Assembly: GCA_017399405.1 (NCBI GenBank)
Contig: JAFQCT010000004.1
Coordinates: 110,968-174,967, forward strand
DNA: 64,000 nt
Direction of reading: 5' to 3'
Source: Clostridia bacterium
GTDB lineage: Bacteria; Bacillota; Clostridia; Oscillospirales; Acutalibacteraceae
The translations under genes were made by a program, and so were the position numbers. The notes below the pieces were generated by a model. That model ran no database searches, was not told where the DNA came from, and worked only from the letters and a program-made list of their open reading frames with translations. Shown piece by piece: positions 1 to 64,000 of the stretch; position 1 is the stretch's first letter, and each line of letters starts with the position of its first letter.

Positions 1-2
1 TT

Positions 3-431
3 ATACACCTTGTTTATGAGATTGTCCGTGAGGCAGGTCTTCGAATGCCAAAAACCGTGGGTCACGCAATATCTATTGTCGGTGCGTTGGTAATTGGTGA
101 ATCAGCGGTGACAGCGGGAATAGTGTCAGCACCTATGATAATTGTAGTTGGACTTACTGCGGTCAGTTCTTTTGTGGTTTCAACTCTTTATGAGCCTGTT
201 GCGGTGTTGCGTTTTGCGTTTATTATAATTGGCGGACTTTCAGGACTTTACGGAATAATGTTAAGTTTCGCAGTAGTGCTTATAAACGCGTCTGCAATAA
301 ACCCTTATGGCGTACCGTTTACTTCACCAATGTCACCGACAAAACTTGGAGCGTGGCGTGATTTTATACTTCGTTCAGATTGGCGAAAAATGGGTAAACG
401 ACAGATGCTTATAGACAAAATGGAGAAATAA
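3..431 (+). CDS. GerA-family spore germination protein, C-terminal part (5' end outside window)
   Basis: This is the C-terminal end of a GerA-type subunit of a germinant receptor, an inner-membrane complex of the spore that senses nutrients. The frame is open from the first bases of the window, so the start lies upstream. The visible residues include the family's conserved stretch EIVREAGLRMPKTVGHAISI followed by VGALVIGESAV, then hydrophobic membrane segments and a basic cytoplasmic tail ending in DKMEK. The stop is one base before the next start (gerB), so the genes are an operon in the usual A-B-C order. The germinant cannot be told from sequence. The family call is secure; the full length is unknown. 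Confidence 0.9.
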   Translation: MHLVYEIVREAGLRMPKTVGHAISIVGALVIGESAVTAGIVSAPMIIVVGLTAVSSFVVSTLYEPVAVLRFAFIIIGGLSGLYGIMLSFAVVLINASAINPYGVPFTSPMSPTKLGAWRDFILRSDWRKMGKRQMLIDKMEK

Positions 432-432
432 A

Positions 433-1512
433 ATGATAACTAAAGGAAGAATCAGTGCTTTTCAGTTTTATGTAATGTTGTTTTTAAGCCGAACGCTAAC
501 AACTGTCACATATATTTCGTCATACACAAAAGATGTGCGACTTTCCGATATGCTTGTGCAACCAATATTCAGAATAATATTTGGCATTATCATTATGATT
601 CCTGTGTATTTACTTTATAAAAAATATGAGAATAAAAATCTTATTGATATAGCAAATGAACGGTCACAGGGATTTTCAAAAGTACTGTCAATATTTTATG
701 TAATCGTATTTTTCTATTTTACGGTGGTTACAATTGCAAGACTTGATGTATTTACGGGTACAGTTGTATTTCCCGAAACAAATGTAAATTTTATGATTAT
801 ATTTGTAATAATCTTTTGCTGTTACGGTGCGTATTTAGGTTTTGAAGCATTAGGACGAAGCTCAGTATTGTCGGCAATACTTGTAATTCCTGCTATCATT
901 TTTATTTTGTGTGCATTGGCAAATAAAGTTGATTTATTAAACCTTTCACCCGTATTTTATAACGGAGTAACACCTGTAATTAAAACTGCAATTGATTCAG
1001 TAGGACAAACGGTAGAATATGCCATAATTGCAATAGCCTTGCCAAAAGTCAGCGGTAAAATTACTAAAGGGTTTTTTGTGTGGATTTTTTCACAGACCTT
1101 GTTAATGGCAATACTGTTTTTCTTTGCAGGTGCAGTTATGGGTAATTTTGCAAGTACTCAGTTGTTCCCGTTTCACACATTGGCTTCTCTTGCCGAGTTT
1201 GCTATGTTTGACCGACTTGACGCAATCTTTACAAGCGTGTGGATTATGTGTGCTTTTATTAAAGCATCTTTGCTTATTTTCTTGCAGGCAGATATTCTAA
1301 GTAAAGCATTCCCGAAAGTCAGAAAAACAAGTTTTCTTGTGATAATAGGTGTGTTATCGATTATTGCTAACTTGTTTGTAGCAGGTGAAATTGAAAGATT
1401 TTCAATAATTGACAATTCAATTATTAAAATAATTGTAACGGGAATTACAGTTATAATTATTCCGATTATAGTGTTGATTTTGCAAGAAAGGAGAGCATTA
1501 AAAAATGCGTAG
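433..1512 (+). CDS. GerB-family germination permease (endospore germination receptor B subunit)
   Basis: The 359-residue polytopic membrane protein has about ten hydrophobic segments and resembles the amino acid/polyamine/organocation permease fold used by GerB subunits, which probably bind the germinant. It opens with the family-like ITKGRISAFQFYVMLFLSR and has the normal GerB length. It starts one base after the gerA stop and its end overlaps the start of the gerC-like gene by 8 bases, so translation is probably coupled. Such operons are normally transcribed in the forespore, but no promoter is visible because the operon begins outside the window. Confidence 0.88.
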   Translation: MITKGRISAFQFYVMLFLSRTLTTVTYISSYTKDVRLSDMLVQPIFRIIFGIIIMIPVYLLYKKYENKNLIDIANERSQGFSKVLSIFYVIVFFYFTVVTIARLDVFTGTVVFPETNVNFMIIFVIIFCCYGAYLGFEALGRSSVLSAILVIPAIIFILCALANKVDLLNLSPVFYNGVTPVIKTAIDSVGQTVEYAIIAIALPKVSGKITKGFFVWIFSQTLLMAILFFFAGAVMGNFASTQLFPFHTLASLAEFAMFDRLDAIFTSVWIMCAFIKASLLIFLQADILSKAFPKVRKTSFLVIIGVLSIIANLFVAGEIERFSIIDNSIIKIIVTGITVIIIPIIVLILQERRALKNA

Positions 1513-2656
1513 AGGATTGATTATAATACTTGCCATAATTCTTGCACTTTTCACATTCAGCGAAAATGAAATTTATAAAAAGGATATCCGTAACCGTCTT
1601 GTTATTCAGGGTATTGGTATTGATTTAGAAGAAGATGGCACATATACTGTCACTTTACAGGCAATTGACACTAATTCGTCAGAAGCCTCGTCTGCTGACG
1701 GTGCATCTCAACCACCGTTAAAATCTTATAAATTGACGGGGGAAACAGTTTATACCGCAATAAAATCTGTTACTGAAAAAGAGGGGAAAATACCTTTATA
1801 CTCACAAAATCGAATAATTTTAATTGGTAAAAGCATAACAAAAGAAAATATGAACGATGTTATTGACTTTTTTGTGCGAGATGTAGAAGTAGGCGGTACG
1901 GTTTATATTGCGGCTGCAGAAAAAACTGCCGGAGAAATTCTTACAGCCAAAAATGGTAAAGAACTAATAAGTGCACAAACTCTTGAAAACAGTATTGAGT
2001 CTTATGAATATGACGCAAAGATTTTTGCAACCGAACTTTATGAACTTATAAACCGATACAATTCAGGTTCAAAAGATTTTGCATTGCCGCTTTTTTCACT
2101 ACAAGAAAACGGTGAAGAAAAATCTGCCGAAATTGTTGGCACAGCACTTTTTGACAATACAGAATACCGAGAAGTAATCTCAAAAAACGAGACCATATAT
2201 CTTAATGTGTTATCAGATGAAGTTTACAATACTGCAATTGCATTTGACGGTGGCAAGGGCACAAAAGTTTCTCTTAACATTGTAAAATCAAAAACAAAAA
2301 GGAAAGTTACACTCACAAAAGATGTTCCTACTTTCAAAATTCAGGTGTATATGGACGCAGATATTGCAGAAATCAGTGGTGGTGTTTCAAGTGCTATGAC
2401 AGTAAAACAGATTGAAGAAATCAAGAAAAAAGGCGAAGAATATGTTGAAAAAAGCATAAACGCTACAATAAATTCGTTATATCATAAGCACAATAGTGAT
2501 GCTTGTGGTCTTGGACGATTATTATATATTTTTGAAAAAGATTTTTATCGCAAAAACGAAAAAAATATCGACTCCGTACTGAAAAACAGTTTGTACGAAG
2601 TCGATGTTCAGTTAAATATAAGGCGAATTGGTCACGAATATTTAAGCGATTATTGA
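1505..2656 (+). CDS. GerC-family (Ger(x)C) germination protein lacking a lipobox cysteine
   Basis: A 383-residue GerC-family protein follows GerB, as in standard receptor operons. GerC subunits are normally lipoproteins anchored through an N-terminal cysteine. Here the N-terminus is a hydrophobic segment (MRRGLIIILAIILALFTFSE) followed by the family's conserved LVIQGIGIDLEEDG, and there is no cysteine where the lipobox Cys should be. The protein may therefore be held by an uncleaved signal anchor. A long mixed alpha/beta extracytoplasmic domain follows. Its last 7 bases overlap the 3' end of the convergent minus-strand gene. Family assignment is good from order, length and motifs; the anchoring is inference. 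Confidence 0.85.
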   Translation: MRRGLIIILAIILALFTFSENEIYKKDIRNRLVIQGIGIDLEEDGTYTVTLQAIDTNSSEASSADGASQPPLKSYKLTGETVYTAIKSVTEKEGKIPLYSQNRIILIGKSITKENMNDVIDFFVRDVEVGGTVYIAAAEKTAGEILTAKNGKELISAQTLENSIESYEYDAKIFATELYELINRYNSGSKDFALPLFSLQENGEEKSAEIVGTALFDNTEYREVISKNETIYLNVLSDEVYNTAIAFDGGKGTKVSLNIVKSKTKRKVTLTKDVPTFKIQVYMDADIAEISGGVSSAMTVKQIEEIKKKGEEYVEKSINATINSLYHKHNSDACGLGRLLYIFEKDFYRKNEKNIDSVLKNSLYEVDVQLNIRRIGHEYLSDY

Positions 2657-4881
2657 TTTCTTTCAATAGTGTCGCAGAATTTGCGATATTCAAGAGGATA
2701 ACTGAAATAATAACCTTGTACTATATCGCATTTCTGTGACTTGATATATTCATACTGCTCGGCTGTTTCAATACCCTCAGCAATAATTGTAATATCAAGT
2801 TTTTTAGTCATATCAATAACACATTCAATAATATTGCGTCCTCTTGGATGCTCATAGTCATCAATAAATGATTTATCAAGTTTCAATGCATCAATAGGCA
2901 TTGATTTAAGAAGCATAAGTGATGAATATCCCGTACCAAAGTCATCAAGCAAAATCTTGAACCCTGCTTTGTGAAGTCTTCTTAAAAGTCGCAAGAAACT
3001 TCTTTGATTGTTGTGAAGAGTAGTTTCTGTAATTTCAAGATGAATGTGTGAAATGTCAGCACCAGTTTCTTCAATAATACCTAAATATGTTTCAATAAGT
3101 TTAGGGTCGTGAAGTGTTTGTTGAGAAAGATTTACGGAAATATCAATAGGCTCAAAACCTCTTTGAATTAAATCTTGTTGAGCAACACAAGCCCTGTGGA
3201 ATACAAATCGGTCAATATCTTTAATAAATCCTCTTTCTTCTGCAATAGGAATAAATTCTGATGGCGGTACATAAGTGCCATCTTCTCGTTTCCATCTTAC
3301 AAGCATTTCAGCAGCACAGATTTTACCGGTTTCGGTATTATACTGTGGTTGAAGCACTACTGAAAGTTCATTGTTTCTGATTGCGTGTGCAAGTTCGTCA
3401 GAGAAAAGTTTTTTGCGAGTTAAGTCACGCTTGATTTTACCTGTGTAAACTGCAATTGTTGACTCGCTATCACCTTTAACAAGGGATTTTGCCATAACCG
3501 CACAGTTCTGCATTTTCTGAATATCAATATTTTTCTCTGTTACATAATAAACGCCTATACTTGGCACAAGAATATAGTTTGACATATTCTTATCGTTAAA
3601 TGTGCGACAATCAGCACAGAACTTTTCGAGTCGTTTGTTAAGTTCTTCTTCACTTGAATAACGAAGATAAACTGCAAATCTGTCAGCCGCAATTCGACCT
3701 ACAAACTCGTTATCTTTAAGCATTTTTCGCCATAAAGTATCTATGTGTTTAATGGTCTTATTACCCATTTCATAACCATAATAGTCGTTTACAAGCTTGA
3801 AATTATCAAGGTCCATAACCACATAAGCGGCTTTTTGATTTTTGCTTAACTGTTTCTTTACATCAAGACAGAACTTTGCGTAAGAAGCACCGCCTGTAAG
3901 ACTATCTGTATAAAGAACTTTGTCAAGTTCTTCTTTTTTACGACGCTCTGACGATACTGCGTAAATAGTAAACAGAATAAACACGGTTACAAGGAAGAAT
4001 GTCATTATACCAACATAAGAAAGTGCGGTGTTTCTGTTTTCAGTAACAGCACTTGTTGGTATAACGCTGAAAAGATACCAATCATTGAAATTGAGTGGTG
4101 CATAGTAAAGGTAAAAATCCGTATTCTGTGAGGAGAATAAAACGCCTGTTTCGCCGTTTTTCATATCTTCCTGAATATCTAAAATTCTGCTACCTTGATA
4201 TTTTTCATCAAGAGGAAGTGTATAGAAAACATTGTCAATATTTCTGAACTTTTCGTTGGGGTGAGTGCTCATAATATTGTTGCCCTCATAGTCAACAACA
4301 AAGAAAAACTCACTTTTATTGAAAGCACTTGACTCAAAGTTTGCCATAATCTGGTCTATGGTGAATACAAGGAAGAAAACCGCTTTTGTTTCGCCTTCGT
4401 GTTTTAACGGAATGTGCATAACAAAAACTTCGTCACCGTCAATACTTTCGTTTGTTTTCATTCTGCAAACAATAAAACCATCTTTTTCTACACATTCTTT
4501 GATATGCTCGTCGTGTGCAAGGTCTATTGATTTACCGTCAGATGTATATGCCTTACCGTCAAGAGTTGCAATACCGTAACGCTTGTAATGGTCGTTTTTG
4601 GGAATGTCACCAATACTGTTTATTGCAGCTTTTGGATTGTCAAGTTTTGTTGTATCAACAGCGTTGGCAAAATAATAGAGATAAGATGCTTGTTCCTGAA
4701 ATTTGAAACCAACTGATTCACCGTTTTTTGCAGAGATTTCTTTTAAGAAGTCCTGATTTTGATTATCAAGTTCATTTGTAAGGAATAAAGGGAATGCAAT
4801 AATAATGGCGATTGCGAAAATGCCCAAAAAGACAAGGACAAAAAAACGAGCAATAGCTGAATCTTTTTTCAATTTTTCCAC
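2650..4881 (-). CDS. Membrane cyclic-di-GMP phosphodiesterase (Cache sensor, degenerate GGDEF, EAL)
   Basis: The 743-residue protein has an N-terminal membrane segment (about residues 13-35), a periplasmic-type double-Cache-like sensor (about 36-285), a second membrane segment (about 288-312), a GGDEF domain and a C-terminal EAL domain. The GGDEF signature is replaced by A398-A-D-R-F402, so cyclase activity is unlikely. The EAL motif is E525-M-L, and the other catalytic signatures are present (SVNLSQ, EITETTL, DDFGTGYSS, LKLDKSF, AEGIE), so it should hydrolyse c-di-GMP. The degenerate GGDEF may bind GTP and act as a regulatory input, as in other tandem proteins. It is a lone gene convergent with gerC. 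The sensor ligand is unknown. Confidence 0.88.
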   Translation of the reverse strand: MEKLKKDSAIARFFVLVFLGIFAIAIIIAFPLFLTNELDNQNQDFLKEISAKNGESVGFKFQEQASYLYYFANAVDTTKLDNPKAAINSIGDIPKNDHYKRYGIATLDGKAYTSDGKSIDLAHDEHIKECVEKDGFIVCRMKTNESIDGDEVFVMHIPLKHEGETKAVFFLVFTIDQIMANFESSAFNKSEFFFVVDYEGNNIMSTHPNEKFRNIDNVFYTLPLDEKYQGSRILDIQEDMKNGETGVLFSSQNTDFYLYYAPLNFNDWYLFSVIPTSAVTENRNTALSYVGIMTFFLVTVFILFTIYAVSSERRKKEELDKVLYTDSLTGGASYAKFCLDVKKQLSKNQKAAYVVMDLDNFKLVNDYYGYEMGNKTIKHIDTLWRKMLKDNEFVGRIAADRFAVYLRYSSEEELNKRLEKFCADCRTFNDKNMSNYILVPSIGVYYVTEKNIDIQKMQNCAVMAKSLVKGDSESTIAVYTGKIKRDLTRKKLFSDELAHAIRNNELSVVLQPQYNTETGKICAAEMLVRWKREDGTYVPPSEFIPIAEERGFIKDIDRFVFHRACVAQQDLIQRGFEPIDISVNLSQQTLHDPKLIETYLGIIEETGADISHIHLEITETTLHNNQRSFLRLLRRLHKAGFKILLDDFGTGYSSLMLLKSMPIDALKLDKSFIDDYEHPRGRNIIECVIDMTKKLDITIIAEGIETAEQYEYIKSQKCDIVQGYYFSYPLEYRKFCDTIERNQ

Positions 4882-4969
4882 TCCTCAAAATATACTGATT
4901 TAATTATAACAATTCATAAAAGAAAAAGAAATAGTAAATATGTATAAAACCTTGTGATTTTTTATTGCA

Positions 4970-5005
4970 AAATCCCCAACTGTAAATTGACAGTAAAGGG
5001 GATTT
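4970..5005. repeat. Inverted repeat between two minus-strand genes
   Basis: An 8-base stem (AAATCCCC with GGGGATTT) encloses a second stem (ACTGT with ACAGT). It lies downstream of the anchored-protein gene and upstream of the phosphodiesterase gene. Neither strand has a clear T-run after it, so it is either a weak terminator or a structured spacer. Confidence 0.4.
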
Positions 5006-5026
5006 GTTGAGATGCCTTAATATAAG

Positions 5027-5051
5027 AACCCACTCTCATTGAGAGTGGGTT
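5027..5051 (-). terminator. Hairpin after the anchored-protein gene
   Basis: A perfect 11-bp stem (AACCCACTCTC with GAGAGTGGGTT) with a 3-base loop begins 4 bases after the stop codon of the minus-strand gene at 5056-5775. The T-run on its plus-strand side comes from that gene's lysine-rich C-terminal codons. On the minus strand there is no strong U-tract, so efficiency is uncertain. Confidence 0.45.
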
Positions 5052-5055
5052 TTCA

Positions 5056-5775
5056 TTATTTTTTTCTATTCTTTTTTCTTTCTTGAATAATAGGCTTAAA
5101 AACAACAACTAATACCGTAAATGCAAAACCAATAGTAAAAAATAGTTCCAAGAGTGTTCTTGTGGTCTGTAACCTATTAATGTCATACAGAATTGTTTCG
5201 TTGTTATTTTTGTCGATTTTTATAAGTTGAGAGTGGTTGTTGTCAACTTGAAGTAAATTCAGTATGCCCATATCGTTTTGAATTTTATATCTAATATTTT
5301 TAATGGATACTTCCTCTTTATCGAATAAAGAGTTTATCAACCTATTATTTTCAGCAGTAAGAGGAACTCGATAGAATTCCGCCCATTGTCCGTTGATGTC
5401 TAACTTTGCATAAATGTCACTACGAACAAAAAATACCATTATGTCATTCCCTGACCATTCACAAGCAACAGTACCGTAGGCATTAAAAGAAAAACCATAT
5501 TGAAACTCAAAATCAGAGTTGTAAACACAAACAGCATATTCATCTGAACGATTGAATAACAGAAGTATCATTTCATCTTCATTAACATCAAAACTTTGTA
5601 TAGGATTAGTCCAATCCAAATTTTCAATTTTTTTAACAGGAACATTTTTAATAATTGTTGCTTGTTCTTCCTCGGTTAATGGGTCAACAATAAAGGGTGT
5701 TGGTGCGGCAAAGGTTGTTATGCTCATACTAATTATTACAGTAAAAGCTATAATTAAACTCAATACATTCTTCAT
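5056..5775 (-). CDS. Secreted, C-terminally membrane-anchored protein of unknown function
   Basis: I do not recognise the family. The 239-residue protein has a signal peptide (hydrophobic to about residue 22, likely cut after TTFA), an extracytoplasmic domain rich in short beta-strand-like segments (for example NEDEMILLLFN and YAVCVYNSDFEFQYGF), one C-terminal membrane segment (about 207-227) and a lysine-rich cytoplasmic tail. This is the topology of a sortase-independent type I membrane protein; the strand pattern could be a small beta-propeller or sandwich. It has its own promoter and AGGAGG-like ribosome binding site (GGAGGGTCT before ATG). It is not clearly linked to its neighbours. Confidence 0.65.
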   Translation of the reverse strand: MKNVLSLIIAFTVIISMSITTFAAPTPFIVDPLTEEEQATIIKNVPVKKIENLDWTNPIQSFDVNEDEMILLLFNRSDEYAVCVYNSDFEFQYGFSFNAYGTVACEWSGNDIMVFFVRSDIYAKLDINGQWAEFYRVPLTAENNRLINSLFDKEEVSIKNIRYKIQNDMGILNLLQVDNNHSQLIKIDKNNNETILYDINRLQTTRTLLELFFTIGFAFTVLVVVFKPIIQERKKNRKK

Positions 5776-5804
5776 TTTAGACCCTCCAATGATATTTTTG
5801 TTTT

Positions 5805-5833
5805 ATTTTACCATAAATAAATTATTTTTTCAA
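5805..5833 (-). promoter_or_regulatory. Sigma-A-type promoter of the anchored-protein gene
   Basis: Read on the minus strand: TTGAAA (5828-5833), 17-base spacer, TAAAAT (5805-5810), about 30 bases ahead of the start codon at 5775. Confidence 0.55.
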
Positions 5834-5871
5834 TGTTTCAACACTTAAAATACCCTTCTACAACTTGTATT

Positions 5872-5899
5872 TTGCCTTGTTTTGTTGTAATATTATGAT
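5872..5899 (+). promoter_or_regulatory. Promoter of the phosphohexomutase operon
   Basis: TTGCCT (5872-5877), 16-base spacer, TATGAT (5894-5899). The implied transcription start near 5906 leaves no room for a ribosome binding site before the ATG at 5908, which supports the ATG at 5932. Confidence 0.55.
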
Positions 5900-5931
5900 A
5901 TGAAATAATGCCCGAAAAGGAGCTTGATAAT

Positions 5932-7572
5932 ATGACAATTAAAGAAAAATTTGATTTGTGGTGTAGTTTTGACAAAGAAACTAAAAAAGAACTTCTCGCA
6001 ATTACAGATGAAAAAGAAATTGAAGACAGATTTTATAAAGATTTAGAGTTCGGTACAGGTGGGCTTCGCGGAATTATGGGTGCGGGTCCTAACCGTATGA
6101 ATAAATATACAATTGCAAAGGCAACAAAAGGATATGCCGATTACCTTAAAAGTCATTTTGACGGTGAAATAAGCGTTGCTATTGCTTACGATTCAAGAAA
6201 TAACTCGCAGTATTTTTCACAGGTGGCAGCAGGTGTATTGGCCGCAAATGGTATTAAAGTTTATATCTATAACACTCTTATGCCAACGCCCGTACTTTCA
6301 TTTACTGCAAAGTATTTAGGTTGTAATGGCGGTATTGTACTTACTGCAAGCCACAACCCAAAAGAGTATAACGGATACAAAATTTACGATGAAAAAGGTT
6401 GTCAGTTAGTACCACAGTTTGCAAGTCAGGTAATCACATTTGTAAACGCGGTTGAGGATTTGCAGTCCGTTGAAATTATGGATTTTGATGCAGGTGTTGA
6501 AGACGGAGTAATCACGGTTATAGGTGATGATGTTCTTGACGCTTTCTTAAAAGAGGTTAAAAAACAGTCAATTTACGAAGAAAAATCAGACCTTAAAATT
6601 GTTTATACCGCTTTGCACGGTACAGGTAATATCCCCGTAAGAAAAGCACTTGAAAATATGAATGTTTCAATAGTAAAATCACAGGAATTGCCTGACGGTA
6701 ATTTTAGCACAGTCCGTTCACCAAATCCCGAAGAAAAGGATGCTCTTACTCTCGGCATTGAGCAAGCAAAACTTGAAAATGCAGATTTAGTGCTTGGTAC
6801 TGACCCTGACTGTGACCGCGTTGGTACTGCAGTTTTACACAATGGTGAATATGTGCTTATGACAGGTAATCAGATTGGTGCTTTGCTTGTTGATTTTGTG
6901 CTTTCTCATAAAAAAGACACATTAAGCGAAAAATCAACACTTGTAAAGACAATTGTTACAAGTGAAGTCGGTGCAGATATTGCAAGAAGTTATGGACTCA
7001 ATATTGTTGATACTCTTACAGGCTTTAAGTATATAGGTGAACAGATTGGCAAGTATGAAATAAATGGTGACCGCGAATTTGTAATCGGTTACGAAGAATC
7101 TTATGGTTATCTTGTTGGTACTCACGCAAGAGATAAAGACGCGGTTGTTTCATCAATGCTTATTTGTCAAATGGCAGCATACCACAAGAATAATGGCAGA
7201 ACACTTGTTGATGCCCTTAATAATATTTATGCAAAGTTTGGCTTTTATCTTGATGCACTTGATACTTTCGTACTTAAAGGTAAAGATGGTGCAGAGAAAA
7301 TTCAAAGCATTATGACAAATATGCGTGAAAACGGTAAATCATTATTTAACAATATTAAAGCTGTTCTTGACTACTCAAAAGGCATTGACGATTTACCAAA
7401 AGAAAATGTGCTTAAATATACATTTACAGACGGTAGTTGGATTGCAGTAAGACCATCAGGCACAGAGCCAAAACTTAAAGTGTATTACTCAATGTGTGGC
7501 GAAACAAAAGAAATCGCAAACGACAAATTAGAAAATATCCGCACTATTCTTAAAGAGCAAATTGAGGGTTAA
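5932..7572 (+). CDS. Phosphoglucomutase/phosphomannomutase (alpha-D-phosphohexomutase family)
   Basis: This cytosolic enzyme interconverts hexose 1- and 6-phosphates. All four family signatures are present: the phosphoserine loop TASHNP with S140, the metal loop D291-P-D-C-D-R, the sugar-binding GYEESYGYLVG, and the phosphate-binding RPSGTEPKLK starting at R507. Its 546 residues match bacterial PgcA-like enzymes. The frame is open from an ATG at 5908, but AAAGGAG at 5915-5921 sits at the right distance only for the ATG at 5932, so that start is preferred. It heads an operon with a NifU-domain gene (2 bases later) and an alpha-mannosidase, suggesting hexose-phosphate metabolism linked to mannoside use. 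Glucose versus mannose specificity cannot be read from sequence. Confidence 0.93.
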   Translation: MTIKEKFDLWCSFDKETKKELLAITDEKEIEDRFYKDLEFGTGGLRGIMGAGPNRMNKYTIAKATKGYADYLKSHFDGEISVAIAYDSRNNSQYFSQVAAGVLAANGIKVYIYNTLMPTPVLSFTAKYLGCNGGIVLTASHNPKEYNGYKIYDEKGCQLVPQFASQVITFVNAVEDLQSVEIMDFDAGVEDGVITVIGDDVLDAFLKEVKKQSIYEEKSDLKIVYTALHGTGNIPVRKALENMNVSIVKSQELPDGNFSTVRSPNPEEKDALTLGIEQAKLENADLVLGTDPDCDRVGTAVLHNGEYVLMTGNQIGALLVDFVLSHKKDTLSEKSTLVKTIVTSEVGADIARSYGLNIVDTLTGFKYIGEQIGKYEINGDREFVIGYEESYGYLVGTHARDKDAVVSSMLICQMAAYHKNNGRTLVDALNNIYAKFGFYLDALDTFVLKGKDGAEKIQSIMTNMRENGKSLFNNIKAVLDYSKGIDDLPKENVLKYTFTDGSWIAVRPSGTEPKLKVYYSMCGETKEIANDKLENIRTILKEQIEG

Positions 7573-7574
7573 AA

Positions 7575-7808
7575 ATGAAAGATTACATAAACAATATAAT
7601 TAAGCCTAAACTTCAGGGTGACGGTGGCGAAATTGATTTTGTATCTTATGAAAACGGTATTCTCACCGTGCTTTTGCAAGGTGAATGTTCAAAATGCTTA
7701 ATCGTTGACCGCTGTATCGCTTGGATTGAAAGCGAAGTTATGCGTGATATGGGCGAAAGCGTAAAAGTAGTGGCACAGAAGAAAAAACCATTTTTCTGGG
7801 ATAAATAA
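7575..7808 (+). CDS. Stand-alone NifU C-terminal-domain protein (Fe-S scaffold-like)
   Basis: The 77-residue protein is a single NifU-type domain: the family pattern IIKPKLQGDGGEIDFV is followed by GECSKC, the CxxC that binds a [4Fe-4S] cluster in NifU/NfuA proteins. The family usually delivers or assembles Fe-S clusters. A third cysteine (DRC) follows. The gene begins 2 bases after the phosphohexomutase stop and ends 13 bases before the alpha-mannosidase start, so it is co-transcribed with sugar enzymes that need no Fe-S cluster; the reason for this linkage is unknown. Confidence 0.8.
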   Translation: MKDYINNIIKPKLQGDGGEIDFVSYENGILTVLLQGECSKCLIVDRCIAWIESEVMRDMGESVKVVAQKKKPFFWDK

Positions 7809-7821
7809 GGCGGTGAAGTGA

Positions 7822-10755
7822 ATGGCACATATTAAAGTTGTAAGAAGAAGTATGCGTCCTGAAGAATGGACAGATTTACGCTTCGGTTGGCTTAAAAGAT
7901 ACATATATGATGAAAAGTTTGAAATAGAAAACCTAAAAGTCCGTGATGCCCGTCAGGTTGCGGAAATGCAATACGAATACTACCCTGAGGGCTTCAGACC
8001 ACTCAATAAAGGTGATATGTACTTTACCCCAGACGGAACTGCATTTTTTGAGGCAGATGTGATAATTCCTGAACACTTACAGGGTAAAGAATTGTGGTTT
8101 TCTCTTAAAACCGCTGCCGAAATTATTGTAAAAGTAAACGGTAAATATGTTGGCGGTGTTGACCCTAACCGTGACCGTATTCTTTTGACACCTTATATTG
8201 ACAGTGATGTTCTTCATTTTGAAATGGAAGGTTACAATCGTTCAAAGCCTGATGATGAGAGAAACCCTGAATCATTGTCTGTTCGCGGTTGCCGTCAGAT
8301 TTTTGAGGGTGCTTACCTTGCAACAATCAACCATACAGTTCTTGACTTGGTTTATGACCTTGAACTTTTACTCGATATTGCAAAAAGCGAACTCTTTAAT
8401 GAAGATTATCGTAATTTCCTCAATCGTGAAATCAACAACGCACTTAATCTTATTGATTTTGATGACCTTAAAACAGAAGATGTAGCAAGTGCTAAAAAAT
8501 ATGTTGATGATGTAATCTATGCAAATGACGATTACAAGGGTAATGGTGATGTGGCACTTATTGCTCATTCACACCTTGATATTGCATATTATTGGCGTCG
8601 TATTCACTCTGTTCAAAAGAATTTGCGTACTATTCTTATTCAGTTGCGACTTATGGACAGATATCCTGACTTTAAGTACACTCACACTCAGGCTTATACT
8701 TATGAAATGCTTGAAAAATATTATCCTGATGTATTTGAAGAGTTAAAAGAAAAGATTGCAAATGGTCAGTTTGAGCCGGTAGGGGCAATGTATGTTGAAC
8801 CTGATTGTAATATTCCTTGTGCTGAAAGTTTAATTCGTCAGTTTATGTATGGTCAGCACTATTTCCGTGAAAAGTTTGGCAAGACAGTTAAAAATTGTTG
8901 GTTGCCTGATGTTTTCGGCAACTCTTGGATTTTACCTCAAATCCTTAAAAAGAGTGGCGTTGACTATTTCGTTTCAAATAAGATGTCAACTTGGAATGAC
9001 ACAAACAGATTTCCGCATAATAACTTTATCTGGAAAGGTATTGACGGTAGTGAGGTTTATGCTTGCGTACCGCCAACTCACTTTATAACTTGGAATATGC
9101 CATCACAAATTCAAGAAAATTGGGAAGCATATCAAGACAAAAACCAAGGCGGACAAACTATGTCAATGTTCGGTTATGGTGACGGTGGTAGCGGTTGTAC
9201 TGAAGAAATGATTGAGGTTATGCACCGTTTCAATAAACTTTCAATTATGCCTAAAACCGAGCATATAAGTGGACAAGAATTCCTTGAAAAGAACTTAAAA
9301 GACAATAAAAATCTTGCAAAATGGGACGGTGAATTGTACCTTGAAATGCATCGCGGTACATTCACTACTAAGTCACAGATGAAGCGTTACAACCGTAAAC
9401 TTGAATATAAACTTCGTGAGGCAGAAATCGTGTCAACTCTTCGTCATCTTAAAGGGGCAGAGTATCCACACGAAGAAATCCGTGACATTTATAAGAAACT
9501 CCTTATAAATCAGTTCCATGATATTCTTCCCGGTAGTCATATTGCACCTGTTTACCGTGACGCAATGGCTGATTATGAAGAAATTGACGCAAGACTTAAT
9601 AAGATTATTGGCACAGGTGAAGATTATTTCAACTCGCTTAACTTTACCCGTAGTCATCTTACATTCGTTGAAAATCCTAACGGTGAAAGTGTGCGTTATG
9701 GCAAACGCGGTAACTGGGTAATACCAAATCTTCCGCCACTTACTTGTGGTGAAATAGTTTACAACGAAACAAATGCAGATTGGCTTACAATCGGCGAAAA
9801 AGTTGTAACACCATTTTATGAAATCATTTTCAATACTGACGGTAGCATTGAAAGTATTTATGACAGAAAAGCCCAGCGTGAATGGGTAGGGGGCGAGTTT
9901 AATAAACTTAAACTTTACAAAGATAACCCTGGCGTTTATGACGCTTGGGATATACTTCCTAACTACAAAGACCGTGAAGTAGAAGTTAAAATACTTTCAC
10001 CTCTTAAAACTATTGAGAGAAATTCCGAAGTTGCATCTTTTGAGTGTGTTCTTGGTACTGAAACAAGTACTTGGAAGCGTATTATAAGAGTTTTCCGTCA
10101 GTCACGAGGTATTGAAGTTGAAAATATTGTAGACTGGAACGAAAAACATGTGCTTGCAAAAGCACAGTTTGATTGTAATGTGCTGACACGCAAAGCGGTT
10201 TGCGACACAAGTGCAGGTTTCATTGAACGCGATACTCATAGAAATACTACTTGGCAACAGGCTCGTTTTGAAGTTTGTCATCACAAGTGGGTTGATATGA
10301 GTGAAACTGATGGCGGTATTGCAATTATTAACGATTCAAAATATGGTGTAGGACTTTTAGAAAACTCAATGAGCCTTTCACTTCTTCGTGCTACAATCCG
10401 TCCTGATGTTACAAGCGACATTGGTCATCACGAATTTTCATATATGATTTACCCACATACTGAAGATTTTGTAAAAGCCGAAATCAATAATATTGCTTAT
10501 GAGTACAATGTTCCATTGGGCAAAGCAGATTTAACCTGCGAAAACTCGTTCGGTGAACTTTATATGCAAACAATGAAGATGAGTGAAAAGGGCAATATGA
10601 TTGTTGTTCGTCTTTCAGAACAGAATGGCAGACGCGGTAAGATTAAACTTGGCGGGAAAGTAAAACTTCTCAACTTCCTTGAAGATGTAATCGCCGAAAC
10701 CGATACAGTAGAATACAAACCATTTGAAATTGTTACAATTGGTATTGAAACTTGA
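7822..10755 (+). CDS. Alpha-mannosidase, glycoside hydrolase family 38
   Basis: The 977-residue enzyme should release alpha-linked mannose from glycans. An N-terminal beta-rich domain (about residues 1-240) precedes the catalytic domain, which opens with AHSHLDIAYYW (zinc ligands H251 and D253) and contains the nucleophile D363 in WLPDVFGNS. The C-terminal GH38 beta domains follow. There is no signal peptide, so it is cytosolic and acts on imported oligosaccharides. It is third in the operon with the phosphohexomutase and NifU-domain genes. The second GH38 at 14.6-17.8 kb is only distantly similar, suggesting different linkage or aglycone preferences. Confidence 0.93.
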   Translation: MAHIKVVRRSMRPEEWTDLRFGWLKRYIYDEKFEIENLKVRDARQVAEMQYEYYPEGFRPLNKGDMYFTPDGTAFFEADVIIPEHLQGKELWFSLKTAAEIIVKVNGKYVGGVDPNRDRILLTPYIDSDVLHFEMEGYNRSKPDDERNPESLSVRGCRQIFEGAYLATINHTVLDLVYDLELLLDIAKSELFNEDYRNFLNREINNALNLIDFDDLKTEDVASAKKYVDDVIYANDDYKGNGDVALIAHSHLDIAYYWRRIHSVQKNLRTILIQLRLMDRYPDFKYTHTQAYTYEMLEKYYPDVFEELKEKIANGQFEPVGAMYVEPDCNIPCAESLIRQFMYGQHYFREKFGKTVKNCWLPDVFGNSWILPQILKKSGVDYFVSNKMSTWNDTNRFPHNNFIWKGIDGSEVYACVPPTHFITWNMPSQIQENWEAYQDKNQGGQTMSMFGYGDGGSGCTEEMIEVMHRFNKLSIMPKTEHISGQEFLEKNLKDNKNLAKWDGELYLEMHRGTFTTKSQMKRYNRKLEYKLREAEIVSTLRHLKGAEYPHEEIRDIYKKLLINQFHDILPGSHIAPVYRDAMADYEEIDARLNKIIGTGEDYFNSLNFTRSHLTFVENPNGESVRYGKRGNWVIPNLPPLTCGEIVYNETNADWLTIGEKVVTPFYEIIFNTDGSIESIYDRKAQREWVGGEFNKLKLYKDNPGVYDAWDILPNYKDREVEVKILSPLKTIERNSEVASFECVLGTETSTWKRIIRVFRQSRGIEVENIVDWNEKHVLAKAQFDCNVLTRKAVCDTSAGFIERDTHRNTTWQQARFEVCHHKWVDMSETDGGIAIINDSKYGVGLLENSMSLSLLRATIRPDVTSDIGHHEFSYMIYPHTEDFVKAEINNIAYEYNVPLGKADLTCENSFGELYMQTMKMSEKGNMIVVRLSEQNGRRGKIKLGGKVKLLNFLEDVIAETDTVEYKPFEIVTIGIET

Positions 10756-10830
10756 TTCTTTTTTCGCAATACTGCGTGGCTTTTGAAAACAATTTAATTT
10801 CAAAAATAAAAAATAAGGTGGGGATTCCTT

Positions 10831-11664
10831 ATGAACAAAAAGAAAAAAGTTGTATTACTAATTTCAATATTTCTTGTTGTTGCTATTGGTGTGGCGTGCG
10901 TACTTTCTGTTTTGTCAAAGCAACCGCCAAAAGTGTTGTCACTTACTGATGAAGGCTTGCCAACCGAAAATGTGAATTTAGTTGCTCATCGCGGGTTTTC
11001 TGCGGTAGCACCTGAAAATTCCGCAGCCGCATTTATTGAGGCAGGTAAAGCCGAATTCTTTGCGGCCGAATGTGATATTCAGCTTTCAAAAGATAATGTG
11101 TGGGTTGTAAATCATAATCTTGACATTAAAGGTATGACGAACGGTGAAGGCAAAATTTGGGATATGACTTATTCAGAAATCTCAAAATATTTTATTGACG
11201 GTGGTCATAATGCAGAAAAATACCCAAATCAAAAACTGATTACTCTTGACGATTATCTTGCAATTTGTGACCAATATAAAATAATTCCTCAAATTGAAAT
11301 AAAAGAGGGTAACTATGAGTGCCTTGATAAAATCTTAACTGCCCTTGATGAATATGAGAGTATGCGAGAAACTGCAATTATCATTTCTTTTGATACTGCC
11401 ATTTTAGAAAAAATCCGTAATCTTGATAGTGATATTGAGGTGTGGTATCTTACTCACGAAATAACGGATAAAGCAATAAGACTTGCAACTGTAAATAATT
11501 ATGCAATTGCATTCAACTGTAAAAAATATGATGCAGAAATGCTAAAAAAAGCACAAGATGAGAATATTAAACTTGCATCTTGGACAGTTGATAACCCTAA
11601 AATTTATAAAGAGTTATATGATTTAGGAATTCGAAACTTCACTACAAACAGATTAACAAAATAA
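10831..11664 (+). CDS. Membrane-anchored glycerophosphodiester phosphodiesterase (GDPD family)
   Basis: The 277-residue protein has an N-terminal signal anchor (about residues 6-28) and a GDPD TIM barrel facing outward. It carries the catalytic AHRGFSAVAPENSAAAF (His-Arg-Gly and Glu-Asn), the metal-binding FAAECDIQLSKD and the second histidine in VVNHNLD. Such enzymes cleave glycerophosphodiesters such as deacylated phospholipids or glycerol-phosphate polymers. The start is the ATG after AGGTGGGGAT. It lies 75 bases after the alpha-mannosidase and is followed by a bidirectional terminator. The link with the sugar operon is positional only. Confidence 0.88.
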   Translation: MNKKKKVVLLISIFLVVAIGVACVLSVLSKQPPKVLSLTDEGLPTENVNLVAHRGFSAVAPENSAAAFIEAGKAEFFAAECDIQLSKDNVWVVNHNLDIKGMTNGEGKIWDMTYSEISKYFIDGGHNAEKYPNQKLITLDDYLAICDQYKIIPQIEIKEGNYECLDKILTALDEYESMRETAIIISFDTAILEKIRNLDSDIEVWYLTHEITDKAIRLATVNNYAIAFNCKKYDAEMLKKAQDENIKLASWTVDNPKIYKELYDLGIRNFTTNRLTK

Positions 11665-11667
11665 TAA

Positions 11668-11705
11668 AAGACCGAGTAGAATTGACTACTCGGTCTTGCT
11701 TTTTA
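11668..11705. terminator. Bidirectional intrinsic terminator (GDPD gene / nagB)
   Basis: A perfect 12-bp stem (AAGACCGAGTAG with CTACTCGGTCTT) with a 6-base loop has a T-run on the plus side and an A-run on the left that gives a U-run on the minus strand. It serves the two convergent genes. Confidence 0.85.
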
Positions 11706-11712
11706 TATTCGA

Positions 11713-12432
11713 TTAAAGTCTTGCAGCAGCTGCTTTATCAAGGAAAATATGCACATTTGGGTGAAGTTGTAAAACAGACGCCGGGCAAGATGGTGTAATG
11801 TCACCATTTACAAGTCCGTCAATCGCATCAGATTTGCTTCTGCCTGTTGCAATAAGAATAATCTGTTTTGATTTCATAATTGAAACAGTACCCATTGTAA
11901 GTGCATAGTTTGGCATTGGGTTTTCGTCAAAATATACTGAGTTAGCATCAATAGTGCTTTGTGAAAGACGAACTTTGAATGAGCCCTTTGTAAATTTGTT
12001 TGATGGCTCGTTAAATCCGATATGACCATTTCTGCCAACACCTAAAAGTTGAATATCAATTTTGTTTTCTGTAAGCAAATCGTCATAACGCAAACATTCA
12101 GCATCAGTATCTTCTGCATTACCGTTTAAGAAGTTAACATTTTCTTCTTTAACATCAATATGATTAAAAAGATTTTCGTGCATAAATGTGTAATAACTGT
12201 TTTTATCATCTTTTGGTAAATCACAGTATTCATCAAGGTTGAAAGTTGTAATATCCTTAAAACTTACCTTACCTTTATTGTATGCTTTAATAAGGCTTTT
12301 GTATGTAGGCACAGGTGAAGCACCTGTTGCAAAACCTAAAACCGAATCAGGCTTTTCGTTAACTTGTTCAACAATTAAATTGGCAACTGCCTTGCCGATT
12401 TCTTCAGCGTTGTTAAAAATATGAATAATCAT
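11713..12432 (-). CDS. nagB: Glucosamine-6-phosphate deaminase
   Basis: NagB converts glucosamine 6-phosphate to fructose 6-phosphate and ammonia, the last step of amino-sugar catabolism. The 239-residue cytosolic protein has the family signatures FATGASPVPTYKSL (phosphate loop), TFNLDEYCDL (catalytic Asp) and GVGRNGHIGFNEP (catalytic His and ring-opening site). The length fits the shorter Firmicutes type, which lacks the allosteric C-terminal extension of the E. coli enzyme. It lies 65 bases downstream of the zinc-ribbon gene and has its own candidate promoter, so it may be transcribed both alone and with the mannosidase/symporter operon. That fits breakdown of N-glycan-like material. Confidence 0.95.
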   Translation of the reverse strand: MIIHIFNNAEEIGKAVANLIVEQVNEKPDSVLGFATGASPVPTYKSLIKAYNKGKVSFKDITTFNLDEYCDLPKDDKNSYYTFMHENLFNHIDVKEENVNFLNGNAEDTDAECLRYDDLLTENKIDIQLLGVGRNGHIGFNEPSNKFTKGSFKVRLSQSTIDANSVYFDENPMPNYALTMGTVSIMKSKQIILIATGRSKSDAIDGLVNGDITPSCPASVLQLHPNVHIFLDKAAAARL

Positions 12433-12465
12433 TTTTCACACCTCGTTATATACTTTTGAGACTTT

Positions 12466-12493
12466 ATTTTACCATATTATAGAAATTTTGCAA
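12466..12493 (-). promoter_or_regulatory. nagB: Candidate nagB promoter
   Basis: On the minus strand: TTGCAA (12488-12493), 16-base spacer, TAAAAT (12466-12471), followed by GAGGTGTG before the nagB ATG. Confidence 0.45.
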
Positions 12494-12497
12494 TAGA

Positions 12498-13154
12498 TTA
12501 TTTGTTAAGTTTTTTATCAATTATTTTATGATATAAGCCGACAAATAAATACGATATGAAAATAAAACGCACACCAATTGAAGAACTTATACCATTTTCG
12601 CCTATAATTGGCAGAATTGACACACCAAAGACCACGACAAAATTTATTATATGGAAAACCATATTACGCTTTAATGCGTTTTTACCTATTGAAAACAGCG
12701 AAGAAATAATGTCAGCTAAAGAGAATATTATGATACAAGCAATTAAAAGAAGTATGCCGAAATACGCTTTATCTGATAACCACATATCCAAAGTCATAGC
12801 ACCGCTATCATCATTACCAACTGTGGCAATAATTGATTTAATGAGTGTAATCAATGATATGTTAGTAGTTTCAAATGTTTCAGTATTAAGCTGTGAATAC
12901 ATTGGCAAGCACATCCACAAAAGTGGAGAGAACATAAGCACAAATCTTGTAATCTGCTCTTTACCGCCAAACGCAGAAACTTTAATATTGTTAAGCACTC
13001 TGTCAACTGCTTCTTGCTCACGCATTGCTTTTTCGTGGTCTGCTTGTAATCTGTTATCAAGGTCATAATACACAAGGTTTGTACCACATTTAGGACAGTT
13101 TTGTTTCATATACAAAGGTGAAAGTTTTTCGTTACATTTAGGACAATTACTCAT
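12498..13154 (-). CDS. Zinc-ribbon membrane protein of unknown function
   Basis: The protein has an N-terminal treble-clef-type zinc ribbon (CPKC near residues 4-7 and CPKC near 21-24), a charged helical stretch, and about four membrane segments. I know no function. The frame can begin at a GTG at 13163, but AGGAGG sits exactly 8 bases ahead of the ATG at 13154, so that start is chosen (218 residues). The start lies inside the end of the symporter gene (8-base overlap), which implies translational coupling and membership of the alpha-mannosidase operon. It could be an accessory or regulator of the transporter, but nothing in the sequence proves this. Confidence 0.7.
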   Translation of the reverse strand: MSNCPKCNEKLSPLYMKQNCPKCGTNLVYYDLDNRLQADHEKAMREQEAVDRVLNNIKVSAFGGKEQITRFVLMFSPLLWMCLPMYSQLNTETFETTNISLITLIKSIIATVGNDDSGAMTLDMWLSDKAYFGILLLIACIIIFSLADIISSLFSIGKNALKRNMVFHIINFVVVFGVSILPIIGENGISSSIGVRFIFISYLFVGLYHKIIDKKLNK

Positions 13155-14604
13155 TTTCTGCACCTCCTGAAACTTCTGCTGAAAGTTTTGCTCTACGCTC
13201 TGTCATTTCTTCGCGAACCATTTTAAGTTTTTCGCCTGTAAGGTCATACCAGATATATGGAATAAGCGGAAGAAGACCGAGTACAGCAGGGGCAAGTGTA
13301 AACATAGCCCAGATATAGAAATCAGTTTGTTCATAGGCTTTTATTGCAACACCTGTGTCTTGTGCAAAAGTAAGACCGATTATAGGAAGAAGCCAACCAC
13401 CAAGTGCACCTGAAATTGAGCCTGTAAGTTTGCCTACGAATGTGAGAACTGAGAATGAAACACCTTCATTTCTTTCACCTGTTTTCCATTCCATATAGTC
13501 GATAGTATCGCCAATCATTTCAGTTGGAATAACCATATTGATAGTGTTGAAGAAACTGAAAAGAAGATTTTGTACCATTAAAAGCGGTACAACAACCCAA
13601 AGATTTGTAAAACACTTCATACCTACAAGGAAAACAAGAGTACCCATAACAAGTCTTACAAATCCGTTTAGGAAGATAATTTGTCTGTTGTCAAAACGCT
13701 TTTTGATTTTAGGAATAAGAAGATATGTAACAAAACCTAAAATTGTGCCAGGAAGTGAAATAACAATTGTAAGTGAGTTCATCTGCACAACTTCTGAATA
13801 GTAATATGCTTGGAAAAATCCGCCTATACCACTAATCGCAGCAAGAACATTACCAATAACAATCAAAAGCAAAGGCTTATTTTTAACAAGTGCCTTGAAT
13901 CCGTCAAGAATACTTGGCTCTTTAATGGTTTGCACAACTCTTTCTTTTGTGCAGAAGCCTGCAAGTGAGAAAAGAGCCATACCGAATGTGCCTGAAATTA
14001 CAGCCATAAGCAAGAAAACTTGTGAAAGTGATAACGGAATAGTACCGTTATTACTTAAATCCATAAGAACTGTAAGAATTGTTGTTGAAATTCCGCCAAC
14101 AAGACCTGAAACGAAACGGGCAGATGAAACAACTCTTGTTCTGTCACAAGGTGAAGGACTTATTGCAGCACTCATTCCCCAAAAAGGAACATCGCCTAAA
14201 GTGTAGAAAAGTTCCCATAAGAAGTAAGTCATAAACATATAAATTACTTTTGCGGTAAGTTCTGCTTTGTCACCAAGGATTTCAGGGCCTGCAAAAAGCA
14301 TAATTGTTGCAATTCCCAAAGGTATAGGAACAATAAAAAGGTATGGACGCAGTTTCCCGTAACGGGTTCTTGTTCTGTCAATAATTGAGCCCATAAGTGG
14401 GTCATTTATTGTGTCCCAAAGTCCTAAAATGAGCATCATAGTACCAACAATTTCAGATGGAATACCAAAAACTTTTACGAAGAAAAGTGAAAGATAGCTA
14501 CCTGCAATAATGTTGTAGCCAAAGCATTGACCTGCGTTTGCAATACCGTATATAAATGTTTCTTTTACGCCTACATAACGGATATCGCCTTTATTTTCAG
14601 TCAT
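13147..14604 (-). CDS. Glycoside-pentoside-hexuronide (GPH) family cation:sugar symporter
   Basis: The 485-residue MFS-fold transporter has 12 hydrophobic segments. It carries the GPH hallmarks YGIANAGQCFGYNIIAGSYL, the loop WDTINDPLMGSIIDRTRTRYG between segments 2 and 3, and the central MEWKTGERNEGVSFS. MelB and XylP relatives carry oligosaccharides with Na+ or H+. It starts 2 bases after the upstream alpha-mannosidase stop, so it probably imports the mannoside that this enzyme cleaves. Substrate and coupling ion are inferred from context only. Confidence 0.88.
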   Translation of the reverse strand: MTENKGDIRYVGVKETFIYGIANAGQCFGYNIIAGSYLSLFFVKVFGIPSEIVGTMMLILGLWDTINDPLMGSIIDRTRTRYGKLRPYLFIVPIPLGIATIMLFAGPEILGDKAELTAKVIYMFMTYFLWELFYTLGDVPFWGMSAAISPSPCDRTRVVSSARFVSGLVGGISTTILTVLMDLSNNGTIPLSLSQVFLLMAVISGTFGMALFSLAGFCTKERVVQTIKEPSILDGFKALVKNKPLLLIVIGNVLAAISGIGGFFQAYYYSEVVQMNSLTIVISLPGTILGFVTYLLIPKIKKRFDNRQIIFLNGFVRLVMGTLVFLVGMKCFTNLWVVVPLLMVQNLLFSFFNTINMVIPTEMIGDTIDYMEWKTGERNEGVSFSVLTFVGKLTGSISGALGGWLLPIIGLTFAQDTGVAIKAYEQTDFYIWAMFTLAPAVLGLLPLIPYIWYDLTGEKLKMVREEMTERRAKLSAEVSGGAENE

Positions 14605-14606
14605 AA

Positions 14607-17600
14607 TTATTTTCTCCTTCCCTTGTTTCTGTGACGGATTGCTCCGCCCTTGTCATTAAGTAAATATGAGTTTTTACAATTAAGATATGTAATTTTTTCT
14701 TTAAGATTTTCGCGGTATTCAAACTTACGGTCTTTAATTTTATCGTAAAGTTCACAAGCGAGAGTACATTCTGTTGTATCTTTGTCAGCAGTTGCAGAAA
14801 TTATAAGAATTTCATTATCAACAGGTAATGTGAGTTTATCGTCAGTTGTGTTTACCTCAACATTCCAGAAAAACAACTGCTCGCATTGTGCATCACCGTT
14901 TGTAGTGTGAGAGTGTGTAAACTCATAACCTAATTTACCGTCTTTTGTGAACGCAACCTCTTTGAAGTCGTATAAATCCCAACCTGCATAGTACTCGCGA
15001 ATATCATTTACTTTATATGCACGGTCACCCATTTTAACGAATTTATCACCGTTAAGTGACGCCATAAGAAGATTTACTTTCTTTGTGCCTGTAGGTAACA
15101 ATAAAGTTTGACCGCCACAAACCATAGCTTTATTTGAAATCTCAAAAGGAATACCGTTTGAAATAATTCTTTCAGGTGTGATTTCTTGCGGGATTGTCTT
15201 GTTGATTACAGGCAAAGTACCCATAGGCTTTGCATTAGTTGAAAATGCGTTAATATTGTTGACGATTTCAATCTTTTCAGTTATAGCCTTTGTATCTGCT
15301 TTCTTAATTGTAAAAGCAAATGACTTAATTTCGTAAGGCTTTAAGTCAAATATAAGTTTACCGTCAACAAGTGAAACATCTTTGATATGTTCTTCTGATG
15401 CATAAATTTCACGGGCAGAAAGAATGTCACAATTAAGTGAAAGAGTTACACCTTTTTGCTCTTTCTTTTCGCTTTCGCCTATGCGGATAACAATTTCTTC
15501 GCTGTTTTCCGCTTTCTTTATTGCACGGATAATAGCATTTCCTGAAAGGCTACCGAATGAGTATTCACTACCAAGTGTACCTTCGTGATTTGAACAAACA
15601 AATGTAGACATTGGCATTATAAAATCTCGAGCCTCTGTTTGTGTATCGTGCGAAACTATGCCCTTATGTGAGATAATCGCATAAGAATATCGGTTAAGAC
15701 CTAATTCCATCATTGATTGCATACTGTCAACACGGTAATTTTTAAGTGGTGTGTGCATTAAAGTCAGGCGAAGAGTGTTATCGTCAAACTTATCCCAACC
15801 ATACTTGCATTCGCTGATAATTGAAACACCAAACTCTTTACTGCTATCAGTAATATCTGCCCATTTTTGTGCTGGCACTTCAAAAAGTTTGTCGTTCATA
15901 TTGCCACGCTTGATTGCTCCAAGTCCCAAATCGTAAGTAGCAACAGGATTTGTAGCAGTAAGTGGGAATATTTCTTTTGCAAGGTGACGTTTACTTCGCC
16001 ATTCTGTTTCAGTATAAACTTCAACAACTTTTCCGCCTTTGCTTAAAGCAACAACAGATGTGAATGTACTATCTTTATAAGTTTTCACAATCTGAAGTGC
16101 AACTCTGCAAGGACCATTTTCAATAACTTTGATTGTCTTGATTTTTGCAGTATGTTGTGGCTCGCGGTTTAACTCATCAAAGTTTAATTCCCAAGCAGGC
16201 CAATGTTTACTACCGTTGTAGTCAAAAATACCTGTTGTAATAGGATTTTTAAGAAGTTCGACTTTCAAATCTTTATCGAGAATTGAAGAAATGTCACCGT
16301 TTCCGTTAAATTTAACAATATATTTTTCATTTTGAAGTTCATTTATTGATGCTGAAAGTTTTGATTTAACAGAGCATTTTTTCATTCTTAAATCAAAAAC
16401 TTTGTAGCCCATAGGTGGCACAGTAACATTCATTAAAATGGTTGCAATACCAAATTGCACACTGTTAATCTGTGCAGGGTATTCTTTGCCCTCTGAATCA
16501 TACACGGTAACATTTTTACCACAGTTTTTTGCAGGAATTTGAACTTTAACAACGCCTGTGCGTTCATATTCCATAGGGTTGTTTACAACAACCGCTACAC
16601 CTTTTACAAAAGATGTGTCAAGATTTGACGCAATAGATTTTACCGCACCTTCATATTCGTTTGTAAACTGATTAAGCGACATTGCATAATCATTCCAACT
16701 TCTGCGGTATGCTCGTTGAACTGATGTTCCCGGCAAATCGTCATGGAATTGATGTGCAATAACTCTTTTCCAAGATTTTGTAAGTTCTTCTTGTGGGTAT
16801 TCATAACCACAAATTGCAGTTGCAGTAACACAAGCACGCTCTGCCATATCTGCAATTTCTTCGTTTCGTCTGTTCCAACGCTTGCCGATAGCACGGGAAG
16901 TATAACCACCAACTGCGTGGTTTGTCATAACAAGTTCGTTATTCCATACGGGGAGTTTTTGCTTGATATCCTCAGGCAAAGCGTCAATGTCGTGGAATAT
17001 TTTGTCAGCAGGTGCAGATAATACTTCTATGTCGCTCGTATCATTTAACTTGATTTCATCACATACAGTTTTAACTGATGGTTCTTTCGGTGCACCGCCT
17101 CTATCCCCAACACCGTGAAAAATTGCAGTCATATCAAGTGAGTATTGTTCGTTTTCGTTCAGTTTTTTAACGACATCTTCATTTCCTCTGACTTTAGTGA
17201 GAGTTTTGTCATAAGAACGGGGATTTGTATTTGCATAAACATAGTTTCCGTCAACACCATACCATTTACCAATGTCAAATGGTACACCGTAAGCAGAACC
17301 CCAAGTGAGTTTCTGTGTAGTAAAACCTTTGAGATTTGCATGACGCATAATACTTGGTAACGCGTAACCAAAACCAAAGCAGTCAGGTAAGAAAATGTCG
17401 CAACTGCGTTTGCCGAAATTCTTGTCAAAATACTCGTTACCTAAAAGAATATTTCTAAAAAGTGCTTCGGGAGACGGTACATTCACATCACCATTTTCAA
17501 AGGCACTTCCGCAAACATTCCACTTGCCCTCAGCAATGTAAGACTTCATCTTTTCCCACATTTCGGGGTAATATTCTTTCATTAACTCGTAACGATATGA

Positions 17601-17759
17601 GCCCTCAAAATTGAATTTATATTCAGGGTATTTCTGGAATCTCTGAAAATTCTCGTTAAGAGTGTTGTATATGTATTTGCTTACAGTAGTTTCAAAATCC
17701 CAACTCCAAATTGTATCAAGATGGGCGTTAGCTATTGTATAAACTTTCTTTTTATTCAT
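14607..17759 (-). CDS. Alpha-mannosidase, glycoside hydrolase family 38 (second type)
   Basis: The 1050-residue cytosolic enzyme begins almost directly with the GH38 catalytic domain. The zinc ligands are H13 and D15 in ANAHLDTIWSW, and the nucleophile is D126 in FLPDCFGFGYALPS. A three-helix middle domain and beta domains follow. Unlike the GH38 at 7.8 kb it has no N-terminal beta domain. It is first gene of a minus-strand operon with a GPH symporter and a zinc-ribbon membrane protein. The C-terminal tail (HRNKGRRK) is strongly basic. Linkage specificity is unknown. Confidence 0.92.
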   Translation of the reverse strand: MNKKKVYTIANAHLDTIWSWDFETTVSKYIYNTLNENFQRFQKYPEYKFNFEGSYRYELMKEYYPEMWEKMKSYIAEGKWNVCGSAFENGDVNVPSPEALFRNILLGNEYFDKNFGKRSCDIFLPDCFGFGYALPSIMRHANLKGFTTQKLTWGSAYGVPFDIGKWYGVDGNYVYANTNPRSYDKTLTKVRGNEDVVKKLNENEQYSLDMTAIFHGVGDRGGAPKEPSVKTVCDEIKLNDTSDIEVLSAPADKIFHDIDALPEDIKQKLPVWNNELVMTNHAVGGYTSRAIGKRWNRRNEEIADMAERACVTATAICGYEYPQEELTKSWKRVIAHQFHDDLPGTSVQRAYRRSWNDYAMSLNQFTNEYEGAVKSIASNLDTSFVKGVAVVVNNPMEYERTGVVKVQIPAKNCGKNVTVYDSEGKEYPAQINSVQFGIATILMNVTVPPMGYKVFDLRMKKCSVKSKLSASINELQNEKYIVKFNGNGDISSILDKDLKVELLKNPITTGIFDYNGSKHWPAWELNFDELNREPQHTAKIKTIKVIENGPCRVALQIVKTYKDSTFTSVVALSKGGKVVEVYTETEWRSKRHLAKEIFPLTATNPVATYDLGLGAIKRGNMNDKLFEVPAQKWADITDSSKEFGVSIISECKYGWDKFDDNTLRLTLMHTPLKNYRVDSMQSMMELGLNRYSYAIISHKGIVSHDTQTEARDFIMPMSTFVCSNHEGTLGSEYSFGSLSGNAIIRAIKKAENSEEIVIRIGESEKKEQKGVTLSLNCDILSAREIYASEEHIKDVSLVDGKLIFDLKPYEIKSFAFTIKKADTKAITEKIEIVNNINAFSTNAKPMGTLPVINKTIPQEITPERIISNGIPFEISNKAMVCGGQTLLLPTGTKKVNLLMASLNGDKFVKMGDRAYKVNDIREYYAGWDLYDFKEVAFTKDGKLGYEFTHSHTTNGDAQCEQLFFWNVEVNTTDDKLTLPVDNEILIISATADKDTTECTLACELYDKIKDRKFEYRENLKEKITYLNCKNSYLLNDKGGAIRHRNKGRRK

Positions 17760-17850
17760 AAAAAATCCCCTACATAATATATGTTAAGAAAATTATATAT
17801 TTTAATAGAGAAAAAATCAATAAATGCGTGTAAAATTTTGCAAAAAATAC

Positions 17851-17879
17851 TCGACAGATTAGCACATTATTGTTAAAAT
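17851..17879 (+). promoter_or_regulatory. Candidate promoter of the GH51-like gene
   Basis: TCGACA (17851-17856), 17-base spacer, TAAAAT (17874-17879), 42 bases ahead of the ATG at 17922, which is preceded by AAAAGGAG. The region also separates two divergent operons. Confidence 0.4.
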
Positions 17880-17921
17880 ATATGTGTATGTAATTATAAT
17901 TTTTGAAAAGGAGTCAGCCAA

Positions 17922-20141
17922 ATGAAAAAAGTTGTATCACTCATAATGACACTTATTTTAATAATGACTGTCGTTTTTTCATTTACAGGTAGTAGTGTTT
18001 CTGAAAAAATCAACCCTACACTTGCTCTTTCGGCTGACAACATTTCTTATGCCATAAGTGATAATCTTTATGGCGTGTCATTTGACAGTTCAGAATATGC
18101 CATTAACGGTGGTCTTGTATCTGAACTTGTGAACAACAACTCTTTTGAGTGTATTGATAACCATACAGCAAGTTGGAATCTTAAAAATATAGGTTACGCA
18201 GTTGCAACTGAAGAAAAAATGAACGATAATAATGCTAATTATCTTCAAATTACAGTTAATGGTAGCGGTAGTGCTGAAAATATAGGTTATTCTGAAATTT
18301 TCAACAACAAAAGTGCACAGTTCAACAGTCGCAGACTCTGGACTGCCGATATGGGATTTAAGGAAGACGAAACTTATTTATTTTCTGCATTTTTCAAGAA
18401 CATTGACTATGTGGGAACAATGAGCGTTTTGCTTAATGCAGAGGGCAATGCTGAAGAATATGAGTTTAATATTGATGATTGCACAGATTGGACAAAAGTA
18501 AGCCTTGAAATCAGTTCAGAAGTTACTGCTGATGGCTCATTACTTATTAAATTCAACGGTAATGGCACTTTTTATATGGATAGTGTTTCTCTTGTGCCAA
18601 AAAGCAGTTATAGTAACGGAAATTATATAAGTTTAAGACCTGACCTTTATGATGCACTCAAAGAACTTTCACCATCATTTATCAGGTTCAGCGAAAATAC
18701 TTTTGTTGATGATGAGGGTAATACTTACGATTGGAAAGATTCAATAGGTAACCTTGAAACAAGAAAACAAATCAGTACTTCATATAGCGAAAAAGGTCGT
18801 TTTTATGTAAATCCTAATGCAATGGGATTTTACGAATATCTTGTGCTTTGTGATAGTTTGGGTGCAACACCTGTCCCTGTTATGAGTATTAAAGATACAG
18901 AACAAGTTGAAGAAAATGAAGTTGAGCGAATTCTCAACGAAAATACAGAAGAACCAACTGAAAATGTAGAAGATATAACGGAAGAAGCTCCCGAAACACC
19001 TGAAATTGAGCCTTATGTGCAAAGCGTTCTTGACTTTATTGAGTACACCACAGGTGACGAGACAACTATATGGGGTGCAAAACGCGTTGCTGACGGTCAC
19101 GAAAAACCTTTCAAGCTTAACTATATTGCACTTGATGATGAGGTTATTGACGAGGGCTATTGGACTCGTTTCAATACTGTATATGAAGCAGTAAGTGAAA
19201 AATACCCAAATATAAAAATCATCACAAGTTCAGGCAATACACCTGATGATGCGTGGCAGAATATAGATGCAACTTATAAAAATGTAGTTGTAAATGAATT
19301 TTATGGTAAGGGCAAAATTGACCTTTACCGAAATGTTCATAAGTATGATTCTTATGAGCGTAGCGGGGCACAGGTGGCAGTCGACTCTTTTGTGTCTAAC
19401 GCTGACGGAATAGGCACATTTATCACCACTAACAATATTTGGTCTGCCCTTGAAAATAGTGCGTTTTTGTTGGGACTTGAAAAGAATGCAGATGTTGTGC
19501 AAATGGCATCTTATAAATGGTCACTTGCGAAGCGTAATGGTCATAGTGAAAAAACTTCACTTATCTGGTTTGACTCACAAGATTTGCTTTTGACTGCCGA
19601 TTATTACTCACAAATGATTTTTGCAAACAATATGGGTACAAACTATATTTCAACTGATTTTGATATGGAAGACGAGGGTGTTTACCAATCTTCAACAGTT
19701 GATATTCAAAATAAAGTTATCTATGTAAAACTTGTGAACGCAACAAACAAAACTTATAATTTTGACATTCAACTTGATGGCTTTAAGAATGTGAAAAATC
19801 CGTCAGTTCAGTATATGACAGAAAAATTCAAATCTGCATATAACGATTTTGACGAGCAACTTCATGTAGCACCAACTGAAAAGGCATTAGAGGTTAAAGA
19901 TAACACAATTTCTTACGATATGGGTAGTTATTCAATAAGTGTTGTGAGAATACCTTATGGTGGGAATGACGGAAAAGCACTTTATGAGTTACCCGAAACA
20001 GATATTGTTTCACCTTATATGCACCCAATGGTTGAATATGCAGTTCCAATTGTTTTAACTGTACTCGTAGTAATAACAGGTGTGGCTATTCTTCTTGTAA
20101 GAATAAATCGTCACAGAACAGTGCGAAAAGAAAATGAATAA
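17922..20141 (+). CDS. Membrane-anchored GH51-like (alpha-L-arabinofuranosidase-type) protein, probably inactive
   Basis: The 739-residue protein has a signal peptide, a GH51-type body and one C-terminal membrane segment (about 705-727) with a basic tail. GH51 landmarks are clear: NGGLVSELVNNNSFE, LRPDLYDALKELSPSFIRF, DFIEYTTGDETTIWGAKRVA, and KYDSYERSGAQVAV. The acid/base glutamate appears kept as E407 in YIALDDEV, where the family has GNE. The nucleophile position (usually GEY) reads D-S489-F, and the family's RFPGG is RFSEN. An acidic Glu/Thr-rich insert (about 325-365) interrupts the barrel. Catalysis by the normal retaining mechanism is doubtful; it may bind arabinosides at the surface. 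It has its own promoter and terminator. Confidence 0.8.
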   Translation: MKKVVSLIMTLILIMTVVFSFTGSSVSEKINPTLALSADNISYAISDNLYGVSFDSSEYAINGGLVSELVNNNSFECIDNHTASWNLKNIGYAVATEEKMNDNNANYLQITVNGSGSAENIGYSEIFNNKSAQFNSRRLWTADMGFKEDETYLFSAFFKNIDYVGTMSVLLNAEGNAEEYEFNIDDCTDWTKVSLEISSEVTADGSLLIKFNGNGTFYMDSVSLVPKSSYSNGNYISLRPDLYDALKELSPSFIRFSENTFVDDEGNTYDWKDSIGNLETRKQISTSYSEKGRFYVNPNAMGFYEYLVLCDSLGATPVPVMSIKDTEQVEENEVERILNENTEEPTENVEDITEEAPETPEIEPYVQSVLDFIEYTTGDETTIWGAKRVADGHEKPFKLNYIALDDEVIDEGYWTRFNTVYEAVSEKYPNIKIITSSGNTPDDAWQNIDATYKNVVVNEFYGKGKIDLYRNVHKYDSYERSGAQVAVDSFVSNADGIGTFITTNNIWSALENSAFLLGLEKNADVVQMASYKWSLAKRNGHSEKTSLIWFDSQDLLLTADYYSQMIFANNMGTNYISTDFDMEDEGVYQSSTVDIQNKVIYVKLVNATNKTYNFDIQLDGFKNVKNPSVQYMTEKFKSAYNDFDEQLHVAPTEKALEVKDNTISYDMGSYSISVVRIPYGGNDGKALYELPETDIVSPYMHPMVEYAVPIVLTVLVVITGVAILLVRINRHRTVRKENE

Positions 20142-20155
20142 ATAAATATGCAAGG

Positions 20156-20186
20156 CGAGGGCTAAAAATTAGCCCTCGTTTTTTGT
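20156..20186 (+). terminator. Intrinsic terminator after the GH51-like gene
   Basis: A 9-bp stem (CGAGGGCTA with TAGCCCTCG) with a 5-base loop is followed by TTTTTTG. Confidence 0.9.
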
Positions 20187-20237
20187 TTGCAAATTTTTAA
20201 GATTTAATTAAGAAATACAAAATTTTACAAAAATATG

Positions 20238-20266
20238 TTGACAAAAGAAAAATATGGGTGTACTAT
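20238..20266 (+). promoter_or_regulatory. Promoter of the YtrA-type regulator / ABC transporter operon
   Basis: TTGACA (20238-20243), 17-base spacer, TACTAT (20261-20266). A large inverted repeat begins 3 bases downstream. Confidence 0.75.
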
Positions 20267-20268
20267 AA

Positions 20269-20295
20269 AACTGTGCTAATTGAAATAGCACAGTT
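20269..20295 (+). promoter_or_regulatory. Palindromic operator for the GntR/YtrA-type repressor
   Basis: A perfect inverted repeat with 10-base arms (AACTGTGCTA with TAGCACAGTT) and a 7-base spacer covers the expected transcription start just after the -10 box. Its position and symmetry fit autorepression by the dimeric regulator encoded immediately downstream. Confidence 0.65.
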
Positions 20296-20324
20296 AATAC
20301 AGTTTCAAGTAGGAGGTGATATAG

Positions 20325-20696
20325 GTGAATATATTTCTCGATTACCATTCAAGAACCCCCATTTATGAGCAGATTAAAGAACAAATCGTGCTTGATATAA
20401 GCAGGGGAGTTCTCAAAAAAGATGACCAGCTACCATCTTTAAGACAGTTATCTTCTCAGTTGGGAATAAATATTAACACTGTCAAGCGTGCTTTATCAGA
20501 GCTGGAAGCACAAGGGGTAATTTACTCTGTTGCGGGTAAAGGTATATTCATCAGCGGAAACGCAGAATCACAAAACATTTATCTTGAACAATCTTTAGAT
20601 GCAGTGAAAAATGCACTCATAAATGCAAAACAGATGGGTGCAAGTGAAGAAAAAATTACTGCAATCCTTAAAGAAATTTATAAAGGAGTTGAGTAA
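20325..20696 (+). CDS. GntR-family transcriptional regulator, YtrA subfamily
   Basis: The 123-residue protein has an N-terminal winged helix-turn-helix of GntR type (YEQIKEQIVLDISRGVLKKD, then LPSLRQLSSQLGININTVKR) and the short two-helix C-terminal dimerisation region that marks the YtrA subfamily. It should repress its own operon until an inducer, often cell-envelope stress or an antibiotic, is present. The start is GTG at 20325, placed by AGGAGG at 20311-20316. It overlaps nothing and is followed within 2 bases by the ABC ATPase. The inducer is unknown. Confidence 0.92.
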   Translation: MNIFLDYHSRTPIYEQIKEQIVLDISRGVLKKDDQLPSLRQLSSQLGININTVKRALSELEAQGVIYSVAGKGIFISGNAESQNIYLEQSLDAVKNALINAKQMGASEEKITAILKEIYKGVE

Positions 20697-20697
20697 A

Positions 20698-21600
20698 TTG
20701 ATTGAATTTGTAAATGTAACTAAAAAATTCGGCGACTTTACAGCAGTTGAAAACATCACATTCAGGGTTGAGCCATCATCAATTTATGGTCTTATCGGCT
20801 ATAACGGTGCAGGTAAAACAACACTTCTTAAAACTGCTGCGGGTATTTATAAATCAGATGAAGGCACAGTACTTATGGACGGAGTAGACACTTACGATAA
20901 CGACACAGTCCGTCGTGAAATGTTTTATATTCCTGACGATTTGTATTTCCCAATGAACGCAACAATCAACAGTATGGCAAAGTTTTATGCTGATTATTAT
21001 CCTAATTTCAGTATGAAAACACTTAACAATCTTGTTGAAGTATTTGGCCTTGACCCTAAAAAGAAAATCCGCGGATTTTCAAAGGGTATGCAACGCCAGA
21101 CAGAAATTATTTTGGCACTTGCATCTCACCCTAAATATATGCTTCTTGACGAAACATTTGACGGTCTTGACCCACACAAAAAAGAAGTTACAAAGAAACT
21201 TTTCATTGAATATGTGGCAGAAAGTGAGTGTTCACTTGTAATCTCATCACATAACCTTTCTGAACTTTCAGAACTTTGCGATAATGTTGGTCTTATTAAC
21301 GGTAAACAACTTGTAATGGATTGTTCAGTTTATGACATTTCTAAAAATTACAGCAAAATCCGTCTTATTTTTGACCGCGATGTTACTGAAAATGATTTCA
21401 AAAATATTAAGTATAAATCTCTTGAAATCGACGGTAGAGTTGCAATGATTATCTTTGATAAAGATACAATCGAAGAAAAACAGAAACTTAACGCACTTCT
21501 TCCTATGGCTATTGACGAATATAAGCTTACTATGGAAGAAGTATTCTTAAACGAAATGGAGGATAAGAAATATGACATCACAAAAATCTTTGAAAAATAA
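20698..21600 (+). CDS. ABC transporter ATP-binding protein
   Basis: The 300-residue ATPase has Walker A (GYNGAGKTTLLK), a signature loop RGFSKGMQRQ, Walker B (YMLLDETFDGLD) and the switch histidine (SSHN). The frame is open further upstream, but AAAGGAG at 20682-20688 points to the TTG at 20698, one base after the regulator's stop, giving the normal N-terminus MIEFVNVTKKFG. It pairs with the permease downstream, overlapping it by 29 bases. The set resembles the Ytr-type and bacteriocin/antibiotic-responsive ABC exporters of Firmicutes. Substrate unknown. Confidence 0.93.
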   Translation: MIEFVNVTKKFGDFTAVENITFRVEPSSIYGLIGYNGAGKTTLLKTAAGIYKSDEGTVLMDGVDTYDNDTVRREMFYIPDDLYFPMNATINSMAKFYADYYPNFSMKTLNNLVEVFGLDPKKKIRGFSKGMQRQTEIILALASHPKYMLLDETFDGLDPHKKEVTKKLFIEYVAESECSLVISSHNLSELSELCDNVGLINGKQLVMDCSVYDISKNYSKIRLIFDRDVTENDFKNIKYKSLEIDGRVAMIIFDKDTIEEKQKLNALLPMAIDEYKLTMEEVFLNEMEDKKYDITKIFEK

Positions 21601-24073
21601 TGTAAACTTCAACGATTTCAAAAGAAGTCTTAAAGGTTCACTTCCATTCCCTGCAATTGCCTTTGCAGTTCTTATAGTATTTGCGGTTTTCCCTGTTGTA
21701 GGTTATTTCTACAATACAACAAGACAACCAGGAACACCGTATGATTTGGTTTATATATTCTTTGATTCAAGTTCACTCTTTTATACTGCTTTTGAATTGC
21801 TTCAGGTTGGTATGGTGCTTTGCGGTATGATGACCGCTGCAAAATCCTTCTATTTCTTTTTAAGTAAAAAGCAGGTCAATGTGTATTTAAGCCTTGGCGT
21901 TACAAGAACAAGAATGTTTATAAACCGTCTTGTTTCAGGTGCAATTACCTTGTTCGCAAGTGTGTTTGTACCATTTACAATTATCTATTTAATGAATATT
22001 GCCGAGTTAGGTGCAACTGCACAGATGACTAATATTTATCTTTATATTGTGCTTTCCCTTTTTGTTGCATCAATGGTAGGTTTTGCAATCAGTAGTTTTG
22101 CAATATCAGTTTCAGGTAACATTTTTGAATCTGCAATTACAATGGGTACAACTTCATTCTTGCCTACTCTAATTGTAAATCTCTTTATTGGTGCAAAAGA
22201 ACAGATGTTAAAGGGTTATGTATATGATTATAATGAATATAGCATTACTCCATTCTTAAGTCCGTTTTCATTTATAAACAATTCAGACCCCAATGCAATA
22301 AGTGGTGATTATTCACCTGTAAATATCAATCAGGTTGTTATGAGCTTTGACAAGCAAAATCTTGTTAAAGGTGAAATTCCAAAAGAATACTTACTTGACT
22401 GGTATTTTGTTATTCCTGTTATTATCTGGGCAGTTGTTGTAGTTGCTTTCATAGCACTTGCATTCGTACTTTTCAATAAGAGAAAGGCTGAAAATGCTAA
22501 CTCATTAGGTAAATTTGCAATCTCAAGAACTATAAACGGTGCATTTGCAGTTGTAATTGCTTGTTTCTTCTGTGTAGGAGTGCTTTACTATGAACTTAAA
22601 ACAGTAGGTGTAACTCTTTTAGCAATTGGATTGTCATTTGTTGTATATTTTGTTGTTCAACTTATTTTGACAAGAAAATTAAAGAAATCCCTTAAATCCT
22701 TGTCGGCTTGTGCAGTATTTATGGTTTTATTTGTTGGCTTGGTAGCCTTTATGGAAACAGGTTACTTAGGCTCATACAATAAATTACCTGAAAAAGAAAA
22801 CATAAAATCTGTATCTCTTACTGTGCCTGTAGATTTCTCATTTAATGGTATTTCCCCCGGTGTCTGGGGTCGATATGTTGTTAGCACAAACACTGATGAT
22901 ATTTCAATGGCTATGAGCCTTTTTGAAGAAGTTAAAAAGGATGATGGAGATTATACTTTTAGCATTCACAACGCAACTTTTGAATTTGAAACAAAAGATG
23001 GCGAAACAATTACCCGTGAATTCGGGATTTACTCTCCTGACCTTTATAATAAATATATGGAAACAGTTGTAAATTCAAACTTCTTTGACGGTGTGCTTGA
23101 ATACAATTTCTTGGGATTTGATGAGAACAACAAGTCAAAAAATGGTGAATACACAGTTGCCGTCAACCCAAATGGAATAGGTAATACAAGTGAATCGGTA
23201 GGAGCATTTAATTACTACGATTCACAGTTGCTTGTTAACTATGTGCCTATTAAAAACGAAACCGATACAGAGGGTTCTGTATTTGAACTTGAAAATGGTG
23301 AAATTATCGATTATGAAGGCGACCGCGATTTCCTTGTTCTTAAGGGTGATAAGTTAGCGATTGCTATGTATAACGACTTATCAAAAATGACTTATGAACA
23401 GCTTCTCAAAAACAATAGTGAACCTTTTGGCGTTTTAGGTTGGGAGCAAAGCTATGTTTGTAAAGCAGATGATGTTGTAAATCCTGTTAACGATGAAGAA
23501 ATTGAATTGTATTATTATCATGAAGAAAAAGATATTGCAGGTGTAAAAACTGTTTATGCTTGGCTCAGCATTTATCCTGAAATGACCGAAACAATTGCTT
23601 ATGTCAAGAATAATAATATTGAGTACACAGCAACTTATAATGTGCCTGTAAAACAAGTACTTTATACTGACTCAAAATTAGATTTTGGCGATGCTCAAAG
23701 ACAATTTATAGACGAGGCAGTGAAGGTGCAGGGTAAAAACGACCATTATAAAACCTATTTCAACATTTCAGCAGGCAGAATACCTAATGTAACTTATTAT
23801 GGTGCAAATGCTTTAAGTGATTCATTGTTCTTTAACCTTAGCTGGTATCTTTCAGAGAAGATTACAAAAGAAGAGCTTATTAAAAAGGTTTATGCCGACA
23901 TTGGTCATCCGTTAGGTGTAGTAGATGCAGATAAAATTGATAATGTTGTATCAAACTCTGTGGGAAATTATGAAATTCACAACGATAACGGTAGAGTGGT
24001 TTTCATAATCTTCGAAGATGGTTCAATGATTGAAAAGTATCTCCCAGAAGCAAATGTAGGAGTGCTGAAATAG
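21572..24073 (+). CDS. ABC transporter permease with large extracytoplasmic C-terminal domain
   Basis: The 833-residue membrane protein has several hydrophobic segments in its first 400 residues (for example around 25-45, 70-95, 120-175, 285-305 and 325-400). A roughly 430-residue hydrophilic region follows and ends without a further membrane segment. This is longer than usual ABC-2 permeases, and the tail, if outside, could sense or bind a ligand. It starts within the ATPase gene after GGAGG. No domain in the tail is recognised. With the YtrA-type regulator it forms a self-contained three-gene operon ended by a terminator. Confidence 0.85.
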   Translation: MTSQKSLKNNVNFNDFKRSLKGSLPFPAIAFAVLIVFAVFPVVGYFYNTTRQPGTPYDLVYIFFDSSSLFYTAFELLQVGMVLCGMMTAAKSFYFFLSKKQVNVYLSLGVTRTRMFINRLVSGAITLFASVFVPFTIIYLMNIAELGATAQMTNIYLYIVLSLFVASMVGFAISSFAISVSGNIFESAITMGTTSFLPTLIVNLFIGAKEQMLKGYVYDYNEYSITPFLSPFSFINNSDPNAISGDYSPVNINQVVMSFDKQNLVKGEIPKEYLLDWYFVIPVIIWAVVVVAFIALAFVLFNKRKAENANSLGKFAISRTINGAFAVVIACFFCVGVLYYELKTVGVTLLAIGLSFVVYFVVQLILTRKLKKSLKSLSACAVFMVLFVGLVAFMETGYLGSYNKLPEKENIKSVSLTVPVDFSFNGISPGVWGRYVVSTNTDDISMAMSLFEEVKKDDGDYTFSIHNATFEFETKDGETITREFGIYSPDLYNKYMETVVNSNFFDGVLEYNFLGFDENNKSKNGEYTVAVNPNGIGNTSESVGAFNYYDSQLLVNYVPIKNETDTEGSVFELENGEIIDYEGDRDFLVLKGDKLAIAMYNDLSKMTYEQLLKNNSEPFGVLGWEQSYVCKADDVVNPVNDEEIELYYYHEEKDIAGVKTVYAWLSIYPEMTETIAYVKNNNIEYTATYNVPVKQVLYTDSKLDFGDAQRQFIDEAVKVQGKNDHYKTYFNISAGRIPNVTYYGANALSDSLFFNLSWYLSEKITKEELIKKVYADIGHPLGVVDADKIDNVVSNSVGNYEIHNDNGRVVFIIFEDGSMIEKYLPEANVGVLK

Positions 24074-24104
24074 TTTCTTTTTCCGCAATTCTACTTAAAA
24101 TAAG

Positions 24105-24137
24105 AAGCGTACAGATTTTTTGTCTGTACGCTTTTTA
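24105..24137. terminator. Bidirectional terminator (ABC permease / lacZ)
   Basis: An 11-bp stem (AAGCGTACAGA with TCTGTACGCTT) encloses a 7-base T-rich loop and is followed by a T-run on the plus strand. The A-rich left flank gives a weaker U-run on the minus strand. Confidence 0.85.
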
Positions 24138-24148
24138 TAATGTTTAAT

Positions 24149-27292
<3,144 letters not shown>

Positions 27293-28471
27293 TTATTTAG
27301 AAGCTAAATATTCAATAAATTGTTTTGCTGTGCGTGGGCTTCTGCCACCATTACGAAGTGCAAATGCCTCAGCTGATAAAAACAACTCATTCTTGTCAAT
27401 ACTTATATTATACTGCATAGAAAGATTTTCCACAATAGATAAATACAAATCTTTATCAGGTTTTGAGAAAGTAATTTTTAATCCAAAACGAGCAGAAAGA
27501 CTCATAATTTCCTGAATTGTATCCTGAAGATGAATGTCATCACCATTTCGGTCAGAAAAGTTCTCTTTTACAAGGTTTCTACGGTTGCTTGTAGCGTAGA
27601 TTGCAAGGTTATCAGTTTTTCCTGCAACGCCACCCTCTAAAATTGCTTTTAATGCACCAAAATCATTGTCATTTGTAGAAAAACTTAAATCGTCTATAAA
27701 AATAATAAATTTAAGTGGGTTGTCTGCCAATTCTTCAATAACATCAGGTAATGAGTATAACTGATTTTTCTTAATTTCAATAAGACGAAGTCCCATTTCC
27801 CAATATTCATTTACAATTGCTTTAATTGTACTGCTCTTACCACTACCTGCATCACCATATAAAAGCACATTGTTACAAGGTTTATTTTGAAGCAACGCCA
27901 TTGTGTTGTCAATTACTTTTTGCCTTTCTAATTCATAACCACTCATCTGTGAAAGACGCTGTGGGTCAGGGTATTTAACGGGTATAATCTCGTTATCTTT
28001 ATATAAGAACATTCTGTGAGTTGCATAAATTCCGTAACCCGTTGTTCTTATTACAGAAATCTTATTTTCATATTCGTCTTTAACAGAAATATTACCGTTC
28101 TTCCACTCCGGTAACGATATACTATTATATATAGATTTCAAATCATCACATTTTATCTGCGAAAGTTCTTCAAAAAATGCAAGTTCATTTTCTACTGCAT
28201 TCTGCACAAAAGGGGATACATCTCCTTTTGCAGATTGCTTTACATATATATTTTCGTCATTCTGTAAAAGTTCATTTATGTATTCACATAAATCGTCTGT
28301 CTTCTCATAAAGGGCAGAAACGAAATCTGAATAGTATTTCAAAAACTCATTTTCATTATTACTTTCACAACCTAACAAGTTAATGAGAGCAGATATTCCC
28401 TTATCATTTAATATGTTTTTGAAAACAACTACTGCCTTTGCAGAAGTCACAATATTTTTGTATTTTTCCAT
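27293..28471 (-). CDS. DUF815-family AAA+ ATPase
   Basis: The 392-residue protein has a helical N-terminal region (about 1-190) and a C-terminal AAA+ module with Walker A (LLYGDAGSGKSST), a Walker B-like IIFIDDLSF, and a sensor region (YATSNRRNLVKENF). This combination is the DUF815 family, whose biochemical role is unsettled. An in-frame ATG exists at 28480, but AGAGGA overlaps it and is spaced correctly for the ATG at 28471, giving MEKYKN. It is transcribed away from rpoB and precedes lacZ by 12 bases. A regulatory or chaperone-like role is possible. Confidence 0.85.
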   Translation of the reverse strand: MEKYKNIVTSAKAVVVFKNILNDKGISALINLLGCESNNENEFLKYYSDFVSALYEKTDDLCEYINELLQNDENIYVKQSAKGDVSPFVQNAVENELAFFEELSQIKCDDLKSIYNSISLPEWKNGNISVKDEYENKISVIRTTGYGIYATHRMFLYKDNEIIPVKYPDPQRLSQMSGYELERQKVIDNTMALLQNKPCNNVLLYGDAGSGKSSTIKAIVNEYWEMGLRLIEIKKNQLYSLPDVIEELADNPLKFIIFIDDLSFSTNDNDFGALKAILEGGVAGKTDNLAIYATSNRRNLVKENFSDRNGDDIHLQDTIQEIMSLSARFGLKITFSKPDKDLYLSIVENLSMQYNISIDKNELFLSAEAFALRNGGRSPRTAKQFIEYLASK

Positions 28472-28507
28472 TAAAAACATCCTCTGAAAAATTTTCCAAA
28501 TTTAGTA

Positions 28508-28536
28508 TTGACAACTTGACTTGACAAGTATATAAT
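28508..28536 (+). promoter_or_regulatory. Perfect-consensus promoter of rpoBC
   Basis: TTGACA (28508-28513), 17-base spacer, TATAAT (28531-28536). The implied leader is about 180 bases. It contains a nested stem (GCCTTA at 28654-28659 with TAAGGC at 28679-28684, enclosing ACTAT with ATAGT) and the GGAGAG ribosome binding site. Confidence 0.8.
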
Positions 28537-28722
28537 ATTAAATTGCTATTATAGTGGAGTTATATACGCTGGCGTATTTTATGCAACACAAAGTGTACCA
28601 TAATTTGCCTAAAAAAGCAAGTATAACTCACAGTAAAATTTAGTAATCTCCACGCCTTATATACTATGTATATAGTTGTAAGGCTCAGGAATAAAAAAAC
28701 GAACGGAGAGTGATTAAGCCCT

Positions 28723-31700
28723 ATGGTAAATGTCAAACCGGTAAAACTTGGCAGAAATACCCGTATGAGTTTCTCAAAAATCAATGAAGTTATGCAAATG
28801 CCTAACCTTATTGAAGTACAGAAGAACTCTTACAAGTGGTTCCTTGAAACAGGACTTAAAGAGGTGTTCCGTGATATTGATGCTATCACAGATTTCACAG
28901 GTAACCTCGAATTGACTTTTGTAGATTATCGTATGAACGATAAGCCAAAGTACACAGTCAAAGAATGCAAAGAAAGAGATGCAACTTATGCAGCACCTCT
29001 TAGGGTAACAGCGCGTCTTTTCAACAAGGAAACAGGCGAGGTTAAAGAAAACGAAGTTTATATGGGCGACTTCCCGCTTATGACAGATAGCGGTACATTC
29101 GTAATTAACGGTGCAGAGCGTGTTATTATTTCACAGCTCGTTCGTTCACCAAGTGCATATTACGGAATGACTCATGACAAAACTGGTAAGGAACTTTACA
29201 CAACAACTGTAATTCCTAACCGTGGTGCTTGGCTTGAGTATGAAACTGACCAGAATGACCTTTTCTATGTAAGAATAGATAAGAACAGAAAAATTTATAT
29301 CACTACATTTATCCGTGCATTAGGTCTTAGCTCTAATGCAGAGATTATGGATTTCTTTGGTTATGACGACAGAATCGTTGCAACTCTTGAAAAGGACACA
29401 ACTGTTAATACAGAACAGGCTCTTATCGAGGTTTATAAGAAACTCCGTCCGGGTGAGCCACCTGCACTTGAAACTGCACAGTCTCATCTTAACGGTCTCT
29501 TCTTTGATGCTCATCGTTATGACTTATCTCGTGTTGGTAGATATAAATACAATAAGAAACTCGGTATTGCAGACCGTGTGGCAGGCTTTGCAGTTGCAGC
29601 TCCTGTTGTAAGTAACCTTACAGGTGAAATCATGGCTGAACCGGGCGATGTAATCAGCGAAGAACTTGCTTACAGAATGGAGCAAGAGGGTGTTGACACT
29701 GTTGTTCTCGATATTGAGGGCAAAGAAGTTAAAGTATTCTCTAACGGTATGGTTGACATTGCTGAATATGTTCCTATGTTTACAGAAGAAGAACTTGAAG
29801 AAATCGGTATCAATGAAAAAGTACGCTTCACAGTTCTTATGGAAGTTCTTGATAAATGTGGCGATGATAAAGATGCTCTTCTTGAAGAAATGGCTCTTCG
29901 TGCAGATGACCTTATTCCAAAGCACATTATCAAAGAAGATATTTTCGCTTCAATCAACTACCTTAACGGTTTAGCATCAGGCGTTGGTGTAACAGACGAC
30001 ATCGACCACCTTGGTAACCGTCGTATCCGTTCAGTTGGTGAACTTCTTCAGAACCAGTTCAGAATTGGTTTTGCAAGAATGGAAAGAGTTGTTAAAGAAA
30101 GAATGACTCTTCAAAGTCAGGAACCTGACAAGGTAACTCCTGCTGCTCTTATCAACATCAGACCTGTTATGGCTGCTATTAAAGAGTTCTTTGGTTCATC
30201 ACCACTTTCACAGTTTATGGACCAGACAAACCCACTTGCAGAACTTACACATAAGAGAAGACTTTCAGCACTTGGTCCTGGCGGTCTTTCTCGTGACCGT
30301 GCAGGTTTCGAAGTTCGAGATGTTCACTACTCACACTATGGTAGAATGTGTCCTATCGAAACTCCTGAAGGTCCTAACATCGGTCTTATCTCATACCTTG
30401 CAACTTTCTCAAGAATTAACAAGTACGGTTTTATCGAAGCTCCTTTCAGAAGAATCGATAAGAAAACAGGTACAGTTCTTTCAGAAGTTGAATATATGAC
30501 AGCCGATGTTGAAGATAACTATATCGTAGCTCAGGCTAACGAACCACTTGACGAAAACGGTAAGTTCATCAATGCAAAACTCACTGCTCGTCACAGAGAT
30601 AACTTCCTTGAAGTTCCAACAACAGAAGCAGATTATATGGATGTTTCTCCAAAAATGGTTGTTTCTGTTGCTACTGCAATGATTCCTTTCCTTGAAAACG
30701 ACGACGCTAACCGTGCTTTGATGGGTTCTAACATGCAGCGTCAGGCTGTTCCACTTCTCAAAACAGAGTCTCCAATCGTTGGTACAGGTATGGAATACAA
30801 GGCTGCTGTTGACTCAGGTACAGTAGTTCTTGCAAAGCGTGCAGGTACAGTTACTCAGATGGACGCTAAAACTATCGCAATCACAACCAACGATGGCGAA
30901 GTTGATACTTATGAACTTGTTAAGTTTATGCGTTCAAACCAGGGTACATGTATTAACCAGAGACCAATCGTTGAACTTGGTCAGCAGATTGAAGCAGGCG
31001 AAGTTATTGCAGACGGTCCTGCAACTTCAAACGGTGAAATCTCACTTGGTAAGAATGCTCTTATCGGCTTTATGACTTGGGAAGGTTATAACTACGAAGA
31101 CGCTGTTCTTATCAATGAAAAACTTGTTCGCGATGATGTTTATACTTCAGTCCATATTGAAGAATATGAAATCGAGGCAAGAGATACAAAACTCGGACCT
31201 GAAGACATTACAAGAGATATTCCTAATGTTGGTGAAGATGCTCTTAAAGACCTTGACGAAAACGGTATTATCCGTGTAGGTGCTGAGGTTCATTCAGGTG
31301 ATATTCTTGTTGGTAAAGTTACTCCTAAGGGTGAAACTGATGTTGCTACTGCTGAAGAGAAGATTCTTCGTGCAATCTTTGGCGAAAAAGCTAAAGAAGT
31401 TCGTGATACTTCACTTCGCGTTCCTCACGGTGAATACGGTATCGTTGTTGATGTTGAAGTGTTCACAAGAGAAAATAGTGACGAATTAAGCCCAGGTGTT
31501 AATAAGATTGTTCGTTGCTATATTGCACAGAAGAGAAAACTCTCAGTTGGTGACAAAATGGCTGGTCGTCACGGTAATAAGGGTGTTGTATCCCGTATTC
31601 TCCCACAAGAAGATATGCCATTCCTTGATGACGGTACTCCACTTGATATCGTTCTTAACCCATTGGGCGTTCCTTCTCGTATGAACATCGGTCAGGTTCT

Positions 31701-32466
31701 TGAAGTTCATTTAGGCTTCGCTTACAGAAAACTTGGCCAGAAGATTGCAACTCCTGTTTTTGACGGTGCTCACGAAGAAGATATCCGTGAAGCTCTCAAA
31801 GAAGCAGGCTACCGTGAAGACGGTAAATCAATTCTTACTGACGGTAGAACAGGTCAGAAGTTTGATAACCCAGTTACTGTTGGTGTTATGTACTACCTTA
31901 AACTTCTCCACTTGGTTGACGACAAAATCCACGCTCGTTCAATCGGCCCATACGCTCTCGTTACTCAGCAGCCACTTGGTGGTAAAGCTCAGTTCGGTGG
32001 TCAGCGTTTCGGTGAAATGGAAGTTTGGGCACTTGAAGCTTACGGTGCAGCATATACACTTCAGGAAATTCTTACAGTTAAGTCTGACGACCTTACAGGT
32101 AGAAGAAAGACTTATGAGGCTATTGTTAAAGGCCTTAATATTCCGAAACCCGGAATTCCAGAGTCATTCAAAGTTCTCATCAAAGAACTTCAGGCACTTG
32201 CTCTTGATGTTCATGTACTTGATGAAGACGGTGAAGAAATCGACATCAAGAACGGATTCGACAATGACGAGTTCGATTATGTTCCTGCTCCTGATACTGA
32301 AATCGAGTTTGAAGAAGTAAATGATGTAACTTATAATGACGGTTATGTTCTTGAAAATGAAGACGGAACAGGTATGGATGAAGATGATGATTCTGATTTC
32401 TACAAAGAGATGACATCATCATTTGACTTCGGCGATGATGACGATTTTGACGAAGAGAACTATTGA
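28723..32466 (+). CDS. rpoB: DNA-directed RNA polymerase subunit beta
   Basis: The 1247-residue subunit is normal for Clostridia. It has the rifampicin-pocket region ([20 protein letters not shown] then SALGPGGL) with wild-type Asp, His and Ser at the usual resistance positions. The later hallmarks [15 protein letters not shown] and [20 protein letters not shown] are also present. The C-terminus extends as an acidic Asp/Glu-rich tail of about 60 residues. It is read from its own strong promoter. The rplJ-rplL genes that often precede rpoB are not here. rpoC follows after 37 bases. Confidence 0.99.
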
Positions 32467-32503
32467 TTGACTTAACCTATAAAAGGAAGAAGGGCTGAAT
32501 TTA

Positions 32504-35500
32504 ATGGATAAAAAACCATTTGAAGCAATAAAAATCGGTCTTGCCTCTCCTGACCAGATTAGAGAATGGTCATACGGTGAGGTTAAAAAGCCCGAAACAA
32601 TAAATTACCGTACACTTAAACCGGAAAAAGACGGTTTGTACTGTGAAAGAATTTTCGGACCACAGAAAGACCTTGAATGTCATTGTGGTAAGTATAAGAA
32701 AATTCGTTATAAAGGTAAGATTTGTGAAAAATGTGGCGTAGAGGTTACTAAAAAAGAAGTGCGTCGTGAAAGAATGGGCCATATTGAACTTGTTGCTCCT
32801 GTTTCACACATCTGGTACTTCAAGGGTATTCCTTCAAGAATGGGTCTCATTCTTGATATTTCACCTCGTGACCTTGAAAAAGTACTTTACTTTGCAAAGT
32901 ACATTGTTATTGACCCAGGTGACACAGAACTTACAAAAAATCAGATACTCAGCGACAAAGAGTATCTTGATATGGTTGAAAAGTATGACGATGAGTTCAA
33001 AGCAGGTATGGGTGCTGAGGCTATCAAAGAACTTCTTAGTGAAGTTGATGTTGATGAGCTTTGCAAACAACTTCGTGAAGAACTTGACGGTGCTTCAGGC
33101 CAGAAAAAGACAAGACTTCTCAAAAGACTTGAAGTTGCAAAGGCATTCAAACAGTCAGGTAACCGTCCTGAATGGATGATTATGGATGTAATTCCTGTTA
33201 TTCCACCAGATATTCGTCCTATGGTACAGCTTGACGGTGGTCGTTTTGCAACATCTGACCTTAATGACCTTTACAGACGAGTTATTAACAGAAATAACCG
33301 TCTTAAGAGACTTCTTGAACTTAACGCTCCTGAAATTATCGTAAGAAATGAAAAGAGAATGCTTCAAGAAGCTGTTGACGCACTTATTGATAACGGTCGT
33401 CGCGGCAGACCTGTTACAGGTCCTAACAACAGAGCACTTAAATCTCTTTCAGATATGCTTAAAGGTAAACAGGGTCGTTTCCGTCAGAACCTCCTCGGTA
33501 AGCGTGTTGACTATTCAGGTCGTTCAGTTATCGTTGTTGGTCCTGAACTTAAACTTTACCAGTGTGGTCTTCCAAAAGAAATGGCACTTGAACTTTTCAA
33601 GCCATTCGTAATGAAGAACCTTGTTGAAAATGGACTTTCAAGCAATATGAAGTCTGCAAAGAAGATGGTAGAAAGAGCAAAGACAGAGGTTTGGGATGCA
33701 CTTGAAAAAGTAATCAAAGACCATCCTGTTATGCTTAACCGTGCTCCTACACTTCACAGACTTGGTATTCAGGCATTCGAGCCTGTTCTTGTTGAAGGTC
33801 GTGCAATCAAGCTTCACCCACTCGTTTGTACAGCGTTCAACGCTGACTTCGACGGTGACCAGATGGCTGTTCATGTACCACTTTCAGCAGAAGCTCAGGC
33901 AGAAGCAAGACTTCTTATGCTTGCTGCTAACAACCTTCTTAAACCATCAGACGGTAAACCGGTTGCAGTTCCTACACAGGATATGATTCTTGGTTCTTAC
34001 TATCTTACAATGGTTAAAGATGGCGAACCTGGTGAGGGTAAAGTATTCCGTGATGTTGATGAAGCAACAATGGCTTATGATGAAGGCGACATTACACTTC
34101 ACGCAAAAATCAAAATCCGTATGACTAAAGAAGTCAACGGTGAAATGGTTACAAAACTCGTACCTACAACTCTTGGTCGTGTAATTTTCAACAATCCAAT
34201 TCCTCAGGATTTAGGTTTTGTTGACAGAACTGACCCAGAAAACGCATTCAAACTTGAGGTTGATTTCCTTGTTAAAAAGGGTGGCCTTGGTAAAATCATT
34301 GATAAATGTATTAAAGTTCACGGCGTAACAATTGCTGCTGAAATGCTTGATAAGATTAAGGCACAGGGCTTTAAGTATTCAACACGCAGTGGTATCACAG
34401 TTGCTGTTTGTGATGCTAAAATCCCTGAAAGCAAGAAAGACCTTCTCGCATCTGCAGAAGAGCAGGTTGATGTTATCAACAGCTACTACAATATGGGTCT
34501 TTATAGTGCTGATGAGCGTTCAAGAGCAGTTATCAAGGTATGGGAAGAAACAACAAATGCTGTTTCTTCAGGTATTCTTGAAAGCCTCGGCGAGTACAAC
34601 CCAATTTATATGATGGTTGACTCAGGTGCCCGTGGTTCTAAGGCTCAGCTTCGTCAGCTTGCTGGTATGCGTGGTCTTATTGCCAATACAGCAGGTAAAA
34701 CAATTGAAGTTCCAATTCGTGCTAACTACCGTGAAGGTCTTAATGTTCTCGAATACTTCATTTCTTCTCGTGGTGCTCGTAAAGGTCTTGCCGATACAGC
34801 TCTTCGTACTGCTGACTCTGGTTATCTTACCCGTCGTCTTGTCGATGTTTCACAAGATGTTATTATCCGTGAAGAAGATTGTCATTGTCACGAAGGCCTT
34901 GAGGTTTACGATATTACTGAAGGCAAAGAAATGATTGAAACACTCAGCGAGCGTCTTACAGGTCGTTACCTTCTTGAAGATTTCTATGATGAAGACGGTA
35001 ATCTTGTTGCATCAAAGGATGAAATGATTACAGAAGAAAAGGCTAAAGTTGTTGCTGATATGGTTAATGCAAGAGAAAATCCTGCAGACCGTCGTATTAA
35101 GATTCGTTCACTTCTTACTTGTGATTCAGAACACGGTGTATGTATCAAGTGCTATGGTGCTAACCTTGCAACAGGCGACCCTGTTACAGTTGGTGAAGCA
35201 GTTGGTATTATCGCTGCTCAGTCAATCGGTGAACCTGGTACTCAGCTTACAATGAGAACTTTCCATACCGGTGGTGTTGCTTCAAGCCAAGATATTACAC
35301 AGGGTCTTCCTCGTGTTGAAGAATTGTTTGAAGCAAGAAAACCAAAGACTCTTGCAATTCTTGCAGAAATCGATGGTATCCTTTCATTCCGTGAAATCAA
35401 GGGTAATGAGCATATCGTTATTACTGACCACGAAAACGGTGATGAAAGAGCTTATATGATTCCTTATGGTTTCCATAAGACATTCAACTCAGAAACTGAT

Positions 35501-36082
35501 GAAAACGGTAACCCAATCTTTGTTAAGAAGGGTACAGCACTTACAGATGGTGCACCAAATCCAAACGATATTCTTGCAATCAACGGTGTTGACGCTGTTC
35601 ACGACTACCTTATCAAGGAAGTTCAGAGAACATATCGTATGCAGGGTGTTGATATCAACGATAAGCATATCGAAGTTATTGTTCGTCAGATGATGAGAAA
35701 ACTCCGAGTTGAAGATGAGGGTACAACAGACCTTCTTCCGGGTGCTACAACAGATAAGCGTGAATTTAACGCTGAAAATGAAAAAGCACGCCTTAGAGCA
35801 GAAGAAACAGGCGAAACTTTCATTCCTGCAACTTGTGCTCCTGTGCTTCTCGGTATTACAAAAGCATCTCTTGCAACTGACTCATTCTTGTCAGCAGCGT
35901 CATTCCAGGAAACAACAAGAGTTCTTACTGATGCAGCTATCAAGGGTAAGGTTGACCCACTTATGGGACTTAAAGAGAATGTTATTATCGGTAAACTTCT
36001 TCCATCTGGTACAGGTATGAAGTGCTACTCAGAAGTTGAACTCCAAAAGTCAATTGCTGATTTAGTTTCTACCGAAGCATAA
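32504..36082 (+). CDS. rpoC: DNA-directed RNA polymerase subunit beta'
   Basis: The 1192-residue subunit has the N-terminal zinc ribbon ([20 protein letters not shown]), the bridge and active-site motif [12 protein letters not shown] with the three magnesium-binding Asp residues, and the second zinc site (CHCHEG, then [13 protein letters not shown]). It is the second gene of the rpoBC operon, started after AGGAAGAAGGG, and is followed by a good terminator, so the operon ends here rather than reading into the str operon. Confidence 0.99.
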
Positions 36083-36097
36083 TTAAATAAAAATTTT

Positions 36098-36129
36098 GAG
36101 GACTGATTTATCAGTCCTCTTATTTTTTT
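36098..36129 (+). terminator. Intrinsic terminator after rpoC
   Basis: A 9-bp stem (GAGGACTGA with TCAGTCCTC) with a 4-base loop is followed by TTATTTTTTTA. Confidence 0.9.
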
Positions 36130-36225
36130 ATTCTAAAGACATATAATATGATATACCCCATTATCGTACTAATTGCGTTACCCCAAATAAGTACTATGAT
36201 AAAATTGCTTTTGAGGTGATATGCT

Positions 36226-36450
36226 ATATATCTATATCCAAGATTAAAAGATTTACGAGAAGATAGAGAACTAAATCAAACCGATGTGGGTAAATTATTG
36301 GGGACATCTCAAAAACAATATAGTCGTTGGGAAACAGGTGAAACAGAAATACCGTTTCATCATTTAATAACTTTAGCAAAACTATATAATGTGTCTTTAG
36401 ATTATATTGCAGGAATCACAAATAATCCGTATGAATTGCCTAAAAAATAA
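36226..36450 (+). CDS. Small XRE/Cro-type HTH regulator with no canonical start codon
   Basis: The frame encodes a complete small XRE DNA-binding protein: PRLKDLREDRELNQTDVGKL, then LLGTSQKQYSRWETGETEIP, then LAKLYNVSLDYIAGITNN. The expected methionine just before YLYPRL reads ATA at 36226, and an in-frame stop precedes it. The only nearby ATG (36221, after GAGGTGAT) is in another frame and stops after 8 codons. Either translation starts at ATA, or a one- or two-base slip in the TA-rich run has broken the gene. It has its own terminator. It could regulate the LicD/IspD cassette downstream, but this is positional inference only. Confidence 0.6.
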   Translation: MYLYPRLKDLREDRELNQTDVGKLLGTSQKQYSRWETGETEIPFHHLITLAKLYNVSLDYIAGITNNPYELPKK

Positions 36451-36459
36451 TTTGCTCAT

Positions 36460-36488
36460 GGTGAGAATTTTCTCACCGTTTTTTTTGT
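36460..36488 (+). terminator. Intrinsic terminator after the XRE gene
   Basis: A 7-bp stem (GGTGAGA with TCTCACC) with a 4-base loop is followed by GTTTTTTTTG. It separates the XRE gene from the LicD gene, whose start lies 13 bases beyond. Confidence 0.85.
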
Positions 36489-36500
36489 GGGGGTGATAGC

Positions 36501-37289
36501 TTGGAATACACATTAAGAGAATTTCAGTTGTGTGAATTGGAAATGCTTAAAGAGGTATCCAAACGGTTACAAGCTGAAAATATAACATTTTATATTATAG
36601 GGGGCAGCAGTATTGGTGCATTGCGTCATCAAGGTTTTATACCTTGGGATGATGATATTGATATTGCAATAATGCGTCGGGATTTTGACAAGGCTGAAAA
36701 AACACTTGCAGATTTAGGCGATAAAATGTTTTATGATGCTGTTGAAAGTCATAAAATACCTGATGCACCATTGGGCCATGTATATATGTTAGATGGTGAT
36801 TCAATTGAAAATGCCCCACGAATTGATGTTTTTGCCATTGATAACATACCTGATAATTCATTAAGTGAAAAAATCCAGAAACTTTGTGCTTTGATATATC
36901 ATGTTTGTGTATTAAGACGACCTGCAGAAAATAGGGGTAAAATCAAAAAGATTTTTACATATATTGTTTGCAAGTTTTTTCCTAAATTTTTATTGGATTT
37001 TCTTCAAAAATTATCATATAAAATTGTTACAAAATGGAAAGATGACAATACAAAATATGTCTCTAACATTTATGGCGTAAGCGGTGACAATGAAAAAGTA
37101 CCGTCAGATTATTTCGGTAAAGCAAGATATGTGCCTTTTGAAGATGTTATTGTGCCAATTCCTGAAAAAGCTGAGGAATATAACACTCATATTTACGGAA
37201 ACTTTATGGAATTTCCACCTGAAGAAAAGCGTGTACCATCACACTTTAGATTCAGTAAAGAAAAATGTGGAGGATTAGTAAATGAATAA
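36501..37289 (+). CDS. LicD-family phosphotransferase
   Basis: The 262-residue protein belongs to the LicD/fukutin-like nucleotidyltransferase-fold family, which transfers phosphocholine or polyol phosphates from CDP-activated donors to sugars. The signatures are IIGGSSIGALRHQGF and then IPWDDDIDIA with the metal-binding D50-D51-D52 and D54. There is no membrane segment. The start is a TTG at 36501, set by GGGGGTGA. It overlaps the next gene by 8 bases, so the cassette is translated together. The IspD-like enzyme downstream suggests a CDP-polyol donor, by analogy with fukutin and FKRP, rather than CDP-choline; no choline kinase or LicC homologue is present. Confidence 0.87.
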   Translation: MEYTLREFQLCELEMLKEVSKRLQAENITFYIIGGSSIGALRHQGFIPWDDDIDIAIMRRDFDKAEKTLADLGDKMFYDAVESHKIPDAPLGHVYMLDGDSIENAPRIDVFAIDNIPDNSLSEKIQKLCALIYHVCVLRRPAENRGKIKKIFTYIVCKFFPKFLLDFLQKLSYKIVTKWKDDNTKYVSNIYGVSGDNEKVPSDYFGKARYVPFEDVIVPIPEKAEEYNTHIYGNFMEFPPEEKRVPSHFRFSKEKCGGLVNE

Positions 37290-39252
37290 ACTTATTCTTG
37301 AAGATGAATTATCTGAAATAGTTGGTTTTTATAAAAAACTCACAGGTAAATATATGCATCCGCCAAAGTTTGTTGGTATCAGCAAAAAAGGTAGATTCCT
37401 TTATGAAAACGCTATTGTTGTAAGTGATGCAAATCCATTGGGCAATCTTATGCTTCCTGCTATGGAGGGTATAAAGAAAAAAGGATTTTTTGCCTCAGTA
37501 AAAGGTTATTCTGTTTATGACGGAATTGAAAAATTTGCTGATTTGGAATACGATGATTGTGAACTCAATCATATTGAAAGCATTGATACTGCACCTGTAG
37601 TAAATAAGTGTGCTTTTATGCTCTGTATTGACTGTGCTAAACTTGAAAGTCGAGATGCTTGGTTTGACGCAATCAGAATGACTGCTGAATACGCGTCAAA
37701 GGGTAAAGATAATAAATGTACGGTTATGCTTATTCTTCCCGAATATCCACCAATTCCTGACGCTGAAATCACAAGTCTGTCAGAACGCGAATTTGGATAT
37801 TATATGGAGAAATATATTGAAAATCCTACCGAGTCACAGAAATACTTTGTAGAACTTGAAGCATTGTGCCGAAAAATTGTAAATGATGGTTACGAAAACA
37901 TCAATGTTATTCGTGTTGATAATCTTTTTGGACCTGATTCAAACCAAATTCGCACATTTGACCTTGAAAAATGCATTAAAGATGCGTTTGAAAACGGTGT
38001 TATGAAAATAACAACAGCAGATTATGAAAATAGTATTTCTTGTTCTTATATAAGAGATGTTGTAAAATTCGCAATCCAGACAGTTTATTGTGGCCGTAAA
38101 GGACAGATTTATAATTTCTGTTCACACATTACATCTATTGCAAATATTAAAAACACAATAAGAAATGAATTCAAGGAGCAACTTTCACTTTCTGTTGAAT
38201 CAGATGCAGTTGAGAGAAAAAATTGTCGTTGCCTTAATACACTTAAATTTTTCCAAGCAGGTTGGAAAAAAGCAAAGCACCTTTCTTTAAGCAGTTCTTT
38301 ATACAGAACAGTTTGTGATATAACGGGTGAAAAAGACAACAACAAAAAGAATGTTTCAATATATTCAGGTAAACTTACTCGCATAAAAGACCTTGAACTT
38401 ATGATGCTTAAGGATATTGACGATATTTGTGAAGCAAATGATATAAAATATTTCCTTTGCGGTGGAACAATGCTTGGTGCAGTACGATATGGACATAGTA
38501 TCCCGTGGGATGACGACCTTGATATAGGTATGCTTCGTAAAGATTTCGATAAATTCCGTAAAGTAGCACTTGAACAGAGTAAAGATATTTATAATTATTC
38601 AAGTCATTGGAATAAAAGCGGAAGTCACTATATCGTTGATAAAATCCGTCTTAACGGTACATACTTTTCAACAAGATATTCTTCTGTTCACGAATATCCT
38701 GACGGATTATTTATTGATGTTCTTGTTTATGACCAGACAAGCAATAATAAGCTTATAGGTAAGCTTCATAGCTATACTGTTCATATGCTTTCAAAGATTA
38801 TTGAAATTAGGTGGTACAACCGCCCAAGAAGAAATCCTAATTTCAGAAAAGAAATGGTGCTTTTGCCATTTATCCGCATTATTCCGCTTAACGCTTGGCA
38901 TAAAATTTACGAATTTGTACTTACACTATACAAAAATAAGAAAAATGCCAAATATGTAATTGATAGTACAGGAAAACTTCAGAAAAAAGGACCGTTCTCA
39001 ATTGAAGGTCTTGAAGATGTTCAGCGTGTTGATTTTGACGGTGGTTTCAAAGCACCTATTCCGGAGGATTATACAAATTATCTTACATTTGACTATGGTC
39101 CCGGTTATCTTCCTGAACCACCACTCACTAAACGAGCAGCTCCTCATAACTTTGCCCGCATAGACTTAGGTGAATACATTTTTGAAACAAGAACAACTCC
39201 TGAATACAGAGAAGTTAATGTACGCGGTGAATTATTTGAAAAAGAGGTATAA
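37282..39252 (+). CDS. Fusion: SDR epimerase/dehydratase-like domain plus LicD domain
   Basis: The 656-residue protein has two parts. Residues 1 to about 330 resemble an extended SDR sugar-nucleotide epimerase (INVIRVDNLFGPDSNQIRTF, CSYIRDVVKFAIQTVYCGRK, GQIYNFCS). They lack a clear GxxGxxG nucleotide loop at the N-terminus and a clear YxxxK pair, so the domain may bind but not oxidise. Residues from about 365 form a LicD domain (FLCGGTMLGAVRYGHS, then IPWDDDLDIG with D410-D412). The gene overlaps the upstream LicD gene and precedes the dehydrogenase by 4 bases. Fusion implies that modification and phosphotransfer act on one substrate or complex. The function is inferred. Confidence 0.82.
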   Translation: MNKLILEDELSEIVGFYKKLTGKYMHPPKFVGISKKGRFLYENAIVVSDANPLGNLMLPAMEGIKKKGFFASVKGYSVYDGIEKFADLEYDDCELNHIESIDTAPVVNKCAFMLCIDCAKLESRDAWFDAIRMTAEYASKGKDNKCTVMLILPEYPPIPDAEITSLSEREFGYYMEKYIENPTESQKYFVELEALCRKIVNDGYENINVIRVDNLFGPDSNQIRTFDLEKCIKDAFENGVMKITTADYENSISCSYIRDVVKFAIQTVYCGRKGQIYNFCSHITSIANIKNTIRNEFKEQLSLSVESDAVERKNCRCLNTLKFFQAGWKKAKHLSLSSSLYRTVCDITGEKDNNKKNVSIYSGKLTRIKDLELMMLKDIDDICEANDIKYFLCGGTMLGAVRYGHSIPWDDDLDIGMLRKDFDKFRKVALEQSKDIYNYSSHWNKSGSHYIVDKIRLNGTYFSTRYSSVHEYPDGLFIDVLVYDQTSNNKLIGKLHSYTVHMLSKIIEIRWYNRPRRNPNFRKEMVLLPFIRIIPLNAWHKIYEFVLTLYKNKKNAKYVIDSTGKLQKKGPFSIEGLEDVQRVDFDGGFKAPIPEDYTNYLTFDYGPGYLPEPPLTKRAAPHNFARIDLGEYIFETRTTPEYREVNVRGELFEKEV

Positions 39253-39256
39253 TATT

Positions 39257-40285
39257 ATGAAATATCGTGCTTTGGTTACTGCTGAAATGATAAATCCAAT
39301 GCTTGAGAAATTCAAAGACAAAATAGACTTTGAATTTGATGGCTATTGTATTGACCACGAAGTTATGCCTCACAATGAGCTTATTGAAAGAATTGCTGAT
39401 TATGATATTCTTGTCTGTGAATATGATACAATTGACAGAGCAGTTTTCGATAATGCAAAGAATCTTAAAATCATTATCTGTTGTCGTGGTGGTGTTAAAT
39501 CGGTTGTTGACATTGAAGCAGCAATGGAAAAAGGTATTATAATATGCAATAATGGCGGTAGAAATGCTAATGCAGTTTCAGATTTAACAATGGGTTATAT
39601 TCTTGATTTGACAAGAAATATTACACTTACAAATAATCTTATTTTTAACCGTGTTATAACAAGCGACATTAATACTTTGCCTGAAGAATATCGTGATACT
39701 GTGTGGGGACTTGACAACAATTCACCATTTATTCGATTCAGAGGTAAAAGCGTCAATTATATGACATTGGGACTTGTGGGTTGTGGTTGTGCAGGTCGCC
39801 TTGTTGCTGAAAAAGCAAAGGCTTTTGGTATGAAAGTAATTGCGTATGACCCATATATTGACCCTGCAAAAGTGCCTGATTTTGTTGAACTTGTAGATTT
39901 TGACACATTCCTTAATAGTGCTGATATTGTAAGCCTTCATTGTATTGTTTCACCTCAAACAAAGAAAATGTTCAATAAAGAAACTTTTGCAAAAATGAAA
40001 AAGGGCTCATATTTCATCAATACTGCTCGTGGTGAACTTGTTGTTGAAGAAGATTTGATTGATGCTCTTAATTCTCACCATCTTGCAGGTGCGGCAATTG
40101 ATGTTACAGTTGAAGAACCAATTGCTTCTGATTGTCCGTTGCTCACAGCAGAGAATCTAATCATTACACCTCATATTGCAGGTTCAGCTTACGATGTTCA
40201 GGTTTGTGGCACACAAATGGTTTGTGACACTCTTGAAGATTGGTTAGAAAATAAAAAACCAAGAAATTGTGTTGTATATAAATAG
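39257..40285 (+). CDS. D-isomer-specific 2-hydroxyacid dehydrogenase family protein
   Basis: The 342-residue NAD(P)-dependent enzyme has the nucleotide loop GLVGCGCAGRLVAEKAKAFG and the catalytic set Arg (INTARGELV), Glu (DVTVEEP) and His (TPHIAGSAYD), all in normal positions. The frame is open upstream, but GAGGTATAATATT places the start at the ATG at 39257, 4 bases after the fusion gene. In this cassette it takes the place that a polyol dehydrogenase (TarJ type) holds in ribitol-phosphate clusters, so it may make the compound activated by the IspD-like enzyme. It could also act on a phosphoglycerate-like acid. The substrate is unknown. Confidence 0.87.
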   Translation: MKYRALVTAEMINPMLEKFKDKIDFEFDGYCIDHEVMPHNELIERIADYDILVCEYDTIDRAVFDNAKNLKIIICCRGGVKSVVDIEAAMEKGIIICNNGGRNANAVSDLTMGYILDLTRNITLTNNLIFNRVITSDINTLPEEYRDTVWGLDNNSPFIRFRGKSVNYMTLGLVGCGCAGRLVAEKAKAFGMKVIAYDPYIDPAKVPDFVELVDFDTFLNSADIVSLHCIVSPQTKKMFNKETFAKMKKGSYFINTARGELVVEEDLIDALNSHHLAGAAIDVTVEEPIASDCPLLTAENLIITPHIAGSAYDVQVCGTQMVCDTLEDWLENKKPRNCVVYK

Positions 40286-40301
40286 GGTAGGGGTAAAGGA
40301 T

Positions 40302-40958
40302 ATGTCATCAATAGGAATTATACTTGCAGGTGGTATCGGCTCACGATTTGGTGCTGATAAACCTAAACAGTATTGTAAAATTTTCGATAAAGAAATGATT
40401 TGGTATTCAATCGATGCTTTTCGTCGTGCAAAATCCATTGACGATTTTATTGTTGTGGTAGATGCAAACGAAATGCAAAGTGGTCGTCTGGCACAAGAAT
40501 ATGGTGTAACACTTGTGCAAGGTGGTAATACAAGAAACGAATCATTTAAGAATGCACTTGATTATATCAATATAACTTTCCCTGATTGCGAAAAGATTAT
40601 TGAAAATAACGCAGCTTGTCCTATGATTACACCTGAGCTCATTGACGAGTTTATGGATTTGCTTGATGAGTACGATTATGTAAATACTGCATATAAAATT
40701 ACTGATGCGTTAGGCTCATATAAAGACAGAATTGCAAATCGTGAAGATTTTTATCTTATTCAGGCTCCTGATGCATATCGTTTTCCACTTCTTTATAAAC
40801 ATTTTGATAAAGACTCTGAACTTTGTCACCCTGCTCATCAGTTACCACTAACTGCTACAGAATATCGTTATTTTGATTATACCGATAATTATAAGGTTAC
40901 ATATCCTGACGATATAAAAATTGTAGAAATGATGATGACACGCAGAAATGCAAAATAA
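40302..40958 (+). CDS. IspD/TarI-family cytidylyltransferase (CDP-polyol or CDP-methylerythritol synthesis)
   Basis: The 218-residue enzyme has the CTP-binding loop IILAGGIGSRFGADKPKQY typical of IspD and TarI, and a later acidic region that binds metal. IspD makes CDP-methylerythritol for isoprenoids; TarI and animal ISPD make CDP-ribitol. Linkage to two LicD domains, an SDR-like domain and a dehydrogenase, with no other isoprenoid gene nearby, favours a CDP-polyol or related donor. The start is ATG 40302 after GGGTAAAGGA rather than an ATG at 40269 inside the previous gene. A terminator follows. Substrate assignment is inference. Confidence 0.85.
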   Translation: MSSIGIILAGGIGSRFGADKPKQYCKIFDKEMIWYSIDAFRRAKSIDDFIVVVDANEMQSGRLAQEYGVTLVQGGNTRNESFKNALDYINITFPDCEKIIENNAACPMITPELIDEFMDLLDEYDYVNTAYKITDALGSYKDRIANREDFYLIQAPDAYRFPLLYKHFDKDSELCHPAHQLPLTATEYRYFDYTDNYKVTYPDDIKIVEMMMTRRNAK

Positions 40959-40966
40959 AAAATATT

Positions 40967-40998
40967 AGACGAGGGAAACCTCGTCTTTATTTTTTGTA
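40967..40998 (+). terminator. Intrinsic terminator closing the LicD/IspD cassette
   Basis: An 8-bp stem (AGACGAGG with CCTCGTCT) with a GAAA tetraloop is followed by TTATTTTTTG. Confidence 0.9.
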
Positions 40999-41032
40999 TG
41001 AATATTTTTTTCGTGATTTTGCAAAAAATATA

Positions 41033-41060
41033 TTGACAAATATTGTTTATTTGTGATAAA
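41033..41060 (+). promoter_or_regulatory. Promoter of the str operon, with a hairpin leader
   Basis: TTGACA (41033-41038), 16-base spacer, GATAAA (41055-41060). Just downstream a compact hairpin (CGGAC at 41074-41078 with GTCCG at 41083-41087) sits inside an outer GCAT/ATGC pair (41070-41073 with 41098-41101) in the rpsL leader. Confidence 0.65.
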
Positions 41061-41131
41061 CTATTCGAGCATGCGGACTTGGGTCCGTAGATTTGTTATG
41101 CAATAAATATGTATGGGGGTGAATCCAAAAA

Positions 41132-41554
41132 ATGCCAACCTTTAACCAGCTCGTTCGTAACGGAAGAGAAACTCTCGTTAAAAAGTCTAAGGCTCCAGCA
41201 CTTGGTAAGGGTCTCAACTCAAAGAAGAATGTTATGACAAATAACAATTCTCCACAAAAGAGAGGTGTTTGTACTGTTGTTAAAACAGATACACCTAAGA
41301 AACCTAACTCAGCTCTTAGAAAACTTGCCAGAGTTCGTCTTACAAATGGTATCGAAGTTTCAGCTTACATTCCAGGTGTAGGACACAATCTTCAGGAACA
41401 CTCTGTTGTTCTTATCAGAGGCGGCCGTGTTAAGGACCTTCCCGGTGTGCGTTATCACATTATCCGTGGTACTCTTGATACTCAGGGTGTTAACGGAAGA
41501 ATGCAGAGCCGCTCAAAGTACGGTGCAAAGCGTCCTAAGGCAGCAAAAAAATAA
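41132..41554 (+). CDS. rpsL: 30S ribosomal protein S12
   Basis: The 140-residue protein has the S12 core motifs [11 protein letters not shown] and [16 protein letters not shown]. The lysines whose mutation gives streptomycin resistance are wild type. It is the first gene of the str operon with rpsG, fusA and tuf downstream, and is translated after GGGGGTGAATCC. Confidence 0.99.
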
Positions 41555-41713
41555 TAGGTTAATGTTAAAAGACAGAATTTTCTTGCAAGGCAATATTCAA
41601 AATGAATATTTGTCCAACGAGAGTTTATATATAGTATATATGGCTTTTGTTGGTGCCACGGAGTTTTGTCACCGAGTACCTATGATATCATTAATATGAA
41701 GGAGGGAAGCGCA
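41555..41713 (+). promoter_or_regulatory. Long rpsL-rpsG spacer with structured elements (possible S7 regulatory site)
   Basis: The 159-base spacer contains a perfect inverted repeat (AATATTC at 41592-41598 with GAATATT at 41604-41610) and a later GGTG...CACC pairing near 41653-41674, ahead of the strong GGAGG of rpsG. S7 is known to autoregulate the str operon at this junction in E. coli; an equivalent here is inference. Confidence 0.35.
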
Positions 41714-42184
41714 GTGCCAAGAAGAGGCCAGATTGCAAAACGTGATGTTTTGCCAGATCCGCTTTACAATTCAAAGCTTGTAACAAGACTTATCAACAGC
41801 GTTATGTTAGACGGTAAAAAGGGCGTTGCTCAGAAAATCGTTTACGGTGCATTTGACATCATCGCTGAAAAAACAGGCAAGGAAGCTTTAGAAGTTTTCG
41901 ATGCCGCTATGGAAAATGTAATGCCAGTTCTCGAGTGTAAAGCTCGTCGTATCGGTGGTGCAACATACCAGGTTCCAATGGATGTTCGCCCAGAAAGACG
42001 CCAGACACTCGGTCTTCGTTGGATTACTCTTTACGCTCGTCAGCGTTCAGAAAGAACAATGAAAGAAAGACTTGCTAACGAAATTCTTGATGCTATTAAC
42101 TCACAGGGTGGAGCATTCAAGAAGAAGGAAGAAATGCACAGAATGGCAGAAGCAAACAAAGCTTTCGCACATTTCAGATTCTAA
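41714..42184 (+). CDS. rpsG: 30S ribosomal protein S7
   Basis: The 156-residue S7 has the usual length and the opening [20 protein letters not shown]. It carries the 16S rRNA-binding [14 protein letters not shown]. The frame is open upstream, but GAAGGAGGG places the start at GTG 41714, matching the family N-terminus. It lies second in the str operon, 30 bases ahead of fusA. Confidence 0.98.
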
Positions 42185-42214
42185 TTTTTTTAGAAACATT
42201 TATTGGAGGACATT

Positions 42215-44293
42215 ATGCCAAGAAAAGTATCTCTTGAACAAACAAGAAATATTGGTATCATGGCTCATATCGATGCTGGTAAAACAACTACAACAGAGAG
42301 AATTCTCTATTACACAGGTGTTAACCACAAAATCGGTGAGACTCATGACGGTTCAGCTACAATGGACTGGATGGCTCAGGAGCAGGAACGCGGTATCACA
42401 ATCACTTCTGCTGCAACTACATGTTTCTGGAAAGACCATCGTATCAATATTATCGACACTCCTGGTCACGTTGACTTCACTGTTGAAGTTCAGCGTTCAC
42501 TTCGCGTACTTGACGGTTCTGTAACTGTTCTTTGTGCAAAGGGTGGTGTTGAGCCTCAGTCTGAAACTGTTTGGCGTCAGGCTGACGAATACAAAGTTCC
42601 TAGAATGATTTATGTTAATAAAATGGACATTTTAGGTGCTAACTTCTACCGTGTTCTTGACATGGTTAAAGAAAGATTTAACTGTAACGCAGTTCCAATT
42701 CAGCTTCCAATCGGTGAAGAAAGCACATTCAAGGGAATCATCGACCTTATCAATAATAACGCTATCGTTTATTATGATGATATGGGTAAAGATGTTCGTA
42801 TTGAAGAAATTCCTGCTGATATGGTAGAAAAGGCTGCAGAATATCGTAACAACCTTATCGAATCAGTTGCTGAACTTGATGAGGACCTTATGATGAAATA
42901 TTTTGACGGTGAAGAACTCACAGTTGACGAAATCAAGTCAGTTATCCGTAAGGCTACACTTACTAACGAAATCGTTCCAATCTGCTGTGGTACTTCATAC
43001 CGTAACAAGGGCGTTCAGCCACTCCTCGATGCTATCGTAGACTTTATGCCTGCTCCAACAGACATTGAAGCTATTAAGGGTATTAACCCAGATACAGAAG
43101 AGGAAGAAGTTAGACATTCTTCTGACGATGAGCCATTTGCAGCTCTCGCATTCAAGATTGCTAACGACCCATTCGTTGGTACACTTTGTTTCTTCCGTGT
43201 ATATTCAGGTACAGTTAACGCTGGTACATCTGTTTATAACACAGTTAAAGACAACAAAGAAAGAATGGGTAGAATTCTTCAGATGCACGCTAACCACCGT
43301 GAAGACATTGAGACAGTTTATGCAGGTGACATCGCTGCCGTTGTTGGTCTTAAGAACACAACAACAGGTGACACACTTTGTGATGAAAAACACCCAATTA
43401 TTCTTGAATCAATGAACTTCCCAGAACCAGTTATCAGCGTTGCTATCGAACCAAAAACAAAAGCTGGTCAGGAAAAAATGGGTATCGCACTTTCAAAACT
43501 TGTTGCAGAAGACCCAACATTCCGTAGCTATACAGATGAAGAAACAGGTCAGACAATTATTGCTGGTATGGGTGAACTTCACCTTGAAATCATCGTTGAC
43601 AGACTTCTTCGTGAATTCAAAGTTGAAGCAAATGTAGGTAAACCACAGGTTGCTTACAGAGAAACAATCCGTATGCCTGCATCTTCTGATACAAAGTATG
43701 CTCGTCAGTCAGGTGGTAAAGGTCAGTATGGTCATGTTAAGATTAATATTGAACCAAATCCAGACGGCGGTTACGAATTTGTAAACAACATCGTTGGTGG
43801 TGCTATTCCTAAGGAATACCACAAAGCAGTTGACGACGGTATTCAGGGTGCTATGCAGTCTGGTGTACTTGCTGGTTACAGCATGGTTGATGTTAAGGTT
43901 ACTCTTTATGATGGTTCATACCACGAAGTTGACTCTTCTGAAATGGCGTTTAAGATTGCCGGTTCAATGGCTCTTAAAGATGCTGCTAAGAAGGCAAATC
44001 CTGTTATTCTTGAGCCTATTATGAAGGTTGTAGTTATTACTCCTGAAGAATATATGGGTGATGTTATCGGCGACCTTAATAGCCGCCGTGGTGAAATTCA
44101 GGGCTTTGAGGACCGTTCAGGCGTTAAGCAGATTAACGCAAGAGTTCCACTTTCAGAAATGTTCGGTTATGCAACAGACCTTCGTTCAAAGACACAGGGT
44201 CGTGGACAGTATGTAATGGAACCAGACGGTTACAAAGAAGTTCCTAAGTCAATTTCAGAATCAATTATTTCTGAAAGAAGCAAGAGAAACTAA
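42215..44293 (+). CDS. fusA: Translation elongation factor G
   Basis: EF-G drives ribosomal translocation. The 692-residue protein has the GTPase motifs [15 protein letters not shown] (P-loop), DTPGHVDF and NKMD, and all five EF-G domains including the C-terminal [16 protein letters not shown]. An in-frame ATG at 42203 exists, but GGAGG at 42206-42210 is correctly spaced for the ATG at 42215. It is in the str operon, followed by a spacer holding a separate tuf promoter. Confidence 0.98.
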
Positions 44294-44311
44294 CATTTTC
44301 TTGTAAAACAC

Positions 44312-44340
44312 TTGAAATTTTTCAAGTTTATTGATACAAT
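44312..44340 (+). promoter_or_regulatory. tuf promoter with two overlapping inverted repeats
   Basis: TTGAAA (44312-44317), 17-base spacer, TACAAT (44335-44340). CTTGAA/TTCAAG (44311-44326) overlaps the -35 box and TGATAC/GTATCA (44332-44348) overlaps the -10 box. tuf can therefore be expressed apart from fusA. Confidence 0.65.
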
Positions 44341-44394
44341 AAGTATCACAAATATTTTGTAAATTATTTTCAAAAATAAAGGGAGGAAATTCCA

Positions 44395-45591
44395 ATGGCA
44401 AAGGCAAAATTTGAAAGAACTAAACCACATGTTAATATTGGTACTATCGGTCACGTTGACCACGGTAAGACAACATTAACAGCTGCTATCACAAAAACAC
44501 TCGCTTCTAAAGGTCAGGCTGACTTCGTTGATTACGCAAACATCGACAAGGCTCCTGAAGAAAGAGAAAGAGGTATTACAATCAACACAGCTCACGTTGA
44601 GTATGAGACAGCATCTCGTCACTATGCTCACGTTGACTGCCCAGGCCACGCTGACTACATCAAGAACATGATTACTGGTGCTGCTCAGATGGACGGTGCT
44701 ATCCTTGTTATCGCATCTACAGATGGTCCTATGGCTCAGACAAAAGAACACCTTCTTCTTGCTCGTCAGGTTGGCGTTCCTTACATCATCGTTTTCATGA
44801 ACAAAGTTGACCAGGTTGATGACGAAGAACTTCTTGAACTCGTTGAAATGGAAATCCGTGAAACTCTTGATGAGTACGAATTCCCAGGCGATGATACACC
44901 AATCATCAAGGGTTCAGCTCTTAAAGCTCTTGAAGCTACATCATCAGATGACCCAGCATGTGCTTGCATCTGGGAACTTATGGATGCTGTTGACAGCTAC
45001 ATCCCAACTCCTGACCGTAAAGCAGACCAGCCATTCCTTATGCCTGTTGAAGATGTTTTCACAATCACAGGTCGTGGTACAGTTGCTACAGGTAGAGTTG
45101 AAAGAGGTCAGCTCAGAACTTCTGAAGAAGTTGAAATCGTTGGTCTTTCAGACGAAAGAAAGAAGACAGTTGTTACTGGTATCGAAATGTTCAGAAAGCT
45201 TCTTGACTATGCAGAAGCAGGCGACAACATCGGTGCTCTTCTCCGTGGTATTCAGAGAAGCGAAATCGAACGTGGTCAGGTTCTTGCTAAGCCAGGCACA
45301 ATTAACCCACACACAAAGTTCTCAGGTCAGGTTTACGTTTTGACAAAGGATGAAGGCGGCCGTCATACTCCTTTCTTCAACAACTACAGACCTCAGTTCT
45401 ATTTCAGAACAACAGACGTTACAGGTACAATTTCTCTTCCAGCAGGTACAGAAATGTGTATGCCTGGTGACAACGTTGTTATGGACGTTGAACTCATCAC
45501 TCCTATCGCTATCGAAGAAGGTCTTCGTTTCGCTATCCGTGAAGGCGGTAGAACAGTTGGTTCAGGTGTTGTTACAAAGATTAACGAATAA
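44395..45591 (+). CDS. tuf: Translation elongation factor Tu
   Basis: EF-Tu delivers aminoacyl-tRNA to the ribosome. The 398-residue protein has the GTPase motifs [22 protein letters not shown] and NKVDQ, the switch I region [16 protein letters not shown], and three intact domains. It is last gene of the str operon, with its own promoter and a strong terminator. Ribosome binding site GGGAGGAAAT. Confidence 0.99.
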
Positions 45592-45610
45592 TCTTATTTA
45601 ACGATTCTTT

Positions 45611-45641
45611 CTCCCCTACGAAAGTAGGGGAGTTTTTCTTT
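45611..45641 (+). terminator. Intrinsic terminator after tuf
   Basis: A 9-bp GC-rich stem (CTCCCCTAC with GTAGGGGAG) with a GAAA tetraloop is followed by TTTTTCTTTTT. Confidence 0.95.
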
Positions 45642-45653
45642 TTGGCATATTTT

Positions 45654-45669
45654 CCGCAATACTGCGTGG
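45654..45669. repeat. Short intergenic repeat shared with 10765-10779
   Basis: The 15-mer CGCAATACTGCGTGG occurs here after the tuf terminator and at 10765-10779 after the alpha-mannosidase gene. In both cases it follows a T-rich stretch and can form a small CGCA/TGCG hairpin. Its role is unknown. Confidence 0.45.
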
Positions 45670-45688
45670 ATTTGTATAATATAATTCC

Positions 45689-45717
45689 TTGACTATTTTT
45701 TTCAAATCCTTTATACT
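45689..45717 (+). promoter_or_regulatory. Promoter of the DUF896 gene
   Basis: TTGACT (45689-45694), 17-base spacer, TATACT (45712-45717), about 30 bases before the start codon. Confidence 0.65.
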
Positions 45718-45749
45718 ATATAAGCACTAAACTCAAAGGAATGTATAAT

Positions 45750-45962
45750 ATGGAACAAAAGAAAATTGATAGAATAAATGAACTTGCAAAGAAAATGAAA
45801 ACTGTAGGTCTTACTGAAGAAGAAAAGGCAGAACAGGCAGTGCTTCGCCGCGAATATATTGACAGTTTCAAAAGAAGTCTTACGGGTCAACTTGACAATA
45901 TGTATATAGTTGACGAAAAAGGCAATAAAACAAAGGTCGAACGCAAAACAGATAAAAAATAA
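45750..45962 (+). CDS. DUF896 (YnzC-like) small protein
   Basis: The 70-residue, highly charged helical protein matches the DUF896 family: [20 protein letters not shown], then [20 protein letters not shown]. Bacillus relatives include SOS-region YnzC; the molecular role is unclear. AAAGGA directly touches the upstream ATG at 45741, so the ATG at 45750 is the better start. Its terminator overlaps the promoter of the topoisomerase gene downstream. Confidence 0.85.
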
Positions 45963-46006
45963 TGTGAATAAAATTGAATATGTTGGGGTATAATAGACTC
46001 TAAAAC

Positions 46007-46036
46007 TTGACTAAACCGCTAAATGTAGTGTATAAT
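46007..46036 (+). promoter_or_regulatory. Topoisomerase operon promoter embedded in a terminator hairpin
   Basis: TTGACT (46007-46012), 18-base spacer, TATAAT (46031-46036). The spacer forms the left arm and the -10 box lies in the loop of the hairpin at 46012-46049. Confidence 0.6.
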
Positions 46037-46058
46037 ATTTAGTGGTTTAATTTTTTTA
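46012..46058 (+). terminator. Terminator after the DUF896 gene, overlapping the next promoter
   Basis: A 13-bp stem (TAAACCGCTAAAT with ATTTAGTGGTTTA, one G-T pair) with a 12-base loop is followed by ATTTTTTTATTTTTT. Confidence 0.75.
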
Positions 46059-46081
46059 TTTTTTGGAAAAGGATGTAAGCT

Positions 46082-48070
46082 ATGGCAAAAAAAGCATCTT
46101 ATGGTAACGAAAGTATATCACAACTTAAGGGTGCGGACCGAGTTAGAAAACGCCCTGCTGTTATTTTCGGCTCTGACGGTATTGAGGGTTGTGAACACGC
46201 AGTTTTCGAAATTCTTTCAAACTCTATTGACGAAGCAAGAGAAGGTTACGGTGATAAAATCGTTGTAACCCGTTTTCTTGATGGCTCAATTGAAGTTCAG
46301 GACTTTGGTCGCGGACTTCCCGTTGACTACAATAAAAAAGAAGACAGATATAACTGGGAACTTGTATTCTGCGAACTTTATGCAGGTAGTAAGTATAATA
46401 CAAACGATGCAAACGGTAGTTACGAGTATTCATTAGGTCTTAACGGTCTTGGCCTTTGTGCAACTCAGTATTCTTCAGAGTATATGGATGCAGAAGTGCA
46501 TAAAGACGGATATAAATACAATCTTCACTTTGAAAAAGGTGAGATTGTTGGTGAAATGCAGAAAGAACCGTATAATAAGCGTGATACAGGTACTCGTATC
46601 CGTTGGAAACCCGACTTAAAAGTTTTTACTGACATCAACATTCCTCTTGAATATTATCAGGAGACAATCAAGCGTCAGTCAGTTGTAAATCAGGGCATCA
46701 AATTTATACTTAAAAATCAGATTTCAGGTAGCAGTTTTGAAACCTTTGAGTATTGCTACGACAACGGTATAACTGACTATGTTAAAGAGATTGCAAACGG
46801 TACTGAAATGTCAACAGTTCAGTTTTGGTCAAGTGAGCGTGTAGGTCGTGACCGTGCCGATATGAAAGATTATAAAGTTAAACTCACTGCAGCACTTTGT
46901 TTCTCAAATAAAGTTCAGGCAAAAGAGTATTATCATAACTCAAGTTTTCTTGAACATGGTGGTGCTCCTGAAAAAGCATTCAGAAACGCATTTGTTTATC
47001 AGATTGATAATTACCTTAAAACTAATGGCAAATATGTTAAGAGTGATGCCAAAATCACATATCAAGATGTTGAAGATTGTCTTATCTTGGTAGTTTCATC
47101 ATTCTCAACACAAACTTCATACGAAAATCAAACTAAAAAAGCAATTACAAATAAGTTTATTCAAGAGGCTATGACAGAGTTTTTCCGTCAGCAACTTGAA
47201 ATCTACTTCCTTGAAAACAAACTTGATGCAGATAAGATTACAGGACAAGTTCTTATCAATATGCGTTCTCGTATTAAAGCAGAAAGCACTCGTATTAACA
47301 TTAAAAAGACCTTGCAAACAGGTAACGATATGACATCTCGCGTTGAAAAATTCGTTGATTGTCGTAGTAAAGATGTAAGCGAGCGTGAAATTTTCATAGT
47401 AGAGGGTGACTCTGCTCTTGGTGCTTGTAAACAGGCACGCGACTCATCATTCCAGGCAATTATTCCTGTCCGTGGTAAAATTCTTAACTGTCTTAAGAGC
47501 GAATATGACAAGATTTTTAAGAGTGACATTATAGTTGACCTTATTAAAGTGCTTGGTTGTGGTGTTGAGGTTAATTCAAAGAAGAGTAAAGATGTTTCAT
47601 CATTCAATATTAACGATTTAAGATGGAATAAAGTTATTATCTGTACTGATGCCGATGTTGACGGTTTCCATATCAGAACACTAATTCTTACAATGATTCA
47701 TCGCCTTATGTCAACAATTATTGAAGAGGGTAAGGTGTTTATTGCAGAATCACCACTTTATGAAATCCGCACAAAAGACGAAACATACTTCTGCTATACT
47801 GAAAAAGAAAAAGTAGATGTATTAGACCAAATCGGCAACGCAAAATATACAATCCAACGCTCAAAAGGTCTTGGTGAAAACGATGCCGATATGATGTGGC
47901 TTACTACAATGAATCCTAAAACTCGCCGACTTATTAAAGTTGAGCCCGATAATGTTCAGTCACTTATGGAAGAAAGATTTGAACTCTTTATGGGTGACGA
48001 TTTACAAGGCAGAAAAGACTTTATTGCCGAAAATGGTCATATGTATATTGATTTGGCTGACATATCATAA
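46082..48070 (+). CDS. Type IIA DNA topoisomerase, GyrB/ParE-like subunit (divergent)
   Basis: The 662-residue subunit has a GHKL ATPase domain (EILSNSIDEAREG with the catalytic Glu and Mg-binding Asn, DFGRGLPVDY, GLNGLGLCATQY) and a TOPRIM domain with EGDSALG (E441) and D523-A-D-V-D527. The final RSKGLGE motif is also present. It is shorter and more divergent than GyrB and pairs with the A subunit 54 bases downstream. Clostridia often carry such a second pair besides gyrAB, usually annotated as topoisomerase IV. It should decatenate or relax DNA with ATP. ParE identity is by context. Confidence 0.92.
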   Translation: MAKKASYGNESISQLKGADRVRKRPAVIFGSDGIEGCEHAVFEILSNSIDEAREGYGDKIVVTRFLDGSIEVQDFGRGLPVDYNKKEDRYNWELVFCELYAGSKYNTNDANGSYEYSLGLNGLGLCATQYSSEYMDAEVHKDGYKYNLHFEKGEIVGEMQKEPYNKRDTGTRIRWKPDLKVFTDINIPLEYYQETIKRQSVVNQGIKFILKNQISGSSFETFEYCYDNGITDYVKEIANGTEMSTVQFWSSERVGRDRADMKDYKVKLTAALCFSNKVQAKEYYHNSSFLEHGGAPEKAFRNAFVYQIDNYLKTNGKYVKSDAKITYQDVEDCLILVVSSFSTQTSYENQTKKAITNKFIQEAMTEFFRQQLEIYFLENKLDADKITGQVLINMRSRIKAESTRINIKKTLQTGNDMTSRVEKFVDCRSKDVSEREIFIVEGDSALGACKQARDSSFQAIIPVRGKILNCLKSEYDKIFKSDIIVDLIKVLGCGVEVNSKKSKDVSSFNINDLRWNKVIICTDADVDGFHIRTLILTMIHRLMSTIIEEGKVFIAESPLYEIRTKDETYFCYTEKEKVDVLDQIGNAKYTIQRSKGLGENDADMMWLTTMNPKTRRLIKVEPDNVQSLMEERFELFMGDDLQGRKDFIAENGHMYIDLADIS

Positions 48071-48095
48071 TGTAGGGGCGATTCACGAATCGCCC
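48071..48095. repeat. Palindromic intergenic repeat, copy 1
   Basis: TGTAG followed by the palindrome GGGCGATTCACGAATCGCCC. An identical 25-base copy lies at 50501-50525, so the pair flanks the topoisomerase A gene. It resembles short dispersed palindromes common in Clostridia genomes. This copy has no T-run. Confidence 0.8.
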
Positions 48096-48124
48096 GCAAA
48101 AAATCCTATTAAGGAGAAAAAACT

Positions 48125-50365
48125 ATGGCACGAAAAAAGAAACCAGTTGAAACCGAAATCACCGAAGAACAATTAAATGCTCACATTCTCGGTGCAGGTG
48201 AGGTTGTAACTCAGAATATTACACATACTCTTGAAACCAACTTTATGCCATACGCTATGAGCGTAATCGTATCCCGTGCAATCCCTGAAATTGACGGTTT
48301 CAAGCCATCTCACAGAAAACTTCTTTATACAATGTATAAAATGGGCTTGTTAAATGGTGGCAGAGTAAAATCTGCGAATATTGTTGGTCGTACAATGCAA
48401 CTTAACCCTCACGGTGACGCTGCAATTTATGAAACAATGGTGCGTCTTTCTCGCGGTAATGAGAGTTTGTTGCACCCTTATGTTGACTCAAAGGGTAACT
48501 TTGGTAAAGCCTATTCAAAGAATATGGCATTTGCTGCATCTCGTTATACTGAGGCAAAACTTGAATCAATTGCAAGTGAACTTTTCAAAGATATTGATAA
48601 AGATACAGTAGATTTTGTAGATAACTATGACGCTACAATGCAAGAGCCGACACTTTTGCCTGTAACATTCCCATCAATTCTTGTGAATGCCAATACAGGT
48701 ATCGCTGTTGGTATGGCATCTTCAATTTGCTCGTTTAATCTTCGCGAAATCTGTGAAACTACAATCGGTCTTATTAAAGATAAAGATTTTGATGTTACAG
48801 AAACTCTTAAAGCACCTGATTTTATCGGTGGCGGTAAGATTATTTATAACCGCGACCAGATGGCTGAAATTTATCGTACAGGTCGTGGTGGATTTAAGGT
48901 AAGAGCAAAATATACTTACGATAAGTCAAATAACTGTATTGATATTACTGAAATCCCACCGACAACAACTGCAGAAGCAATTATTGATAAGGTAATTGAA
49001 AGAGTAAAGGCAAACGCAATCCGTGAAATCAGCGATATCCGTGACGAGACTGATAAGAAAGGTCTTAAAATAACTATCGACTTAAAACGCGGTACAGATG
49101 CCGATAAACTTATGCAGAAACTTTATAAAATGACAACTCTTGAAGATACTTTTTCTTGTAACTTCAATGTGCTAATAGCCGGTGTGCCACAGGTTTTAGG
49201 TGTAGCAGACTTGCTTTCAGAGTGGATTGCATATCGAACAGAGTGTGTAAATCGTAGAGTTTACTTTGATTTAACAAAAGCAAAAGATAAATTACACCTT
49301 TTGTTAGGTCTTCAAAAAATCCTTCTTGATATTGATAAGGCAATTAAGATTGTTCGTGAAACTGAAGAAGAGGCAGAAGTAGTGCCTAACTTGATGATTG
49401 GTTTCGGCATTGATAAAATTCAGGCAGAATATGTTGCCGAAATTAAACTCCGTCACCTCAATCGTGAGTACATTCTCAAGCGTCTTAATGATGTTGAAGA
49501 TTTGAAGAAACAAATCGAAGATATGGAAGATATTCTTTCAAGTAAAGCAAGAGTTAAGCGTATTATTGTTGACGAACTTAAAGCAGTTGCCGACAAATAC
49601 GGTAAAGATAGACGCAGTGAAATTGTTTACTCTCAAGAAATTGAAGAAGTTGAAGATGTAGCAGAAGAAATTCCTGATTATCCTGTAACATTGTTCTTTA
49701 CAAAAGAGGGTTATTTCAAAAAGATTACTCCACTTTCACTTCGTATGAGCGGTGAACATAAGCTTAAAGAAAATGACGAAATTATTTCAACCGTTGAAAC
49801 AACAAATAGTGTTGAGCTTATGTTCTTTACAAATAAATGTCAGGTTTATAAAACAAGGGCAAGCGAGTTTGATGATACAAAAGCAAGTGTGCTTGGTGAT
49901 TATGTAGCAACAAAACTCCAAATGGAGCCTGACGAAACTGCAATCTATATGGCAGTAATTAAAGAGTATAAGGGCTATATGCTTTTCTTCTTCCAAAATG
50001 GTAAAGTTGCAAAGGTAGATATTTCTGCTTATGAAACAAAAACAAATCGTAAGAAACTTATTAAAGCATATTCTGATAAGAGTCCACTTGTAGCAGCAGT
50101 TTATGTGCCACAAGATAAAGAACTTGTTATTAAATCAACTGCAGGCAGATACTTGCTCTTTAACTCTGGCGCTATCTCTGCAAAGACTACAAAAGATAGC
50201 CAAGGCGTTGCAGTAATGACACTTAAAAAAGGTCATAGAGTTGATGAAGTAACTGACTTTACCGACGGCAGATTCGCAAAACCTGCCCGTTACAGAACGA
50301 AAACACTTCCGTCAGCAGGTGCAATATTAAGTGCAGACGACCAAGGCGAACAACTTACTTTCTAA
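48125..50365 (+). CDS. Type IIA DNA topoisomerase, GyrA/ParC-like subunit (divergent)
   Basis: The 746-residue breakage-reunion subunit has the catalytic tyrosine Y141 in AASRYTEAK and the quinolone-pocket region NPHGDAAIYETMVRL. The Ser that contacts quinolones in E. coli GyrA (S83) is Ala (A99), and D87 is Glu (E103). A coiled coil (about 435-475) precedes a shortened C-terminal domain, which favours a ParC-like role over gyrase supercoiling. It is co-transcribed with the B subunit. Ribosome binding site AAGGAG. Confidence 0.92.
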   Translation: MARKKKPVETEITEEQLNAHILGAGEVVTQNITHTLETNFMPYAMSVIVSRAIPEIDGFKPSHRKLLYTMYKMGLLNGGRVKSANIVGRTMQLNPHGDAAIYETMVRLSRGNESLLHPYVDSKGNFGKAYSKNMAFAASRYTEAKLESIASELFKDIDKDTVDFVDNYDATMQEPTLLPVTFPSILVNANTGIAVGMASSICSFNLREICETTIGLIKDKDFDVTETLKAPDFIGGGKIIYNRDQMAEIYRTGRGGFKVRAKYTYDKSNNCIDITEIPPTTTAEAIIDKVIERVKANAIREISDIRDETDKKGLKITIDLKRGTDADKLMQKLYKMTTLEDTFSCNFNVLIAGVPQVLGVADLLSEWIAYRTECVNRRVYFDLTKAKDKLHLLLGLQKILLDIDKAIKIVRETEEEAEVVPNLMIGFGIDKIQAEYVAEIKLRHLNREYILKRLNDVEDLKKQIEDMEDILSSKARVKRIIVDELKAVADKYGKDRRSEIVYSQEIEEVEDVAEEIPDYPVTLFFTKEGYFKKITPLSLRMSGEHKLKENDEIISTVETTNSVELMFFTNKCQVYKTRASEFDDTKASVLGDYVATKLQMEPDETAIYMAVIKEYKGYMLFFFQNGKVAKVDISAYETKTNRKKLIKAYSDKSPLVAAVYVPQDKELVIKSTAGRYLLFNSGAISAKTTKDSQGVAVMTLKKGHRVDEVTDFTDGRFAKPARYRTKTLPSAGAILSADDQGEQLTF

Positions 50366-50381
50366 ATTTGTTCTTTTTCTG

Positions 50382-50430
50382 CCTTCCCCTTGAGGGGAAG
50401 GGGGACCGCTTGCGGTGGATGAGGTGTAGT
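50382..50430. repeat. Dispersed-type intergenic repeat (CCTTCCCCT hairpin)
   Basis: A 9-bp stem (CCTTCCCCT with AGGGGAAGG) is followed by GGACCGCTTGCGGTGGATGA, itself a small CCGC/GCGG hairpin. The sequence type is familiar from intergenic repeats of gut Firmicutes; only one copy is seen here. Confidence 0.55.
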
Positions 50431-50480
50431 TTGCGAAAAAACAACTCAATTTTATTTTAATATGTCATTTACGCGTAGTG

Positions 50481-50498
50481 GCAGGCTTCCACGCCTGC
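50481..50498. repeat. Small palindromic repeat (GCAGGC/GCCTGC)
   Basis: GCAGGC and GCCTGC flank a 6-base loop and sit directly before copy 2 of the 25-base palindromic repeat, forming a composite repeat block. Confidence 0.5.
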
Positions 50499-50500
50499 TT

Positions 50501-50531
50501 TGTAGGGGCGATTCACGAATCGCCCTTTTTT
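50501..50531 (+). terminator. Palindromic repeat copy 2, followed by a T-run (acts as terminator)
   Basis: This copy is identical over 25 bases to 48071-48095 but followed by TTTTTT, so the palindrome GGGCGATTCACGAATCGCCC here forms a standard intrinsic terminator for the topoisomerase operon. Confidence 0.75.
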
Positions 50532-50532
50532 A

Positions 50533-50561
50533 TTGACATTTTCAACCTCAAATGATATATT
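50533..50561 (+). promoter_or_regulatory. Promoter of the YfjL-like gene
   Basis: TTGACA (50533-50538), 17-base spacer, TATATT (50556-50561), 36 bases before the start codon. Confidence 0.6.
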
Positions 50562-50597
50562 TGATTTAAGATAACTTGAATAAAAGGGGAGTGCAAT

Positions 50598-51398
50598 ATG
50601 AAAAAAACTATTAAAATAAGCGTTATAGTGATGATTGCTATACTTATTTTGGCTTTCATTGCGTTTTTTGCTAATGCATTATTTGGTAACCCTATTTCTA
50701 AACATCTTGCTAAAACTACTGCGATTGAGTATATTGAAGAAAATTATCCAGATGATGATTGTCATATTGAATACATAAATTATGATTTCAAATACGAAAA
50801 TTATAATGCACATATTATCTCCACAACAAATGAAAACATTGATTTTTCTTTGAATATCACACCAAAAGGTGAAGTGGCAGGAATTGAATATTGGAAAAAT
50901 CCCGTTGAAAACGCAATCCCATTAACAGAAGACGAAATTAAAGAGTTATTTTTAGAAGCACACAAATTGTATGTTGAATGGTCATCTCCCGCTGGGACAT
51001 ATCTCAATAAAGATTGGAACAATACTACAATAATTGATGGTGTTGAATATTTTGAAGTTGTTTCAACCGAAATCACTTCTGTTGATGAATTAAGAAATGA
51101 ATACAGCAAATATTTCAGTGAAGAAATAGTAAAAGAAAATATTGATAAATATTATGTAATGTACAATGGCAAAATGTATGGTAATGCAGTTTTGGTAGAA
51201 GGTGGAGAAATCCCAAGTTCAAATTATGAACTAACTGTTCATTCAAATACATCAACCGAATGCAATTTTACAGTCTCATTATATATTGAAGATAGCAAAG
51301 ATGAATTGTATTATAAATTAAAAGTTATTGATGGCGAATGGAAATTTACAGAAATATTTCCTTGGGTGACAATGGACGAGAGTTTTGCAATTTCATAA
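50598..51398 (+). CDS. Membrane-anchored protein, YfjL-like
   Basis: The 266-residue protein has one N-terminal membrane segment (about residues 6-28) and an outward-facing domain. It resembles YfjL-like Firmicutes proteins in the layout HLAKTTAIEYIEENYPDDD followed by a KYENYNAHIIS strand. No catalytic motif is seen. It is transcribed alone from a good promoter and ended by a hairpin of the same GTAGGGGC repeat type. Function unknown; the family match is tentative. Confidence 0.65.
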   Translation: MKKTIKISVIVMIAILILAFIAFFANALFGNPISKHLAKTTAIEYIEENYPDDDCHIEYINYDFKYENYNAHIISTTNENIDFSLNITPKGEVAGIEYWKNPVENAIPLTEDEIKELFLEAHKLYVEWSSPAGTYLNKDWNNTTIIDGVEYFEVVSTEITSVDELRNEYSKYFSEEIVKENIDKYYVMYNGKMYGNAVLVEGGEIPSSNYELTVHSNTSTECNFTVSLYIEDSKDELYYKLKVIDGEWKFTEIFPWVTMDESFAIS

Positions 51399-51457
51399 AA
51401 TAAATAAAATCTACCAATCAGACCAATCAGGGGACGGTACGAATAAAGTTAATGTAG

Positions 51458-51490
51458 GGGCAGGTCTTAAATAACTTGCCCGTATTTTTT
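51458..51490 (+). terminator. Terminator after the YfjL-like gene
   Basis: GGGCAGGT and ACTTGCCC pair with one G-U, enclosing 8 bases, followed by GTATTTTTT. It is preceded by TGTAG, like the 25-base palindromic repeats. Confidence 0.7.
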
Positions 51491-51634
51491 ACGAAACAAA
51501 AAACCGACCGTAAAAAACGGTCGGGCAGACAGCTTAGCAAACGCAAATTAGTCATTTGCCGTCTGCAAAAATAGTGTATGAAAAAATAATATTAAAATTC
51601 ATTGAAAAAAATTCCACTTTTTTATAAAAAACAC

Positions 51635-51663
51635 TTGCATTTTTTATTTTACTGTGTTAGAAT
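51635..51663 (+). promoter_or_regulatory. secG promoter
   Basis: TTGCAT (51635-51640), 17-base spacer, TAGAAT (51658-51663). Confidence 0.65.
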
Positions 51664-51704
51664 ATCAAGGCTGTGAAATATAGATGGTTTGGAGGTTACG
51701 AGAA

Positions 51705-51956
51705 ATGACAGCAGTACAAATCGTTTTCGGTATTGTTCTTATATTGTTAGCACTTGCTCTTATTGTTATTGTGCTTGTGCAAGATAGCAATCAGCAAGGC
51801 CTTTCAGGTGCCATTTCTGGTGGTTCTTCAGAATCATTCTTTGGTAAGAATAAGGGTAGAACTGATGAAGCAAAGAAGGCATTTATCACAAAAATCCTTG
51901 CAGTAGTATTTATGGTACTTGCATTAGTAACAGTTATAGTTTCAATGTTCGCTTAA
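51705..51956 (+). CDS. secG: Preprotein translocase subunit SecG
   Basis: The 83-residue subunit has two membrane segments (about 4-25 and 58-80) joined by the Gly/Ser-rich loop LSGAISGGSSESFFGKNKGR typical of SecG, an accessory of the SecYEG channel. The frame is open from 51684, but GGAGG at 51693-51697 sets the ATG at 51705. In many Firmicutes secG precedes rnr and smpB; here tRNA-Lys and an integrated element follow instead. Confidence 0.95.
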   Translation: MTAVQIVFGIVLILLALALIVIVLVQDSNQQGLSGAISGGSSESFFGKNKGRTDEAKKAFITKILAVVFMVLALVTVIVSMFA

Positions 51957-51968
51957 TCAAATTAAAAA

Positions 51969-51986
51969 TCCCGAAAAATTTCGGGA
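51969..51986 (+). terminator. Hairpin after secG
   Basis: An 8-bp stem (TCCCGAAA with TTTCGGGA) with a 2-base loop lies 12 bases after the secG stop. It has no real T-run, so it may be a weak terminator or a processing site before the tRNA. Confidence 0.5.
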
Positions 51987-51992
51987 ATATAT

Positions 51993-52068
51993 GATCCACT
52001 AGCTCAGTTGGCAGAGCACTTGACTTTTAATCAAGGTGTCCGGAGTTCGAATCTCCGGTGGATCACCA
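51993..52068 (+). tRNA. tRNA-Lys (anticodon TTT), CCA encoded
   Basis: The 76 bases fold into a standard cloverleaf. The acceptor stem is GATCCAC with GTGGATC, the D stem GCTC/GAGC, the anticodon stem CTTGA/TCAAG around loop CTTTTAA (anticodon TTT), and the T stem CGGAG/CTCCG with loop TTCGAAT. A discriminator A and encoded CCA end it. The integrase gene points toward its 3' end, so the tRNA is the likely attachment site. Confidence 0.98.
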
Positions 52069-52073
52069 ATAGA

Positions 52074-52118
52074 AAATCCTCGAGTTTCCTTGATATATAA
52101 GGGCTTGAGGATTTTTTC
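52074..52118 (+). terminator. Terminator after tRNA-Lys
   Basis: AAATCCTCGAG and CTTGAGGATTT pair over 11 positions (one G-U), with an inner CCTT/AAGG helix, followed by TTTT. AAATCCTCGA recurs at 52128-52137, so a second pairing partner exists just downstream. Confidence 0.75.
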
Positions 52119-52180
52119 ATTTCGTTTAAATCCTCGATTTGTGGTTTGTTTGTGGCTTATTTCTTAAAAAATTACTACTT

Positions 52181-53350
52181 TTAGGCGTCTTTTTCTCTTA
52201 TTCTTAATGCATTTGCAATTGCTTCACTTGCTCTTGCTTGTTGCTCTGCAAATGAGTGGGCATAAATGTTTAGTGTAGTTGAAGTTTGTGAATGTCCAAG
52301 AGCCTTGGAGACAGTTTTTATGTCAACACCATTGTTTATAAGTAGGGTAGCGTTTAAGTGCCTGAAACTATGTACTGTAACATATTTTAGATTATATTTT
52401 TTGCAAAACGACTTAAACCATTCTCCTGGTGTATTAGGGTACATTGGTGTACCATTCCATTTTGTAAACAACCGGTCAGTATTCTGCCATTTATCACCGA
52501 CTTTTAATCGGTCCATTGATTGTTCTTTTTTGTACCATTTAAGCAAATCAATTATTTCATCAGGCACTTTCAAACTGCGTTGTGATTGTGATGTCTTAGG
52601 TGTTCCTGTAGTAATACCACCTTTTAAGTATTGCGATACCCTGTTGACAGTAATAATACCTGTATTAAAGTCAATATCTTTCCATTCAAGACCTAATAAT
52701 TCGCCACGACGGAAACCAGTGTAAATTGCAAGAGTAAAAAATGTACGATATTTTGGCTCTGCAAATTTGAGTTTTTCGAGTAGAGTTTGTGCTTCTGCAA
52801 GAGTGTAACAATCGCGTTCATGTGTTTCTTTTTTAATAGTTCTTACATTTCTGCAAGGATTAGACGACACAATGCCATACCTAATTGCATAATTAAATAC
52901 ATTAGATAGAAAAATCAAATGTAATGCTTGGGATTTTGTAGACATACCTTTACCGTTTAATCCTTTTTCTGCGAGGTCATTTATAAATCGTTGAATTTGA
53001 ATAGTCTTGATGTTGCAAATCTTCATATGGCCAAAAGTAGCATAAATGCGACATTTTACAGATTCATATCTTTCAATAGTTGATGGCTTTAAACTGCCTT
53101 CACGAATTGCTTGTGCAAGCCATTCTTCCGAGATAGTTTCAAATTTTACACTTGAATTAATAACTTGTCCGTTTTTAACAGACTCTTCAAAAAGTGTTGC
53201 TTGACGGATGAGTTCTTTTTCTATCTGTTTCTTTGTCATATTTGGTAGGGGAGTCCATGTCATAGACTGTCGAATCTGTTTGCCTTTGACATCATATCCA
53301 CATGAAACACGAATGATATATGAACCGTTACGTTTCTGAATTGTTGCCAT
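52181..53350 (-). CDS. Tyrosine recombinase (integrase) of the tRNA-Lys element
   Basis: The 389-residue integrase has an AP2-like arm-binding region at the N-terminus, a SAM-like core-binding domain (about 70-165) and a C-terminal catalytic domain. The catalytic set is present: Arg in YTGFRRGELLG, His-x-x-Arg in VHSFRHLNATLL, His in ALGHSQTSTT, and the nucleophile Tyr in NIYAHS. It belongs to the Tn916/phage-type integrases of Firmicutes. Its 3' end faces tRNA-Lys, and an excisionase-like gene lies directly upstream, so this is a working-looking int-xis module. Confidence 0.96.
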   Translation of the reverse strand: MATIQKRNGSYIIRVSCGYDVKGKQIRQSMTWTPLPNMTKKQIEKELIRQATLFEESVKNGQVINSSVKFETISEEWLAQAIREGSLKPSTIERYESVKCRIYATFGHMKICNIKTIQIQRFINDLAEKGLNGKGMSTKSQALHLIFLSNVFNYAIRYGIVSSNPCRNVRTIKKETHERDCYTLAEAQTLLEKLKFAEPKYRTFFTLAIYTGFRRGELLGLEWKDIDFNTGIITVNRVSQYLKGGITTGTPKTSQSQRSLKVPDEIIDLLKWYKKEQSMDRLKVGDKWQNTDRLFTKWNGTPMYPNTPGEWFKSFCKKYNLKYVTVHSFRHLNATLLINNGVDIKTVSKALGHSQTSTTLNIYAHSFAEQQARASEAIANALRIREKDA

Positions 53351-53467
53351 TTAATATTCCTCCTAACAGTAGTTTTGTGGTTCCATTCTATCCCCAAAAA
53401 TTGTTTATTACAAGTCTTTGGGGATAGATTTTTTTACAAATTAATTAAATTTTATCTCAGACTGACT

Positions 53468-53662
53468 TTAACCTATATTTTGTAAGATAGAAAGTAAAAT
53501 ATCAAGATTAATAAGTCGTTTAGACGCAACACTTACATATGGGATTTCACCATTATTGACCATTCTGCGTAATGCAGTAACCGTTAGGGCAGTGTTAGGG
53601 TCAATCTTTTGAATGTCTCGCATAGCTTCAGGAATCGTTCGCATTCTAGGGATATTTGTCAT
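53468..53662 (-). CDS. Excisionase-like small HTH protein
   Basis: The 64-residue protein resembles MerR-like excisionase-family DNA-binding proteins: PEAMRDIQKIDPNTALTVTA, then LRRMVNNGEIPYVSVASKRL, then INLDILL. Its size and its place just upstream of the integrase suggest it directs excision. The start is the ATG at 53662, which overlaps the preceding TGA region (TGATATG) and is spaced from AGAAGG; the longer open frame to 53761 lies inside the neighbouring gene. Confidence 0.75.
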   Translation of the reverse strand: MTNIPRMRTIPEAMRDIQKIDPNTALTVTALRRMVNNGEIPYVSVASKRLINLDILLSILQNIG

Positions 53663-53663
53663 A

Positions 53664-54131
53664 TCAAGATACCTTCTTTCGCTGTCGTTTATCATCCAGA
53701 GCTTCAACGAATTTTCTCCAAGAGTCAACATCTTTGTGAGAAGAATTCCAAATGCGTTCACTAATAAGTTTAATTGCTAGTTTCTTTTTGCGATAAAAAT
53801 GAGCTTCAGATATGTACATTTCTTCACAGATTTTTTCATTAGAAATTTTGCATTTATCAATATAAGCTTTGTTGATGATTTCGAACATATCTTCGCCATC
53901 ATTAGGCTTATAGCGTATTTGTTTTACTGTTTGATTGATAGCTTGAAGTAATGATTTTACTTGAGGGTATGTTCGAATAAGGTTTTGTATAGATTGAGTG
54001 TCTGTTATAACATTGTTGTTTTCAGAAAAGAATTTCAATGCCCAAACGATGTCTCGATACTTTTCGAGTAATAGTTTGGTGTAATAGATATTTTGTTGTC
54101 TTGTTGATTGTAAAGTTTCAAAATTGTTCAT
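53664..54131 (-). CDS. Phage-type HTH regulator (sigma-like/ArpU-like)
   Basis: The 155-residue helical protein ends in a helix-turn-helix (ISNEKICEEMYISEAHFYRK then KKLAIKLISERIW) like ArpU or sigma region 4-type regulators of prophages and integrative elements. It may act as a transcription activator of the element. Two starts have good ribosome binding sites: ATG 54131 after GGAGG (chosen) and ATG 54221 after AAAGGTGG, which would add a Lys/Asn/Thr-rich 30-residue lead. Its stop touches the start of the excisionase-like gene, so the two are coupled. Confidence 0.65.
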   Translation of the reverse strand: MNNFETLQSTRQQNIYYTKLLLEKYRDIVWALKFFSENNNVITDTQSIQNLIRTYPQVKSLLQAINQTVKQIRYKPNDGEDMFEIINKAYIDKCKISNEKICEEMYISEAHFYRKKKLAIKLISERIWNSSHKDVDSWRKFVEALDDKRQRKKVS

Positions 54132-54393
54132 TGTATGTCCTCCAATAGTATCGTTAAGTTTACTTTTTGTGTTGTCTGTTTTTTTATCTAGTATGTTAGT
54201 TTTATTAATGTTTTTAATCATGATTTATACCACCTTTAAAATATTTTTAGAGTAATTAGTTTTTTGCTAACTAAGGTAAAATATTATAATTATTAAAATA
54301 TTTATAAAATATTAATAAAAAATAGTAACATCTTTATTTAGCAAAAAAAAGAATTATAGTTGAATTTTTGACTACACGTCAAATAACTGTAAA
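54132..54393 (-). other. AT-rich upstream region of the regulator gene
   Basis: These 262 bases contain the in-frame N-terminal extension of the regulator (to 54221). The rest, 54222-54393, is very AT-rich spacer. A TTAGTT/AACTAA palindrome lies near 54255-54275 and could be a regulator-binding site. No other gene is seen. Confidence 0.4.
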
Positions 54394-55386
54394 TTACATT
54401 GGAATCACCTCCTCATCACTGTAAAGTAAATCTTTTTCATAAACATAATTTGCAAATGTGTAAAAGCAAAGATTTATGTAATTATTTTGATTTGCCGGTA
54501 TTTCATCCAAATAAAAGAATCCATCACCATAGTTTTTAAACCGATTAACGATATCAAAACATTCTTCTTGTGTTGGTACAACAACTGTTTCATCAATTGG
54601 ATAGGCGATGTTGAAAATTACACAGCCATAAGAACTTTGTAGTTTTACTAACTTGAAATATTTTGAGTATCTTTTGAAGAATCGATAAACGCGTTGCTTG
54701 TCCCATAGCCATCGTTTTGCCAGTACCTCAAGTGTGAGAATAGGCATATTTTTTTCAAATAGAATAGCGGGATAATTTTCAGAGAAAGGTTGATATTGCT
54801 CATGATAAACAGTGTGAAGATATAAGTCGAAAAAAGCATCCGCATCACCGAATGAGCGATTGTTATCGAAAAGTATATTTGAGATATTCCTTTCAACACG
54901 AATGAAGCCACTATAGTTATTCACATAACACTTTTTGCTATGCTTTTTGATGTGCAAAATTGTGGGGTCATCATCTGTGTTTTCTAAAATCTTTGCCTTG
55001 TTTTCATCACTTAAAATATCCAAATATTCATGATAAAAATCGATTTCCTCTGTACAAATTCCGCTTGGAATAACATGGTGAATGGTAATGATAATATAAC
55101 CGTATTCATACAGCTCAAGTGTGATAAGTCCTAATAATGTTAATTCTGTGAGTGTGTAAAATGCATCATCTTTTGTACGCTTTTTTAACAAGCGACGCAC
55201 ACCATCTAATCCTCCAGCCCATTGGTTAGCTTTGACTTTGTTGTGATACCCGTTGTACTTGGTTACGCCTGATTTATATGCACAAGCATAAGCAAGTGCG
55301 AAAAAATCTTTGAGTACGCCCGTTCCATTTGGCATGATGCATCGTGGCAAAATTACATAAGGATAATTAAATAAAACTTGCAACAT
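54394..55386 (-). CDS. Element protein with winged-helix-like C-terminal half; function unknown
   Basis: I do not recognise the family with certainty. The 330-residue soluble protein has an N-terminal region ending near residue 160. Further on, ILTLEVLAKRWLWDKQRVYR then FFKRYSKYFKLVKL looks like a winged helix seen in phage and plasmid replication organisers, so a role in element replication is possible. The C-terminus is acidic. The start is ATG 55386 after AGGAGGTAAAA. Its leader carries a strong terminator hairpin 29 bases ahead of the start, suggesting that expression depends on readthrough. Confidence 0.55.
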   Translation of the reverse strand: MLQVLFNYPYVILPRCIMPNGTGVLKDFFALAYACAYKSGVTKYNGYHNKVKANQWAGGLDGVRRLLKKRTKDDAFYTLTELTLLGLITLELYEYGYIIITIHHVIPSGICTEEIDFYHEYLDILSDENKAKILENTDDDPTILHIKKHSKKCYVNNYSGFIRVERNISNILFDNNRSFGDADAFFDLYLHTVYHEQYQPFSENYPAILFEKNMPILTLEVLAKRWLWDKQRVYRFFKRYSKYFKLVKLQSSYGCVIFNIAYPIDETVVVPTQEECFDIVNRFKNYGDGFFYLDEIPANQNNYINLCFYTFANYVYEKDLLYSDEEVIPM

Positions 55387-55591
55387 TTTTACCTCCTATT
55401 TTTGAGCAAAACAAAAAGCAGCCACAGTTCAATAAAGAAACTGTAGCTGCTTTGAGCTTCATTAACTAAACCCGTTGACTTGAACATTATCGTCTTGGGA
55501 TGCTTTTATTATAAACTAAAACATTCAATAAAACAATGTCTGCATACTGTCAAGATGCTGTCAACTTAAAAAGGTATGAGAAGTATCACGA
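55387..55591 (-). promoter_or_regulatory. Leader of the 330-residue element gene
   Basis: Read on the minus strand, the region has two TTGACA-like boxes near 55555-55570, a TATAAT near 55510, then the terminator hairpin, then AGGAGG. Promoter assignment is tentative. No gene is supported here. Confidence 0.4.
55411..55453 (-). terminator. Terminator inside the leader of the 330-residue gene
   Basis: On the minus strand AAAGCAGC plus ACAGTT pair with AACTGT plus GCTGCTTT (one mismatch between them), followed by a TTTTTGTTTTG tail. It precedes the gene it would silence, so it looks like an attenuator rather than an operon end. Confidence 0.8.
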
Positions 55592-56749
55592 TTATTCTTC
55601 ATACAATAAATCTAACAGTTCGTCAATATTTACCGTTAGATATTCAACATAGTCTCCTAAATATTGATATAACTCATCAATCTGTTCAGGAAAGCATAAA
55701 ATCTGATATATGAAAGGTTTACCTTCTTTTATAAGCGTTTTAATTTCGCTTTTAACTAAAATCAGTCTTCGCATGTCATAATCAAGAAGACTTAAAGTGT
55801 AAACACCATTGTTATAGATATCGTAGTTTAAAGACATACTTCCACTTTTGAGTGATTCGTCATTATATATTAAGCTTAGAATATAATTATGGCAATTAGG
55901 TAAAGTCAAAACTTGTATAAGCTTAGCACCAAATTGATTTAAGGGGATATAATGAATGTTGTAAAACATAGTTAGCAGATTAAATTTTTGGAAAGTGCTA
56001 GCTAATTTGTATTGCTTTTCAGTCTGGTGAATTAATCCGAGTACATAATTTAAGTTCTGCCCCATTATTATGGCAGAGTCAATTTCACCTTTTTTTGTGT
56101 TGCGGTAAGAAAAGTTTTCAACATTAATTTTTGTGCGAGATTCACCTTGCCCATCCCATTTCATTATTGCATTGCGAGTGTTATAAACCATTAAAGTTTT
56201 ATTTGGTGTCATGAGTGTACCGACAACTCTTGAAAAAGTATATTTTTGACTTGGGTTACTTATATCACCACGAAAAACTTTAGGTAAAAAATATGATGGT
56301 TCATCAATTGCTGAACATTGGTGATTTTCAATTTGAATTTTCGGTAAATACCAAGGTCGATACTCAAATCCGGATTGTTGTATAATCGCAACAGCTTCAG
56401 CCATACGATGATGACGCTCAACCGTTTGTTCATTGCTACTACGATTATTCTTGAGGTGTGTTTCAGTATAAAACTCTGCGCCTTCAACCCATCTTGCTAA
56501 AGGTAGAGCGTACTTTGTTAACCTTAAAGTTTTTAATTTTCCTTTTCCGGAAATGTTTAGTGCACGACAAGTAATTTTTTCGCCAGTTTCACTGTTGTGA
56601 TATGTTTGCATTTTGCACATGTTGGTGACTAACCTTCGATAACAAGTTCGGTCACCCAATATGCCTAAAGATGCAACAGGATATTCACCTGTGACACATA
56701 ACAAACTTATCAAATTGTATACTCTTGTGTTTATGTTAAAAATAATCAT
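55592..56749 (-). CDS. Element protein with N-terminal winged-helix-like region; possible replication-relaxation-type protein
   Basis: The 385-residue protein opens with a likely winged helix-turn-helix (RVYNLISLLCVTGEYPVASL, then GDRTCYRRLVTNMCK). A middle region with a His-rich ERHHRMAEAVAI helix and a C-terminal alpha/beta region with an acidic tail follow. The layout recalls the replication-relaxation family of mobile elements, but I cannot confirm it. It starts at ATG 56749 after AAGGAG, and a structured 280-base spacer precedes it. A transfer or replication role is inferred only from position. Confidence 0.5.
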   Translation of the reverse strand: MIIFNINTRVYNLISLLCVTGEYPVASLGILGDRTCYRRLVTNMCKMQTYHNSETGEKITCRALNISGKGKLKTLRLTKYALPLARWVEGAEFYTETHLKNNRSSNEQTVERHHRMAEAVAIIQQSGFEYRPWYLPKIQIENHQCSAIDEPSYFLPKVFRGDISNPSQKYTFSRVVGTLMTPNKTLMVYNTRNAIMKWDGQGESRTKINVENFSYRNTKKGEIDSAIIMGQNLNYVLGLIHQTEKQYKLASTFQKFNLLTMFYNIHYIPLNQFGAKLIQVLTLPNCHNYILSLIYNDESLKSGSMSLNYDIYNNGVYTLSLLDYDMRRLILVKSEIKTLIKEGKPFIYQILCFPEQIDELYQYLGDYVEYLTVNIDELLDLLYEE

Positions 56750-56800
56750 AGATATTAACTCCTTATAATAACTTTATTTTGCTAACAGCTTATGGGTGTG

Positions 56801-56921
56801 ATTGTTGCTAACGCAACAATAGGGCGAGAAAATTAGGTGATAGCTCGCTTCTAATTTTATTGCCGTTTTAGATTCATTTAATTTTGTACTTACGGTGTTT
56901 CTCGCCCTAACTCCACCGTAA
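56801..56921. other. Densely folded non-coding block; candidate origin (oriT/ori) or structured leader
   Basis: Four inverted pairings lie within 121 bases: ATTGTTGC/GCAACAAT (56801-56820, 4-base loop), long-range GGGCGAGAAA/TTTCTCGCCC (56822-56831 with 56898-56907), AAAATTAG/CTAATTTT (56829-56858), and TTACGGTG/CACCGTAA (56890-56921). All are perfect, and some exclude each other. There is no gene. Confidence 0.45.
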
Positions 56922-56930
56922 ATTGAATAT

Positions 56931-56977
56931 TAAAAAACGCCGTAAATCCTATGATAAATAAGGAATTGTGGCGTTTT
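56931..56977 (-). terminator. Terminator after the 57030-57830 gene
   Basis: On the minus strand AAAACGCC and GGCGTTTT pair around an inner TCCT/AGGA helix and are followed by TTTTAATA. It lies about 50 bases after the stop of the upstream gene. Confidence 0.7.
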
Positions 56978-57029
56978 CAAACAAGTGATGAAAATTTTTG
57001 ATAAAATTTGATGAAAAAAGCACCTGCTT

Positions 57030-57830
57030 TTAAGGCGGTTTTGACGCTGATAATGACTCAAAATCATCATTTTGCTTCCATGAAAACCATTCAACAAATT
57101 CATTTTGTGGAACAATGAAAATCTCTGTATGACTGTATTTGCCAATTGCTGAACAATGATAATGATTTAGAAATTGAGGTCCGTCATCATATAAAATAAA
57201 ATCTGTTATGATGTCTGTAATTGCCTTAGTTTCGATGTTATCGTGGTCAAGATATCGCGAAGGTGACACCTCTTTACAATACACATGGCAATAGCAGATT
57301 ACACTTGGTATTTTTTTATTCACGTTCCTATTTTTAAAGAAATTTTTTAGAGCAACTTGCAGTGGTAAGCTAATAATTTGTGCATTATGTTGTTTTATTT
57401 TTGGCAACATAATAGGCAACTTTATTTGCAACCAGCCTTGCTTTGTGTAGCAGATTTTTATATCCCAAGCATTTGCAATTCCCTCATTAACTTGCTCGAT
57501 TTTTTCATACACTTCTTTAGAATTATAATCAATATAATGTGGAATGTTTCTGGTAGTAAGGCAAATTTTTTCGCTTAAGTTTATTAACTTTAAAGCGTAG
57601 TAGTTGGCAATCTTAGAATCCTTGATAATACTTTTGTGCTTGAAATCAGCAATAATATCAAGCAAACTTTTTAAGTTTTTTTCACAAAAATCAAGTTCTT
57701 CTTCAATCGATAAAGCCATAGCTTTATGGGATGATTCATCATTAAAATCTTTGATAAAGCTTTTATTTTCTTTCGAATTTTTCAGTGTTTTAACTTGTAT
57801 TTTTGATTTTTGTGGTTTGAAATCATTCAT
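57030..57830 (-). CDS. Element protein, DUF6100-like, with RusA-reminiscent C-terminal part
   Basis: The 266-residue protein has a charged lead, a helical coiled region (SIEEELDFCEKNLKSLLDII), then KIANYYALKLINLSEKICLT. The C-terminal alpha/beta part contains SRYLDHDNIETKAITDIITD and YDDGPQFLNHYHCSA. The Asp-x-Asp-Asn and Asp-Asp pattern recalls RusA-type nucleases, and the layout fits the DUF6100 proteins of clostridial elements; both are tentative. The frame extends to 57893, but AAAGGAG at 57840-57846 sets the ATG at 57830. The gene lies behind an unusually complex leader. Confidence 0.55.
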   Translation of the reverse strand: MNDFKPQKSKIQVKTLKNSKENKSFIKDFNDESSHKAMALSIEEELDFCEKNLKSLLDIIADFKHKSIIKDSKIANYYALKLINLSEKICLTTRNIPHYIDYNSKEVYEKIEQVNEGIANAWDIKICYTKQGWLQIKLPIMLPKIKQHNAQIISLPLQVALKNFFKNRNVNKKIPSVICYCHVYCKEVSPSRYLDHDNIETKAITDIITDFILYDDGPQFLNHYHCSAIGKYSHTEIFIVPQNEFVEWFSWKQNDDFESLSASKPP

Positions 57831-57862
57831 ATAAAAACTCCTTTGAATACATTTTTTGGATA

Positions 57863-57938
57863 TAAAAAAAGAGCCTACAATCAGCATGCTCAATTAAGAA
57901 GTTTATTCTTAAGTGAATACACTACAATGCAAGCTCTT
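57863..57938 (-). terminator. Switchable terminator at the end of the leader
   Basis: On the minus strand the final GCTC (57871-57874), followed by a T-run (57864-57870), can pair with either of two GAGC segments. One is adjacent (57888-57891); the other is distal (57933-57936, extended to AAGAGC/GCTCTT) and would enclose a TTAAGAA/TTCTTAA hairpin. The two GAGC segments belong to a near-repeat (GAGCTTGCATTGTAG and GAGCATGCTGATTGTAG). Confidence 0.5.
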
Positions 57939-57941
57939 CAT
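57909..57941 (-). CDS. Possible 10-codon leader peptide (MKSLHCSVFT)
   Basis: An ATG-to-TAA mini-ORF of ten codons overlaps the distal arm of the switchable terminator, where a translating or stalled ribosome would change the RNA folding. Its ribosome binding site (AGGA almost touching the ATG) is poor, so translation is doubtful. Confidence 0.3.
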   Translation of the reverse strand: MKSLHCSVFT

Positions 57942-58005
57942 ATCCTGTTATTAAATATTATTAAGTTTTTTGTTTGCCCTTTTTCCACAGGCGAGGTTTG
58001 CTTTT

Positions 58006-58020
58006 TTATAAAATGTGCAT
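58006..58020 (-). CDS. Possible 4-codon leader peptide (MHIL)
   Basis: ATG CAC ATT TTA TAA is preceded by a near-perfect ribosome binding site (GGAGGTGATT, 58024-58033) at ideal spacing, although nothing longer is encoded. Such a strong site on so short a frame suggests that ribosome loading on the leader RNA has a regulatory purpose. Confidence 0.4.
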   Translation of the reverse strand: MHIL

Positions 58021-58052
58021 GACAATCACCTCCAAATATTTTAAAATGGGTA

Positions 58053-58089
58053 TAAAAAATCCCCCTATTTTGTAATTAAATAGGGGGAT
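58053..58089 (-). terminator. Leader terminator 2
   Basis: A perfect 12-bp stem (ATCCCCCTATTT with AAATAGGGGGAT) with a 7-base loop is followed on the minus strand by TTTTT. Confidence 0.85.
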
Positions 58090-58110
58090 AAATTATAATT
58101 ATTTTGCAAT

Positions 58111-58145
58111 AAAAAAGAGATTCGTCAAAACTGTTAACGAATCTC
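58111..58145 (-). terminator. Leader terminator 1
   Basis: A perfect 9-bp stem (GAGATTCGT with ACGAATCTC) with an 11-base loop is followed on the minus strand by TTTTTTA. It ends only about 50 bases after the promoter's -10 box, so most transcripts should stop here. Confidence 0.85.
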
Positions 58146-58166
58146 CCTATTCCACTCTGCAAGTAT

Positions 58167-58194
58167 ATCATACCACAAACCTTGACAATGTCAA
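58167..58194 (-). promoter_or_regulatory. Strong leftward promoter of the element leader, inside a palindrome
   Basis: On the minus strand: TTGACA (58189-58194), 16-base spacer, TATGAT (58167-58172) preceded by TGG, an extended -10. The -35 box lies in a near-perfect palindrome (ACCTTGACA, one base, TGTCAAGGT; 58179-58197), a likely operator. Confidence 0.75.
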
Positions 58195-58262
58195 GGTATT
58201 ATCAAAAACTTTTTGAAATTTTTATAAAATATTTTGAAATGGGAAAAAACCGTCACAAACAA

Positions 58263-58291
58263 TTGCAAAAAAACGATTTTATATGTATAAA
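58263..58291 (+). promoter_or_regulatory. Promoter of the RHS gene
   Basis: TTGCAA (58263-58268), 17-base spacer, TATAAA (58286-58291), giving a leader of about 70 bases with AAGGAGG before the ATG. Confidence 0.55.
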
Positions 58292-58369
58292 GCAGAATGG
58301 GGTGAATCCAATGGTTTAATTATTTTTTACTAATTATGCTTACCTTTCCAAAAACAAGGAGGTCTATTT

Positions 58370-61300
58370 ATGAAAAAAGGAATTAAACTAGCATGTAAAA
58401 TTCTTTCAGTTTTTCTTGCTGTTTTGCTTGTAATACAGATTGCACCAATGCAGATTATTGCAGATGCATATCATGAAGCAACAATTGATGAAAATACTGA
58501 AAACACCTTGGGCGTTAATTTGGATGACATTGATACAACAGAATCCGAGGCAGAAATTCTTGCAGAAGAAACTTCTAAGCGAGAGCAGTATGTTAAGCAT
58601 TTTCGTATGAGTGATGGCTCGTATCGTGCAACTCAGTACGAAGTTCCTGTTCATTTTATGCAGGATGGCGAATGGACGGATTACGACAACACTCTCGTTG
58701 AAGTTGATGCCAATACAGAAGATGGCGAAAGTGCAAGTAATAAAGACCTTACAAATACTTTGGCGGATTACTCAGTTCGTCTTTCTAAGAAAACAAACGG
58801 TAAGAAGTTTGTTCGTATTGAAAAAGACGGATACAAATTGTCATGGTATTACACAAAGGCAAATAAAGTAACTGCACAGATTACAGAAATCACCGATGAT
58901 GGCGATGAAACTACTCTTGAAAAATTGTCTTCACAAGTGGTTTATAAAAATGTATATAAAGATACAGATTTTGAGTATATTATTGGCTCAGAAGGGCTTA
59001 AAGAGAACATCATTCTCAATAGTGATAATACTCAAACTGAATTTATTGCTGAATACAAAGCAAATGGACTTACACCTGTTCAGGTTAATGATAAAACAAT
59101 TGAATTGCAAGCAGAAGATGGTACAGTGGTTTATACAATCAATGCACCATATATGACTGATGCCAACATGGAGTATTCAGATGGCATCACATTAACTCTG
59201 TCAAATATCAAAAACAATAAATTTACAGTTACAACAACACTTGATGAAGATTGGCTCAATGATAACGACAGAGTTTATCCTGTAATCGTTGACCCTGTTA
59301 TTAAAACAGAACAAATTGCAGCTGACATGGCTTCTGCTTTTGTTGGTTCCTTATATCCAACTAGAAACTATTATACATATGGGTTGAGTCATAATGGTGC
59401 TGACAGCGGAAGTATGTATGTAGGCAATATTTCCGGATATGGACAGACTGAAAGTTATCTTAAATTTTCAAATTTGCCAACTTTAGGAGTTGCAGATAAG
59501 GTAGTTAATGCTGTCGGCTTTGTTTATATGTATAAATGCGAAAACGGAATGCAAGTTGACATTAAGCGTATAACTTCATCGTGGACAACTGAAACGGTTA
59601 CTTGGAAAACAAAACCAACTGTTGCTCCCACGATAACGGATTATAAATATATATCTGCTGGTGCCAATAATATGGCATTCAATTTTGAAATTACAGATTT
59701 AGTTCGTGGTTGGTATAGTGGCGAGTATGCTAATTATGGTGTGTCATTTTCCACAACAAAAACATCTTCAGCAAAGGTATGGATGTTAAATAGTCTCTTT
59801 AACGAAGGTGGCAGAGACGATGCTCGCCCTATCCTTTATGTTGATTACCGCAACATGTCCGGTTATGAAGATTATTGGTCATACACAGGACTTTCGGCAG
59901 GTCGAAACGGTGCAGTCAGTGTAAACAATTTCAATGGCAACGCTGTATTTTCACAACCAATAACAATGGGTGATGGTGGCAACCTTATGCCAGTTGCTCT
60001 TTCACTTGTGTATAACTCAAATGGCAGTAATGCATCATATACCTTTATGGGTAGCAAAATAAAAACTAATTACCATATTTCTATGCACGTAAATAATGTT
60101 GCGAATGTGGAAGAGTGCTACAAGTATTATATGGATGATGCTGATGGTACTCGTCATTGGTTTTATTTTGAAAAAGATGAAGACGGCAATTATCCGACAT
60201 CAGCTAAAGATGAAGACGGTTTAGGCTACACTATATACGAGTTAGCAGATAACCCCGATTCACTTTGTCCGAATGCAAAATTTAAAATTACTGACAAAGA
60301 TGATAATAAAATGTATTTTACTGCCAAAGGTTATTTAATGCAGATTACAGACAGCAATGGCAATTCTGCAAAGATAACTTATGAAAACACTGATAATGGT
60401 TGGCGAATGAAAAGCATTGAAGATGGAGCAGAAAGATTTTATACATTTAATTATGCAGATGCAGACAATCCTATTCTTTGCACATCAATTACAGACCCAT
60501 CAGGTCGTGTTACATCATTTACTTATACAAATAATTGTATGACAGCCATTACATTCCCAGATGGTAAACAAATTACATTCAATTATGGCAATTATCTTAT
60601 TAAAAAGATAAATCATTTTGACGGAACTCGTGCACAAATTGTATATGACTCCACATCACAAAGACGAGTAACAAATATTAATTGGGGCACAAGTGACACA
60701 AACTTGCTTGAAAGTTATTCGTTTACATATAAGCAGAATGAAACAACAATAACTGAACGAGTTTCTGCAGAAGAGAGTCGAACATACACATATCAGTTCA
60801 ACAATTTTGGTCAGACTACTGGCATTGTGTCAAATGAAGACGGTAAAGCACAGTATTTTGATTATACCGAGCCTACTGAAAAAGATAGCCCTAACGCGAA
60901 TAAACTCATTTCTCAGTCAAAAGTTATCCATAGCGTAACAAACTATGTAGTGAACTCTGATGTTGAAGACGCATTGAGTGGTACATACAGTATAACAAAA
61001 CCAAGTACAGCCACAACATCAACAGTTACTCTTGATACAACAAAAGGCAATCTTACCAAAAACTCAATTAAAGTGTATAAACCTGCTGATAGCACAGATT
61101 ATGTATATGTTTATCAGAATTTTACCAATCTTCCAGCAGGTACATATACATTCTCTTGTTATGTGAATACTTATGGCATTACTGCAACGGGCAAAGGTGT
61201 GCATGTAGGTTATAGAGTATTAGACACTAATGGAACTATTACTAAAAATGGTGCAACTGAGCCGATTATGTCAACTGATGGTTGGGAACGCATGAGTGTT

Positions 61301-64000
61301 ACGTTTGATGTTGCTAATGGAGAAACTGCACGAATATTAGTGGGCTTTAGTTATGGCTCACTTAACGGAGCAGGTACAGCTTGGTTTGATGACTTCCAAC
61401 TTGAAAAGAGTGCAGGACCAAGCAGTTACAATCTTCTTGATAACTCAGGATTTACAAACGGTAAAAATGATTGGTCAAACTCTGCAACACTTACAACAAT
61501 TAACGATTTAGCAGGATTTTCAAAAGCTATTTCAAAAGTTGGCTCACCAACTGAACAATGGCTTGGACTTTCACAGTTTGTTTACCCAATCAACGGTAAA
61601 AAAGGTGATGTTTTCAGCATTGGCTCGTGGATTAAAGCTGATTCAGCCCCTATAAATGACCTGAAAAAAGATGATACATATAGTCCACGCTTTGCACTTG
61701 CTTTGCATTTCTATAACAGTTCGGGTACTTGCATCGGTACTGAAGAGCTCAAAGTAAACGATGACCTTAACACATGGCAGTTTGTTTCCGGTAAGGTAAT
61801 TGCACCTGCAGATTACAGTTATTGTTGCTTTGAAGTTATCTATTATAGCAATGTCAATACCGTTATGATGACGGGTGGATTCTGCTATCGTGAAGAATTC
61901 GGTCAAACTTACGATTATGATGAAAATGGTAATGTGGCATCTGTTGTGGATATTTCAAACTCAAAGTCAAGCTTTGCATTTAAGGGCGACCAGATGGCAA
62001 AAATGTTTAACCCATCAGGTAGTGAGTATTTTTACAGCTATGCATATAACGAAAGTGATTTGGCTGAAGCCGTTTCAACAGACGGTCAGCGTTATTCCTT
62101 TACTTATGACGATAAAGGTAATGTAACCTCATCAAAAATCGAGGCAGATAAACCTGCACTAACAATTGAAGCAGGCAAACATTATATTATTCGTAATGCT
62201 GAATCCGGTAATGTAATTGATAACGGACAAACTGTTGGTAAAGTACATAACTGGCGATACAGAAAAGGTAATACCAATCAAATCTGGCTTGTTGAATCAG
62301 CAGGCGAAACTGGTGTTTACTACCTTAAGAGTATTCGTGAAAATGGCTTTTATATGGCTGTTGAAAACAACTCAACTGATAATAACGCAAGTGTTATAAG
62401 TACATCTACTGCACCGTCAGGCAACGCGTATAAATTCAAAATCCAGTCAAATGGTGACGGTACATTCACTATTCTTACGAAATCAAGTAGCTACTCAAAG
62501 TGCGTTGACGGTCAGCCAAATGATAGCAAGGATTATAGCGACAAAGTTAAAATTCTTCAATGCACAAAGAATACTGATGACGATAGTCAGCGTTGGTATT
62601 TCTACCCTGACATTACAACTGCAAGCGGTGCAACACAGCAGGATTATATCTACACCTCTGCAACTTATACAGACAACAAAAACTTTGTCAGCACAATGAC
62701 CGACCAACGTGGTAATGTAACCGCATACAATTACGACCAAAATAAAGGCACATTAACATCAGTTACTGACGCTAAAAACAACACAACAAGTTATGTGTAT
62801 AATGCAAACACAAACGCATTACAATCAGTAACTTCAGGCGGAATGACAAACAGTTATAACTATGTTAACGACCGTTTAACTGAAATTATTGTTAATGGTG
62901 GCACTCGTTATAAGTTCCTTTATGACGCTTTCGGCAGAACAACTGCTACACAGGTTGGTAATGGTACAACATATACAAATCTGTCAACGCTTGAGTACAA
63001 CAATAAAGGTTTGCTCTCAAAACAGACCTATGGCAACCAAGATTACATAGAATTTGAATATGATAATCTTGACAGATTGGTAAATAAGTCATATAATGGA
63101 AGTAACATAGATAAGGTTCAGTATTTCTATGGTGCAGATGGCAATATAGCACGCACTACTGACTATTCAACAAATACTGATACAAAATATGTTTACGACC
63201 TTGCTGGTAGACTTGTCAGCACAAGAGATTACACAAACGGTACATCTGAACACTTAGGTCTAAAATCCTTTGTTGAGTACACTTATGCCGATAAAACCAA
63301 TTACCTTACAGGCATTAAGCATTTTAATGCTTTAGGTACACAGAATATCGGCTACCGTTACGGCAATATGTCTAATGGCGAAATGCCTGATGTAATCTAT
63401 GGTGTAACTTGGAACGGTAACAATGTTCTTAATTATACTTACGATAGTTTAGGCAGACTTACAAACAAATCAACACCACTTACAAGTGAAAATGCTACTG
63501 TAGATAACATTAACACAACATATGAGTATTATGATGTTGATGATACCAAGACAACAACTCTGCTTAAATCTATTACAACTTTAGATGTTCCGTATGTTTA
63601 TGAGTATGACCAGCTTGGCAACATTACTTCAATAGGGTTTAATGGTGGTACTCCAAGCACTTATGAGTATGATGAATTAAATCAGCTTGTTCGTGAAAAC
63701 TCTAAAGTTGAAAACAAAACATATACATATGAATATGTAAACGGTAATATTAAATATAAGCACGAGTATGCTTATACTACAGGCACACTCCCTGCAACTC
63801 CAAGAAAGAGCATTGAATATCATTATAATGACAGTAGTTGGAGTGATGTGCTTACAGGCATAAGTGAGGTTACTTATACAAACAGTAACACCTCAACTGC
63901 AAGTGCATATTCACTTAACGGTGCAACTAACGAATCGTCCGAAACAGATACAATTGAGTTTGACGCCCTCGCACAATCCCTCTTGGGTAACAACTACAGA
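58370..64000 (+). CDS. Giant secreted RHS/YD-repeat protein with DNRLRE, carbohydrate-binding-like and ricin-type lectin domains (3' end outside window)
   Basis: The frame is open for 1877 codons to the window edge, from the ATG after AAGGAGG. It has a signal peptide (cut near ADA33), an acidic lead, and a DNRLRE-like beta domain (about 345-475). A first RHS/YD segment (about 640-850) and two jelly-roll, CBM-like modules (about 867-1013 and 1022-1173) follow. After more YD repeats there is a ricin-type beta-trefoil lectin (about 1265-1413; NQIWLVES and DDSQRWYF are QxW-like motifs). A long YD-repeat block follows (FLYDAFGR, FEYDNLDR, YVYDLAGR, YTYDSLGR, YEYDQLGN). The RHS shell usually encloses a variable C-terminal toxin or effector, which lies beyond the window. 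Confidence 0.9.
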   Translation, partial: MKKGIKLACKILSVFLAVLLVIQIAPMQIIADAYHEATIDENTENTLGVNLDDIDTTESEAEILAEETSKREQYVKHFRMSDGSYRATQYEVPVHFMQDGEWTDYDNTLVEVDANTEDGESASNKDLTNTLADYSVRLSKKTNGKKFVRIEKDGYKLSWYYTKANKVTAQITEITDDGDETTLEKLSSQVVYKNVYKDTDFEYIIGSEGLKENIILNSDNTQTEFIAEYKANGLTPVQVNDKTIELQAEDGTVVYTINAPYMTDANMEYSDGITLTLSNIKNNKFTVTTTLDEDWLNDNDRVYPVIVDPVIKTEQIAADMASAFVGSLYPTRNYYTYGLSHNGADSGSMYVGNISGYGQTESYLKFSNLPTLGVADKVVNAVGFVYMYKCENGMQVDIKRITSSWTTETVTWKTKPTVAPTITDYKYISAGANNMAFNFEITDLVRGWYSGEYANYGVSFSTTKTSSAKVWMLNSLFNEGGRDDARPILYVDYRNMSGYEDYWSYTGLSAGRNGAVSVNNFNGNAVFSQPITMGDGGNLMPVALSLVYNSNGSNASYTFMGSKIKTNYHISMHVNNVANVEECYKYYMDDADGTRHWFYFEKDEDGNYPTSAKDEDGLGYTIYELADNPDSLCPNAKFKITDKDDNKMYFTAKGYLMQITDSNGNSAKITYENTDNGWRMKSIEDGAERFYTFNYADADNPILCTSITDPSGRVTSFTYTNNCMTAITFPDGKQITFNYGNYLIKKINHFDGTRAQIVYDSTSQRRVTNINWGTSDTNLLESYSFTYKQNETTITERVSAEESRTYTYQFNNFGQTTGIVSNEDGKAQYFDYTEPTEKDSPNANKLISQSKVIHSVTNYVVNSDVEDALSGTYSITKPSTATTSTVTLDTTKGNLTKNSIKVYKPADSTDYVYVYQNFTNLPAGTYTFSCYVNTYGITATGKGVHVGYRVLDTNGTITKNGATEPIMSTDGWERMSVTFDVANGETARILVGFSYGSLNGAGTAWFDDFQLEKSAGPSSYNLLDNSGFTNGKNDWSNSATLTTINDLAGFSKAISKVGSPTEQWLGLSQFVYPINGKKGDVFSIGSWIKADSAPINDLKKDDTYSPRFALALHFYNSSGTCIGTEELKVNDDLNTWQFVSGKVIAPADYSYCCFEVIYYSNVNTVMMTGGFCYREEFGQTYDYDENGNVASVVDISNSKSSFAFKGDQMAKMFNPSGSEYFYSYAYNESDLAEAVSTDGQRYSFTYDDKGNVTSSKIEADKPALTIEAGKHYIIRNAESGNVIDNGQTVGKVHNWRYRKGNTNQIWLVESAGETGVYYLKSIRENGFYMAVENNSTDNNASVISTSTAPSGNAYKFKIQSNGDGTFTILTKSSSYSKCVDGQPNDSKDYSDKVKILQCTKNTDDDSQRWYFYPDITTASGATQQDYIYTSATYTDNKNFVSTMTDQRGNVTAYNYDQNKGTLTSVTDAKNNTTSYVYNANTNALQSVTSGGMTNSYNYVNDRLTEIIVNGGTRYKFLYDAFGRTTATQVGNGTTYTNLSTLEYNNKGLLSKQTYGNQDYIEFEYDNLDRLVNKSYNGSNIDKVQYFYGADGNIARTTDYSTNTDTKYVYDLAGRLVSTRDYTNGTSEHLGLKSFVEYTYADKTNYLTGIKHFNALGTQNIGYRYGNMSNGEMPDVIYGVTWNGNNVLNYTYDSLGRLTNKSTPLTSENATVDNINTTYEYYDVDDTKTTTLLKSITTLDVPYVYEYDQLGNITSIGFNGGTPSTYEYDELNQLVRENSKVENKTYTYEYVNGNIKYKHEYAYTTGTLPATPRKSIEYHYNDSSWSDVLTGISEVTYTNSNTSTASAYSLNGATNESSETDTIEFDALAQSLLGNNYR

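Follow-up and report, generated by a model that had tools for sequence, protein, structure and literature searches.

A compact four-gene cassette in Clostridia bacterium (GCA_017399405.1, contig JAFQCT010000004.1) likely encodes the synthesis of a CDP-activated donor and its use by LicD-family transferases. In our preferred reading, which we consider plausible if somewhat short of probable, this mobile cassette makes a CDP-activated small molecule (CDP-X) in which X is a hydroxy acid that is attached via a phosphodiester to a surface glycan. The gene set and its homologies were observed directly, and from these we infer each substrate and step, including the acid nature of X. The cassette occupied positions 36501–40958 on the + strand of the window, the whole 64,000-nucleotide stretch that was analysed. 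ORF analysis of the window confirmed four ORFs, all with intact frames. LicD1, a LicD-family transferase of 262 aa with a TTG start (36501–37289), overlapped by 8 bases the SDR-LicD fusion gene (37282–39252). This was followed after 4 bases by HADH, a D-2-hydroxyacid dehydrogenase of 342 aa (39257–40285), and HADH was followed after 16 bases by the gene for an IspD-like cytidylyltransferase of 218 aa (40302–40958). The ORFs, the Pfam matches and the SDR profile and model bore out the first-pass annotation, which had described four tightly packed genes with two LicD domains, an SDR-like part, a 2-hydroxyacid dehydrogenase and an IspD-like enzyme.

Eighty genome loci were compared, 13 of which had an IspD-like gene 63–96% identical to the window copy; the window and these 13 relatives made up the 14 cassette copies. 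HADH adjoined the IspD-like gene in 13/13 of the close loci, and the flanks of the remaining 67 yielded no HADH relative at E 1e-5 (ORFs and tblastn). All four genes were present in a congener, G401 (74–96% identity). The gene order is not due to chance, given the matching gene set of G401 and an HADH next to the IspD-like gene at every close locus. Co-occurrence of the genes elsewhere had been set beforehand as a test, and this linkage upheld the earlier view of a genetic coupling between a cytidylyltransferase of IspD type, LicD transferases and a dehydrogenase. The four genes look like a compact, movable cassette.

An SDR protein was present in 12 of the 13 close loci, fused to LicD in eight and separate in four, and the remaining contig ended too early; fused and separate forms were never found together within the flanks of any of the 13. 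LicD was seen in nine of these loci. It was not visible in the flanks of L109 and L111, or at two loci close to a contig end, L103 and L105. An orthologue of LicD1 was found in L101 (74% identity; this contig is shared with G401 and L093) and in L107 (57%). The gene order at L112 was HADH, IspD-like, TagF-like, SDR-LicD, ABC permease and ABC ATPase, while L107 additionally encoded an ABC exporter, a glycosyltransferase and a UDP-galactopyranose mutase, the last of which was also present at L108 and L110. These neighbouring genes argue for a surface role. The closest counterpart of the L107 permease in the window's genome was weak (21%), and no glycan genes were found beside the window cassette.

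HADH matched both Pfam domains of its family (2-Hacid_dh_C, 183.9 bits; 2-Hacid_dh, 63.3 bits) and was assigned to the D-isomer-specific 2-hydroxyacid dehydrogenases. It contained R258, E287, H306 and GxGxxG; the Arg/Glu/His triad has known roles in this family, in which the arginine binds the carboxylate. An alignment of 13 cassette copies, leaving out the truncated L103, had 128 invariant columns out of 347. Against TIGR01327 (phosphoglycerate dehydrogenase) HADH scored 202.1 bits, below the cut-off of 454. The highest-scoring relatives outside the cassette (36–38%) adjoined Aldolase_II genes in 5/5 loci examined among the 11 other genomes that had a match, and four of these loci had Pfam-confirmed FGGY kinases. 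An acid donor is proposed because of the family of HADH, with its three residues, and because of these Aldolase_II/FGGY neighbours; the family would point to an acid substrate rather than specifically to an alcohol donor. The unusual CDP-alcohol decorating a surface glycan that was put forward in the first-pass annotation thus stood as regards the unusual donor and the LicD coupling, and not as regards the alcohol, which is not specifically indicated. The statement that the dehydrogenase is not of TarJ type proved correct, as it belongs to the 2-hydroxyacid family and Pfam found no TarJ-type gene in the cassette.

In the proposed pathway, HADH would reduce a phosphorylated, sugar-acid-like 2-oxo acid to the 2-hydroxy acid, either before or after activation. 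The IspD-like enzyme would form CDP-X by joining the phosphate with CTP; X is probably a carboxylated compound (aldonate or glycerate type) and not ribitol or methylerythritol. LicD1 and the LicD domain of the fusion would then move X-phosphate onto a glycan, releasing CMP, and the two enzymes could add two units serially. The attached building block probably differs from ribitol phosphate; if X is an acid, carboxylate plus phosphate charge would be added to gut bacterial surface glycans. CpgD is a CTP:phosphoglycerate cytidylyltransferase that makes CDP-glycerate (PMC12275187), a CDP-activated hydroxy acid and the kind of donor proposed for the cassette (PMC12275187, PMC13228409). It serves as a precedent for the pathway, as does the reduction of CDP-6-fructose to CDP-6-glucitol (PMC10918830). 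Compared by description, CpgD differs in its reported structural similarity to inositol-1-phosphate and choline-phosphate cytidylyltransferases and in belonging to a sphingolipid pathway. Against the acid reading, plain phosphoglycerate requires no dehydrogenase.

The N-terminal extended-SDR domain of the fusion (residues 1–363; 37282–38370) had no Pfam match at E 0.1 and matched the stand-alone SDR profile (hhalign 90.6%, E 1.3e-6). Its fold model was confident (pLDDT 88.7) and shared the fold of the CDP-fructose reductase 8V4G/8V4H, including the N-terminal helix before the Rossmann domain. A complete GxxGxxG and the aligned YxxxK were missing in 11/11 fused rows, L037 keeping two of the three glycines, and both motifs were kept in 6/6 stand-alone SDR relatives. 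Judged by its motifs, the fused domain is probably a pseudoenzyme. It would descend from a CDP-ketose reductase and would most likely bind the donor or act as a scaffold, with no catalytic role. In the fused domain, most of the contacts that 8V4G makes to cytosine and pyrophosphate were not conserved, and in the stand-alone SDRs they were conserved only in part, which weakens a donor-binding role. The domain would offer a test case of a retired donor-pathway enzyme becoming part of a transferase. It is possible, if doubtful, that the whole represents an undescribed class of decoration, in which HADH and an Asn-type IspD-like enzyme make a CDP-hydroxy acid, LicD enzymes transfer it, and a repurposed pseudo-reductase domain on one of them handles the donor.

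The ancestry of the SDR domain also bears on a CDP-alditol route, in which the substrate of the IspD-like enzyme is a ketose phosphate (for example fructose-6-P or ribulose-5-P), a dehydrogenase reduces the CDP-ketose to CDP-alditol, and HADH has replaced the decayed, LicD-fused SDR. In Campylobacter HS:5, CDP-6-fructose is reduced to CDP-6-glucitol in the HS5.18/HS5.17 pathway (8V4G, 8V4H; PMC10918830), and pneumococcal Mnp1/Mnp2 are cited there as an analogous CDP-alditol route. The fused domain has the fold and the atypical N-terminal helix of HS5.17, and 8v4g was the best solved match both of the stand-alone SDR of L111 (E 1e-34) and of a profile built on six stand-alone SDRs, of which four came from cassette loci (E 9.8e-69). 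The mutual exclusion of fused and separate SDRs within the flanks also fits this route. The window cassette differs from HS:5, however, in the joining of its SDR to LicD, in the lack of GxxGxxG and YxxxK in that SDR, and in the presence of the IspD-like enzyme and HADH. Four loci keep an intact-motif SDR together with HADH, and therefore HADH is not a simple replacement of the SDR; HADH also keeps the carboxylate-binding arginine. We regard the CDP-alditol route as unlikely.

The IspD-like enzyme is, by family, well supported as a CTP:X-phosphate cytidylyltransferase. It matched Pfam IspD (82.3 bits) and fell below the cut-offs of both TIGR00453 (IspD; 102.3 bits, cut-off 181.3) and NF001183 (TarI; 88.9 bits, cut-off 166). 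The 14 cassette copies formed one group in the tree (support 100/99), separate from 14 IspD/TarI rows (support 100/100), with the TarI-like rows on the IspD/TarI side. The xDxxRP of IspD/TarI was replaced by NNAACP (residues 102–107; 40605–40622). The Asp column was Asn in 14/14 cassette copies and Asp in 65/67 other loci, in 4/4 reference rows and in the genome's own canonical IspD; three TarI-like reference rows keep Asp. CTP-binding R15 and K22 and the C-terminal Lys K198 were kept in 14/14 cassette copies. The missed cut-offs, the change of Asp to Asn and a dehydrogenase that is not TarJ-type strengthen the earlier idea that the donor may be new, and we infer the identity of that donor. 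The changed Asp would correspond to Asp104 of B. subtilis IspD, which presumably also touches the acceptor. Because Asp104 is tied to the P-loop and CTP (PMC5099578), the Asn does not have to signal a different acceptor. The enzymes of L134 and L160 grouped with the cassette copies and shared the Asn and Cys with them, that of L134 being joined to a kinase-like region. These two enzymes, found without an HADH match, the unseen LicD at L109 and L111 and the lack of glycan neighbours in the window count against the hydroxy-acid reading.

Animals attach ribitol phosphate to dystroglycan, and TarI/TarJ, of which TarJ is a zinc alcohol dehydrogenase, synthesise CDP-ribitol for Gram-positive teichoic acid. 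A CDP-ribitol cassette, in which a divergent TarI would work with HADH in the place of TarJ and LicD would add ribitol phosphate like FKTN/FKRP, would draw on matches of both enzyme types. Structure matches of the IspD-like enzyme were 1vpa (MEP cytidylyltransferase; E 3e-15), 4jis (ribitol-5-phosphate cytidylyltransferase; E 2.7e-14) and 4cvh (which we take to be human ISPD; E 2.9e-11). LicD1 (Pfam LicD, 100.8 bits) and the LicD domain of the fusion (residues 383–606 by Pfam span; 38428–39099; 115.9 bits) both exceeded the gathering cut-off of 22.6. IPWDDDxD was present in both, LicD1 having GGSSIGALR and IPWDDDID. FKRP (6kaj) was the sole LicD relative of known structure at E 1 for either domain, with E 1.4e-5 for LicD1 and E 1.2e-7 for the fusion, whose alignment spanned the GG..LGA.R / PWD.D.D region. 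No LicD gene was found outside the cassette by a family search of the genome. By family, both domains are well supported as transferases that would move X-phosphate from a CDP donor to a glycan. Like TarI/TarJ, the cassette has a cytidylyltransferase and an NAD(P) enzyme next to a phosphotransferase; its enzyme, however, lies under the TarI cut-off and has lost the Asp that TarI-like rows keep, HADH is not a zinc alcohol dehydrogenase, and TarI-like rows group with IspD. A CDP-ribitol cassette is accordingly improbable. As in the animal ISPD/FKTN/FKRP system, an IspD-family cytidylyltransferase would provide the CDP donor for a pair of LicD-fold transferases (PMC4873967); bacterial ISPD-LicD fusions are already noted in that paper. 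The specific parallel to that pathway drawn in the first-pass annotation was nevertheless not sustained: 4cvh is not a closer match of the enzyme than 1vpa or 4jis, the DxxRP of the enzyme is altered, and the cassette adds HADH and an SDR domain that seems inactive.

LicD enzymes connect bacterial surface chemistry with human dystroglycan disease, and to our knowledge few of their CDP donors are known. Small and mobile, and with an altered cytidylyltransferase beside an acid-type dehydrogenase, the cassette provides a direct means of searching for a new donor. That the cassette is instead a decaying genomic island without present function is very unlikely. Its sporadic carriage (2/40 genus genomes, its own included), its AT-rich composition (32–35% GC, compared with 41% in the flanking rpo and rps-fus genes) and the interrupted SDR-LicD frame in two of the eight fusion loci (L107 and L108) fit decay, but the four window frames are intact, the motifs of LicD, HADH and CTP binding are in place, and identity of the IspD-like protein is 63–96% across the 13 loci. 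That the enzyme is a housekeeping or redundant IspD of the isoprenoid route, lying by chance near LicD genes, accords with the Pfam IspD match and is scarcely credible given the linkage at 13/13 loci, the changed motif and a canonical IspD elsewhere (197 bits), so that the genome is not one with no other ispD, the case named beforehand as refuting. The first-pass annotation had noted neither this second IspD nor the absence of LicD genes outside the cassette in the family search.

Clostridia fusions of IspD-like and kinase-like domains (L114–L127) fell on the IspD-like side of the tree, and a LicD or TagF-like gene flanked 6/14 of them. They differ from the cassette in that X-phosphate apparently comes from the kinase-like domain (fused in 13/14) and not from HADH, and in that the DxxRP Asp is kept.

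Four tightly packed genes were found on the plus strand of the window, in full agreement with the first-pass annotation. LicD1 (36501–37289) is overlapped by 8 bases by an SDR-LicD fusion (37282–39252), followed after 4 bases by a D-2-hydroxyacid dehydrogenase, HADH (39257–40285), and after a further 16 bases by an IspD-like gene (40302–40958). The domains reached the curated Pfam cut-offs except for the SDR-like half of the fusion, which had no Pfam match at E 0.1. A family search of the window's genome found no LicD genes beyond these two. The cassette is flanked by rpoC (ending at 36082) and rpsL (starting at 41132). A small HTH_3 ORF (55 bits; 36226–36450) lies between rpoC and the cassette; the nearby ATG (36221) does not match its reading frame, leaving only a short call of 54 aa from a GTG at 36286.

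Of the 40 genus genomes, 33 yielded RpsL, and the comparison covered 30 of the loci. The end of rpoC lay 164–229 bases ahead of rpsL in 24 loci and 956–1440 bases ahead of it in three; rpoC was absent within 1.5 kb of rpsL in two, one being the window's genome, and one locus was interrupted by a contig end. The GC content of the cassette was 32–35% compared to 41% for rpoB, rpoC and the rpsL-fusA stretch, with third-position GC of 20–23% against 28–34% in rpoB, rpoC, rpsL, rpsG and fusA. Among the 40 genus genomes the cassette HADH was found only in the window's genome and in a congener, G401 (89%), remaining matches sharing ≤43% identity. G401 carried all four genes at 74, 84, 89 and 96% identity, making the IspD-like gene the best kept within this pair. 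As its cassette adjoins rpmG-secE-nusG, and that of the window lies at rpoC/rpsL, the cassette occupies different sites. Judged by site, composition and distribution, it is a predicted mobile insert.

The IspD-like alignment, run against a collection of 84,980 species genomes, matched 98 loci, of which 80 were kept. Identity to the window's IspD-like protein was 63–96% in 13 loci (L101–L113, including the contigs of G401, L101, and of the genome G152, L106) and ≤44% in the rest. The close loci were Clostridia, Clostridiales or Oscillospiraceae by title, and an animal gut sample was named for eight. The reading of the genes as one cassette was borne out by their co-occurrence elsewhere: besides the four genes of G401, HADH adjoined the IspD-like gene in 13/13 close loci (truncated where the contig stops in L103), and no HADH relative was found at E 1e-5 in the flanks of the other 67 (ORFs and tblastn). 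By tblastn, the SDR-LicD fusion was present in eight close loci (L101, L102, L104, L106, L107, L108, L110 and L112), its frame being interrupted in L107 (2320–4296) and L108 (4733–6702), and a separate SDR in four (L105, L109, L111 and L113). L103 had neither, and no close locus had both within its flanks. LicD was present in 9/13 close loci (the eight fusions and L113) versus 31/67 of the others; LicD1 relatives of at least 57% identity were limited, among close loci, to L101 and L107. G152 (83%) held the only close IspD-like relative in 394 order genomes besides the window's own, and 391 class genomes yielded no second cassette HADH.

Several close loci had surface-glycan neighbours. L112 was ordered HADH, IspD-like, TagF-like, SDR-LicD, ABC permease (26.1 bits, slightly below the 26.9 cut-off) and ABC ATPase; in L107, UDP-galactopyranose mutase and a family-2 glycosyltransferase were accompanied by a permease and an exporter ATPase carrying Wzt_C. 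L108 and L110 likewise had the mutase, and L106 a TagF-like gene. The window cassette had no exporter, glycosyltransferase, mutase or TagF-like neighbours, the surface-glycan genes of its genome being on another contig. One surface-glycan cluster of this genome (C15:2712–11563, L098) contained an HpcH/HpaI aldolase adjoining another 2-hydroxyacid dehydrogenase.

The IspD-like enzyme, CYTIDYLYLTRANSFERASE, scored 102.3 bits with the IspD equivalog model (cut-off 181.3) and 88.9 bits with the TarI model (cut-off 166). The concern that it might be the only IspD of its genome does not apply, as a canonical IspD (197.3 bits) is encoded elsewhere. Midpoint rooting of an 83-row tree placed 69 IspD-like rows opposite 14 IspD/TarI rows, across a 100/100 branch. 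The 14 cassette copies formed one group (100/99) neighbouring L134 and L160 (98/90). All 14 retained R15, K22 and K198. In all 14 the Asp of the DxxRP motif was Asn, this residue being Asp in 65/67 other loci and 4/4 reference rows, and the Arg was Cys (other 67 loci: R 32, A 31, C 2, G 1, S 1). According to excerpts of PMC5099578, Arg15, Lys22, Lys209 and Asp104 of B. subtilis IspD are involved in CTP binding, Asp104 being strictly conserved and touching the P-loop; judging from the numbering, Asp104 would be the DxxRP Asp. The Asp-to-Asn change fits an altered active site, though alone it is no proof of a new acceptor. L134 and L160 had the cassette-type Asn and Cys, yet no HADH match. LicD lies upstream of the IspD-like gene in L134 (144.3 bits), and the contig of L160 ends inside that gene.

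HADH, assigned by Pfam, did not reach the threshold of any of the 23 NCBIfam models listed. It contained GxGxxG, R258, E287 and H306, and 128/347 alignment columns were invariant in 13 copies, truncated L103 excluded. Eleven other class genomes had relatives at E 1e-50; in the five neighbourhoods inspected (36–38% identity) an Aldolase_II gene always lay beside the relative, and FGGY kinases were nearby (four Pfam-confirmed, the fifth assigned by eye). These neighbourhoods point to a putative sugar-acid-like substrate, without naming which.

The cassette would make a CDP-X donor, X being the small molecule activated, and LicD would then transfer it. Gene families and linkage lend this predicted scheme good support. 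The earlier interpretation was partly supported: the cassette resembles ISPD-fukutin/FKRP in its logic, not by close kinship. We infer that X may be a hydroxy acid, favoured by the intact HADH triad, the neighbourhoods of HADH relatives and the CDP-glycerate precedent of CpgD (excerpts of PMC12275187 and PMC13228409). Against this, L134 and L160 are without HADH, and plain phosphoglycerate requires no dehydrogenase. The SDR half of the fusion is probably, from its sequence, a decayed CDP-ketose reductase, an ancestry that suggests a system activating a ketose and reducing it afterwards. Among the papers listed in our literature searches we found no description of the HADH partner, the Asn-type motif or a LicD-fused decayed CDP-ketose reductase.

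Other arrangements were seen among the more distant loci. In 13 of 14 (L114–L127) a single protein of ~520 aa combined the IspD-like domain with a kinase-like one (e.g. L127:7998–9551), and LicD or TagF-like genes flanked six of the 14. L127 (JAMPEQ010000012.1), titled Bacteroides sp., carries the same gene as G145, a genome of the window's own family, and its label looks wrong. L094, a relative of these fusions, matched APH_6_hur (27.8 bits); the kinase-like domain of L095 had no Pfam match. LicD was paired with a stand-alone IspD-like gene and a divergent gene in L129, L130, L135, L148 and L153; the divergent gene of L129, the one locus of the five tested, encoded a glycerophosphodiester phosphodiesterase, and a downstream ORF of about 400 aa there had no Pfam match. 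L142 (4888–8633) encoded a kinase-like protein, a 707-aa protein (CDP-alcohol phosphatidyltransferase and LPG-synthase-TM) and an IspD-like protein, possibly for an unknown phospholipid head group.
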